Below, piece after piece: positions 1-64,000 of a DNA stretch of 64,000 nt. Source of the DNA: Lobosporangium transversale (lineage: Eukaryota; Mortierellomycota; Mortierellomycetes; Mortierellales; Mortierellaceae); NCBI RefSeq assembly GCF_002105155.1, contig NW_019029042.1, positions 62,001-126,000 of the forward strand, read 5' to 3'. The translations under genes and the position numbers were made by a program. Below the pieces are notes generated by a model that searched no databases, was not told the origin of the DNA, and was given only the letters and a program-made list of their open reading frames with translations. Each line of letters begins with the position of its first letter. Position 1 is the stretch's first letter.

Positions 1-1
1 T

Positions 2-3000
2 GGGCCTCGCTGCGAAGAAAAAACGCGTGCCTATAGGGACCGAGATGCTAAGCGTACAGCAGCGGATGCAAAACTCGATACGCTCATAGCCAACATGGAA
101 ACCAAGTCCAATGAAGGCAAATGGGAATCTCGAAGCCATATGATTGCCATTAAAAAGAATCTTCGACAGCTCTTCACATTCAGTCATAACGAGAAGAGGG
201 AGCTCGCGGCGCCATTCGGTCGATACAATAACTTTGTGATTTGCCATTGTAGAAATGAGGCTGATGTGTGTATTGCCGCCAAATGTACACCAACCAGTAT
301 CGCTGTGTCTGGGGACTCTGACCTTCTCATCTATCCTTCTATAAAAAGAGTTCTTCGTCCAATCCCTCGTCGCCATCACATGTTTGCACTCTATGAGAAA
401 CAAGAGGTCCTGCAAGCCCTTGGGTTTTCAAGGAACAGTCAACTCCTGGTCTATGGCATTATATCCGATAACGATTACACCCCAAATATCCCAACCTTTG
501 GTCTTGCTACAAATGCTGAGATTATCTCCGCGCTCACTGACACTGATGCCGAAAAGTTGACGGTATCATATGTTCGTGAGGTCCATGCCCGTAGCCGTCG
601 AACTCCTGCAGAAGGCCAGTTTGACCATTCAATTAATGTTTTCTTTGGTGGGATCCAAACCCAGGCCTCGCAGCAACCAACCGCTGAAAGATTCCTTCAT
701 TACCATGATAGAATGAGGACTGCGATATCTGCTAGGTACCAGAATAAAAATAATCAACCTCAACCCAGGTAAGCTCCTTCAAATGAACATTTTCCAAAGC
801 ATATACAAAAAAAAAAAGTCATCTAACCCTTGACATTGTTGTTCCTAATTAGATTCTATATCCCTAAACGCGCAAAGCCGAATCGCTATCGGCCTGTTTT
901 CCCTACCCAGAAAAAGGAACTTTCCCCTAAGAAATATGACCTGACCAACTGCAAACAACACGACCGTCCCGTCAGCTCCAGCCGTCAAAGAAAGTCCCCC
1001 AAAAAAAAGGAAAAGGAAAAAAAAGAGGATGACAAAGAAGAGGAGGTTAAGGAGGAAAAGAAGAAAAAAAAGAAGAACAAAGGGAAGGCCAAGTATATCA
1101 GAAAGACTGATAAGACCAGGAAAGTGAAGGAGGCTACTGCCGAGGACCGACGGTTGAAGAGGGCCCACCCCACTGTTGCATTAACTCTGGGCACGTTAAA
1201 GACATGTGTAGTTGCCAAGCTGGACTCTACTTCCGATCCCAATCTCAATCCCGAGCAACTTGCTGCAACAATTCAAGGGCTCATTCAATCATTTATTAAA
1301 ATGTTGAATGAGGCACGGATTCGAGCTTTCTGGGCCTGCGCCTTGTGGATCGATAACCTGCTTACCACTGGGCCATCCAATCCAGCTGATCTCCCACAAC
1401 TCCTAGATGAAGTTCTTGATAGCAGGGACTTTATTTACGGCCTTGCTGCGTTGTTGTATCACGGAGTGATGAGTCCATTATCTAGGTATAGCAGGGAAGT
1501 GAAGAAAAAAGGCGAAGGGAACGTAGCCAAGCCGTCCCAGCTCAAAGCATACGAAAACTTCTATGCAAAGACAGGGCTTGGTCCTTTAAACCAGATCTAT
1601 CCCGATTTGGTGATCAGCAGGTCGTCTCGGATGGTCATGGTCCCTGTTCAAGCAGCGCTAAGATCTCACTATCGGAATGCGCAGGTAAATATAATATTAT
1701 AATATTTTGAGGTTATCTTATAATATGTTTATAGAAATGTTCCTAATCATTTCTTCAATATAATGTCTAGTTTGACATAGATATTCCAGGCGATGGAAGA
1801 AGTTCCATCCAATTCTTTTTTGAGCAAAATGCAACTGCCAAAAAATATCTGGATTTTCCTACGTCTGCTTTCTCGCCTCGGTCTCTTTGCCTAACGGAAG
1901 CCTGTCTCCTGGATATATTATGGTCCAACCCAACAGTTCGAGAGGAAATAGCCCAATTGTTGGAACTAAACATGAGTACCAAGGGGGCTGCAGAGGACAA
2001 GATCCTTAACCACAAGGGGATATTGTTGCAGGAGCTGTTTTCCTTGAAAGGATACAAGGACGTTGGACTGCAATCTGATGATGACCCTAGAAGGAAACTA
2101 CGGACATCGTTCTTTACAAACGGCCTTACCCTAACACTTCTTGCCTATGACACATCGAAGCAAAAAAGAGGTAGAGGTTCGCAAGCTGCCCAACCTTCGG
2201 ATACTCAAAGATCTCAAGCAGTCCAGGCTTCTTCAAGTGCTCAGCAGGGATCCTCGTCTTCAGGCCATGGTGCAGGTGATGGTGGTGATGATGGAGACGA
2301 CGACGGGAATGAAGATGACGATATCTTGCTGGGTATCAGCGATATTGACTTGCTGGAAGTTGATGAACCATTCTTAGATGGCGACGAGGGAGAAGAAGCA
2401 GCTGAAGAAGGTACATCGAGCACAAATCCACTGTCCCCGGTGAGTCCCAGTCCCCGGCGTGAGATCAACTGGAAGCAGAGATCCCGTCTCCTCGAGAATG
2501 TAGAAGTTAAATATGACACCCAGGCAGCATGCCCTCCCCCCGAAAGTACCATTATCATTGGGATCGATCCAGGCGAGAGGTACTCGATGACAATTGCAAA
2601 GTTGGATCCAAGGAAACCTAACGAACGTGAGATCCTTCGGATTTCTAGAGCGTACCTTTACAAACCATCCAAGAAGTTTCAGGGCGAGCTAGAGAGGCGA
2701 AAGCTTAGAAGAGGAATTACAGAGATTGAAAGCCATTGTAGGTTATCATGAATACTACACATCTGCCAAGTGTCCACGACCTCACTGTGACAGTATATTG
2801 GAGAATGTTCCTTTTCGATCCAAGTACTGTCGAAATTGTAAAGCATACTTTGATCGAGATGCTGTTGGTGCTGAGAACATCGCAAGGGTCTGTGAGTCGC
2901 AGATAAGAGAGCAAAAACGACCTGCAAAATATATGCCGCCGGACGGAGGAACTCAAGGCCAAGCTTCTAGCGGTAGTGGCGGCGGTGGAGGTAGTGGTGG

Positions 3001-3199
3001 CAGTGGTGGTGGTAGTAGCAGATCCACAAAAAGGAAATTTTCAGATGAAGGAGGAGGAGGAGTAGAGGGATCAAGACCACCGAAAGGACCTTTGCTGGGT
3101 CCAGGAGGAGGGGAGAGACAAGCCGGCAACAACAGTAGGACACAATCTACTACAAACATGACTAGGTCCAGAAAGGCCTTCGTCTTAAAAAAATTGTAA
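2..3199 (+). pseudogene. XPG/FEN-like nuclease domain fused to TnpB/Fanzor-like RuvC and zinc finger (5' partial, broken)
   Basis: The reading frame is open from the left edge. Exons by splice phase are <2-768, 853-1684 and 1771 to about 2740. Exon 1 shows an XPG-I-like core: NEADVCIAA, then SGDSDLLIYPS, then an H2TH-like GIISDNDYTPNIPTFG. Exon 2 has a Lys/Glu-rich linker (about 1000-1130) and a helical region. Exon 3 ends in a RuvC-I-like IIIGIDPGERYSMTIAKLD at about 2557-2612. A second frame (2726-3199) carries a TnpB-type four-Cys zinc finger preceded by EYYTSAKC, and then the RuvC-III-like FDRDAVGAENIA. Only about 40 residues separate RuvC-I from the zinc finger, and the frame changes between them, so the part that should hold the RuvC-II glutamate is absent. 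I infer an inactivating internal deletion. A Gly/Ser-rich tail follows. A further exon (3285-3528) is possible in phase but overlaps the next gene. Family members are RNA-guided nucleases of mobile elements; activity here is unlikely. Confidence 0.72.
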
Positions 3200-3461
3200 G
3201 TATTGGCTTGATAGTACTTTTTTTTCTTGGTTAATTTATTTATTTATTTATTTCTGTGTTCTAATACATTTCTTTTTACAATAGATGGAATGTCTCGTTT
3301 TTTAATGGGACGGACTATAAACAGATTGGCGGCGCTGTCTATGAAAAAAATCGTCAACGCGTCGTAATATCAAGCCACAGTGACTGCTCCGTTTCACTAG
3401 GCCTCTTTAATTCATTCTCATTACCCTCCCTGTCAAAGTTGCAAAGGGCAGGAACATTTCC

Positions 3462-6284
3462 ATGTCTTACATCACACCAGAGCCAATTGCGGTGTCCATG
3501 GATACCAGTCCAGAGACAACTCCTCTAGCAGACACTCCCTTGGCTCCCAGAAATGTCACAAATAATGGCTCTACCTCTTCAGCAGCTGTTGGGGATAGCA
3601 AGCCTGCACTTGCAGAACAAATACATGAGCCTGCATCTTCAACCTTGAATCCTACATCTGTTTCTACGTCCACCTCTACCTCTATATCTGTAGTATATAA
3701 TACTTCTTCCACATCACTACCAAACTTACAAATCCGGGAATCATCATCGACACCCACAAATGTAATTAATGTTGGTGCTAGTAGTGCCGACCCTGAAAGT
3801 AGCACTACAGCATCCCACCCTAGACATGATATCAACTCAACTAGCGCGTTGGATAGAGGCCCACTCGGTTTAACACCTGATGAGGAACAATGGGTTAAAG
3901 AAAAGATGGAATATGCGCTATACGAGTAAGCTATAGGAGGACACTAACTAGGAGCTGTTTCATTCATTCGAAAAACAAAAAAAAAAAAAAAAAAAAAAAG
4001 AAAGCCTTATGGAATGAATTCATAAATGCCTATTCACTCAATATTTTATTTTACTTTACTTTTAATTTTTATTTTGTTTTTTCTCTTGAAATTTAGCCTT
4101 CAGGCACTAGCATTGGCAATCAAACGTTATAGATGGCAATTGACGCAGGTACCAAAGGATATCACTCGGTTGGAGAGCTTAAAGGAGAGGTATATGGGAG
4201 CCCCATTCGATTTTTTGAAATTACTTAAGAACAAGGTACGGTGTTTGTTTTTCAGTAGGCTTTTTCAACAAAAGAAAATGATAATAATAATAATAATAAA
4301 AGTCATTTTTTTTATCTTCCATCCGCTTAAAAACATTTGTACGTTAGGAGTTCCGCTATCCTGAGGGGCAAAAGACCTTACCGGCACCGTCAATAGAATG
4401 GACAAAATATCAATTTCCTCCAGCAAAACCTGTTTCACCATCAAAGCCTCCAAGAGCAACTTATCTGGTACACAAAAAAAGTCTATCTGTTTATCTGCTG
4501 AAATAGTTGAGGTCTGATTTGTTAACTTGGCTTTATATTTTCTATCTTTTTGATTCTGCTCCTCTAGAGCCCTTTATCATATGAATCAAATCCTGATAGA
4601 GATAACAGCAGGACACTGTCAATAGGACGGACTAATATCCGTTCCAAAGCGGAATCACCATCTCAGGAACGTATTCAAGTTGTAAAAGAGACTGCAAAAA
4701 ACCTCGGTATCAACGTCATCCGCCCTTACCAACCACAGCAATACAACTATCATGACTCGAGTCAGGATCGAATAGATATCAATGGCGGAACAGGAGACAC
4801 GGATGGCGTACTATCGTCGAAGCAAACTTCACACGAAGCAAGGCAACTTGGCTATGGTCATGGTCAATTTCCGGGAGCTCATGATATGGAGGGAATGGGT
4901 CACTCTGATTTGAGTCAATCAAATAATACTTCCTTAGGTCATCGTTCAGAAGGCGCACTTGTGACACCATCTGCTACATACAGTACGATACAGCTTCCTC
5001 AACCTCATCATCAGCACCATTTACATCAATCTGTTTGTCCCCAAACACCTGTTGCTGGACCCTCGAATCAAACCATTGATCATAATCCAGGAGTTCGCAC
5101 GATCCCTCGACCGATTCAACCTAAAGACTTTGGGGCAAACGCCAATATCACTTATAATCATATGAGTGGAAGTGTCGATGTTCATTCAGGGAACACTACA
5201 ATCGCCACCAAACCGAGGGGGGCGTCACGGGAAGGTAGTGCTCGCGAAGAGACGCCGAAACCACCTTTGTATAATATCCCGTGGAGTGACGAGGAGCAGC
5301 AGCAGCTGGAGCGGTTATTGGAAATCTATCCGGATGAACCTGTGGCGGCCCAACGTTTCCAAAAGATTTCAGCAGCCATGGGAACTAGAACACCAAAACA
5401 GGTCGCAAGTCGTGTTCAAAAATACTTTATCAAGCTTGTCAAGGCTGGGTTGGAGGCGCCAGGGCGAATGAATTTCTCGCTCGAGACAAAGTCAAAAGCT
5501 AAGCAAGCAGGGGTATCCTCAGCCGCCAAAGGGAAAAAACGAAAAGATGTTCAGGATGAAGGCAACGAAGCTAGTCGTAACAAGCCTACACGTCCAAAAA
5601 AGAAAGACGCGGATGCGGGGGGAGCTACAGCAACAGGATTTGGATTAGGATTAGCACCAGCATCAGGCTCAGGCTCAGGCTCAGGGTCAGGGTCAGGGTC
5701 AGGCGCAGCGCCGAAAAAGAAAAAGAAGGCCAAGTCACTACTAGGATCTGGATTCGGGCGGACATCTGGCACGCAGTATCTGACTTACAATCCTGCACCG
5801 ACTGTGTATATGAGCGAAGGTGATGATGACGAAGATATACAGGACATGCTCGGTGTTGCCAGTAGCAATAATGCTCTTTTACATAGAAGCAGTTCACTGC
5901 AAGGTAGTCCCGATGGTGGAGTGGCTAGTCACTTGGGATACTCTGTGAGTTTTTTTTTATGATTTATGTATCAGGTGACACGATGACCGTACTTAAAAAC
6001 TCCAATCTAATATCTTTTCCTCATTCTCTATTATTTCATTGTTATCTCAGTGTGATTCGTGTGGAGTGGAGCCAATCCTTGGGATTCGATATTCATGTAT
6101 AGACTGTGAGGAGCTTGGAGGAACTGATCTGTGCGGACCATGCTACAACTCTGGCACTTATCAGAACAAAATGCACCTGTTGTCCCATCGATTTCAGCCT
6201 ATTGATTCTTCAGAGCCACCAGCTTACAATAACAACTATGCATCTTCGAGTGCCTCAGGATCTGGAATTGCCATCAGCTCCTGA
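3462..6284 (+). CDS. ZZZ3: ZZZ3-like SANT/Myb and ZZ zinc-finger chromatin protein
   Basis: Exons 3462-3925, 4097-4235, 4348-4467, 4568-5944 and 6051-6284 join in phase to a 777-residue protein. A Ser/Thr-rich N-terminus (about 1-130) leads into a helical segment around residues 140-200. A SANT/Myb domain lies near 472-535; its end [16 protein letters not shown] and the motif [11 protein letters not shown] closely resemble animal ZZZ3. A ZZ-type zinc finger ([16 protein letters not shown] and following Cys pairs) is encoded by the last exon at about residues 700-750, again in the ZZZ3 order. In animals ZZZ3 is a subunit of the ATAC acetyltransferase complex and its ZZ finger reads histone H3; by homology this is a nuclear chromatin reader. 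The middle is low complexity, with a Gly-Ser run encoded by a hexanucleotide repeat (about 5661-5705). Identification is strong; the complex it joins in fungi is inference. Confidence 0.88.
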
Positions 6285-7137
6285 CTTTTGTACAGTTGGT
6301 TAGCGAACGAAACAAAATAATCAAAAATAAACTAGAGACTGTGGCTTTGCCACGATTGGCTCTTGCCTTGCTAGAAAATCTGATGCTTTGCCTGAGTCTC
6401 GTTCAAGAACGGATACGTAACTCTGGTTGAAAGAAAGCAGTTGACTATATTTTGTACAGTGATGGGGACAGTCGTTACATACTCTACGGAATGCCTGTTG
6501 CATAAAAGATTAAAGAAAATACCTATGGACATACATCTCCTAGGAAACATTTACCATGGATACGCTATATCTATGTTACTCGTGCACAGCACTGTAGCTA
6601 CGCTTTTGATATGATCTGAAGGATGTGATAAAAACTTCAATACATACGCCGTGGGCATGGCATGCGGGCCAACATTTTATTCTCACTTACTCTGCTATTC
6701 ACCTTCTTGTCTGTCAAAAACTTTTCACTAGTGGATACATGGACAGATTCGACTCAGTGTGTAGGAACCGGTTCTGAAACAGAAGGGCATTAAATCCTTG
6801 TCAAGAGCAACAGCAGAATTTTTTTTTTCTTTTTTATTAGTGTTTACCAACCAAGGGAATACAAGGAGATGATGAAGCAACGGATGCAGCAAACCAAGCC
6901 CCACCGGTTTGTACAGGAAAAGATCAAGCTCCATGGCAATCTGTACCTTATGGTAGTCACAATTTTGTCCACCTGTCTTAATATTTAGGACAAAGCATAG
7001 TTTGGAGACGCGAAATCTACCAAAATGGCGTAATTTTACAATGTGTAACATTATAAAAGATGTTTTTATTTTTATTTTTACGCTTTTAATGTTATATTGC
7101 TTCATATTCGGACTCCTGCACTTACATCAAAGCAGCC
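6285..7137. other. Intergenic, no gene seen
   Basis: This 850-bp stretch lies between two genes on the same strand and must hold the 3' end of the ZZZ3-like gene and the promoter of the rhodanese gene. Frames here are short and compositionally uninformative. I see no RNA gene or repeat beyond a short T run at about 6820-6836. Confidence 0.6.
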
Positions 7138-7297
7138 ATGTCAACTTCTACTCATCAGAAACCAGAGTTCGTCGAACAGGAGGCCCTAAAAACCCTTCTT
7201 GAAGACAAGACTAAGGTTCCAGGAAAAGATTATCTCGTAATCGATGTTCGCGATGAGGATCGCATTGTAAGTTTTGAGTTTTGTGCATGTCATCACA

Positions 7298-7333
<36 letters not shown>

Positions 7334-7788
7334 CGTCTTCACCTATAGACCCATCAAGCTATTGGGCATGGTTATTACGTTGTATTTAAAACTAAAAGAC
7401 TACGATTTTTATGCGTATATATTTATGTATAAAAATGTATGTATAGGGAGGCCACATCCCAGGAAGCGTGAATATCCCTTCAAAGCAGCTTCCTGATCGA
7501 CTTCCCCAACTGGTCGAGGAATACAAGGATGTTCCGACGTTGTTCTTTCATTGCGCATTGTCTCAAGTTCGGGGCCCTAAAGCCGCAAATCGCTGGTCAG
7601 AGGCCCTTGCTGAACGCGACGCAAAATTGACGGCGACAGAGGCAGCGGCGGTCGAGGCGGCCAATCGTGCTCCAATTACACAAAAAGTTAACATTTTGCG
7701 TGGAGGATTTGGTGAATGGCAACTCAAGCATAAAGATAATAAGGATTTGGTCGAGGCATATGAAGCTGAATATTGGGTCGATATCTAA
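7138..7788 (+). CDS. Single-domain rhodanese, CDC25/ACR2-like phosphatase or arsenate reductase
   Basis: Two exons, 7138-7266 and 7447-7788, give 156 residues, the size of small stand-alone CDC25-like proteins such as yeast Ych1/Arr2 and fission yeast Ibp1. The fold markers are visible: LVIDVRDEDR near residue 35, GGHIPGSVNIP at 44-54, and the active loop HCALSQVRGP with catalytic Cys79 and Arg85, an exact HC-X5-R signature. The C-terminus has the usual LRGGFGEW strand. Such enzymes dephosphorylate phosphotyrosine or aryl phosphates, and some reduce arsenate; the sequence does not tell which. The intron carries a 30-nt poly-T run. The gene ends about 260 bp from the convergent RAD51 stop. Confidence 0.88.
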
Positions 7789-8045
7789 GAAAACGTAACA
7801 AAGAACGAGAGGCAAGGAGTTTTTAAAAAAGAAATCTAGAGCATAGTATACAAAACAATATAAAAGATCCAGTGCGAATCCAGTTAAATACTTTTTTTTT
7901 TTTTTTACTTTGATCTTAAAATATTGAAAAGTTTGAATAGAACGAGAAATGACAATTTTTTTATTTTTTTATATTTTTTTTTATTTTATTTTTTTTTTTT
8001 TGTTTTTACAAATTATATTTTTGCTTTTATTATTGTTCGCTTGAG

Positions 8046-8263
8046 TTAATTATCAACAGCATCAGCAATGCCATGTGTTCCGATAGAAAACTGGGCTTCG
8101 AGTTCAGGAAGACATGGAGAGTCGTAGATCTTGCAGATACGATTATCTCCTCTTGCTTTGCGGAGATACAATCTGTATTTAATATTAGGGATTAATGGTC
8201 AGCAGTGAACATGTACACATGAGTTCAGACTCTTTAGATGTCACAATGTCAAGCGTTCCAAAC

Positions 8264-8304
<41 letters not shown>

Positions 8305-8801
8305 ATAAAAAATATTACCTTGTTGTAGAGGAGTGAGCCATGATATTCCCTCCAATGGGCTTCTTGGTGTCCGCATTGAACATGTTCATACCATCGACTT
8401 GGGCCACGACTTGGTTTGTAATCACAACAGCAACACCAAACTAAATCCATTAAGGAAAAGGAAAATGAACATGAGCATAGGCATGGGCATTAAAGATCGA
8501 TAGCAAGTATCTCATTTTCAAATATACAGATATGGATAGTTATTTTTTACCTCATCTGCAAGACGCTGAAGATTTCTCAGGAAACGCGCCATATGCATTT
8601 GTCTGGCTGAAAGCTCACCACGTCCCGAAAAATCTGTACGGTACAACGCTGTGGCACTATCGACAATTAATAATGCGAATCGAGATTCTGACATCATAGC
8701 CGCTGCCTGCACCAGTAGATTCATTTGATGATCCGTGTTATAAGCACGAGCATACGCCACGTTATCGAGAACTTCTTCAGCATTGAGGTTATATCTATTG
8801 A

Positions 8802-8842
<41 letters not shown>

Positions 8843-9830
8843 TTAAAAAAAAACGTTAAGTATTTCCAGCGAACATCCAAATTAGATAATGAGATGAACA
8901 CAGTTAAAAAAATATTTACCTTTCACTGATCGAAATAAGACGTTCAGGACGGAAAGTACCTTCAGTATCGATATATAAACATTTTCCTTCGCCTCCACTC
9001 ATTGCTGTAGGAAGCTATGATCCCCATCCAAAAAAAAAAAAAAAAAAAAAAAAATTAATTGGCGTTTCAAGTATTCATTCATATAACCTTGTAAGAAATT
9101 CAGTAATGGTTCTTACTTGACATGTTACGGCCAACATGTGGCAAAGCTGACTTTTTCCCGTCCTGAACTCTCCAAACAGTTCTGTGATGGCACCTGTCTC
9201 GATCCCTCCGCCAAGTAACTTATCCAATTCTGCAGATCCCGTAGTAATCATCAACATCTGCTTCCTGCGCTCATGAAAGTCGGTTGCTGTTGTAAATCCC
9301 ATAGGCACCAACCGTGAGGCTAAAATTTTTTTTACCAAAGGAGAAGACTGTTATAACTTTCCCTCCCAGAGTAGATGCACCGAGAATAAGGTGAAGTAAC
9401 AAAAGATGCTAATTATACTCTGGCGTCTTTGTCATGCTATACCTTCTGCAATAATCTTGTCTGCTTTGGCTTCGGAAATACCCTTGATAAGAAGCAGGGC
9501 TTTTTTGGGGGTATATGCAATTGATTCAACAGTATAGTATCCTGCATCCTTGAGCTTCTTGATATCTGCTGTTTGAATACCGCATTCCTACCATATTTTA
9601 ATTATTTTTTTTCTTAATAAATATCAACATACAAGTAGAGGTAACAAGGTAACTAGAAAAAGCACACGGGACCATTAATAGCATGAACGTCACCAGGCGC
9701 TCTATTTCCTTTGTACTTACCTCCAGTTTCTCAGCTTTGAATGAGGCAACATAAAATTAAAAGCAATGAGGATGAGTTATTTGGTTTGCCAAAGGTGTCA
9801 AATGAGCCTGCCTCTTTGTCTCGACATGGT

Positions 9831-9862
<32 letters not shown>

Positions 9863-9948
9863 ATACTGCGCATATGGCCTTCTTCTGCAATGTCAACTTC
9901 TTCTTCCTCCATAACATTGGCTTCATGTTGTTGTTGAGCGTGTTCCAT
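8046..9948 (-). CDS. RAD51: RAD51 recombinase
   Basis: Eight exons on the minus strand (9948-9867, 9734-9721, 9587-9443, 9319-9117, 9014-8920, 8794-8551, 8440-8319, 8172-8046) join in phase to 343 residues, the normal RAD51 length. The N-terminal HhH domain ([16 protein letters not shown], then [12 protein letters not shown]) is followed by the RecA core. Walker A is GEFRTGKS at 130-137 and Walker B is ALLIVD at 220-225. [13 protein letters not shown] and [18 protein letters not shown] are family hallmarks, and loop L2 reads [18 protein letters not shown]. The N-terminal sequence fits RAD51 rather than DMC1. The protein forms nucleoprotein filaments for strand exchange in homologous recombination in the nucleus. 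Exon 2 is a 14-nt micro-exon. Introns contain an (ATT)n repeat (about 8804-8843) and several A/T homopolymers. It diverges from the 10235 gene. Confidence 0.97.
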
Positions 9949-10234
9949 GTTGTAAAGTGTTGACTGTGTAACTGTATGTTGTGTTTCTTTTAAAATGCAG
10001 AAAGGAGGAAAACAAAACTTGAAAATTAATAAAACACCACTTTATATTCATGTTTTGGTGGCAAAGTGGCTGCGCATGCTAATTTTTTGGCATGCAATAT
10101 TGAGGTATCTGTTATTGCATAAAGTCATTCTTACTGACATGCATGCGCCGTTCATTACATCTCTCTTATTTTTTGATCCACTAGTCCATTCCTTCAACCG
10201 TTCCAAAGCTTAGTAGCTCCACATCAATCTATCC
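9949..10234. promoter_or_regulatory. Shared divergent promoter region, RAD51 and 10235 gene
   Basis: The 286 bp between the two divergent start codons must hold both promoters. I see no recognisable element that I would name with confidence; the call rests on gene arrangement alone. Confidence 0.4.
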
Positions 10235-12311
10235 ATGTCACGTAAGGGGTCTTCTAACTCAAAGTTTGGTCATCTTTTTGGTGACACTGTTGGTAAGGCC
10301 TTCATTCATTTATCCTTCTCCCCGTGGTTTGAGCGATCTGCCTCTGTCCCTCATGCATCAAAACAAGGGTGCCCTTTTATATTCATATTAACATCGTGCT
10401 TTATTCTTATTGGTCTTTGCAGAAAGCTCTTCTACATCTGGTAGCCACAGTCGCCTTTCGAATTCAGGTGATCTCTACCGTGATCCACTTGCTGCTCTAT
10501 TACCACCTGTCACTGCTACCACCACCACTACCCGCAGCGGAACCGCCAAGGCAACGCTCTCACCCCCTCATACCTCTACTACGACAATCGCAACATCTAC
10601 TTCATCCTCAGTGCGTAGTTCTCCTCCTAGCTCAGGTAACAACTCCCGCAGTTCTTCGCGTCTTCAGCAACATGCACTCTTCTCATCTCTAACAGGTGGT
10701 GACTCCTCCGGAAGTGGACCGCCTTCCATGTTTGACTCGGTGACGGTCCCAGCCTCGTCCACATTATCGGTTGCAAAACGGGATTTACTGTTTGGTGGAG
10801 GCAGTTCTACAGGCAGTTCTTCATCCTCCAGGAGGACATCCACACCCCCATTACCTAAAAGTAATCTCATAGGATCTATACGCCAGTCAACCCCTCCTCT
10901 TGGCAGTGTGCGTACGACGGTAACGGTAACAACTCTCGATGCTGAAGCATCTCCCTTAGGATCACTTCTGAATGGTAGTGGGGATGATGTCAAAAGGGAG
11001 GCGGAGGATGATGTATTATCGATCAAGTCTCCTTTATCAGCCATTGCTACATCCAATTCCTTAACACGTACTAATAGCCAGGCTAGCACTAAAAGCCATG
11101 AAAGTATCAAGAGTAGCCGTAGTATTCAGAGTCAGGAGCTATTGGAGGACTCAAAACTAACTACTACAAAGGTTGCAAATACAAAGCCAAGTACTTTATC
11201 AGGATCAGGTGCGTCCGCAATACGTTCCATTCAAGCCAAGAAGACAAACCTGGATCAACAGCAGCAACCACAACCAGCTTCTGTCGACTCAATCCTCAAT
11301 CTTCTTACACAGCCTTCGGGTTCTGCGCCTTCGCCGGCGACGTCACAGTCGATTGAAACTTTCCAATCCATCTCACGGGCAACATCACCGGCGGCAAGTA
11401 GCAGCGCTATAACGACTATCCTACCCCCACCCCTTAGCAAAAGTGGGTTCGAGCGTGAGAACGATAGCAATTCATCCTCGCCTCTTTCTAAATCTGGAGT
11501 TCTAGTGAATGTAGCAATTAAAGACGATGCAGCTGAGGCGTTCTCGAAGGATCTTTTTTTCACATCAGGACCATCTTCTTCTCTCCTTAACGCAACTACA
11601 AACATCCAGTCCTCAAGCTTCTTAGATACTGGATTCAGCAGCTTGAGGGCTGTATCTTCGAGCTCATCACCAACAGGGGCTGCTATAGCGGCGGATGCTA
11701 CGTCAAGTCCTGGTGCAGGCACTATGCACCAACCCAAGTCGCTATCTGGATTCTCTTTGGGCGAGGATGTGTCAGATGGCCCCAATCCATGGATGAACTC
11801 GCTTCTGGACTCACCAGAGCATGCGAGACCCGTGGGCAATGCAAATGCAGGAATTAATTATACTCAATCGGATGCCATGATCAGTGGCACTAATAGCTTC
11901 TTACCCGAGACCGCATTTGTGCTCACTGCTAAAAATACTCTTGTGACGGCAACAGCAACACCATGTATTCCTTCTTTGGAGGAAGACATTGGTGGGTTTG
12001 ATGAGTTTGCATCTTTACAACTCGGCAGTAGTGCAACAGCAAACGCAACGTCGCTCAGTACTAATTCACATTTGAAAACGACAGCGCTTCCTCCTTTAAT
12101 AAAATCTACGACGATGTCTACAAGCACTGTAACAAGTAATTGGAACATTTTGGATGCTGTAGAAGCTGCATCACTGGACCCCGACTTTTTGGGAGCAGCC
12201 TCATTACTGAATCAGAGTAACGCAAAGGTTATGGAGATCATGCAAATGCCTAAAGAATCACTTGAAAAGGATATTTCAGCACAAGAGGTCTTTGACAATC
12301 CTTGGGAATAA
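10235..12311 (+). CDS. Ser/Thr-rich protein of unknown function
   Basis: Exons 10235-10292 and 10423-12311 join in phase to 648 residues starting MSRKGSSNSKFGHLFGDT. I do not recognise the family. Almost the entire chain is Ser/Thr/Ala-rich and predicted disordered by composition, with several Ser runs and repeated SPLSKSG-like stretches. The most protein-like parts are a short block with NPWMNSLLDSP near the middle-to-late region, an acidic EEDIGGFDEFASLQL segment, and a helical C-terminus (NWNILDAVEAASLDPDFLGAASLL) ending in FDNPWE. The NPW motifs resemble short endocytic-adaptor-binding peptides, but that is only a guess. An upstream ATG used as start is supported by the in-phase GT-AG intron. 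Confidence 0.62.
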
Positions 12312-12372
12312 TAACAGACAGCATAAACTCTTAATAAATATGTTACTAAGTACGTTAAGTACACTTGAAAAT

Positions 12373-12406
<34 letters not shown>

Positions 12407-12707
12407 TTTTTGTATGAAAAAGTAAAAATAAAATAAATAAAACCATGCCTCTATACAAAAACTATTAAACACAATGAAACCACAAAGGATTCTTATTTTG
12501 ATGCTCTTTTTAGTCTTTTGGTGCATACTTTTTTTTTTACTTTCTGCTATTTCAAAATAAGGGGTGCTTCTTAGGTTTAAAAAAAAAAAAAAAAAAAAAA
12601 AAGAGGTGAAGAGCTGCATGAAAAATAGGACAGAGACAGAATAAATAACATTATGCTGATTGTCTCAAAGAATAAAATAAAATAAAATAAAATAAAAAAT
12701 AGTCTCA
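12312..12707. repeat. Convergent intergenic spacer with (AAT)n and poly-A tracts
   Basis: This spacer between two convergent genes holds an (AAT)n microsatellite at about 12376-12405, an A run at about 12580-12602 and an (AAATA)n-like tract at about 12672-12697. No gene is apparent; it must contain the two transcription ends. Confidence 0.65.
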
Positions 12708-15643
12708 TTATTGGGTAGTTGGAGCAGATCTACCTGATCGCAAAGACTTTGAAGTCGTGATAGTCGATGATGTAACGAGCGAGGAAGTGCTGCTGTTATT
12801 ACTGTGGCTGGTATGACTACGAGTGGTAGGTGCGGGCGGTATCGCGGGGCTAGAGTTGACAGACGAAGTAGCGGAAGTTGATGAAATGGTCATTCCTGTG
12901 TTTGATCGTGATCGCTCTCTTTCAAGATAAGGTCGACTATGATTGTCAACATTAGTATTGTTATTGTTGCTAGCGATATTATTTGCAACACCAACAACAC
13001 CAATGGCACTTTGTTGCCGTTGTAGAATTTGCTGCTCGCCTCGACTCTGGGCGCGATTCCTGGCTCGGCTCGAAGGCGGTAGACTAGTATAGCTAGCATC
13101 TTGTCTCTCTACTAAAGGTGATGATCCATAGTGATGACGATAGCCAGCACCAGATCCAGATGCAGATAATGAAGATGGCGCTGACGAATGGATAGGCGAT
13201 GAGTTTTTCGAAGAAGCACTTCGAGCCTTGGGTGACGTCTCATCCCCTCGAACAGATGACGAGGACCGCTCACGAACAGGTCGGTGCTCCCTTGGTCTTG
13301 AGGCTGAGTTTGGTAATGTGTTGATATCAAACATTTCATTACTTTGGTTGGATCCAAGTGAGCCTTGTCTACTCCTTGATTCACTAGGTTGATGTGGATG
13401 GCGATAGTGTTGTTGGTGTCCTCCGTAATCTTCTACAGGGGAATGGCTGAGATGAGTCCCATGGGGCGGTAGGTGATGGCAGTGTGTAGAGACGTGAAGC
13501 GAAAGATGCTGGTGCTGTTGTGATTGTGATAAAGGCTGGTCGGGATGAAGCTGATTCTGAGGGAATACATCAGTTATAGGTGAATGCCTTGAGGGCGCTC
13601 GTGGAGAAAGCTGACGTGAATTACGGTTGGGATCATAATGAAGATCATCAGCAGAGGCTGACATCGCGATTTCTAAGGAACTTGAGCTACCCTGATGCAG
13701 AGGGCCCCTTCTTTGGTGCAATCGATCAATGCTCGACGTTGATCTGGCAGATGATGTCGAGGTAAAAGATGCGTTAGCTGAAAGAGGTTGACGTGACGAA
13801 GGGACGCGCGCCGGCGATGCTGACCGTGACCCTCCAGAAGGCGAAGAGTGTCCAGAGTGCTGGTCGCCGAGACGCTGCGGTGGGTCCAAGAAATCCATTA
13901 ACGAGCCCTCCGGCCCAGGAGGCGGTGGCCTTGGAGGCGGCATGGCCTTTGTGCGCTGCTGTTGAGGCTGAGGCAATGTTGGTGGAGGCTGAATGTGGCC
14001 ACTTTCATGCTCCTTGATGATACTGCGGACAGGTGCACTCCTCATTCCTGCTACTACTGACGAAAGTCCTTGCTGCAAATGATTTGGCGTCACTTCTTGG
14101 CTTCTGTATTTCCTTTGTTTATCTGTGGTCGAGGATTCGTACTTCTTATCCTTTTCCTCATCCTTGTTATCTCCATCTCGTGGGGAATTGACGGAGTCAT
14201 GATCGCGGTTCTTGGTACTAAACAAACCCTTAAACTTTCCAATTGCCTGACTACCGCTACTATAGGATCCTTGTGGTATATGGGACATCCCTTTAGTAGT
14301 TATACTTGCTAACTCTCCTGGGTTGCTTTTAGTCCGGAGGATTGGCATTCTTGGATTGGTAGGGTGTTGAGAGGTTGCCGCATCGTATCCTATAGCTGAG
14401 GATGATTGGGTTGATTGAAGCCCATGTCTAGAGGGTATAGATGTTCGCTTCTGTCCAGGGGTTGGTCTTTGTGGGCCCTGTTGAGAGGGATGGGGGCTCA
14501 TTTCACGATGCTCCATCAGTTGGTCAGGGATGAGAACATGTGATGTTGTAGAAACAAATGAGCCTCTTGGACCATCCCGACCCTGACCTCCTCCCGACAA
14601 AGGATCGCTATTTGGCTGAACGCTACGTTCGCTTCGTGGTGACCCCACGAATGAAGAATGTGAACGGATAGATGTTGGTGGTTTGTTTATTGTGTACTGA
14701 ACCTCAATTGTTTGACAAAAAACCGATGGTTCGCGGCGGTGTCCATCTCCCTTCATATGCTTTCGTCGTGAATGATGGGAGGACAGTTCAGTGTTATTGT
14801 CATCTAACCCTATTATTGGTGATGTTACAGCTCTGCGGACCATAGAGTCGCGAGGCGTCAAAGGTCGTGTGTGATCTTTCCCTTTTTCTTTTTGTTCAAC
14901 CAAAATGAGTTTTTCGGGTATATCTGAAAGGTCTTGTTCTACATCTCCGAGGGTCTTAGACCCCGTCCTCGAGTGCCTGCTCGACCGCCGTCGTGCCAAA
15001 AATGAATTTGAGAAGATTCCAGACTGGCTGCTATGACGGCTGCTTATACTGGAATTAGTCGATTTGCTCCTCTGTGGTGGGTTTCCAGGCAGTGTTGAAT
15101 GCGGTATAATAGGCTTATGAAGCGAGTGTTGCCGCCTGACTTCGGGATTTAAAATGCGCACTGCATCCTCTGCTTCAAAACTAATACCACGGCCTGATAT
15201 TGAGTTGTGAATGCGCTCGTGATCAGATGCGTTTACGTAACCGCCTGCTCGGAATACTGAGCTAAAACTGTCACGATTTGGGATCATATGTTGGTGCTGA
15301 GGTTGCTGGTCCTTTAATCCAAAATTAGTCATTTCCTCATCTTCTTCATCAATGTTGGGCTGAGGCATAGTGAAACTGCTTTGATGATCGATGAGGAACT
15401 TTAGTACTGCTGCAGAGGTCATGTATTCTCCAGGAGACATGGCATGGTTCGGATGTGATATGACTCCGGGTTGGAAAACAGAAGCTAGATTCTTTGAATC
15501 CATGAGATTATCTTCGCTGTGATAGGCGAAAAGAGCCAATAGATCCAGTAAGTACATGAGGAGACAAGAGTGTGGTGGAGGTAATTTACTGATTAACTCC
15601 TGATATGCAGCAATCTGTTCCTCTTCGTCTGTCAAATTCCCTG

Positions 15644-15688
<45 letters not shown>

Positions 15689-17127
15689 GACTTTAGTTTA
15701 GATAACATTTGATTATACAATTTTATATACTTTCTGTCAGACGAAGATTTTGTTGTTTGCTAGCTTACGATGAACATCCCGAAACCGCTCATAGAACTCC
15801 AATGGGATGACTGGGTCTGGTAGATGATTAAGGTATCGACGGAAAACGTTTGATGCATCATGGATTGTGTAGCCGGTCCAGTCCAGTTGACTCCCATATT
15901 TTGGCGGTGTATCAAAGATCAACTGTAGCTCCGATACGCGCTTAGCAGACCCGCTGACTCGAAAGATGCCTCGCGCCTTTGTGGCTGTATAATCATTGGT
16001 TTTAGGAGCAACAATGCCATGTTCTGAGAAGTTGGTTACTGTTGTTTGCATTTTTAATGAATTATACACCATGGATGCGTCGCTTGAGCTTACCGTTTTC
16101 TTTCAAGTACCAGCCACATTTTGAAACTATGGTGGGAATATATCCCTGACACCGCGTTTGGCCATTAACCGTGTATTGCACTGGCACTCCTGCATAGACG
16201 ATGGAGTCAACGAGCTCGACATGAAAAAGTCCTACTTTACGCGATACATACAGACAAGAGACGTGTCAGACGATAATTTTCCTTTACTAATTTATCCGGT
16301 GTGGTTGTGTCATTACTGCCATCATCACTATTTTATACAGGCTCTCTACTCTCTGATTAGGAAAGGGCTCCCTCTCAAACACTCTTTTTTGATGACTCCA
16401 TATTCAAGTAAGGAACGCCCACATTGGACCAAAACCCTGTTAATATCCTTGGCAAGTTCATAGATCACTCTCTCATTATACGATTTCAGATAATCTTTCA
16501 CTTGTTCACTTGAGGCTGCCCCCAAGCTGGGCCTTGTCACACACACATATATGGTTGATACCCCTGTGTTGGCGATGCTCGAATTATTAAATCGAGAGTA
16601 TTAAGGTTGTATGTCTGAGATAAATAAACATCGTCCCACCTGGGCAGTGTCCCTGTGCCCTTTTTTATATATTGAATCCAGTCTCCGCATGAATGCAAAA
16701 ACTATCAATCTGGTCTTCCTTGAGTGGTACCTGAGTGTCGATGAGTGTCAACAGAAAGATATTGCCATTGATTTAGTGAAAAGACAACATGTGCGTATGC
16801 GAGAATGCGAAAGATGGGCAAAGTGTGAATGGAAAACAGTAATCAACAAGGGCGAATGGCTGGCACTGCCATTGTCCAGAAAATCATTAGGGAATACAAT
16901 GTCCATTCATGCAGTGCCTATTTACTCCAGCCCAGAGAGAGTGAATCCTTGTTGAGGACAGCCCAATTCCACTTTTGATTGCATAGAAAAGATCTCATTT
17001 CCGGAGAAACATTAAATAAATCGGCGACAGGTGTTTTTGCCACTATACCTTTTGTTGCCTTAGTTCCTGTGATATTCTTCCACCATTTCTTGAAAGATAC
17101 TTTTTGCTGAGCCATAGTTCCATCCAA
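12708..17127 (-). CDS. RhoGAP-domain protein (SAC7/BAG7-like architecture)
   Basis: Minus-strand exons 17127-16926, 16231-16094, 15984-15769 and 15640-12708 join in phase to 1162 residues. The N-terminus (MAQQKVSFKKWWKNITGTKA after an optional four-residue extension) is followed by the RhoGAP domain at about residues 70-260. It contains GYIPTIVSKCGWYLKEN, the arginine-finger loop GIFRVSGSAKR with Arg122, LDWTGYTIHDASNVFRRYLN, and NLASVFQPGVIS in the last exon. RhoGAPs switch off Rho-family GTPases at the plasma membrane, here probably Rho1-type by the SAC7-like pattern (inference). The remaining about 900 residues are Ser/Pro/His-rich with a PPPRPPPPG run and a basic KFKGLFSTKNRD patch. The 694-bp first intron is long for this locus, so the first exon is less certain than the rest. 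Confidence 0.87.
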
Positions 17128-17978
17128 TGAATGTTTGCTGTAACGAATAACAAGTCAGAACTTTCAACGTAGTCGTGTACGTCAAAATAAATAAATAAAT
17201 AAAGCTGAATACGCTTGCGGAATGTGGAGAAGTGATTCAATTGAGAATGGATAAATGAAGGTGAGCGTGGGAAGGAGATGACAAAAAAAAAAAAAAAAAA
17301 AGAAAGAAAGAGAAAAAGAATGAGAGGAATAGGTTTAATCCTGAGGACGCAAATGGATCATGCAATAGAAGTCGGATTGTACGAGTTGTGATGATTCATC
17401 TAGCGATTGTAAACCACTGTTAAGATTCGGGTTTAATTAACTAGAGTTACTGAAGCTAATGTTGTCCCTGTTGGCTTTGCTCTGTGTCTGCGGTTACTCA
17501 GGTATGAACAGCTGATATTAGTGATGTTGAATCTTTGGCTAATGTTATGGATTGTTTTAGTGTCAAGTTGAGAAGGATGAATTGCTTGGATTATTGATTA
17601 TTAGTGAAGGGGGACAGAGAATAAAGACGGCTGCCATGGACGTAGAGACAAGCGTTGTAGAGAATTGGGGCGCCAGAAAAGGTGGCCAGAGAAAGATAGA
17701 GAGAGAGATAGGAATATCAAGTGATAGAAAGAATGAAAGAGTAACTGGACTAAAATGAAGGAAGTATGGAGAAAGTTAGAAAGGAAGGGAAGAAGAGAAA
17801 GGAGGAAGAGGAAAGACTATTGAGCAATTAAGAATGAAGTGTCTTGAAGAGCGTAGGAAAAGATTTGAAGCAGTGGAAGATTTCAGACAAAGAAAGGAGG
17901 TGCAATTGTCACTTTCATTTGGAGGTCGAGAATACAGTTTCAATTAATCAAATGTAAAATGCCAATAATATCCAATAT
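17128..17978. other. Intergenic, RhoGAP promoter side, up to the LTR element
   Basis: No gene is visible. It contains an A run at about 17282-17300 followed by purine-rich sequence (about 17700-17910, many GAAAG/GAGAG words). The Gypsy element inserted at its right edge, about 850 bp upstream of the RhoGAP start codon. Confidence 0.6.
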
Positions 17979-18342
17979 TGTTGGTTTTAGTTTTAGTCAC
18001 GTGTAGAGGGTTCGCCACCAACTATTTAACGAGCAACAGCTCAGGAAAATCTGGCTCCTTGTTCCTTATTTTTACACAAGAGCCATTTGAGTACTGACTG
18101 TTCTCGTCCAGGTAAAGAGCCCTCACAACGTTCGTCGTTAGTAGCCATAGATCATTAAAGGTTCCTTATTTTTACACAAGAGCCATTTGAGTACTGACTG
18201 TTCTCGTCCAGTCTTTGAGTAGTGTGTGTGTTCTTTTATTGTGTTAGAATTATTTATCTATCTGCAGCTGGAAGTGACCGGCTTCATAATCCACCAAAAC
18301 GACCTAAATCTCCTACCACATCTGCCCCTAAATTTTGCAACA
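17979..18342 (+). repeat. 5' LTR
   Basis: The 364-bp repeat begins TGTTGGTTTTAG and ends TTTTGCAACA, with the short inverted ends TGTTG/CAACA. It matches 24566-24929 at every position I compared. A TATTTAAC box at about 18024 could serve as the TATA element. It carries an internal 51-bp duplication, annotated separately. Confidence 0.95.
18061..18211 (+). repeat. 51-bp direct duplication inside the LTR
   Basis: The segment 18061-18111 (GTTCCTTATTTTTACACAAG and onward to CTCGTCCAG) recurs at 18161-18211, with starts exactly 100 bp apart. The same pair sits in the 3' LTR at 24648-24698 and 24748-24798. The first copy ends CCAG followed by GTAAAG, which looks like a splice donor. Repeated blocks in U3/R are common enhancer or promoter units, but no function can be read here. 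Confidence 0.9.
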
Positions 18343-18349
18343 ATATTTC

Positions 18350-18367
18350 TGGTGATCTACGCAGGGG
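18350..18367 (+). other. Candidate primer-binding site
   Basis: TGGTGATCTACGCAGGGG begins seven bases after the LTR end and starts with TGG, complementary to a tRNA CCA tail. I could not assign the tRNA, and the gap from the LTR is larger than usual, so a different primer or self-priming is possible. Confidence 0.35.
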
Positions 18368-18379
18368 GTGGCAGCTACA

Positions 18380-21300
18380 ATGTCTTCCAATTTATCGATT
18401 CTTCTTACCATGATCCCGAAGTGGCCGTCGGCAGAGGCTGAGGGTCTAACCGCCGCGACATGGATCAGCGATTTTGGAGGTGTTATCGAAGGAGAAACCC
18501 TGAGCAACAAGTTGATGTTCGTCGAGAGGCAGGCGACAGGCAAGATCCAACGCTGGATCAGGCGCTGGAGGATGACAAACAAGACGAATGGTGCCTGGAG
18601 CCAGTTCGTCAGCGATTTCATCATGGAGGCCTCTACCCCTAGAAGCCAGGATGTCACCCTGGACGAGTTGCATTCTATTAAGCAAGGAGAAGATGAGACG
18701 ACAGCCAACTATGTACAACGAATGAAACTTACCATGGAACTCCTCGACCCAGAGTCTGGTTGCGACGCACAGCCGTACAAGATCCCAACAGCCACCGAGC
18801 GTCTACTGGCGTACAGATTTTGCAAGGGTTTGAGGCAAGACCATCCTTTCAAGGTCAAGAACAAAGAAGCGCCTGCGACCTTGAAGGAAACCTTCGAATC
18901 AGTGACACAATTGGTTGAAGGAAATCGTTGGGGCATTGACACCACTGAGAGCCGTGTCATAGCTCGCAGCAACGCTGAGCATGCTGCACCAATCGAGACG
19001 AATGTTCTGCTTGGATCGACCCTAGTGCCGAGGACGCACTACTCTGGCTTCCTAGCGGACTTCAAAGACGACAAAGAGAAAGTTAATCAATTAAGCGTAG
19101 ACGAATTAACAGACATGTTCGGAGCCTGGACCCTTGCTGCCGAGGAGCGAACTCCGGAGGCGCGAATCGCTCAGACTATCTCAAGAATGAGCCCGGCTGT
19201 AGCGAGGCGAGTGTTTGGTTCCTCTGAATTGGCCAAGCATATTAGAGTGGAGGCTAGACCTAATGCCGTGCTCCAACCCGCCGAAGTTCGAAGTCAGCAG
19301 GCTATCCCTATGGCCCGTAGAACCTGCCATAAATGTAATCAAGAGGGGCACCTCTTGTCGTTCTGCCCATTGGTGGAATGCTTCCGATGTGGCGAGCGAG
19401 GCCATACTTCGAAGGTTTGCACTAAGGAACAAGGAAGCCCCGCCACAGGCGCCAATAGCGTCCCATTGGCCACTCAAACTAACTCCTCGCTAAGAGTGCA
19501 AAGTTTAGAAATCTCCGCCACTAATGTCGCCCAATCATTTATCACGACTAAGCCACAGCGATTAAATTCGACAGGTGCCCAGCGACGTCGCAGTGAGAGG
19601 ACAGGCACTCCTGCAGGTCCATCGTCTCAACGAAGAGAGGAAACGAGAGGCACTACTCCACCTGTCCGAGGAATGCAGTGGGAGGCTGAGGCATCCACTA
19701 GTAGTGCGCAACCTTCTGGGGACCCCCACTTCCAGACAGTGACTTTTGATGACAGAGCGGTCGACGGGCGAGAGAATAATGTTGCAGAAGCTCCAAATGC
19801 GACGCCAAAGCGTACCAGGAAGCGTGTCATTCCTGATCCAGTGTTCGTTGATGCGGTCGAAGGATTGAATTTTGATTTGGCCACTCACTCCAAGTACCGT
19901 GGAAAGATGGCAGTGCAACTCAAGGCAGCTGTTACCGAGGCCTGGGCCCGCCATGCCCCTCCAAGAAGAAGCAAGCCTAAGAGGAGTCAGTCAGCAATAG
20001 CTATGGCCAGGAACGTTCAAGGTGGCAAAGGTGATGTCACGACCGTCACCGCCTTGGGACGAGACTTCAACAACGCCGTTATTGATCCAGGCAATGACCA
20101 TACTATGATGGGCCTACATGTGGCAAACGCACTCGGACTGAAGTTAGAGCCTGCTACTCGTGCGGTGCTATTGGCCCATGGGTCCTTCCAGAAGCTTGCG
20201 GGCCGCACAAGACCTATCGATATTTATGTGTCCGGGATCCCCTTGAGAATGTCGATGGGAGTGATCGACTGTAAGGGCACATATGACTTCCTCCTTGGCG
20301 ATGACTGGCTCAAGGCGCTGAAAGCCAAGGCTGATTGGAGCAACGGTATCGTGTACTACGTGGAGAGTGAGGGAAGGACTATCACCCTTGGTGGCGGTCT
20401 AAATGTTCGCGCCTCAACCCCTCAGCCTACGACATCAACGTACTTGTCTGATGAGAACGATGAGTATGATGATGAGTACGACGACTATGAGGATGACGAA
20501 TCAATCTACGAGACGGAAGAATCCGATGCTGATGCAGGGTACAGAGCCTTGAGAGTGAAGACAATAGAGGTCGGTGACCCGGATCTGCAGGCGATGACCG
20601 CAAGAGTGTTCTCTAGCAAGATACAGTGCGAGAATGACGATGCTCGCGTAAAAAGGCAGCCGTTCGCGGTTGACGGAGTCAACGTGGACATCAACCCAAA
20701 TTTGTCCAATGAGCAGTACGGACAGATTGTGGAGTTACTTGAAAGGAATAAGGACAGGCTGACTACCAACCTTGAGGACCTCGAAGTGACGTCTATTTTA
20801 GAACATGAGATCAACATTCAACCAGGCGCCAAGCCAGTGTACGTAGGATGGTGCAAACGGTACTCGCCGAAGGAGCTTGACTTCCTTAAGAAGAGTGTTG
20901 ATGATGAGCTTAAGGCAGGAAAAATCATAGAGATGGAGAGCGAGTGGTGCGCGCCGCTGAGTCTTGCTCCTAAGAAAGACGGATCCTTGCGCAAGTGCGT
21001 CGCATACATAGGCCTAAATAAGGTTACCGAAAGGGAGAGCTGGCCACTGCCAAACATCGAGGAAATACTTGACAACTTAGGCGGATTCGAGTACTACAGT
21101 AGCCTGGACGGATTTCAAGGTTATTACGTGATTGGCATCAAAAAAGAGCATGTCAAGTATCTTGGCTTCCGTACGCCTTTTGGGACGTTTGCATACAAGG
21201 TAATGCCATTTGGGCTCAAGAACGCGCCACATACCTTCAGTCGCTTCGTTAGAAAAGTGTACTCAGACCTTATCGGAAGAGTGCTTGAGGCGTACATGGA

Positions 21301-23923
21301 CGATGTGTGCGTGCGCACGATGACCTGGGGAGAGCATTTGAGAGCCCTCGATCATACGTTTGCGGCAGCTCGCGCAGGAGGAGTCAAGTACAAGACTAGT
21401 AAGCTCCATTTCGGGTATGACAAGGTGAAGTTTACTGGCCACGTGGTCGGCAAAGATGGAATTGAGGTCATGCCAGACAAAGTTGACAAGGTCAAGAATT
21501 TCACCCCATTACGTAGCAAGGAAGATGTACGTGCATTCTTGGGCTTGACGGGCTACTATCGAAGGTTCGTCGAAAGCTACGCTCAGATTGCAGAGCCGCT
21601 GACGAGGCTCCTCAAGAAAGGTGCAAGCTTCACCATGGGTCCTGAACAGGTGGCCGCAGTAAAGGGTCTCAAAGCCAAGTTAATTCAAGCTCCGGTACTT
21701 AAGGCTCCAGATTTCGAGAAGGATTGGGTGGTCTCGTGTGACGCCTGCAAATACGCTATGGGCGCAGTGCTAGAACAAGAAGATGAGGAGGGTAAGTTGA
21801 GACCGGTCTACTTTTACTCGAAGACCTTTCAAGGAGCCGAACGCAACTACTCTACCTTTGAGCAAGAGTGCCTCGCCGTTGTCATAGCCGTCAAGAAGTT
21901 TCGGCCTTACATCCTGGGTAGGTCCGTTGTCGTTTACACAGACCATGCGCCACTCAAATGGTTGTTTTCCAAGACTGATCTGACTGGTCGACCTGCGCGG
22001 TGGCAGATGATTCTGTCGGAATTCGAGCTGGTCATTAAGACCAAACCAGGTACGAAGAACGGCAATGCAGACGGGATGAGTCGCATTATGTCGGAAGGAA
22101 TAGCCACGGATGACATCGATGACGAGGTGCCAGAGTGTCTGAGCCGAAGGGCAGAATCCACAGGAGAAAAGTGGCTGGCGAGCCAATGGTACGCGAACTT
22201 CTACATGTACCTAGCCGAGATGAGACTGGAGTTAGAAGACAAAGTTGAAATGAGGAGGATCAAGAGACAGGCATACAGGTTTCGACTGACGAAGGAAGGT
22301 GACCTACTGTATAGAGATGCCGACAACAGAGAGAAGAGGTGCGTAGTTGAGGATGAAGTCGAGGGTGTGCTGAAGGAGGCACACGACAAGGGCGGTCACT
22401 ATGGAGCAGAGTCTACCCTAGCAACAGTTCGTGACGTGTGTTGGTGGCCAACGATGAGACGGGATGTATTCCACTGGGTCAAGTCTTGCGGCCGTTGCCA
22501 GCAATTTGGAAGTCGAGTGAAACATAACAGGTTGCATCCTACGGTCTCCGAGTTCCCATTTGAAGTTCTCTTCGTTGACTTGATTGAGAACTTAGTCGAA
22601 ACGCCTAGGGGGATGACCACCATAGTCGTCTTCACAGATTCCTTCACCAAGTGGACTGAAGCACATGCAGTGGCCAACAAAGGCGCGCAAGGCGTCCTAG
22701 CTGTTCTATTTATGAAGATTATCTGTCGGTTCGGGCTCCCTGTTATGATTAGATCGGATGGAGGCCCCGCATTTCGTAACGAATTCAAGACTTTCTGTGA
22801 CCTCTGGGGGATCAAGCACGTCACTGGTTCGACAAGGCATCCGCAAAGTCAGGGACAGGTCGAGGCGACAAATAAGCTTATCGAGGAGCGACTGAGGAGA
22901 GTACTGCCAGCTGGATCTAAGGATTGGGATGCATTCCTACCGAAAGCAGTATTCGACGTGAATTGTCGAGTCGTTAGGAGCACAGGAGTGTCGCCAATGG
23001 AAGCACTTATGGGCTACACAGGACAGTCAGCGTTACGGCGACTGTTCGCGGACGACAAGTTCCTCGTTTCAGCAGAGGCACCGGAAGAGAACGATGTAGT
23101 CCTAGAAGAAAGCATGGCGAGATTTATCGTAAGAAGAGAGGGAATCCGTGAGTATGCATACTCATGCAAGCTTAATGCCAATGACAGGATGAAACGTTAC
23201 TATGATCGACGTGTTCGCCCACAATCGTTCGAAGTAGGATCAAGGGTTTACATGTTCAATTTGGATTTCGTCACAGGCTTTGGACGCAAGCTGGAGCCGC
23301 GTTGGTTAGGTCCATTTGAAGTAGTCTGGGCGAATGAAAAGGGATCATATGGGATCAAGACGGGTCGAACGCATTATGGCACAAAGGATGGGGTAGAAAC
23401 AATTAATGGAGACTTCCTCAAGCTCGCAACTCAAAGGCAACGATTATGGGAAGATGATTTTATTGAGAACCTACAGAGAGCTACTGAGAAGAATCCCCAC
23501 TACGCCGACACCGAACAACCTCTCGCGCCAGATCAATTACACCAGCCAAGTCTGGGTCGGGGGCGGGAGGACACAGCAAACGAAGGCACTCCAATCCAAT
23601 CTCCACATCCCTTGTCGCCAAGGACAGGTCAAGCTCAATCTCGTGACGCTCCTCAGGCGCAAGTTGCACCTTCCGTGAACGAAGCCTCTCGCGAAGACGC
23701 GACTGGTCAGCCAAGCCTCTGGAGAATGCCACCTCGCCGTGAAGAAGATACTTCGCCCGTACGCGTTTCTCAATTGGCTCGTCTATGTCTTGAAAGGCCT
23801 CAGCTGACCGCTTATTTAGCTCTCGAGCGGGGGGGGGAACTGTCTGGGACTGAGGAGATTCTGGAGAAGACTTCTCCGCTGCAAATGGCGAAACAGAGGA
23901 AGGGCCAACCTCGTGGTCAGTAA
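18380..23923 (+). CDS. Gag-Pol polyprotein of the Ty3/Gypsy element
   Basis: A single 1847-residue frame from ATG 18380 (a GTG lies four codons upstream). Gag is followed by two CCHC zinc knuckles at about residues 316-329 and 334-347. The retropepsin-like domain has IDPG at about 567-570 where D-S/T-G is usual. Reverse transcriptase shows PLPNIEEILDNLGG, the FGLKNAP block and the YMDD catalytic motif at about 972-975. RNase H follows (SCDACKYAMGAVL, then YTDHAPLKWL). Integrase has the HHCC zinc domain at about 1335-1372 and a DDE core with SDGGPAF and GQVEAT. A GPF/Y-type module (RWLGPFEVVW) follows at about 1641. The last about 150 residues are hydrophilic and overlap an antisense frame, so they may be non-functional read-through. 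No frameshift separates gag from pol, so Gag excess must arise another way. Confidence 0.95.
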   Translation: MSSNLSILLTMIPKWPSAEAEGLTAATWISDFGGVIEGETLSNKLMFVERQATGKIQRWIRRWRMTNKTNGAWSQFVSDFIMEASTPRSQDVTLDELHSIKQGEDETTANYVQRMKLTMELLDPESGCDAQPYKIPTATERLLAYRFCKGLRQDHPFKVKNKEAPATLKETFESVTQLVEGNRWGIDTTESRVIARSNAEHAAPIETNVLLGSTLVPRTHYSGFLADFKDDKEKVNQLSVDELTDMFGAWTLAAEERTPEARIAQTISRMSPAVARRVFGSSELAKHIRVEARPNAVLQPAEVRSQQAIPMARRTCHKCNQEGHLLSFCPLVECFRCGERGHTSKVCTKEQGSPATGANSVPLATQTNSSLRVQSLEISATNVAQSFITTKPQRLNSTGAQRRRSERTGTPAGPSSQRREETRGTTPPVRGMQWEAEASTSSAQPSGDPHFQTVTFDDRAVDGRENNVAEAPNATPKRTRKRVIPDPVFVDAVEGLNFDLATHSKYRGKMAVQLKAAVTEAWARHAPPRRSKPKRSQSAIAMARNVQGGKGDVTTVTALGRDFNNAVIDPGNDHTMMGLHVANALGLKLEPATRAVLLAHGSFQKLAGRTRPIDIYVSGIPLRMSMGVIDCKGTYDFLLGDDWLKALKAKADWSNGIVYYVESEGRTITLGGGLNVRASTPQPTTSTYLSDENDEYDDEYDDYEDDESIYETEESDADAGYRALRVKTIEVGDPDLQAMTARVFSSKIQCENDDARVKRQPFAVDGVNVDINPNLSNEQYGQIVELLERNKDRLTTNLEDLEVTSILEHEINIQPGAKPVYVGWCKRYSPKELDFLKKSVDDELKAGKIIEMESEWCAPLSLAPKKDGSLRKCVAYIGLNKVTERESWPLPNIEEILDNLGGFEYYSSLDGFQGYYVIGIKKEHVKYLGFRTPFGTFAYKVMPFGLKNAPHTFSRFVRKVYSDLIGRVLEAYMDDVCVRTMTWGEHLRALDHTFAAARAGGVKYKTSKLHFGYDKVKFTGHVVGKDGIEVMPDKVDKVKNFTPLRSKEDVRAFLGLTGYYRRFVESYAQIAEPLTRLLKKGASFTMGPEQVAAVKGLKAKLIQAPVLKAPDFEKDWVVSCDACKYAMGAVLEQEDEEGKLRPVYFYSKTFQGAERNYSTFEQECLAVVIAVKKFRPYILGRSVVVYTDHAPLKWLFSKTDLTGRPARWQMILSEFELVIKTKPGTKNGNADGMSRIMSEGIATDDIDDEVPECLSRRAESTGEKWLASQWYANFYMYLAEMRLELEDKVEMRRIKRQAYRFRLTKEGDLLYRDADNREKRCVVEDEVEGVLKEAHDKGGHYGAESTLATVRDVCWWPTMRRDVFHWVKSCGRCQQFGSRVKHNRLHPTVSEFPFEVLFVDLIENLVETPRGMTTIVVFTDSFTKWTEAHAVANKGAQGVLAVLFMKIICRFGLPVMIRSDGGPAFRNEFKTFCDLWGIKHVTGSTRHPQSQGQVEATNKLIEERLRRVLPAGSKDWDAFLPKAVFDVNCRVVRSTGVSPMEALMGYTGQSALRRLFADDKFLVSAEAPEENDVVLEESMARFIVRREGIREYAYSCKLNANDRMKRYYDRRVRPQSFEVGSRVYMFNLDFVTGFGRKLEPRWLGPFEVVWANEKGSYGIKTGRTHYGTKDGVETINGDFLKLATQRQRLWEDDFIENLQRATEKNPHYADTEQPLAPDQLHQPSLGRGREDTANEGTPIQSPHPLSPRTGQAQSRDAPQAQVAPSVNEASREDATGQPSLWRMPPRREEDTSPVRVSQLARLCLERPQLTAYLALERGGELSGTEEILEKTSPLQMAKQRKGQPRGQ

Positions 23924-24215
23924 GGGCAACCACCTCAGGAGAAGCAGAAGAAGGGGGAGTGACAACGACGGCAGGAGCAGGAACAACGGCAGGAGCAGGA
24001 ACAACGGCAGGAGTAGAAGAAGAAGCAGAAGCAGGAGGAGTGGTAGGGGTCGAAGGAGTGATAGGAGAGTGAGAAGTGGCAGCAGGACGCGACTCTGGAG
24101 ACGTGCCCAAAGACAGACTTAAGCTCTTGTCCGAAGAGGGAAGCATTGTCTTGGTGGAAGTGGTTGGTCTTGGGCAAGGAGGAACCTCGTCTTTCTTAAT
24201 AACAGTGCGGGCCAT
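23481..24215 (-). CDS. Antisense ORF in the 3' part of the Gypsy element, unknown product
   Basis: A 244-residue frame starting MARTVIKKDEVPP runs antisense to the element and ends inside the pol frame, overlapping it by about 440 bp. The N-terminal half is Pro/Ala/Ser/Val-rich with PAVVPAPAVV repeats. The C-terminal half is charged and helical (LRERLRSRKVQLAPEER, then EIELDLSLATRDVEIGLECL) and looks more protein-like than the opposing pol tail. No domain is recognised. Antisense genes between pol and the 3' LTR are known in some plant Gypsy lineages; equivalence here is inference. A poly-T/poly-A tract (about 24268-24298) lies just upstream of its start. Confidence 0.5.
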   Translation of the reverse strand: MARTVIKKDEVPPCPRPTTSTKTMLPSSDKSLSLSLGTSPESRPAATSHSPITPSTPTTPPASASSSTPAVVPAPAVVPAPAVVVTPPSSASPEVVALTDHEVGPSSVSPFAAEKSSPESPQSQTVPPPARELNKRSAEAFQDIDEPIEKRVRAKYLLHGEVAFSRGLADQSRLRERLRSRKVQLAPEERHEIELDLSLATRDVEIGLECLRLLCPPAPDPDLAGVIDLAREVVRCRRSGDSSQ

Positions 24216-24551
24216 GATGACGATGAAGTAGTTCAAGCAGGGCAAGGAGGAAGGAGTTGCGAATGAAAAAAAAGAAAAAAAAAAAAAAAAAAAAAAAAGG
24301 GAATGGAGGAATGAACCAACATTTATGTCCATGGCAACATCATCATGTGGAAGTAATGGCGTGATCACGGATCAAAATGATTGGCCGAAGAAAGAAAATT
24401 TTCCTTGGTCGATGCCAAGGCGAACCAAAGGGTGACAAGAACAATGATGCAATGACCAAAATGCGGGGTAGCAAGAGTCAAGGTGGTAGAAGCGCAAACA
24501 GCACAATGAGTTCCTTTCTTTTTGAGCTGCGGCTTGGCGGAGCCGAACTTC

Positions 24552-24565
24552 GCAGCTGGTGGGGG
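24552..24565 (+). other. Polypurine tract
   Basis: A G-rich run ending GGTGGGGG directly abuts the 3' LTR, the expected position of the plus-strand primer. Confidence 0.6.
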
Positions 24566-24929
24566 TGTTGGTTTTAGTTTTAGTCACGTGTAGAGGGTTC
24601 GCCACCAACTATTTAACGAGCAACAGCTCAGGAAAATCTGGCTCCTTGTTCCTTATTTTTACACAAGAGCCATTTGAGTACTGACTGTTCTCGTCCAGGT
24701 AAAGAGCCCTCACAACGTTCGTCGTTAGTAGCCATAGATCATTAAAGGTTCCTTATTTTTACACAAGAGCCATTTGAGTACTGACTGTTCTCGTCCAGTC
24801 TTTGAGTAGTGTGTGTGTTCTTTTATTGTGTTAGAATTATTTATCTATCTGCAGCTGGAAGTGACCGGCTTCATAATCCACCAAAACGACCTAAATCTCC
24901 TACCACATCTGCCCCTAAATTTTGCAACA
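24566..24929 (+). repeat. 3' LTR
   Basis: Same length and, by eye, same sequence as the 5' LTR at 17979-18342, including the internal 51-bp duplication. It is followed by ATAT and then unique sequence. Confidence 0.95.
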
Positions 24930-25337
24930 ATATGAATATAGATGTACGTATGGATGCAGCGATGGCACAGGGACATGAATACCAAAGAAGTTCTGGGTGC
25001 GAAATGCTTCTCTTTCTTGCTCAATTGTCTGTACTTCATAATCCTTTCATTGCTTTCCGTCTATTTCCCTCCCACTCGACACTGATTTCTAAACGCATGT
25101 CAATGCAATGCTCTTATTATGTCGTCCATCCTTTTGATTTCCGACTCAATGTTTTAATTTCACCAAAATTGAGCTCTTTTACTTTAACTAGCCTCGTCAA
25201 AAAATGGTTAGAAAACAAGTTTTTTTTTTTTTTTTTTTTTTTTTCTAAAGTTCAGAAGTTCGTTTATGAATACAAGAGTAAGGAAATCACTAAATAGTAT
25301 AGAGACTATTTTCTTTTTTGACTGTATGGGATTGTGT
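24930..25337. other. Spacer between LTR element and glutaredoxin gene
   Basis: No gene seen. It holds a 24-nt T run at about 25220-25243 and must include the 3' end of the glutaredoxin transcript. Confidence 0.6.
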
Positions 25338-25779
25338 CTAAAATTTAGCAAGTAGAGCCTTGAGCTGACCGCTCTTCTCCAACTTGAAAAGATCATCGCA
25401 GCCTCCAATGTGCTCCTTATTGATAAAGATGTTGGGGACAGTACGCTGGCCAGTAAGCTCCTTAAGATAGGCCTGGATAGCAGCACCATTCTCGACATCA
25501 TCGAGCTCCATAATAAAAACCTTCACACCATGCTGAGCGAGGAGAGCCTTAGCTTTGGCACAGTATGGACAATAACTCTTTGAGAACATGACCACATCAT
25601 GACTATCTACTCGTGAGAATACAAAAGAAAAAAAAAATTAGTATCAGTAAAGTGATGGGAGAACTCATCTTTTTTTTTTTTTTTTTTTTGATTTATTTAA
25701 CATTACTAATGATGTTATCGATTTCGGCCTTGAGAGTAGATTCCATTTCGGGAGAGAGAGATGAGGATGATTGTCCCAT
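25338..25779 (-). CDS. GRX: Dithiol glutaredoxin (CPYC)
   Basis: Minus-strand exons 25779-25707 and 25606-25338 give 113 residues. The active site SYCPYC has Cys37 and Cys40. The glutathione-binding TVPNIFIN and GGCDD motifs follow, in the positions expected of classical class I glutaredoxins. It reduces protein disulfides and glutathionylated proteins with glutathione as donor. A short N-terminal extension (MGQSSSSLSPE) is polar, without a clear targeting signal, so cytosolic location is likely. It is divergent from the hydrolase at 26046, 266 bp apart. Identification is strong; the start is fixed by the in-phase intron. Confidence 0.96.
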
Positions 25780-26045
25780 TGGAATTTGTGTCTTTTTATT
25801 TTTTATAGTGTTGGGACTGACTTTTGATTGTAGAAGCAAAAAGAAGAATGACAAATTTAGTGAATCAAAAAATTATGATGACATGATTTGATAGGATCGT
25901 GTTTTCACTTGTATATACATGTATACTGTTACACTGTCATTCCGCACAGACGTAAAAAAAACTCAGACAGTGGCTTTTATTTCACCTATTTTGTTCCTTA
26001 ATCCTTTCCTTTGTTCTTTTCATTCTAATATTAAGAACACTCAAC
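25780..26045. promoter_or_regulatory. Divergent promoter region, glutaredoxin and alpha/beta hydrolase
   Basis: The 266 bp between divergent start codons must carry both promoters. No specific element is recognised. Confidence 0.4.
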
Positions 26046-27242
26046 ATGCTATCCCCTATCTTCAAGACCCTCCCTCTGCGGGGATTCCTTCGTACACCGC
26101 AGACTGTTACTATCGCTATTGCCGCTGCACGACCCTTCTCTACCTCTACAAACCTTTCTTCACCAGTAACACTGTCCTTCGCCGATGTGCCCAAACCAGT
26201 ACCTCAAGAAGCAGCAAAATCTCAGCCTATTGTCATCCTCCATGGATTATTTGGGTCCAAACAAAATTGGAAATCACTCTCTAAAGCAATGGCTTCTCGG
26301 CTTAATACTCAAGTCATTGCATTGGTAAAGGGTTTTGTAAAAACAAAATATGCAGTTTTTTTTCAGGGAAAAGAGTCATTCATTTATGCATCTTTTCAAA
26401 TATATATTTTTAAGTGAACTGATACATTGAGATCGATATGAGGATATGTCTGTCTATCTTCAATTAATACTTCTCAACCCTATATACCTTGACATACTTT
26501 CCCAGCTCATGTCTAAACATTTCTTCTACGCATCTCAAATGTCACTATCTCTTTTCACATACGCATTCATATACACTTGGCGTTGAGCAACGGAAGCCGT
26601 TACGGGAAAGCAGTAGCGCCTACTCACGCTCTCAGACCATAGAACATCTGCGCATTAAATATTGATCTATCCTATTACTATTTACTAATGTGCTGTTTAT
26701 TTGATCGCAGGATCTTCGTAATCATGGAGAGAGTGGACACTCCCAAGTGCATGATTACAGTCATATGATGATAGACGTCGCTCATTTCCTCAAAGAACGG
26801 AACCTAGAAAACCCTATTATCATTGGTCATTCCATGTAAGCATTGGAACAAATTGAGAAGAGTTGAGGTTGACCAGAATCAACCCAGTTGCATATTAATT
26901 CAAATGCATCGAACCTTAATCTCGAGTTCGGAGGCACTGCATGTATAATTAAAGAAAAGGATCTGTAGGTGTTTTATGGTCATTGACACAGTGATATTTC
27001 TTACTATGCTTTTCATCCAAAAACAAGGGGAGGCAAGGTAGCTATGACCATTGCATTAAACCAAACTCCAATAGATCGCCTGATCGTTGTGGATATAGCC
27101 CCTATCAATGCAAAGATCCCTTCCGAATTCGCCAAGTATGTAGAATCCTTGAAGGAGATCCAAGCAGCCCGCATTAGGAGACAAAGTGAAGCAGATGATA
27201 TCCTAAAAAAAGCAGTTCCCGTAAGTTGATTTGTGTAACAAG

Positions 27243-27273
<31 letters not shown>

Positions 27274-27784
27274 CCCAAGGTGCATTACTGTCCTTCGTAC
27301 TCTTAATGTTACTAAAGTTCATTATTTTTAGGATGTGGGAGTTCGTCAATTTTTGCTGACAAATTTGAAACGGGATACTTTGAACGACACATTCAACTTT
27401 CGTGTTCCGCTTGAAACCATTGGTAATTCACTGAGCAAGCTGGGCCAATTCGATTTTGTTCCAGGACAAGCTGAGTACAGTGGCAAGGCTCTGTTCATCA
27501 AAGGCAACAAATCTGACTACATCACTGAGAAGGGGATCGAGCTGATCAAGTCGCTCTTCCCTAATGCAAGGATCGAAGGATTAGAAGCTGGGCATTGGAG
27601 TAAGTTTGAGCTAGAGGCTATGATTATCACTTGGAGATGAGTACAGTAAGATGCCTTTTTATTTTATTTTTTTTGTACTGCTTATTTACTGTTTATTTTC
27701 TTTCCGGCTTCTGTTGTGGTAGCACATGCTGAGAAACCAGAGGAATTCTTGAAACTTGTAACAGAATTTGCGCAGGAAAAATAG
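26046..27784 (+). CDS. Mitochondrial alpha/beta hydrolase, ABHD11/Imo32/Eat1-like
   Basis: Exons 26046-26324, 26711-26835, 27028-27220, 27332-27599 and 27723-27784 join in phase to 308 residues. The N-terminus (MLSPIFKTLPLRGFLRTPQ, continuing ARPFSTS) looks like a mitochondrial presequence. The oxyanion region is ILHGLFGSKQNW and the nucleophile elbow is GHSMGG with Ser134, followed by a conserved VVDIAP strand. The catalytic His is in AGHW (His287) near the C-terminus. The LRNHGES loop is typical of the ABHD11/YbfF group, which includes yeast Imo32 and the ethanol acetyltransferase Eat1. The substrate cannot be decided here. The last splice junction splits the codon after GHW and reads on to HAEKPEEF. 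Confidence 0.93.
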
Positions 27785-27892
27785 ATATTTAGAGAGTAAC
27801 ATAGACGACGACACATAGATGTCTCTATTTCTTTTCAATGCAAGAATTGATTGGCTGAATCCCGTCTCACGTGGCTATGACATCCCTTATCC

Positions 27893-28011
27893 CAGAGGGT
27901 CAAGCTTGTCGTTCTTTTTGGCTAGACTCTTTCAAATATAAATGGTTTACTTAACAAAGTTCTTATAATTGAAAAGGACTAACCAAAAAGAGTGACAAGC
28001 TTGACCCTCTG
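27893..28011. mobile_element. 119-bp hAT-like MITE with 8-bp target duplication
   Basis: The element starts CAGAGGGTCAAGCTTGTC. The reverse complement of its right end is identical for 18 bp and continues to match with a few mismatches for about 33 bp. The middle is an AT-rich loop of about 53 bp. It is flanked by direct repeats CCTTATCC at 27885-27892 and 28012-28019. An 8-bp duplication and CAG-G-type ends are hallmarks of hAT elements. It has no coding capacity, so it would be non-autonomous. It lies about 110 bp downstream of the hydrolase stop. Confidence 0.87.
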
Positions 28012-28373
28012 CCTTATCCTGAACCGCAGCCATTTTTGGTCACAACTTTTTATTAAAAACTTTACTAATTGCGATCCATCCTTAAGCTAAATTAAAAGAA
28101 CTTGAGCTCTGGCATCACAGGGGTGCATTGAGAAGTATTTCATTATGATTCATTCGGCATGCACATTCTAATGCGATGGCCGAACTATAAGCTTATTTTT
28201 TCATTCGTTCATTCGAGAATGAGGATGGTTAATACATTGAAACTATGCCTTCATGTCTTTCTGAGGAATTTAAGTCAAAGTGAGAGAGAGAAAAGCAATA
28301 AAGTACCACTTTTCTACGCTTTCATACCACTATATGTAGGCTTTTGTGCTATTTCCCTTCAACTTTTATCTAG

Positions 28374-28860
28374 AACACGACGGATCAGCAATACACTGTT
28401 GATGATGAAGGGTATCAATCCCAACTTGATGGCTACAAGGGTTTCTGTCCCTCATACTTTGAAGATGAACTCACATTGTTTGATGAGGGAGTGGATTTTA
28501 GTATCACCTACAATCACAATGGAAACTCGCTTTTGCTTTCACAATTCTTCACTTCGGGTGGAGTTGATATTGCAGATCAACTTCGCCAATACAATAGTGT
28601 GTATATGAGACCCAGTCGTTCTTGGGTGCCGCTCTTCTATATATACTATGATGTACCAAGAACAGATAAAAAAAAAAAAAAAGGTTGATATTGCCAATTT
28701 CGCCTTAAGCTTGTAGGCCAACTTTTATTACTATCTAAGTCCCAAGCTGTCATCGAGCAAAGGAATTCAAGGAGGAACCTAGAAACTGATGAGTCTCCGG
28801 AGGCTACTTTCAAGGTATTAAAGACTCTCTTCCAAGCCCTCGTCGACATCTACCAGGGTT
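28374..28860 (+). pseudogene. piggyBac-like (DDE_Tnp_1_7) transposase relic
   Basis: A frame open from 28374 to 28688 reads GVDFSITYNHNGNSLLLSQ and then GGVDIADQLRQYNSVYMRPS and WVPLFYIYYD. The GGVD-x-x-DQLRQY signature and the aromatic segment after it belong to the C-terminal part of piggyBac transposases. An A run at about 28669-28682 breaks the frame. A second frame (28691-28860, starting CQFRLKLVGQLLLL) looks like the continuation. The N-terminal two thirds, including most of the catalytic core, is missing or unrecognisable upstream. I see no terminal repeats with TTAA. Confidence 0.65.
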
Positions 28861-30952
28861 CTATTTTCCGATAAGAACTAAAGAAAGTGATGACAGGGAT
28901 GCTAAGACTAGATGGCATGTGAATACTGCAGGGTTGTAAGTATCTACATTAAGACTCTTCTTTGCTTGAAAGCAAAGCAGAATTGCTTTGAGAAATATCA
29001 CAGCAAATATAAAGAAATAAGCTATTTTATTTTGCGAACAAAACAGACGTAAAAAAAACTACCCAAATTGCAAAAAATCTTTTCAAATTCAGGATAGAGG
29101 AGAGCAACCATGTGTGGAAATATTATTCTTATGCCTCCTTGGTTGTAATCGTACAAACTGATTCTAAAAACATGGAGATGCTGCCTTGTAAAACTGTGAG
29201 GACAAAATCATAATGTTCGCTCTTGAGTAGCGATTTTTGAAGATTGATTTGAGGGAGAAATCACGTTTCTTTCAGAAGAATTAAGCTGAAGTGTCGAGTT
29301 ATCTTTCTAATGGAGACACGACAGAGTGAAGATGAAAAAGCTCAGGACAGGTCTTCTCTAGTTGTGCTAGTATCATATCCACCCCTGGGAGACGTTCTCA
29401 CACCAATGCTCCTGACTGTATCCCGTACTGATTAGGTATAGCGCTCATGATGACTGAGAGTGTCAATCGGGAGATGACAGGTGATAGTCATTATATAAGA
29501 CGTTGCCTGGTTGATATCGATTATATATACTCACCGCTTTATAACTTTCAGGAGAGCCAGGAGAATTGCAACTGTAACATGTAGAAGGAGCTTCCTTCAG
29601 AAGTCGTATGGTCCATTGCTGGGAGCCGAGGGTATCCCAAGAGCACTTTCTAGTTACAGCTAGATATAGTCATAGCGATCACTCCGACGGCCAGATCTCT
29701 GTCTGTAATGCCTAATAGCAGTGAGGAAAGGTTAAGTGGAATAATTTGGATCCGACCCATTCCAAAAGGAAATCCATTAAATCACAGATCAGAAACGATG
29801 CTGTTGACATGAAATAAAGCTTTGGAAATGACCAAACCTCATTTGGTTTATCGTTTCCTCTGTTTGATGATGTCGTCTTGCATGCGATTTTGTTTGCTGC
29901 AGGAACAGATGTGTAAAAAAAAAAACAAAAAAATATTTTATATATATATATATAATAGTCGAACACCAATAATTTACAACGAAGGAAAATAGAACAAAGA
30001 GACGCTGTGTCTGAAAAAATCTTTGGATCATTGATGAAATGAAAATATAAAAAGTAGCCAAGCACAGCTTCGATACCATGCATGCACGCGTTTTCCATGA
30101 GAAAATGGGATGGTTACATCATGCTGCATCCCGCCATTTCTTATTTATTTTAAAGACAGATATCCGGTTGTGTGTATCCTCTCTCCAACAGATGGGTATT
30201 CCGTCCCACTCAAAGTTTTACTAGTAAAAAAAAAAATCATTGAAAGCAAGGATGTTTTTTTTTTTTTCTTTCCTTCCTGTTCGTGAGCACGACTCCAGAA
30301 ATATGAGCATCAGTTTGATGAGTAGACGATATAAAAGTGAGAGTGTTATTCGTGGTGAATGATTGTACATTTGGAGTACAAGACACCCTGAGATTCACAC
30401 AGCATATTATGGACTAGTCAGTTAAAGTGAAGTAGTATTCAAGTAAATTTTCTGGCGGGTAAGAAGACGAACTGATGACCTCTTTTTGTTGATCACCCGT
30501 TTTGATGACTCAAAGCTGGTGCTACTCTTTAAGCTAATTTTTTTTTTTTAGATATACATATTGTTTTCACTCTTATCCAGCTCTGGCACGGGATGGCATT
30601 TGTTGTTTCGCATTTTCCGACCGGCTGTTTACATTTTGAATGATGGATGGCAACAAAGTAAAATTATACAATTTATACACCAACCAATGTATGCCGAACA
30701 TGGATAGAAATATGTCTCATGGTCTGGCCCCTACCTGTCCCATTACCCCGCGAAAACCCAAGGATTTATTTGTTTTGTTTTGTTTTGTTTTTTTGTTTTT
30801 TTTTTTTTTTTTTTTTTTTTTTGCCGCCATTTTTTTTTTTAATGTGTATATTTAAAGCGGTAAAAATAATAATAATAAAAAAAAAAAGCGTGTGTATAAA
30901 TTTCATCTGGTCGACAAGCCAAGTTGAATGCATACATTTATACATTTATACG

Positions 30953-30986
<34 letters not shown>

Positions 30987-31353
30987 CGCTTTTCTCCTGC
31001 ATGAGTTAGTTCCAGAGGTTCTTAGTGACACATCTCACCAAATGTGTGCAATGCTCAAATTATTTGCTGCATGGTGTGTGCAGATCCTCTCAAACAACCA
31101 CAATTCTCGCGTTGTGTGCACTACCGCTATTTAATTGCTTCCGTACCATGGATAGCGTTATACATATTTATCTGTATTCGATAACATATAAATATTATAT
31201 ATATGATGTCTGTTCTTAAGCCATGCATATGTATATAAATTCTATGGAGTCATTTTAATTTTATTTTATATTGGTTGTGTTCGCAAATATCCTAAATCAT
31301 TATGCAATAGGGAACTTTGGACTTGAATGCAATGATCATTAGACCATGAGTTT

Positions 31354-31385
<32 letters not shown>

Positions 31386-32219
31386 CATTCTTCGCGAATG
31401 AGCAACACATTCATTCGGGATCGAATATATGCATGAAGAGAACAAGAGGGACAGGGGGCATTCACCATACCACCACGGGATATTTTTTTTTTATATTAAT
31501 TCTTATTATTATATATATATAATATATAATTACATGTTCATAATATTCATAAAATATATATAACATTTATAATTGTATAATTGCATCCGTCTTATTCTAT
31601 TCTACGATTATATTTTCCCGCCAATTTTTTTTTTCATTTCCCAGATGAAGTCAACCGATTACACAAGACAATTGAAGATAAAATAAGAAAAAAGGATATA
31701 TATAAAATAAGCAACAAAGAGAGAGAGAAAGAAAGAGAGAGAGCATGGGAGACAGAGATAGAGAGAGTGTCAATGCTAATAGCTCCTTTCTTGCTACTAT
31801 CCTCTTTCCTCTCAGTGTCATTTTTAAAACTTTAAAAAACCCATAGAAAAATAGATTCATAGCCATAATAATCTTTTTTAAAAAAAAAAAAAAAAAAGAA
31901 AACAGAGAAATAAGTGTGATCGTAAGAATGGTTTTACCACAGTCAACATGAGTTGAAGTCGTTTGCAAAATTGCATGAATGGTGTGCATGTGTCCACAAC
32001 GTTATCTGGTCTTAATATGCATACAAGTTTTTTTTCTTTCTTTTCCTCTTTGTTGGATGCTTAATGTTCGTTGTTCAACGTGTCAAGGTTCAACATCTGG
32101 TGTTAAATGTCAATGCAGATTGGAAAGATAGCTTTGATAAGCAAAGTGGGTAGTAAAGTAGTAAAGAAGAAAGAAGAAAGGACAAGTCCTTTTTTTTTTT
32201 TTTTTTTTTTTTTTTTCTC
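28861..32219. other. Gene-poor, simple-repeat-rich stretch
   Basis: Over 3 kb without a gene I can support. It contains T or A homopolymers (about 30797-30822, 30955-30986, 31350-31385, 31880-31896, 32190-32216), AT dinucleotide tracts (about 29938-29954 and 31494-31530) and GAGA/GAAA-rich stretches (about 31716-31770). The frames present are low complexity. Further decayed piggyBac sequence may extend to about 28935. Confidence 0.6.
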
Positions 32220-33000
32220 TTCTTCTTTCCTTCTTTCCTTCCTTCCTTCCTTCCTTCCTTCCTTCCTTCCTTCCTTCCTTCCTTCCTTCCTTCCTGTTTA
32301 AAATCAGTGTACCGGATAGACTACAGAACACAATACAATACAAAGGTTCCTTCATTTTCTCATTTTCCTTTTCTTCCTCTTTTTCTTTTTCTTCTTCTTC
32401 TTTCCACATTCCATCTTTATTTTCACTTCATCACTGCCTTTCCTTCCTTCCTTCCTTATCCGCAATCCACTCTTTTTTGTTTATTTCTTCTTTCTGTTTT
32501 TCTAATGTGCCACTTGTACGTTATCTCATAGTCTTATTTCCGTCCTTACTTTGCTTCCTTGTCTCCCCTTTAGCAATCAACTCTTATATTCTTCATTGGA
32601 CCCTATCTTCCATTCACCTATTTTCGATCCTATTTCTCAACAGACACATTCTTCTTCTTCATTTCATTTTCCACTTCTTTTCATTCCTTTGTCCACTAGC
32701 TCCTTCTTTGTCCTTGGTTCTTGGCCACTACAGACATTACATTTCTTTGTGGTTAAAATTGTCTATCATCACCATCATCATCCATTTCTTTTCTTCACTT
32801 TTCTCTTCTTTTCTCTTCTCCCTTTTCTCTTTTCTCTTCTCCTCTTTTCTACTCTTCTCTCAAGTTATTTTATTTTATTTTATTTTTTCTTAAAAAAAAA
32901 AAAAACACATTATTGTTATTGTTGAACTGACCACAATATCAACACCGTTCACGAATTCACCTCTTACTTCCTTCAGATCAGCAGACGTAGACGTCTTTCC
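32220..33000. repeat. (TTCC)n microsatellite and pyrimidine-rich leader
   Basis: A pure (TTCC)n run spans about 32235-32295. The following about 600 bp is strongly pyrimidine-rich on the plus strand (TTCTTC, TTCCTTCC and CTTTTC words, to about 32880). It sits directly upstream of the C2H2 gene and is probably its promoter or 5' leader. Frames through it are compositional artefacts. Confidence 0.75.
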
Positions 33001-33100
33001 TTTTTTCTTTTTTCTTTATCATAACTTAACCAAGGTGATAACGAGAAAAGTGTATCATCAACTTGTAAAAAAAAAAAAAAAAAAAAAAAGTAAAGAGAGA

Positions 33101-34234
33101 ATGGAGGACATCAACACCCAATCCCCAGCTCAGACTGGTTCTGTCTCGCCATTTCAACCACAATCACAACCACAGAAACAACCACAGCCATATATCCATG
33201 CCCACCCACAACAATCACAATCTCTCAACCAGACATCCATATCTTATAGCCCTCCTTCTCTTCCCCCTCCACCATCTATCACTCCCATCTTCTCACACTT
33301 GTCCTCACCTTCATTACCTTCCCCTCCTGTATCTGCACTCTCATCCAAACTTGTCACACCAGATCACCTCTCCCATCCAATATCTTCAACACTCTCCACA
33401 CCAGCATCAAAGCCCAAAACTCTGTCATCAACTACGTTTTCGTCTGCAAATAACCATCATCAGAACAGCACACTTCGTCAAGACGTTCAACAGCACTCTG
33501 AAGCCATGGACGTGGATGAGTTCAGATCCCAAGATCAAAAGAGAAATGATGCTATACAACCTACTCTAAAACAACATCCTCACCACTTACAACTCCACAA
33601 AATCCTTGATGACGATGATGCAGATGAGCTTACGAGCCTATCATCTTCACTATCCATGAATAGTGAGAATGATGCCTTCAGCAGAGTTCTCGACCCAACG
33701 CGCCGCGGCCCTTCTACGACTTCACTGGCTCGAAAACGTCCGTCCGTCGCCGAATCTCATTCGGATTCTGAATCGCAATTCGATTCGACCGTAGAATCCC
33801 ATCCTAATTCAGATTCAGAATCAGATCCTGATCTAGAGTCCAAACCTTCGTCTCCGAGGGAGCTCAAGTTTCTGGCGCACAGTCAACCCAATGTTACGAC
33901 CGCCGTCAAAACCTCGTCGAACGATGTCCGGAGGAAGAGTCTACAGCATCTAGCACATCGTCAAGACCACACCAATACTGTTGACTCGACTCAGTCCATG
34001 AGCATAGATAATTACAGCCAAAATCCTCATCACCATCACCGACGAAACCACCATGATCTGGTTTTGTATCATGATCATCCTTTGCAGGGTCTAGATGTGT
34101 TGGCCACGGCCGCACGACAGATGCCGCGTCGGGAAGTCCCCTTTGAAAACACTGCTTCTCTCCAAGATGACTCGAATGCAAGCGAGAGTGAAGGGTAGGC
34201 GCATACATAAGACACTTTGCCCAGGTGAAATGGG

Positions 34235-34272
<38 letters not shown>

Positions 34273-35007
34273 CCTTCCCAGTCTGTTCTCGGATGCAATT
34301 AATTGACACCATGTTCAGTAAATGACGATTGGTACAGAACATGTATTGCGTGTGCAAAGCCAAAAAAAAAAAAAAAAAAAAAAAAATGGAAGTTTGTCGC
34401 GTCCCATGTCCCACTCCTTCCCATTCTATACATACTTCCCATCTATACATATTTCCCATACTTCCTATCTTAATTATCCTTTTCTTTTTTTTTTTTTTTT
34501 TTTTTTTTTTTCACTTTTCTTTAAAGTTGTTTGAGAGAGGAACAGAGACAAATATTCAAAGTTGGATAAATGGATATGGATAGAAGGGAAGGCAAAAAAA
34601 AAAAAAAAAAAAAAAAGATGCGTGCGCATACAATCGGGCTTTATATTTATTTTATTTATTGTATATAATATAAACACGACCAGTTGCCATGCATGAGGAT
34701 GCATGAAATGGGTGGACAAAACGGTCCTATCATCTGGTGGCACAGTGAAACTGTTGGCATGGGCGGGAAGGATTATTTCGTTAATTTTTTTTATATAATT
34801 ATTGTTACTCGACATTGAGTGGTCCTTGATCATTGATCTCATCCTTTGTGCCTGGCCCGGGTACCATCTTCTTTGCACTAGGGGTGGGAGGAAGGGGGAA
34901 AGAACACATAGTACGGGGATTTGTATGTCTGTCGTTCAGGACAATAAGAGCTTGAATACTGGGTCCTTATATACGGTGATTGGGACGGATCCGAACTTCT
35001 TTTTTTC

Positions 35008-35055
<48 letters not shown>

Positions 35056-37928
35056 TCTTGCTTTTCTTCCTTTTATTATCCTTGATATTGTTTCTTCAGC
35101 ATCATTAACACTGATGGGATATCAAATGTGAACACCAGCGCTTCTTTCAATTCCTGATATCAGTGGTCACTATCAACATTTGTTGTGTGAGCATGAGCGA
35201 CGTCTTCTCAGTTGTTACCCTCGTTTGTGCTACACTGATCACTCTAGATCTTGAAACTAATACTGATGACGTCTCACGAATCATTCTCTAGGAGCCTAGC
35301 TCTCGAAGGCATCGATAGCTCTCGTAAGTGGCCCTCCATGTCCGAGGGTGAATACAAGTCCAAAGTCAAGGACGATGTAGGAAGTGATCGTCTCGAGAGA
35401 CAGGGAGGTTCTATAGGTCATGGACATGGCCAACATTATCACCGTCATCATGATCATATCCCATCAACTTCAAGACAACCTATTGGAATGACCACATCGA
35501 CGGGCTTTTCCATGACAAGTGCAAGCCGGGTCAAGGATTCTATTACCAAAGATTCCGCGCCTCGAAAATGGATCTGTAGGCAAGTTTCTGTCAAGACCCT
35601 TGGAGGCGAGATGATGATGCCCATCTGGTTCTCAGGTAAGGGTAAACCCCTCTCATTTTTACTTTCTCCAAGGCACGTTGTCGATTCTAAGAATGCACAT
35701 GATACACACTTCAACTATCCTAAGAAATCAACGAGAGAAACTATGTGTTTTTATTTTATTTTATTTTAAAACAAAAGCTACCTTTTTTCCCGTGCGTTTT
35801 ATGGTGCTTTTGAAAGCAGACCCATTTCATCCTTTTTGTATAGCTGTCTAAGTATACATTTTTCGTTTCAATTACACCAACGCGTTGCCCCTGTATACAC
35901 AATCAGCAGGACACAAAAAAAAAAAACAAAACAGGGGGATTACTTCTGTAACTATAATTAATCAGCCTGTTTTTTTTTTTGTGTTCACTTTCCGACCTGC
36001 AGATTCATTTTTGGCGGGAAGAAATTTGAATACTCGGGGGAAGAGGAGAGAGGAACACAGGGAGAAACATTTTATTTCAATTGAGTGAATAATCATCACT
36101 CAAACAGCTTTCAGTGAAAGCGGGAAAAAATAAAAAAAAAATTGAGCAACAGGGGGATTGTACTTTGGACTTTGGGGTGGGGGGGAAGTTTAGAGAGCAT
36201 GGAAACAAATAGGAAGATGTTATCTGAGCCTGACTTTTTGATATTCGTTTTCTTCCCATCCCATTGGACATGCATGGTTCATTTACCATTCCCATAGAGG
36301 AAGATATGATGCTGAATGAGCCAGCAGCACCAATGGAGTTAGATACGGATCGTATGGATTTAGATCTTATGACAGGAAATCCACAGGCGAGCCATCAGCA
36401 TCACCACCATCATCGCCATCACCATCATCACAACCATCACCTATTGACGGAAGATCCGATTCTGGCACTCCATGGTGCGCGTCATAAGCGAAAGATGAAA
36501 CTCCAAGACCTTGCCTTGAGGGAATCACGGGACCCGCAGGGTCTCTTGGAGCAACCAGAGATTATAGACAACAAGAGGCGTCACGGGGATACACCCGCTA
36601 AAGGAGTCAAGAGCAAACATTCCTATAAAGACTATCTTCCTGGAGAAAAACGACTCAAGGTCCATAGAGAGTATAGGGATGATGGCACAGAGTCTAAATT
36701 GCGCAAGGAAAAGGAGAGGTCCGAAAAGTTGCAAAGACTGACTCGGGTACGATCCGAATCACGAGCCTCTTCTCCACGCGGTTCAACTCCAGCCACTCCT
36801 GTTGACAACACTCTTACGGAAGATGGGCCTTTTGCTTTTGGATCCCGCCGCCAGCCAGCCGAGGCCAGCCCAGCTACACCTACGGGTACAGGCCGCCCTC
36901 GGCCCTTTATCTGCGAGATCGAGGACTGTGGTAAACGATTTGTGGATGCTCTACAGCTTGAGAGGCACATCGAGCGCCATGGGCCCAAGGAGTTGGAATG
37001 CGACTTGGATATGTGTGGTAAGCTATTTTCGTCCCTCATGTTACTGCGTCGTCATCAGTCCATGGTCCACAAGCGACGTTCTGAAAAGTGGGAAAATCCA
37101 CCCGGTATTACAAGACAACGTCCTGGTCGGTCCAGGAGACGCGAACCTCGGATTGTGGCTTCGGGCGATGTTGTAGATCCTGTCGAACTAGACCGCAAGA
37201 CTCGAACTTGGGTGGAGGTAGAGCAATCTGGTGGAGACTACAGCGATGAAGACGATGGTGACGATGAGGAGATAACGACGCGAACCCCTACTAAAAAGCC
37301 AAAAGAGTCTACGGAACTTAAGCAAACCAAGCAGCCAAAAGCGGAAGAGCGCAGCTCCACCAAAGGAAACATTAAAAAGAAGCTGGTAGCTAAAACCGAG
37401 GACATCAAGAGTGGAGCGGATGTTGATAGGGCAGGTCGGTCGGATGATGGCGAGCATAGTGCTCGCCAAACAAAAGGCCAAGAGGATAATGGCAAAGCTG
37501 CACCTGCAGGCCCTCGGCCACGACCCTTTCATTGTACATACGATGACTGTAAAAAGGTTTTCATTGATGCCATCCAATTGGAACGCCATTTGGAGCGTCA
37601 TGGGCCTAAGGAGCTCGAGTGCGGCATTGATGGATGTCGCAAGAGATTTTCGGCGCAAATGTTACTTCGGCGACATCAATCCATGGTTCACAAACGTCGT
37701 TCACCCGCTGTGCCTGTCTCCATTAACAAGGGGTTGCATCATCAAAAGGCTTCTTCTACTACAGCGGTAGCTACCAGCCTTCTAAATCCTTCAACAGCTT
37801 GGCCTTTATCCAAGTCCGAGGCCAAGTCTTCAAGTCCATCGCTTCAGTCTTCTAATGAAATTGCTCCACTGTCTGCACCTGCATCTGCTCCACGCTCTCA
37901 AGGCTATAATGAATCTGGCAAGAAATAA
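33101..37928 (+). CDS. Large C2H2 zinc-finger protein with duplicated finger pair
   Basis: Exons 33101-34194, 35292-35635 and 36298-37928 join in phase to 1022 residues; ATG 33101 was chosen because a poly-A run separates it from the upstream ATG at 33035. The first 370 residues are Pro/Ser/Gln-rich and then acidic. A short conserved-looking block (PRKWICRQVSVKTLGGE) ends exon 2. Exon 3 has a His run and basic regions, then two C2H2 pairs at about residues 682-740 and 889-946. Each pair contains ERHGPKELEC, the spacing C-x4-C-x12-H-x3-H and the tail LRRHQSMVHKRR. The near identity of the pairs indicates an internal duplication. It is probably a nuclear DNA- or chromatin-binding regulator. Introns of 1097 and 662 bp are long here, so two genes rather than one is possible, although phases agree. 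Confidence 0.72.
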
Positions 37929-38296
37929 GCTCCATTTTTTTTTTTTTTTTTTTTTATTTTTTTTATATCCTTTTTCCTTTTCTTTTCCCCTCCTAATGTA
38001 GTCATTCATCATCTCTACTAATTTGTTTTCCCATGCTCGTACTTCTTTGTATTTTCTTTTTTCTCTTTTTTTTTTCGTTTTCTTTTTTCTATTCTTTCAG
38101 CTTACCAATTTAGTCTTTCATTCTCATGTCATTATAAATGTTAATCTAATAAAAGTTCCTTTTCGAGGGGTTTACTGACAGATATTTATTGATTTCATTA
38201 GTTTCATTTGCCCTCATTGCAGCGTTTAATATTTATTTTTATTATTTTGTAGCTCTGAAGACAAGGATGAGTGAACATGAAAGAACATCTACTGTA

Positions 38297-39915
38297 CTAC
38301 TGTTCGCGCTGAATAAATGCTGAGGCATAGGAAACACTGGAATCTGAAGCCGACTTGACACTACTCGATTGAGCATAGTGAACAAATCGAGTTCTATATT
38401 TCTTGATAGATTCCGAGGCCTTGGCCTTGGCCATATCATCCTCCAATGCCGCCAAGAGCACGCCAATGGGATGTCGTCCACAGATGGTGTTTTTGGTCCT
38501 ATTCAGATACCTGCAAAATGTCGAATGGCTCTGTTGCTCAATCTTCTCCATGCCTTCATGATCAAGCCTACGAATGGACTCAAAGATCTGGGGATCTGTA
38601 GGATTCTGTGCCCGGCCTGCTCCAAAATATTGGGTTACCATTCCATCGTTGTTAGCATAATATGTATAGTTGAAGCGTTGTCCCCTGTAGTTGAAAAAAA
38701 AAAAAAAAAAAAAATAATTGGTCAATATTTACAATACAACACAAGCACTATCCTCGTTATACTATCATGATTATTGTTTTAAAAAAGAGTTATACTTACC
38801 AATGACAAAAGTCGCTTGAGACAATAAAGAGATTCTCGGGATCATCCAGGAACGGAGCCAAGAGTTTCCCGTACTGTTTCTCTGAGGTCTCTGTCAGGGC
38901 GCCGACTAGAATAGGAATGATAGTGACATTTTCCAAGTGGTTTTCAAAAACCTTGTAAACATAGGGTAGATGCATTTCAATGCTATGTTCATCCTCGTCC
39001 GTCTCCTGAGACATGTACCCAAACTGGCCTGTCTTCTCCAATGTCTTGTTGACTACATATTTCGTAGTCCAAACAATCATAATAACAAATAATAAATAAA
39101 AAAGAGTATATATACTTAATAAAAGTTCTCTAGACTTATCTTCTCGTAAAACTGAAGGATCGTCTTTCATCATGTATGCTTTTTCTGGTTTTATACACGT
39201 TTATACCTTCTTGATTAATGATTAAATCTCCCAATGGCGTGTTGTATTTTGGGCACTTTGAGATGGCACATCCAGGCAGGTAAACATGGTGAGATGGTCC
39301 AAGAATAAATACACGTTTGCTACAAATTGAAAAAGTTTTTTTTTTTTTTTTTTTTTTTTTTTATTTGAAAAAGAAGCACAAAGTATTTTTTTTTTTTTTT
39401 TTTTAACTCCTCAATTTTACAAGTAACGCATTATAAAAAAATAAAAATAAAAACAACTTACAAAGCGTCTGGTTGTATGCACTTGTAGGCATACCCCGCA
39501 GCTGATCCACTGAACGAATATCCTGCATGACTTTTTTTTTTTTTTTTTTTTTTTGGAAAAAGATAATACATGTCATGTGAGTTATTATGTTCGATTTCTT
39601 AAACTGCAAATACTTCCTTTAAGCTTTCCTTTAAGCTTTCCTTTCACGACTTACGGAGCAATGATGGCACGAAGGCCCTGGATAGGGTATGCATCGCCAG
39701 TAGAGGTTGTCTCCCCTGCATCAGCCAACCATCGTGTCAACTGTTGGTCAAGTTCCGGTCCTAGATGGTCATACAAATAAAAGTCATATGCATTGGATTA
39801 ATGGTCAGAAGTCCAAAATATATAACTTGGTTAAGCAATAGATAGGAAAAAAAAAAAAGGATTTACCTTTAGACTTGTACCAGGAACCAGCATGGGTAGC
39901 TTTTCGAACGCTCAT
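38297..39915 (-). CDS. MEMO1: MEMO1-family protein
   Basis: Six minus-strand exons (39915-39867, 39760-39655, 39530-39462, 39319-39207, 39052-38800, 38684-38297) join in phase to 325 residues. Family landmarks appear in order: [13 protein letters not shown] at the N-terminus, [77 protein letters not shown] and HYAQSS...DSSVSYAS. The metal-site residues of human MEMO1 correspond to His in HAGY, His in PSHH and Cys in DFCHW, all present. MEMO1 is a conserved iron- or copper-binding redox-related protein; yeast Mho1 is its fungal counterpart. It is convergent with the C2H2 gene and divergent from the 40397 gene. Confidence 0.95.
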
Positions 39916-40396
39916 TTTTTTTTTTTTTTTTTTTTTTTTTTTGTTTTTTAACAAAGTTTGCTAAAAGTTGGTTGCAAATATCCTTTTGAATCAATTTTTT
40001 TTTTTTATTCTTGTCAAGTCTGAACAGAATGAGGTTGAGAGATTGGGATGAGAATGAAATGAGAGAAAGAAAAAAGAGAAGAAGAATGCGTGCGCGGCTT
40101 TGTTCCCCTTTCTCCCCTTTCTTCTAGTCACTGTGTTTGTGTGGGTCCTTTGTCTGTGTCATTCGTATTTTCACACGTCTCATGTAAATCATCATATCAT
40201 AATGATTATAATAAAAGAAAAGGGCTCGATTGACATGTCCAAGCTTCGCCCTTCAGTCGTGCGCGAATTGAATTTTTTTATTCTATTTTGCCACTGATTG
40301 TGATGGTTTACAAGATGCACAGGCGCTCAATCTCACTTTTTTTTTTTTTTTTTTTTTTTTTGTTTGTTTGCGGTTTTTTTTACTCGAGTTCGATGA
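39916..40396. promoter_or_regulatory. Divergent promoter region, MEMO1 and 40397 gene
   Basis: The 481-bp spacer has T runs at about 39917-39941 and 40339-40361. No specific element is recognised; promoter role is inferred from the divergent genes. Confidence 0.4.
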
Positions 40397-41351
40397 ATGA
40401 GTCTCGAGCAGACCCATCACGAGTTTGCCATCGTATGCGGCATTCTGCAACAAGCTTCCATTCCCATCTCTAACGCCATTCAGTTTGATCAACAATGGAC
40501 ACCTGCTTACCTTCAACAATGCTTCCAATGGACCGATCATCTTTTCACAATGCTTTACTCAACTGAAAAAGAGGCTTATTATCCTGAACCAGTAGATGCT
40601 GTGCAAGCAATAAAGTCATTCCTCAAGCTACTTGAAGAATATGACGAAGCTGACAATAACGACAATAAAGATGCTGAGAATAACAAATGGATTGGTAATC
40701 TCATCCATGCAAGAGGACTATTACCTTCGGAAGACGAGTTGCGAGACCCTTCTGTGGCATTACGGAGAAGGTTGCTTAGAAACCCTGGGTTATCTGATAC
40801 TGCAAGGATGATCATTCTCTATAAATGTTCCGATTGCAGCAGCAACTCATTGTCACGGGTACAACCAGGCTCTTTGAGGGATGATACTTTGGTAAGTGCA
40901 GAGTTTTATGCGTGCATTTGTATATGTATCCAAGTCGAGTAAGACCGCTTAGTAAAAAGATAAAAACTTAATCTGTTTGAATACTTTTGATATCACACAT
41001 AGTCCATAGTAAATGAAAATGCGATGGATGAACTTGTCGAGGGTATTCGATCTCATTTCTTGAAGCTGGAAGATATGAATCCTACATTTTCAATACAGTT
41101 GCAGGGACTATCTAAAAAAACTATCGACCGTAAGGCCAAAGCTCGCGTTATTTTCCACAAGATCACTAATCAATCCAGCTTTATGAATATGGGCAAGATT
41201 ATTCATGGCCTACGTGAGTGTCTGGATGTAGGTCCACGTTCAGAATCATTGGTATGGAAAAAAAAAAAAAAAAAAAAAAAAATCTCCGTTAAGACATCAA
41301 AAAATATCTCTCTTCGTCCATCCTAATTCATGTTAAAAAGAAGATTCTAAT

Positions 41352-41382
<31 letters not shown>

Positions 41383-41637
41383 CTCATTGTCATCCTTATT
41401 CCTTACCATTTTTGTGCATACATTTAGGAGATGATCAACCATCTATTGGAGCTAACCACATCTGTTATTCAACAGCAAGAAGCTGGTACAATCCCACATG
41501 ATGCAATCAACCCTCATAGCCGTCAGAGCAACATCTCAAGCGACTCTAGTACAAGCACTAAGAATAATCCTCAGCTGCGCGTTGACTGGAAAGAGTTTGA
41601 ACAAGAGTTGAAGAAGCTGAGGCAGATAGGCTCCTGA
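40397..41637 (+). CDS. Helical protein of unknown function
   Basis: Exons 40397-40891, 41003-41251 and 41428-41637 join in phase to 317 residues. I do not recognise the family. The chain is mostly amphipathic-helix-like, with an acidic Asn/Asp-rich insertion (EEYDEADNNDNKDAENN, near residue 85) and a disordered Ser/Asn/Thr stretch before the final helix (WKEFEQELKKLRQIGS). No signal peptide, membrane segment or catalytic motif is visible. It reads like a scaffold or adaptor subunit, but that is only an impression. The ATG at 40397 overlaps another ATG four bases upstream in a different frame. Confidence 0.75.
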
Positions 41638-41758
41638 TGGATCGGTATCTGTCATGTCTAGAAACAAAGCCACCCATGTGCCTGACTTTTTTTAAATGCT
41701 TGATAAAAAGTTTAATTGTCGTCAATCCATTCGTCATTCTTTTTTGGAAACCATTTCA

Positions 41759-41791
<33 letters not shown>

Positions 41792-41867
41792 CTTATTCTT
41801 CATTTGATACAAATAATAAACACCTCTCTTCTTTATTCTTTAAAAACCACCCATTCAAAATAACAAA

Positions 41868-43631
41868 ATGGCCTGGGGAGGTGGTAACACAAACAGTGTC
41901 GAGTCATGGGTGAAGCGTCTACGCGACAACGATGCCACTTTCACGAGTCTCCATATCCTCTCCTTCCGACGTGTGACCTCCTCAGAACTCGGTCAGATCT
42001 TTGAAGCACTTACTCATAATGCCATCCTCAAGGAATTCTACGCCTCCGGACACTCGTTTGATGAGACTGCTGCCAAAATACTAGCCACCGCATTGGAACA
42101 CAATACCACTCTGGAACGTCTTAACATTGGAAGCGACCATCTCGGTAATAATGAAGCCGTAGTGAAACTCTTGTCTGAAGGTTTAAGCAAGAATAAAGGC
42201 CTCCTCCGTTTAGATTTGGAGAACAAGGGTTTTGGAGGACATCACGAGACCAGTGTTCAATACTTGGCTCAGGCGTTGGAAAAAAATATCACATTACAGG
42301 AATTAATTCTGGCGAGAAACAAACTGACAGATCAGGATGTTCAAGTTCTCTGTCAAACCATAACTCAAGGCAACAACAGGACTTTACAAAAGTTGGATCT
42401 GTGTCTCAACTCATTCACAGAGGCCGGGGCTCGATCCATCGCCACATTATTGGCAAGCCAAAATCAGGCAGACGCAGGTGGTCTAAAAGAGATTGATCTG
42501 AGTGATAATGAAATCACAGAAGAAGGTGGTCGCGCTATCGGACAGGCACTCGAGTCCAATAAGGCATTACAGCGATTGAGAATGAGCTCATGTATGGATC
42601 CACCCTTACCGGTGGAGGAAGGAGTCGAAGACAAGATCCCTTTTGATGATGACATTCAAACTTTAAATCGTCCCCTGACATCAGAGCAGGAACGGGAAAT
42701 CCGAATGGATGGTGATACTGTCTTGGAAACAATTGCCTCCGCTCTTAAATCCAACTCTACATTACAAGAATTGTGGATGGATTACTGTAACGTCTCTTCA
42801 ATCGGAGCTGGATACTTGGCGGACGCATTACGTCATAACCATAGCCTCATCACTGTACGCATGCGTAATAATCGTATCGGGAACAGAGGCGCACGAGCCT
42901 TGGGTGCGGCCCTCACTCCTACTTGTAGCACGAGTACGGATGCTCAGTTAGGAGGAGATGAAGGACAGTCAATAGAGCCGACGCAAGCATCATTATCATC
43001 ATCAGAAGGTGTAGCAGTAACAGCAACTAAATCGTATAATGCAACATTAAGAAACTTGGAGCTTGGATCCAACATGGTTGGCGTCCTAGGATGGCATGGA
43101 CTCGTTGGTGCAAGATCGCTGGAGAGTTTAGGCTTGTACGAAAACCAGATCAATGTGCTTCATAAGGCCTTGGAAGAACAACAACAGATAAACCCTCCTT
43201 CTTCACCCAGCTCTGTACCCTCTACAACCATGTCACCCACAAATGCCCCCCCCTCTTCTTCTTCACTGAGTGCAAACATCCCCAATGGCGCCTCCTTTAA
43301 CTCACAGCAGGCTCTTGAAAAGTTAATTCACCTCGATGTGGGTTGTAACGGTATCTCGCGCGAGGATTACACACAGTTGGGTGTATGTCTTATTAAAGGA
43401 ATGCTACCCTCGTTGATCCGCTTGGAAATCGCAGGCAATGGTGATCGGTCTCGGGAGGCACCGCAACATTCTTCTCCTGGCCGTAACCATGATGACGATG
43501 AGGGGGAAGATAACCAGGAAGATCCTGATGACGAACAGGATGCTTGGCAGAGAGTCACTTCCAGGATCGAAGAAGCGCGTCCTAACCTCGTGATCCATTG
43601 GAAAGGTGCCGGAGCGATGCAGCAGGGATAA
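41868..43631 (+). CDS. Leucine-rich-repeat (ribonuclease-inhibitor type) protein
   Basis: An intronless 587-residue protein. From about residue 20 to 340 it has tandem 28-residue-type repeats of the pattern L-x-x-L-x-L-x-x-N-x-(I/L)-x-x-x-G-A, for example LQKLDLCLNSFTEAGARSIA, KEIDLSDNEITEEGGRAIG and ITVRMRNNRIGNRGARALG. These are RNI-like LRRs as in RanGAP1 and NLR proteins. A Ser/Pro linker (about 440-480) and one more repeat (HLDVGCNGISREDY) follow, ending in an acidic tail. No NACHT, F-box or GAP domain is present, so a binding or scaffold role is all that can be inferred. A long T run lies about 80 bp before the start. Confidence 0.9.
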   Translation: MAWGGGNTNSVESWVKRLRDNDATFTSLHILSFRRVTSSELGQIFEALTHNAILKEFYASGHSFDETAAKILATALEHNTTLERLNIGSDHLGNNEAVVKLLSEGLSKNKGLLRLDLENKGFGGHHETSVQYLAQALEKNITLQELILARNKLTDQDVQVLCQTITQGNNRTLQKLDLCLNSFTEAGARSIATLLASQNQADAGGLKEIDLSDNEITEEGGRAIGQALESNKALQRLRMSSCMDPPLPVEEGVEDKIPFDDDIQTLNRPLTSEQEREIRMDGDTVLETIASALKSNSTLQELWMDYCNVSSIGAGYLADALRHNHSLITVRMRNNRIGNRGARALGAALTPTCSTSTDAQLGGDEGQSIEPTQASLSSSEGVAVTATKSYNATLRNLELGSNMVGVLGWHGLVGARSLESLGLYENQINVLHKALEEQQQINPPSSPSSVPSTTMSPTNAPPSSSSLSANIPNGASFNSQQALEKLIHLDVGCNGISREDYTQLGVCLIKGMLPSLIRLEIAGNGDRSREAPQHSSPGRNHDDDEGEDNQEDPDDEQDAWQRVTSRIEEARPNLVIHWKGAGAMQQG

Positions 43632-43922
43632 ATATTAGTACCTTGACACCTAGAAGTCTTCAACTAGTGATAAAAAGCAAAATGTTATTAACTACATATC
43701 ACCATCACTACTATTGCTGTAGTTATTATTTGCTCTAATGAATATTTCTGATAATAATGAATAATATATGCTTCCAAAATTTCATTGTTAAAAGAAGAAA
43801 AAAAAAAAAAACGAACGATAAACAAAATAAAATAAAAATGAAAACAGTAATAAAATAAAATAAAAAAATAAAATAAAAATATAAGGATAACAAAAGATAC
43901 TATTTAGTTGTTCTGATCTCTT

Positions 43923-46727
<2,805 letters not shown>

Positions 46728-49337
46728 TGAGAGGAAGAGCAAGGAAAGAGAAAAAAGAGGAACTCGACTTGAGGCGATTGAAAAAGAACAAGTCAAAAAA
46801 AGGGAAGAAAATAACGATGTTGGCTCCCACGCTTGTTCTGTCTATTGCTGGTATTTCTTTCTGTTTGGTGGTAGGAAACGCTGAGACAATGAGGGGTAGT
46901 TCGGGGATGAAGAAGGATGAACTAAAGAGAAAAAAAAGCTCAAGCAGGTCCAACAAAAACTGAGTGATCTTGCTTTTGAGTGGTTGCGATAAATGTCGTG
47001 CGGTAATTTTTTTTGCTCGAAATGTGGCTTGTCTATAGATATCCTCATATTTGAATATTCAATAAAGAACGAAGGATTCTAAGCGTTGAAAAGGATGATA
47101 ATCCGTAATAAAGAAATTTGTGGAAAAAGATTTGGCAAAGTACTTGGCAGACATGGATGTCATTATTAAACTTCAATAGCTTCGGTTGTACCAAACGAGC
47201 ATCTGCTGGTTGTCCTTACACGTATAGAATTGCATCGAAAATGCAATATGAATACATTCATATAGTAGCTATCGAAGTAACTCTTCCTGCTTAACAACTC
47301 AACATCCCTATATCATGGCTCCCCCCTTTATGAAACCGTGGCCACGGACCTGTGTCGAGAGGTTATTGTTGATGACTATTCTCATTATAAACTACGTCTC
47401 TATCAAACTGAAGTGGCGGGCCACATCACTGCATACGAATGAGGGATGAATCCGGGGACCAAGGGGGATACTATTCCATTCGTGTGCCTTCCCCCATATT
47501 TCCGATATGAAGACCTACTTCTCCAAGATAATTGTGTATCTTTCATATAAGTGTTTGAAGTAAGGATGAGAAAATGAAGATGAACTCTTTGAAATAAACT
47601 CATATCTATTAATGATGCCCCAACATTCATGACTTAATAGAAAAAAGAAAATTGCCCTCAATCTTTTCAATCTTTGCGTGAAATTGAAAAACAAAAAGTA
47701 AAAATAAAAAAAAATGCAAGAAAAAGTCCAAGAAACGAAGGAGAGAGAGATGAACTGCGGAAGAAAATATAATAGGAAGTAGACAAAAGATAAAAGAATG
47801 TGCGTAGAAGGGGTTGGAAAATCTGCATGGGCTTGGAATGGGCTTCACGATCCTCTGATTGTAAGGATATATCTCGAGTTGGGTCCGGGGAAAATACTAA
47901 CTATAGGGAGCTATTTACAAAGATGCCGAGACCGGCCACAAGGAAGTGTAAACAAGCGTGATCAAAAGGAGCCATACATGACGCGTGAGCTAGGATTACT
48001 AGGAATACTAGGATTACTTGGGCATCACGAATAAAGGAACAATCTGTCAGAACTGTCTAGTGAAAGCGGATGTAAGCAAGGCACCCCCCATCCTGTCTCC
48101 AATCATTCTTTTCCAGCATGAAAATAGACGAATCCACAGATGGATAGGAAACCAACAGACAGACCAACAGACCCCAACCGACAGAAAAAAAGCAGATGGA
48201 ATGCAGGTGTATAGATATGCAGATATGCAGATGTGCAGATATGCAGATGTGCAGATATGGAGGGACAACTACCGGGTCTGAAAGATTCTTTCTCCTGTAA
48301 CTTCTACCAATCATGCCGAGGTTAGAATTGCTCAGGCTCGGCAGTCGATCAATTATCCCTGTCCCTAGATTCTAAATCCAAAAACCTTGTTGTTTAGTTC
48401 AGTTTGTCATTGTATCCTCACTTCCCAATATATCAGTGAGTAAAATATATCATCTCGAAGGTCAGGATTCTTATTGAACGCGTTTCAGGCATCATTTTAC
48501 GTGGAAAGAGCTATTCATAACGACACAGTAAAGAAGGGCTTCTTTATAGGCTCAAATTCATGCAGGTCTGCAATAATAGCATTGGAAGCAGGGGACAAGG
48601 AAGACAAGGATGAGTAACAGGATTAACTTTCATACAATCCTGTCTTTCCTTGCTCAAAACGAAGGCCTCATCGGCTCCTCCTCTTCAAACTAAAGCGAAT
48701 GACCTCTACAGAATTGAAAGGAAGGAAGTATCGAGCTACTAACCTGATGCATGTTTTGATTCTTCGTTCTCTCTCCTTTGTCCCAGTGCCTCACTTTCTG
48801 CACCCGTCAGTTCCCCGATCATCTGTATTGACTGGGTCCCTTGTGAAACGTTGAAGACTGCTCACCAGTCTGTTTGAAAATTCAGGAGCGGGGGTGACGA
48901 CTCACCCGCCCACTAGGTTGAAGCATAAAAGGAGAGAACTAAGCGGTCACTCTTTCTTCAGCACTTACTCTTCCCGCTTGTGATTTCTTTCTTTTCTTCT
49001 CCCACTTTTTTTTTCAATTTCCTTTTTTCTTAACCAACATCTCTTCTTTAAGATTGTGATCCTCAGTACTGACGGATCTCTCACCGCATTCAAGCAAGAA
49101 ACGAAACAAAAAAAAAAAAATAAAAGAAAAAAATAAAATAAAAAGAGTATGTGTGAGAAAGGGAGAAACACGATCTTTCATTGTAACTCAATATAGTGTA
49201 CTGTTTCATTGCCATTCATCTTCCACTGAATATAATAGACCACCCAAGGCCACATTCATTGACGCATCTGTGGTCACTACCCCCTTATTTCCTTATCATC
49301 TTCCTACAGTCAGATAGCATACACATTGATCTAAGTC
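46728..49337. other. Intergenic, 2.6 kb, between divergent genes
   Basis: I see no gene. It separates the minus-strand fusion gene from the plus-strand HTH gene, so it holds both promoters. A small tandem array of a 10-base CAGAT(A/G)TG-type unit lies at about 48213-48262. A TATA-like ATAAAAGG is at about 48926-48933, ahead of a pyrimidine-rich stretch (about 48950-49030). Confidence 0.55.
48213..48262. repeat. Short tandem array, CAGATATG/CAGATGTG units
   Basis: Five or six imperfect copies of GCAGATATG alternating with GCAGATGTG in direct orientation. No coding or regulatory role can be read. Confidence 0.7.
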
Positions 49338-51034
49338 ATGCCAAACTACGTTTCATTGACTGAATCTCAGAGAAGGAAGATTGCAGTCTTCATCACAGAG
49401 TCTCAACAGCAGGCTCAATTGCAACAGCAGCAGCAACAACAAGCTCCTAATAATGGCGACGACAATTCAGCTAGCGGTAGTCCTGGAAATAACCAAGTTG
49501 CGCCCATAACAGGCAATAATTCCATATCCTGCAAGGAAATCGTTCAGTTCTGCAAGACTCGGTTTGGCCTCACCATCTCATTATCGACCGCCTCCAGGCT
49601 TCGCTCCACAGCTACAGAGCGCCTTGCTACAGAACTGCTTAACCCGTCAGCCAAGCGTCATCGGTCTGTCAAGTTTCCTGAGTTTGAAAAGGCTTTGGTC
49701 CAGGAACTGAAGGCACTGGAACAGGAGCAGCTTCAGATCCAACAGGAGCAGAATCCCGACCTCAATCCACTAGTCGCTTTTGGAGATCCATCTCAAGTGC
49801 CACCAGTCATGTTACTGACGAGCGAGGCGGCTATCACACAGGTTGCCAAGGGAATTGCAGAGCGTATGGGTATTCCCCCAGCAGAACTGGGACTGACATC
49901 TGGGTGGTACCATGGTTTCAAGAGGCGCCATGGTATCAAGCATCGCCAGTTCAAGCCACGACCAGGCGTCAACGGAAACAATGGGAATGCAGCATCTATT
50001 GGTTTGAGCGGTCCCACATCAGCTTCGGCTGGAGCCACTGGTGCGGACGATAATTCGAGCGCCATGGAAACGGGTGAAGGAAGTGATGGGCCGGATGGAG
50101 TTGATGTCGATGCTGACGAAGAAATGGAGGATGTACAGGATACTGCAGATGTAGGCGACTCCAAGATATCGGGTACAATGATAGCCATAACAGCAGCTGA
50201 AACTACATGCTATACTAATCGGGGGAACACTGCTTATTCCACATCCAACCATTAATTCTTTTTCTTTTGCCTTTCATTGGGCGTACATAAAAAAATAGGT
50301 GATGGTTCTTCATCGGCACTTCTGAACATATCAAATATCATTTTGACTCCTAAGGACCCTCCAACCTCCAGTCTGAGTCGTCGGCCCGAAGTGAAGAAAG
50401 TGACAGCCGCTACTGCGAATGACGCTCTCGATGTAATCTCTGAGTATCTGCTACAGAATGGACAGATTGGAGTGACCAAACTACCATTAGTCAAGGAACT
50501 ACGAAAGTTCTTGCTTGAGCAGACAGAGATTGAGAATAAGGCCAAAAGTAATGGTGTACCATTGAATACTAAAGCTCCCGGTGTCTTTGGTATGATGCGC
50601 ACCTATTCATTTTGAGAGAGTCATTGAAATGGCAGTAAAGAATGAAAATAGCTAATGCTTCTTTTTATCCTCTATTTAATCATCTGGTCTTTAATGTAGA
50701 GAATACGTCTACAGCCACCAATCCTGCATTGCCAGCTCAAGCTTCGACTTCTGCATATAGTCCAACTCCTGTTAGTGGATCTGAGGTGACCGCTTCTTCC
50801 GAGAACACCACCCAATCTTCGTTGAATCTGCCTGCGAACAATCTTACAACCATGGAAGAAGTATATAAAAGTCACCAACAGGAGCAGCAGGTACAGCAAG
50901 AGCAGCAGGTTCAGCAAGAGCAGCAGGTTCAGCAAGAGCAGCAGGTTCAGCAAGAGCAGCAGGTACAGCAAGAGCAGCAAGAGCAACAAGACCAAGACCA
51001 AGACCAAGACCAAGAGCAGCAAATGCAACAATAA
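49338..51034 (+). CDS. CENP-B/Tc5-type HTH protein with C-terminal Gln repeats
   Basis: Exons 49338-50172, 50299-50589 and 50700-51034 join in phase to 486 residues. The N-terminus has a psq/CENP-B-N-like HTH start (SLTESQRRKIAVFI, then CKEIVQFCKTRFGLTISLST). A second HTH_Tnp_Tc5-like segment follows at about residues 110-200 (KFPEFEKALVQELKALEQ ... GWYHGFKRRHGIKHRQ). This DNA-binding pair is typical of CENP-B, Jerky and pogo-type transposases. No DDE domain follows; instead there is an acidic segment (VDVDADEEMEDVQD), a helical segment (about 310-370) and a Gln-rich tail of repeated QEQQVQ. It is best read as a domesticated pogo-type DNA-binding protein, a transcription or chromatin factor. 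Two early Gln runs are also present. Confidence 0.8.
50880..50992 (+). repeat. 18-bp coding repeat, QEQQVQ
   Basis: About five copies of CAAGAGCAGCAGGTTCAG and close variants, followed by a GACCAA hexamer run. They encode the glutamine-rich tail of the HTH protein and are likely length-variable. Confidence 0.9.
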
Positions 51035-52013
51035 TCTCTCATCTCTATCCCTACCCCAAAAAATAGTTTGTTGGAAAATGCCTTTTTATCATTTGGTTTC
51101 AATGTGGAAACACTAATAAACATAACATTTTCGGATTTGCATAATTGCACATTTTCCAAATTGAACATGTCCGAATAAATTTTGAATCCGAGAGACATCC
51201 AAATTTGGAGAATGTTTCAGTTTATCCGTTTCTACTGTCCTAAATATATTTGTGAGTGACAGCATTCTTGGTGAACCCTTTTTTCGACCATTGAAGATAG
51301 CTTTGAAGGCGAGAGGGTGTGTCAAAGTATATATATATGCTGGGTGTCTGTGTCTCTCTAAGAGGTGCACTTAACAGATTCTAACGAGCTATATTAAAAA
51401 CAAAGTCTTTTTTAATAAATGGATATGATAGTTGGAGGGACTGACAGGAGTTGACTATCCGAAGCTGTAGTCCGACGTAATTCTTGTGTGGATTGAATAG
51501 GCTATGTTGTTTGAGCGAATATTTGTTTTTGGCGAATATTGTTTTTGAGCGAATATTTTCTTATGCCATTAAATTTAAGCATCCCGATTCTGTTTGTTCA
51601 CAGAAACATCATCGCGGGCTGTCCATGCCATATTAGGAAGATGAATCAAGCACGCTAATTGCCTGGTCTGTGGTCAAGATCCAGAATTTTTTTTTTTTTT
51701 TATGCAACTGAGACACGGCTAATAAAGCCCAAGAGCTTGGTGATCACCTGGTTGTTTCTCTTCGTTCTATGCGTTTCGGTTTGTTTATTGCTTAATACTT
51801 ATTGCCAGTACTTTAATGCTTACGTTTGTATTTGTCCATTGCAGGTATATAAACTGGCCTCTTCTCCTTCCTCACTTTCTTCTATTCACCAACATCTTCA
51901 TCAATCACTTCAACAACCGATATCACTACACAACTACACAATTTCTAGTTCTACAACTACAAAACACACTCGTCCTCCACTCCTCCATATCAATAACAAA
52001 CAACACATTCAAC
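51035..52013. other. Intergenic, no gene seen
   Basis: The spacer between the HTH gene and the small MLRQ/B12D-like gene. A T run is at about 51688-51702. The part from 51843 to 52013 begins with TATATAAACTGG and is probably the core promoter and 5' leader of the small gene. Confidence 0.55.
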
Positions 52014-52187
52014 ATGTTGGCCCAATTTCTTAGACAATCCATGCGCGGCATGAAGGCTCCCACCGAAGTCTACCCTCTTGTCGCAGTCGTCACTGGTGCC
52101 TCTATTGGCGGTTCTTATATGGCGTTGCGTAAGCTCGCCACAGATCCCCACCTTCGTCGTCATGTCTCCAATGCTCACCGCCAGTAA
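52014..52187 (+). CDS. Small mitochondrial protein, NDUFA4/MLRQ/B12D-like
   Basis: An intronless 57-residue frame starting MLAQFLRQSMRGMKAPTEVY. The core EVYPLVAVVTGASIGGSYMA is a single membrane helix with the Gly pattern of the MLRQ/B12D family, followed by the family-type RKLATDPHLRR. Members are single-pass inner-membrane proteins associated with cytochrome c oxidase or complex I. The upstream TATATAAA and a 170-bp leader fit a highly expressed small gene. Upstream in-frame sequence to 51816 is excluded because it is leader-like (His/Thr/Asn-rich). Confidence 0.85.
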   Translation: MLAQFLRQSMRGMKAPTEVYPLVAVVTGASIGGSYMALRKLATDPHLRRHVSNAHRQ

Positions 52188-53726
52188 ATGAATCAAAAAT
52201 ATGTGCGGATCCATGAGATTTTATTTCAAGAATGACCAAGCTTCGCGGGTACAGCGGTTGTCATGATTCTTTTATTTCGCAAGCCTGCAAGTCTATGCCC
52301 CTAATGCTGCAATACAACCTAGAATGTTCCAATCCCTTCATCCATCCGCGGTCATAGTTCTTTTTTCCCCTTTCTATTCGCTTATCCAATTTTCTTGATC
52401 AAGCACCTTGTAACATACTTATGAAAAAGCGACAGCTTTGTAAATAATAACACCAAGAATAAAAAAATTTACTCGATGAAAAGTAATGTTCTGGATTGAA
52501 TATGTTTGTAAATATATACATTGATTGCCATATTTTAACGAGCTCTTAAAAGACGTTGTTCTCAATGACAACACCGCTGCTTGATTACCTCTTCCATCTT
52601 CAATCGTGTCGTAAACAAAGCCAGTACCTTATCGTTTAAATAAGCGATGGAGGATTACTGCGGTGACAAAGCATAGTTCGATATAGCCAAACATCATCTG
52701 CCAATGATTGTGGCGATCGAGCAAGTGCTTGGTGCTATTTTTCTCTAAATTCGTTTGCGCTGATAAAGATAAAAAAGTAGAACTCTTGTATGATGTAAAA
52801 ACACTTCATGCAATGTGTAATGAATTACTTCAACCTATAAACGGAGTGGTAACTAGGCGCAAATGGTTCTTTAGACTATGACTATTTAATAGCGAGCTTT
52901 GACAATGTTGTGGTTAATAGGCAAATGACTACAGGTTTATTAATACATGTTTTTACTTCCATGCTTCCATGGACATAGCCTGAGTGTTTCGGTGTCTACA
53001 GCCGTTTTGTTAAGTCTCGATTGTTGTATATCTTCCCTCGTTCCACATGCAGAAACCTGTGCTTATTGTGCTTATTGGGATCCTCATATGCAAAGCTATA
53101 AAGTGGCAGATTGTGTTCAGCTCCACACTTTACCGATATATTCAGTATTGTAAGATGGAGCTTTCGATTAATCTGTCAGCTGGACTCCAATTGTATCAAA
53201 TAGATCACCATCCAACTTCTCTGGAGCAGCGTCAATGATCCTGCTAAGATCTGCACCTCGTTTCCCCATGATAACATGCTAGATGGAGGAACACATAGAA
53301 CGATATTAAGAGTGGAGCCTTGAACATCGTGTTATTTTACTGAAATAGCTAATGGCCACGTGGATTTTGGAAAGTTACCCAAAGTCTTCGAAGAGATTCC
53401 TTTCCATTGCCTGTGCCTTTCATTGATTCCGCACTACATAAACGTTTAAAACCGGTAACGTCCCATACTCTCGCTTCATAGACATCGTTTCATTCTTGTC
53501 TAATTCACTCTATAAAATACTGCGCATAGAGACGTCAATGTACTAGAGATCCCCTTCGTAAACATCTGGTATTGTTCGGGGGCTTGTCCTAAAATTTATG
53601 GAGCCACATTTACGCGCCCTAAAATCGACGCGTTCCCAAACATGCTTTTCAAGACATCAGTGGTACCAGAGTTGATCAGATTTCATCAACAGTTTCATCT
53701 GTAATACACTTTCATCCTCTTTTTCT
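52188..53726. other. Intergenic, no gene seen
   Basis: A 1.5-kb spacer between two plus-strand genes. Frames are short and without recognisable motifs. No repeat or RNA gene stands out. Confidence 0.55.
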
Positions 53727-55722
53727 ATGGTTCCGATGTTGAGCTTGTCCATCTCAGTAACTGCTTTACTCGCTCTAAGTACTGCTGCTTCTGTCACATC
53801 TCAGCCAGCCACTACCACTCCTCTACATCTGTTGCATCACCGCCATTCATTCATCTCGTCTCTGCCAGTTGAACCCTCAGACGAAAATTTTAAAGTTACA
53901 ACGCATCAAGTTGAGGTCGTAGACCTTGTTGGCTTTAGGGAATGGGAAGTCAAAGGATCTATCCAAGCCTTTGCTAAGGCTTCTAGAAAGGTGTGGACCG
54001 GCCCATGGATTTGATTGCTGCGATCCGATTGACATTTGCTTTGGAACCGACATATAAGCTTATCTTTTTTATTCATTTATTTTTTGACACGCCTGATCAA
54101 GAGCATTCCAGAGGCAAAGTTAGACGCCAACAATAATACAAAGGTCCATGTTCAATGGTACTATGACAGAGCACCTCTACTTCGTCCACCATTCACTCCA
54201 ACTTTTATTCCGGGTTTCCATTTAGCAGTGACAAGGTAGGAAATAAGATAACTGAAAGTACAAAACTGAGCACCATCCTTATCCTATTCGAAATTCTTGT
54301 TTAAGATGACATTCATACGAACCTTGAATCTTTAAAATTACTAGCGAAGACCTTACATCCACCTGGAGAGAATACTGCCCAATCCTTGCAGAACTGATAG
54401 GCGCAGTAAACTGTCAGGAACAGAATGAGGATTTGCAAACAGAAGATCCAGGGACCAACCCTATTCGGGCTGAGCACTTAAGCCTTATTTATAAACACCA
54501 TTATGTACACAGAGCTCAAAAACCCACAGGATTTGTGTCGCCTTCTTCTGTCATGTCCCTATTGATATCCGGAAAGCAACACCAATCTGGGTCGCTTGAT
54601 GACCCGCCAGCTCTAATCGACATGGTTTTGTCAAACGGAGATATCAACATAAAGATGATTTGGCCAGCCACTGGGAATAGTGTTCAGGTCTCTTTTAATG
54701 AACAGACAGATATAGCGGTTGAGGTTGGATGGTTCTATCGCGAAGTCACAGAGCAAGAAAACACGATCTATGACCATTACCTTGGCGCAACTGTCAAGAT
54801 GGAAGCGCAGGGCGAAGTTGTCAGTGAAGCTCTGCTTCAAACACGCTCACCTGTGTTTCCGCCCCACAAACGCGAAGCCTCAACAAAAGAGATTAAGATC
54901 CCAGGACATGGGTTCTCGTCTACTATGAGCCCAGCGCAAACTCTTCACCCACACTCAATAACGACCATTCAGTCAAATCCATATATTACCGACACAACCG
55001 CTGGCTGTGAGTTGCAAGTCCTACATGTATTGCCGCCAGGTATCTTTGTGGATCCATTCCAGCTAGAAGGTCTCGCACCAGAAATTGGCGAGGTGATAGT
55101 TTTTGGAGAAACTGATTTGGAGAAACCTGTGGGCGTAGTTTCTGGATGGGGTAGCCTAGTGATGGTTAAAGTGCAGCCCGAGAACTCTAGTAAGGCTTCA
55201 AGGTGGATCGCAGGGAATATGACGGATTCAAACGTTGAGAACAAGAAACGATCAGAACCATTACGCTATTCATCTACTGTTGATATCCCAATGCATATGC
55301 GATACCAACCTCCTGTATCAGAAGGGAATGCTGCGACGCACGTGGATGTGTTAGTGCCTTGGCCACTTGTTGCATGGGTTTGCCCAGTATCACTTTCTGG
55401 AGACGAGGAAGCATCAGCTACTGCAGCCAAGAAGCTATTTCATATTCCACCTTTACCGCTCAATCTTCTTTTCGGTTTTAAAGATAAAAAGAGCAGTGTT
55501 CAGAGCGCAGAAGAAGGCTACAATTTTAGGTTCTTACTACCAGATCTTATTCCAAGTCAATACCCTGTGGCCCACGTCTCTGTCCCCGTGGGACGATTGG
55601 ATGACCTGTCGGTTGTGAGAACAGCGACATTTGCACTGGCAGGGGCAGGTACTTTGGCGGTTGTCTGGGCGCTAGTTAAGGCAGTCTTAGTACGGTCTTC
55701 TGCAAAGGGTAAAATGGATTAA
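53727..55722 (+). CDS. PBN1: PIG-X/PBN1 family protein, GPI mannosyltransferase I stabiliser
   Basis: Exons 53727-53990, 54102-54235 and 54345-55722 join in phase to 591 residues. There is an N-terminal signal peptide (MVPMLSLSISVTALLALSTA). The C-terminal half carries the PIG-X/PBN1 domain: LHVLPPGIFVDPFQLEGL, MHMRYQPP, and VLVPWPLVAWVCP. A single membrane helix (TATFALAGAGTLAVVWALV) and a short basic tail follow. In yeast and animals Pbn1/PIG-X sits in the ER membrane with Gpi14/PIG-M and is needed for addition of the first mannose of GPI anchors. The type I topology here fits. The first intron donor (GTGTGG) is weak but the only in-phase choice I found. Potential N-glycosylation sites are present. 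Confidence 0.9.
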
Positions 55723-58446
55723 TTCGAAATAAAGATCTATTGAGAGAAAGTCGAGTGAACAATGAAGAAACAAAAATAAAAAAGGGTCCTAGGCTGTTTT
55801 CTTGGAGCAGACAAGTTAATGTTGACCTGAATATGATTGATCCTTTGGCTGATGGTTATGCCACTTTACGGTTCTACAAAAGGACCCAAACCTAACAATG
55901 GTTGATGATATATATACATGTAGTAACAATGACGAAAACAAAAAAGAGCCCTAATAAAGTTGTTCTCGGCGTGTTTCTTTTTCCTGAACTGTGAGCAAGG
56001 AACACATGTTGGCGATGGTGAATAACAACGATAATAACAACAACATCAACAAATAATAATAATAAATAAATGAGAAGACGAATAGATGAATTGCGATTAC
56101 ACGACACAAAAGATTGGGTTATCTTCATTATTATTGTTCATTCCATTTAAAAAATTAACCCTTTGTTGACCATTTTTCAAGACATGTTCATGTGTCAAGA
56201 TACTCAAGATAAATACCAATGAAGTTACAACTTCTTTCATTGCTTCATACCTGAAAATATTATACACAAATGTATGCTATATATATGTATACTTTGTGTT
56301 GTTGAAGGAAGGGCCATGCGAGACGCCCAGTTTCTGACGATCTATTCCCTCTGCTGGTCTCTAGTATAAAGTTATCTTTTCATGATCTTATTCTAGAAGG
56401 GCCGGAGAAGGGGATGGATGAGGGTTAAAAATGTATACCATTGAAAACAATAGGTAAGACGAACAAACAAACATCTGGCTGCATGATCATGAGATTAATT
56501 TACTTCGCTATGGAATATTAAAAAAGGCGGATCACAATAGTCGTGTGTATGATTATCGTAGTGGATTGTTCAATTTGCTGGGACAATGGAGCGACAGTCG
56601 AGTGGAACACATTGGTAAGTTTGTCATTCTATTCTATAGCGATCCAAAGGTACTTAATCATCGTCATATAATCTCCATGGGAATCTTTGTATATGAATAT
56701 ATATACAATAGGTGGAAGTACGCGTTGAATCAATAATTCATTGTTGAATAGTTGTTGGGTACAGAATGAACACCAATGACCAATCTTTACCAATCTACAC
56801 TTTTTTTTTTCTGCAGGACATCATTGAGCAGCTCATATGCAGCCCAGCTACATCATCTGCTGTCATTAAAGCATTTTACCTTTAATACATTATAGAAAGG
56901 TATTGATTCATTTTATTACTTTGTCTTTATGGAATTATAAACTTTAGTTGATCATGACTTATTAGTTTAATATCAAAATTAAGTCTTGTCTGTTTCCTAC
57001 GTATAGTATCTGATCAACGATGAAGGAGGGTAGTATGGTAGCAAATATGTATATAATACATATAGCGCGTTAATAGATGGAAGGTACCTAAAGCCATGTA
57101 TATTGATGGAAATACTCAACCCCATATTTTTGTTTTGTTAATAGCAAACTGACCTGAACGAAAGGAGGTGGATACCCACGATAAGGTTCTTGATTGTTTA
57201 CTGAGGATATACATGAATGTGTTTGGTCGTGTGTTTGTTGAGAGCTTTTAGGTTAATGTTTTTTGAGATTGTGGGTTGATAAGAAATGTTTGTGTAACCG
57301 CGCCGTCAGGGACTAAACAGGACCTTTCACAGGGATTCACTCTCATTTCCACTCTGTACCTGAAATTATCTAAAATCGTGACAAGGAGCAAATCATAAAT
57401 ATATACTAGAGAAATATGTAATATTTTTATATATAATTTTACATGTCAAACAAAACAAACTTTTCCACGGGACAAAAAACAGCTCAGTAGCCAATCAAAT
57501 GATCAAATGATAATGATGGTTGATTGGCCTTCTATATGAAATGGTCATCGAGAATTTCATCTGAAGAGCTTGTTTAAAAGATATACCATATACACATAAA
57601 AGCACATTCATTCGTGAACAAAAACATTGTAATTGAGACTGTCTGTAACTGAATTAATACTTGTACGTTGAATAGGAAGTCCCCCTGCAGCATACATACA
57701 ACTTATATACAATGGCACCTTTCTTTATAATCCCATTAGATATATATAAAGATAAAAAGAAGTCATGGGATATTATATGCATAGCATATATACATGGACT
57801 TTTTGTATTCAGAAAAGAAAACACATGCTTTAACGAACATGGTGTAATCAAGCTCTAGGCCGATAATCTGAAGTGAGCATGTCTGTCGAATGTAAACATT
57901 AAAATTTTAATCGAAGCTTAGATGTGAACCTTTTTTTTTTTTTTTTTTTTTTTGGCGTTTTGGCGTTTTGCCACGGGCATCTCCACGGCCTGTCCCATAC
58001 GGTTGCAAATGCATTAGATTTCTAGTGTCCGAAACGGAAAAAAGTTTTTGACAATTTTACTTTACATTCCCTGAAGAGTTTCAATACCCATCAACATTTT
58101 GAACGCAAGCAACGTAATTAGTTACTCCACATGGCCCTTTGAATGGATTATCAAACTTTGTATTTTTTTTTTCTGCCTTGTCAAACGCGTTTAAAGTCTT
58201 GGAAGACAATGTGTCATAAACAAGGAGAGGACGTCCGTATAAAAAGGCACAGTTATACACCTCCCCATGGATTCTTTTTTTTTTTTTTATTGTTAATCAT
58301 TTTCATAACCGCTTTCTTAATCTCTCAGACGATCAGTTTTCTCGACACTTGCCCTCATCTTTTGCACGTCAGCCTCCTCCCATTAAACCTCATTAAAGAA
58401 TTAATAATAGTAACAACTAACAATAGGAAAAAATAAAAAAAAAAAA
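55723..58446. other. Intergenic, 2.7 kb, no gene seen
   Basis: AT-rich spacer with (AAT)n-like (about 56056-56067) and AT-dinucleotide tracts and a T run at about 57931-57953 followed by a tandem GGCGTTTT pair. The last 300 bp should hold the promoter of the LPMO-like gene. Confidence 0.5.
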
Positions 58447-58733
58447 ATGAAGTCCATCTTTGCCTCCATTGCCATCGTTCTCTCCGGATTCGCAGTCTTG
58501 TCTGAAGCCCATATTTCCTTCCGTTACCCTTGTCCTCGTCGTGGTCCTTACAGTGAATGCCCACGTCCCGGCCCTAATGAATGGAATTTGGTTGATTACG
58601 ATATCCGTACGCCTTTAGGCACTTATGTAAGTGCTTGCCGATTTTTTTTTTTTTTTTTTTTTTTTTTTTATTAATGCTTGATGGATTAGTACGTATATTT
58701 TCTGCGACAATAATTCATTCACTTCGTTTTACA

Positions 58734-58774
<41 letters not shown>

Positions 58775-59427
58775 GGGAAGCATCGTATATCCTATGTGCA
58801 AGTGGTCATCATCCTTTGCTGGTACCCGGCCTATATTCCAGGCTGGTCAGACAGTAAACACTGTTATCGACATTGGAGCCTATCACAAAGGCGGAAGGTA
58901 AAATTAAATACTCTAAATACTCTTTGACAATTAATCCTTTTGCATTTTCTTATAATTCGTTTATATTTACTAACCCCTATAATACCGGGAAAAAAAAAAA
59001 TCAATACAGTTGTCAGTTCGCTCTCTCCTATGATAATGGCTCTACCTGGGTTGTCTTCCAGGACAAGCTCGCAACTTGCATGGCTGATGCTAGCAACGGT
59101 CAACAATACCAATTGCCTATTACCATCCCGGCCAGCGCTCCATCCGGCAATGCTGTCTTGAACTTGATCTGGAACAACAACGAGGGTAACCGTGAGTTGT
59201 ACTCTTCTTGCGCTGATATTGTCATCCAGGGTACCAATGGTGGATCACTCTCTGGCGTCGCTCCTTTGATTGCCAACTATGGCCCCAACTCAGTTTTCCT
59301 TCCAGAACTTGCTTTGGCCAAGGGCGACTATGGCAAGAAACACTTTGATGCTCGCAAACCCATTACTGTCACCGTTCCTAGACAAACCGCCATCACTAAG
59401 CGCCGTCTGAAGAACCGCTCTGCATAA
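58447..59427 (+). CDS. Secreted LPMO-like protein with N-terminal histidine
   Basis: Exons 58447-58626, 58776-58897 and 59010-59427 join in phase to 239 residues. A signal peptide (MKSIFASIAIVLSGFAVLSEA) places His22 at the mature N-terminus (HISFRYPCPRRGPYSEC). A second His (His97, in IGAYHKGG) would complete a copper-binding histidine brace. CQFALSYDNGSTWV and GNRELYSSCADI match the strands and axial-side motif of chitin-active AA11-like lytic polysaccharide monooxygenases and related fungal proteins. If active, it would oxidatively cleave chitin or another polysaccharide outside the cell. The C-terminus is basic and lacks a binding module. Both introns contain long homopolymers. Redox activity is not certain, since LPMO-like copper proteins with other roles exist. 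Confidence 0.85.
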
Positions 59428-59739
59428 ATAAGTTGTAACTAGAGAGTTTTTAATGAAACCACTTTCTTTTTCTTTCCCAGGGGCGTTATCCGCTTTGATA
59501 GTGAACACTCTCGAAAGACTTGAATGGGTATCTGGCATACTCATTTATACAAATATATAAAACATTAACAGTAGTAATATTAAAAATAAAAAAGTTGTGC
59601 ATTTTCAAAATAAAGAACAAGGCTTTTCAGTTGGCTTCAGAGAAGACGGAACACCCTTCTGGCAGTTAAGAAAAAAAAACTTGATTACATGTATATTGGT
59701 TTCAAGTGATAGACTCTCTGTCAACTAAATATGTTTTGA

Positions 59740-62429
59740 TTAAGTTGCTTTCTCGTCCAATTCTGTTTTATCAGGCACACCAGACTCCGCTTGGGTAGCA
59801 ACCATTTCCTCTTGTCCCTGGAGCTCTTGCTTGTCACCAAAGGCATGTTTGTTATTATTGCTAAGTGATCCAGCCACAAAGTCATTCTCATTGTCCTCGA
59901 GGTCAATGTTGGCGACAGGGCCCTTAAACCAATGACGCGCATTGAAGTACCAGTTGCCAAAGATGTAGATCGCCGCAGCAGAAACAATGACGATCGTGTA
60001 ATTCATGTTGGTGGCTGTCACAGGAGAAGACCCAGGAAGAATAAACAATACAGTGATGATTATAATCCAGATACAAGCCAAAGTACCAATAGGGATACTC
60101 AGACGACCCAGGGAAATGGGGCCAGGTTCAAAACTATTGCGTGCAAACACGATGCGGCAGAATGTTGGAAGGCCTATAACAGTAGCGATAGAAAAATATC
60201 ATTAGAATACATACAACTAGATGTATGCAAAACAATAAAAGATTAACACTTGAACACTAGTAAATAAAAATCCTTGTTTGCTACCGTAGGAGATGTACAA
60301 GCCAATAGTTGCAATACTAGTGATGGCAGAGAAAGCTGCAGAGTTGGCTAAATAAAGGAGTCCCAACAATGCGGAAACAAAGCATGAAAGCCAGACGCCC
60401 CAGACAGGGGTTTTGAGGGTTGGGTGGATCTTGTGAAAGTATTTGGATCCGGGCATGGCACCATCTCGGGAGAATGCGTAGATCATACGTGAATTGGCCG
60501 TCACAGAAGCATTGCCACAGAAAAATTGAGCCAAGAGCAGAATAACGAGCAGTAGAATGGCCCCTGTCTCTCCCACAGAGTCTAAAAAGATTTGAGTGAT
60601 CGGATTTCCTGTAGAGCTGTTGAGAACATTATCCAGGTTTTGGATACCGAATGTCAAAGCAAGCAAGTAGCCGAGACCAGCAACAAAAGATACACCAACT
60701 GCCATAAGGATTCCGATAGGTCCGGCGACATCAGCATTCTTGGTCTCTTCTGTCATATGTGCAGAGGCATCATCTATGGGTGATATCGGAGTCAAAATAA
60801 TTTTTATAATGTGTAAGTTATACATTGACCAACGAGCAGATTTTCATGCCATTGAAGGATTCCTAAAGACATACATCTATTGGTAAAAAAAATGATGTTA
60901 CAAAGTCGAATCAGACTATTGATCTCAGAATAGGATATACTATAAAAAAAGAACTAAAGAGAAATTGGAAAAATCCAGTGGCGTTTTCCACCTACCCAGT
61001 CATCGTGAACTGTGATTGCAAGAGACCCAAGAGAACAACCTAGAGAGCGTAAATCAAATAGCAAATCAATAGGCGTCACGCAGGATAAGGCCATAGTACT
61101 ATAGTATTCAGCTGCGTTGCAAAGTATAACAATCTTTCAACATACGTAAACAGTGCTGCTCCAGCCAGTATTATTCACAAATCCTGTGAAAACAAACGAA
61201 GCCGATGCCTTGTTCTCTGTTTTGACCAATAGAGTCACCAAAATGATGATCACTCCACCAATGTGGACCCAGACAGAAATAGTATTCATGATTGCCATGA
61301 ACCTGATCAAAAATGTGTTAATGAGGCCATGGACGATCAAGATTAAAAAGTACACCAGGACTACATGCCATCGTTCATATGCCCATCCATTTGCGAGCGA
61401 AATAACAGAACAGAACAGAAGCGCTAATCCAAAATCGATTCCTGCTGTACATCCAAATTGTCCAAGTAGATTCCACCATCCTGTAACCCAGGCGTAAAAA
61501 GGACCCTTGTCATCAGCGAGCTTGCTGCTCCAATAGTACAGACCGCCGCCTAAAAAAACAAACACAATGTAGAGAGGGGTTCTTTTTAGTTTAGTCATGT
61601 ATCATCCCAAAATATTTGCTCATGATTTTTTAGGTCATCCTCAGGATTAATTGCTCTTTATAACTATCATCAGTAGCACTCTTGTGAACCGTATGAGTAT
61701 GCAGCTAAGCGTTGGTGCTGGTCTTCCGGTTGCCAAATTAAAATAAATCTAAATGATGATTAAGTTGGGCCTCTGTGTGATTCCTTTTCTCTAATTCGCC
61801 CGCGCCTTCGATTCATAAATATATGAGAATCCATATACTTTGTACGACTTGCTGGTGGATCCCTAAAATAAAGGTTTCTAATAGTTCATAAATACCGTAG
61901 TGTATAATAGGAGGCAAACTTACTTGTTGGATAAGAGGAACAGATCTCTGCCATCGAAGCTGCTACACACATCGACATAGCAGAAACAAATACCTATTTT
62001 CACCGATGTCATTGCCATGGAGAAGAAAAGAAAGAAATAAAATATAATCCAAATGTTAGTAATGGAAGACTTTTTAAACTGTTAGCTGCTTTGAAGGAAA
62101 AAAAAAAAAAAAAAAAAAAAAACATTTACCCAGCCCCAGATGATGACCGCCGGTCCGCCAGAGTTCAGAGCCGTTCCATAAAGAGAGGTCAAGCCAGTGA
62201 GAATGGAGACGACAGAAAAGGAGACTGAGAAATTTGTGAATGAGGTAAGCTCACGCTTCAGTTCCTGCTTATAGCCCAGCTCTCGAAGCCTAACGCACAT
62301 GCCAAATGCATAAATCAGATCAGCTGCATCACAACACTCCAGGGATTGGGTATTTCCAAAAGGGGTCTTTGAGGGAGCTTACCTCTGTTCGGAGCGATCA
62401 ATCTTTTGCTCCTTTGAGTCCTTCCCCAT
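59740..62429 (-). CDS. Amino-acid/GABA-type permease (APC superfamily)
   Basis: Minus-strand exons are 62429-62383, 62289-62130, 61993-61924, 61549-61146, 61039-60996, 60773-60285 and 60173-59740, about 548 residues with roughly twelve membrane helices. Landmarks of the fungal GABA/choline permease group are present. These include RELTSFTNFSVSFSVVSILTG, GGPAVIIWGW, SMAEICSSYPTSGGLYYW, LLGLLQSQFTMTG, DASAHMTEETKNA, VTANSRMIYAFSRDGAMPGS and ISYGLPTFCRIVFARN. It would import an amino acid or related compound by proton symport at the plasma membrane; the substrate is not readable. All junctions are in phase except exon 5 to exon 6, where GT-AG splicing leaves the frame off by one and the expected Tyr between TMTG and DASAH is lost. 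Either an unusual splice, an allele defect or a sequence error is involved. Confidence 0.88.
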
Positions 62430-63483
62430 TGCGTTTTAGATGATTATGAGTTTAAGATATAGAATACAAAAAGATGAAGCAAACAAAAATACAAATTATA
62501 TATTAAGGATTGGAGATCAAAATAGACAGAGGGCAGAATAAGAAAAAGAGTGAAGGGGGAGGAGGGAATTAGAAGAGAAGTGAATGAGAATGAGAATGAG
62601 AATGGTGGAATGTAAGAAAAAAAGTAAGGCCCATTTTATTTCTTTTGTGATTACACAGACATTTTGTGTTCGCCCTTTGGCTCTTGTGCCCGTTCCAATA
62701 GGGTTATGTTCGGTACACCCAACCCACACTAAACGAAAAGGGAGCATTTTCGGGTGTAGAGTTAGGCGTCTGGTCCCTTTATTTATTCTTTCTTTGATTT
62801 GATGGTGAGTAATTGTTATTGGCCTAGCAGTGATCAATGTGTCGTAGCAGAGCTTTGCATTGCAACTACAATGAAATCTTTCGGCGTCCCTTTTTCTTCT
62901 CACTGAAAAACAAACTATCAGTGTGTTTGACCCAGTTCTTGTAAACAATAAAATGGTTAACATGTGGATCACCAAAGGAACATTCGACTTTGAGACCAGG
63001 GGCATCCTGGAAGAATGTTGCCAAATCAATAGCTATTCTCTTTGTGCTCACTAACAAACGTTGTCGTATACATGTATACAAACATGCAGAAGGAAGAATT
63101 TGTAGTTCGCACACTCCACATGACCAGTATTTTTTTTTTTTTTTTTTTTTTTTGCGGCGCAGTGTTAAGTATATATTTTCATGACAGTTTTGTATTACGG
63201 ATTGTGAAAAAACCTTTTCACAATCAGCTATAACTTCTTACCAGCAGCTAGTTCATTCGAGTCAAACTACGGCCGCATTTCAATTATCCTTATCTCTTAC
63301 AAACAAACTAAGAAAGCCAATACCTTTTTTTTCTTCTACATACTTTTATTTTACTTTTTTTTTTTTCTGAAATAAGAATCCAGATACAAATTCGAGCTAC
63401 AAATTAAGTCTCCTTAATGCAATTCATAGAAGGAAAAAAAAAATGATAGGATGTCGTCGTAATGTAATACAAACCACCCTTAG
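62430..63483. other. Intergenic with a perfect 11-bp hairpin
   Basis: The promoter side of the permease and the 3' side of RAD23. A perfect inverted repeat, GATTGTGAAAA and TTTTCACAATC with a four-base loop, lies at 63200-63225. A T run is at about 63130-63153. A (GAGAAT)n-like stretch is at about 62585-62602. No gene seen. Confidence 0.55.
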
Positions 63484-64000
63484 TTATTGAGTGTCCTCTT
63501 CAAAGTCATCATTGCCATGGTCAAACAAGTAGTTGGCGGCCATCTGCTCGTCACGATCACAGGCCAAGAAAGCCTCCACAGCAGTCTGACGATCAAATCC
63601 AAGATTCTCAAGCTAAAAATTGTCAAATCAGAAATCATAGGATCAGGTCAACACAGCTTTTTTTTTTTTTTTTTTTTTTTTTGCGGATATTATAAAGCGC
63701 TAATCAAATAAGACTAGTAAAATATGACATGTATAACTTAAACTTACACGCTGAATAGCTTCTTGTTCCTCTTGTGTGACGTAGACGTGGTTGGTACCTG
63801 GTGGTGGAGCGCCTCCTTCATCACCTTCGTATCCTTCATTCAAGAGTTGCAGAAATCCTTGTTGGTTCTGATTGATAAGCTGCAACATATGAGGATTGGA
63901 CTGTCCAAGTTGGATCAAGAGAGGTTGGAGTAAATCAGGGTTATGCTGGACTAACTCGCGGATTTGCTGGAATTGAGGTTGATCTCTCAGAAAAGCCAAG
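63484..64000 (-). CDS. RAD23: RAD23 nucleotide-excision-repair protein, C-terminal part (5' partial)
   Basis: Minus-strand exons >64000-63748 and 63612-63484 give the last about 127 residues; the gene runs off the right edge. The visible part begins in the XPC-binding (STI1-like) domain: LAFLRDQPQFQQIRELVQHN, then LLIQLGQSNPHMLQLINQNQ. An acidic linker and the C-terminal UBA2 domain follow (EEQEAIQRLENLGFDRQTAV, ACDRDEQMAANYLFDHG), ending DDFEEDTQ. RAD23 shuttles ubiquitinated proteins to the proteasome and stabilises the XPC/Rad4 damage sensor. The N-terminal ubiquitin-like and UBA1 domains should lie beyond the window. The intron has a 22-nt T run. Confidence 0.95.

Follow-up and report, generated by a model that had tools for sequence, protein, structure and literature searches.

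Gene and features at the locus

The window, that is, the whole 64,000-nucleotide stretch of Lobosporangium transversale DNA analysed here, opens with the 3' part of a mobile element and of the gene carried by it. The gene starts, with MGIKGLYSYL, 254 bases outside the left edge of the window, and for this reason only its 3' part is inside. The features are listed below; the FEN1 residue numbers are those that we presume to be equivalent.

1–3319, plus strand: 3' part of an element of subfamily A, placed by the alignment of copies, the left end and the right-end pattern
1–768, plus strand: exon 1, its 5' part cut off by the window edge, coding for the FEN/EXO1/XPG-type nuclease domain
257–265, plus strand: E-A-D motif, equivalents of FEN1 E158/E160, by alignment
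314–322, plus strand: DSD motif in SGDSDLL (aspartate codons 314–316 and 320–322), equivalents of FEN1 D179/D181
473–475, plus strand: aspartate of NDY, within DNDYTPNIPTFG, equivalent of FEN1 D233
769–852, plus strand: intron 1, GTAAGC...TTAG, frame kept; junction shared with P0001, place and phase shared with subfamily B
853–1684, plus strand: exon 2, lysine-rich linker and the region that follows it
1685–1770, plus strand: intron 2, GTAAAT...CTAG, frame kept; position shared with subfamily B
1771–2733, plus strand: exon 3, cut off by a deletion, holding RuvC-I
2560–2574, plus strand: RuvC-I GIDPG, the Fanzor DPG signature
2733/2734, plus strand: deletion junction, about 0.56 kb lost (end of exon 3, intron 3, start of exon 4)
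2734–3195, plus strand: remainder of exon 4 with the alternative glutamate (2750–2752), zinc finger, RuvC-III and a Gly-rich tail
2738–2881, plus strand: TNB zinc-finger match with the RuvC-III region at its end (PF07282, E 1.8e-6, ORF residues 16–63)
3196–3284, plus strand: putative 3' intron, GTAAGT...ATAG, its end 35 bases short of the final base of the right-hand TATA
3307–3319 (C89:65307–65319), plus strand: right terminus, GGGACGGAC followed by TATA, from the right-end pattern
3316–3319, plus strand: TATA, the target-site duplication expected of Sailor

The first-pass annotation had joined the region of SGDSDLLIYP and NDYTPNIPTFG to GIDPG by in-phase introns, and both introns (769–852 and 1685–1770) are indeed of the GT–AG type and keep the frame. 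The TnpB-type zinc finger that it had read is likewise there as a C4 finger matching PF07282, and the copy is damaged as proposed, the internal deletion of about 0.56 kb leaving the two RuvC halves out of frame. Of the suggested XPG-I/H2TH-like region, the EAD, SGDSDLL and NDY residues were recovered, while the H2TH motif as such was not confirmed.

The element ends about 143 bases before the likely start codon of the neighbouring gene (window 3462–6284), which has matches to a Myb-like domain (PF00249, 2.1e-8) and a ZZ zinc finger (PF00569, 7e-9). Farther on, at 32001–34000, the window shows a strong GC skew of −0.41 and pyrimidine-rich CTTC and TTTCTCTTCTTCTCT arrays.

Gene copies and frame integrity

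A search of the 42.7-Mb, 127-contig assembly with the exon-1 protein gave 94 matches, 15 of them covering the whole 256-aa query at 97–100% identity; owing to these matches and to the pairing of exon 1 with TNB described below, the exon-1 observation is not a chance one. In other copies the gene has four exons and starts with MGIKGLYSYLSRRDLPP, a typical FEN1, EXO1 and XPG N-terminus. The copy L012 (on C51) codes for 1209 aa in four exons separated by three GT–AG introns; after EQKRP, its last stretch uses another frame than L013 does. The frame was read in 13 copies (L017 and L022, in which the start motif was not found, were left out), and L012 is the sole one in which it is not broken in exon 2 or later. 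Frame shifts in exon 2 are frequent, many of them in the lysine-rich run, and represent either real decay or homopolymer errors.

Distinct variants of 14 young copies were counted against L012, with expected ratios that ignore transition bias. Exon 1 has 24 amino-acid-changing variants, 14 silent ones and 1 stop (expected 3.29:1), and exon 3 has 68, 45 and 2, respectively (expected 3.20:1); the figures are 6, 4 and 0 for exon 4 (expected 3.32:1) and 32, 14 and 1 for exon 2 (expected 3.30:1), which departs less. With transition bias outside the model, the counts point to purifying selection that would have acted on both halves until recently.

Exon 1 stands apart in two respects: it is 1022 nt long in 13 of the 13 copies with both ends found, the frame breaks in 12 of 13 coming later, and it carries the fewest substitutions (5.5 per kb vs 7.5–11.1 in the other exons). 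Both agree with the production of two proteins from one locus, exon 1 alone giving a free FEN/EXO1-like nuclease and the Fanzor being separate, in which case the fusion would be an effect of gene prediction. Moreover, in the window copy a TAA (770–772) directly follows the intron-1 donor, and since a retained intron 1 stops translation at once, a free 340-aa nuclease could be made.

Conservation of the fused gene

The structure of a second subfamily, B (L024–L026), present in the same genome, argues the other way. Its nuclease half is only 31% identical to that of subfamily A (106/338), yet its exons and three intron places match those of A (a single frame break in L024 being passed over), so that the frame is held across three introns in both. 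In the subfamily B copy L025 (C41:531200–538200) intron 1 has been lost together with its borders, and the nuclease exon is thereby read through into exon 2 as a single frame of 512 aa (1186–2721). P0001, an NCBI gene model of subfamily A, agrees with the present placement at the exon 1/2 and exon 3/4 junctions and has an exon 2/3 junction different from intron 2 as placed here.

Single gene models with both halves are also found in other genera, several homologues being partial or automatic models. Both Podila verticillata P0003 (1260 aa) and Mortierella alpina P0012, which is 1502 aa long and extended at its N-terminus, run from the nuclease through to RuvC-III; the M. antarctica model P0011 (1136 aa) is partial, Benniella P0004 (1160 aa) stops before the zinc finger, Benniella P0005 (643 aa) is shortened, and Mortierella sp. 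AD011 and Podila horticola contribute fragments. Halves that are always separate genes, named in the first-pass annotation as the outcome that would tell against a fusion, are not what these genera contain. Set against the frame kept in both subfamilies, these models and L025, the production of two separate proteins is unlikely.

A TNB match lies downstream on the same strand, at a gap of 0.8–3.0 kb, in 48 of the 80 merged exon-1 loci of the L. transversale genome (pairing limit 6 kb), all other arrangements within 6 kb amounting to 4 pairs. The 32 exon-1 loci and the 34 of 82 TNB matches that have no partner are as expected from decayed copies and separate Fanzors such as L030 (see below). 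Over seven proteins that carry the fusion, the two halves have diverged in a correlated way (Mantel r 0.91, exact p 0.003), also when P0011, one of a close pair, is omitted (r 0.65, p 0.026). The damaged state of the window copy is all that speaks for a chance juxtaposition or misassembly of unrelated exons, which is exceedingly improbable when the order is kept at these 48 loci and in other genera and the halves have diverged in step.

Shared introns, single models across genera and correlated divergence bear out the earlier reading of a FEN/XPG nuclease and a TnpB/Fanzor RuvC module in one gene. The architecture, the in-phase introns, the catalytic residues, the conservation in four genera and the element ends are all read from sequence; on this reading the fusion is real and old, and an EXO1/FEN-type nuclease and a Fanzor are very probably encoded together.

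The EXO1/FEN-type nuclease half

In an alignment of 11 sequences, in which 39 of the 334 nuclease columns covered by at least five sequences are invariant, nine FEN-type positions (D34, D86, K93, R100, E158, E160 as D, D179, D181, and D233) do not vary wherever they are covered. We take them to be the seven metal-binding acids and the gateway Lys and Arg of FEN1. The alignment with 1a76 shows the D/K/R spacing, its first stretch being weak.

Searches returned both FEN/EXO1/XPG and TnpB/Fanzor matches, the absence of which in profile searches the first-pass annotation had named as its other refuting outcome; Pfam XPG_I stayed below threshold (E 0.037 for the window copy). The XPG_I and XPG_I_2 matches (E 0.037, 0.076, 0.15, and 0.0032) are all under the curated cut-off, on account of which the nuclease half is not filed under either family, and P0004, P0005, P0011, and P0013 gave no match to the Pfam XPG models at E up to 0.5. 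Among solved folds, that of EXO1 is the nearest (16% identity) and agrees over the catalytic domain, the average pLDDT of the nuclease part being about 62. The assignment to FEN/EXO1/XPG is supported by PDB sequence matches, the fold and the catalytic residues. Compared with human EXO1 and the FEN1/XPG/GEN1 superfamily, the nuclease half differs in its low identity to EXO1, its sub-cut-off Pfam scores and its fusion to a Fanzor.

The Fanzor half

The RuvC-I aspartate is present in all eight sequences that cover it, within DPG in seven (DSG in P0005), and the alternative catalytic glutamate, which precedes the zinc finger by six residues, is found in seven of seven. As for the zinc cysteines, the first two are found in 7/7 sequences, the third in 5/5 and the fourth in 5/6. 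The RuvC-III aspartate is kept in 6 of 7; the P0001 model is without that stretch and the tail of P0005 is doubtful there. PMC10711439 regards DPG, combined with a glutamate at this distance of six residues ahead of the zinc finger, as the molecular fingerprint of Fanzors. The Fanzor pattern D-X(125,275)-[TS][TS]-X-X-C4-X(5,50)-RD, as given in PMC3627910, is matched by P0003 (D1008, TS 1196–1197, cysteines 1200/1205/1220/1223, RD 1229–1230), while the window copy fails its spacing because of the deletion. Both active sites keep complete catalytic residues in the relatives.

P0003 matches PF07282 (6e-8) and, under that model's cut-off, the NCBI TnpB model (8.9e-6). The RuvC profile A7, which includes a non-fused Fanzor, found the TnpB-like L79 (9b0l) at 3.6e-5 and SpuFz1 (8gkh) at 0.0068. 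A PDB search (E up to 10) with the Fanzor half of one protein alone gave no TnpB/Fanzor chain, and neither did a four-protein profile at E up to 1.

Another Fanzor-like gene of the same genome, L030 (C106:390800–395000), has the alternative glutamate and DLG in place of DPG, and no EXO1-like ORF was noticed in its 4.2 kb. It is a separate Fanzor lineage.

The element and its mobility

Alignment of the 15 copies revealed ends that are sharp in most of them, with TATA-GCCCGTTCC as the left terminus and GGGACGGAC-TATA as the right one. TATA occurs at both ends in 9 of the 15, the other copies having no end or an altered one. No target duplication longer than TATA was seen by eye in the flanks of the copies, and no repeats common to the flanks offer an empty site. 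The window copy is about 5.6 kb long, most others being longer; it starts about 2.3 kb before the window begins (C89:59705) and stops at 3319. Its 2733/2734 junction is identical in 3 of the 15 copies (L009, L014, and L018, at different loci) and absent from the other 12. Since the identical junction recurs, the deleted form has itself been mobilised and copied, presumably in trans.

No transposase was recognised by eye among the ORFs of at least 70 aa in two copies, and five ORFs of the 5' region of the element had no match in Pfam; as no DDE transposase was recognised, the element is referred to as a Sailor-type non-autonomous carrier. With up to three mismatches allowed, the genome has 117 occurrences of the left-end sequence, compared with 0 for the control, and the matches listed include six pairs in opposite orientation at a spacing of about 7 kb.

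One Sailor element of the IS630-Tc1-mariner group, L031 (C37:189820–196920), is 6984 bp long including the TATA sites. Its inverted repeats have no mismatch over at least 1200 bp, and its product is a DDE transposase of 607 aa with a DD88E motif and weak Tc3 and DDE_3 matches below cut-off. According to PMC8533490, the L. transversale Sailor has 607 aa, 6979 bp and 1362-bp inverted repeats, and TATA target duplications prevail in the Sailor group; the main text of that paper mentions TnpB 0 times. L031 fits the Sailor reported there in protein length, size and long terminal repeats.

The outer left 44 nt of the nuclease element are 91% identical to L031, while its right end matches L031 only over the outermost part. 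Because of this left-end match, the Sailor transposase is predicted to act in trans, and the nuclease element is probably moved by it. It is thus like Sailor (DD82E) in the left end and TATA but, unlike Sailor, has no recognised transposase gene. The many copies and the Sailor-type left end uphold the earlier suggestion of a mobile-element family in early-diverging fungi.

Capture in the present form from a virus or a bacterium is unsupported. No relatives of exon 1, the whole protein or the RuvC part were found in viral contigs, and none of the whole protein in prokaryote genomes, the sensitivity of both searches being that of a few short conserved patterns.

The right end and the putative guide RNA

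The acceptor of the putative 3' intron lies 35 bases before the right end in subfamily A and 11 bases before it in subfamily B (L024, about 4751–4837). As the acceptors adjoin the right end, a spliced transcript would pass from the gene straight into flanking host DNA, the expected source of a guide. The RNA fold z was −4.2 for spliced A (a form chosen post hoc), −2.0 for unspliced A, −1.1 for spliced B and +0.6 for unspliced B.

Proposed mechanism

An established idea for TnpB is that nucleases of this type aid their elements: the empty donor site is cut, whereupon repair restores the element. The one recognised gene of the present element would give a protein of about 1160–1260 aa, with an N-terminal EXO1/FEN 5' nuclease, a basic linker and a C-terminal Fanzor, both halves presumably being produced as a single protein. 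The Fanzor half, with a guide drawn from the flank past the right end, may cut the empty donor site left once the element is moved; the EXO1-like half may then resect the 5' strands of the break, and repair would restore the element by copying from the sister or homologous site. The resection step, drawn from kinship with EXO1 alone, is put forward tentatively. Taken as a whole, a Sailor-mobilised element coding for an EXO1/FEN and Fanzor protein with a role in resection is a reasonably probable explanation and the best at hand.

The EXO1/FEN-like half could instead trim the guide RNA or the displaced strand of the R-loop and have no part in repair choice. The fusion partner of the domain is an enzyme of an RNA-guided type, 5' flaps are substrates of FEN-type nucleases, and the putative intron before the right end of both subfamilies makes RNA processing plausible. 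Such trimming is nonetheless rather unlikely, given that the nearest solved fold is that of a DNA exonuclease and that no guide RNA was identified among the four right-end folds.

About as doubtful is a service to transposition, of the sort suggested for nucleases in other DNA transposons, in which this half would process excision gaps or ends for the Sailor transposase. It would accord with the left end, which matches a Sailor transposon of the same genome, and with AcademX, a DNA transposon group coding for a nuclease, since the duplication lengths of AcademH and AcademX are tied to their helicase and nuclease in PMC10045372. L031, however, has a transposase and no such nuclease among its ORFs of at least 120 aa, so Sailor movement in general should not need one.

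Comparison with known systems and significance

The protein resembles Fanzors (Fz1/Fz2) in DPG, the alternative glutamate, the C4 zinc finger, the RuvC-III RD and carriage by a DNA transposon, but differs in the extra N-terminal EXO1/FEN-type nuclease of about 340 aa and the lysine-rich linker. AcademX elements encode an Academ transposase and an XPG nuclease and, to our knowledge, no Fanzor; they are similar as nuclease-coding DNA transposons and different in these two respects. In PpFz1, a fungal Fanzor of Parasitella parasitica, the extra domain sits within RuvC and binds cyclophilin, no nuclease being described in the part of its report considered.

The words EXO1, flap and exonuclease are absent from the main texts of PMC3627910, PMC10432273, PMC10711439, and PMC11423790, and FEN1 from those of the last three; one of the four does not contain the name Sailor, which was coined later. 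The open-licence PMC literature gave no paper pairing Fanzor with XPG or with Mortierella, and only off-subject papers, by title and abstract, for TnpB with flap endonuclease and Fanzor with Sailor. The parts are known, while their combination is undescribed in the open-licence literature searched. The EXO1 fold as the nearest, the Sailor-type left end and the catalytic residues kept in relatives go beyond the first-pass annotation.

Genome engineers have built two-nuclease proteins of such a kind by hand; here one would be available ready-made, and Fanzors become linked to the Sailor transposon group. Fanzors are eukaryotic relatives of CRISPR-Cas12, and the way in which they help transposons is unsettled. 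A fusion lineage with both catalytic sets kept over deep divergence offers a natural test of whether RNA-guided cutting leads to retention through homologous repair. It is conceivable, if still conjectural, that selection has kept a natural cut-and-resect enzyme, in which resection of the guided break would steer repair to homologous copying and so to the spread or retention of the element. If true, this enzyme would be a self-made homing system governing the outcome of its own repair.
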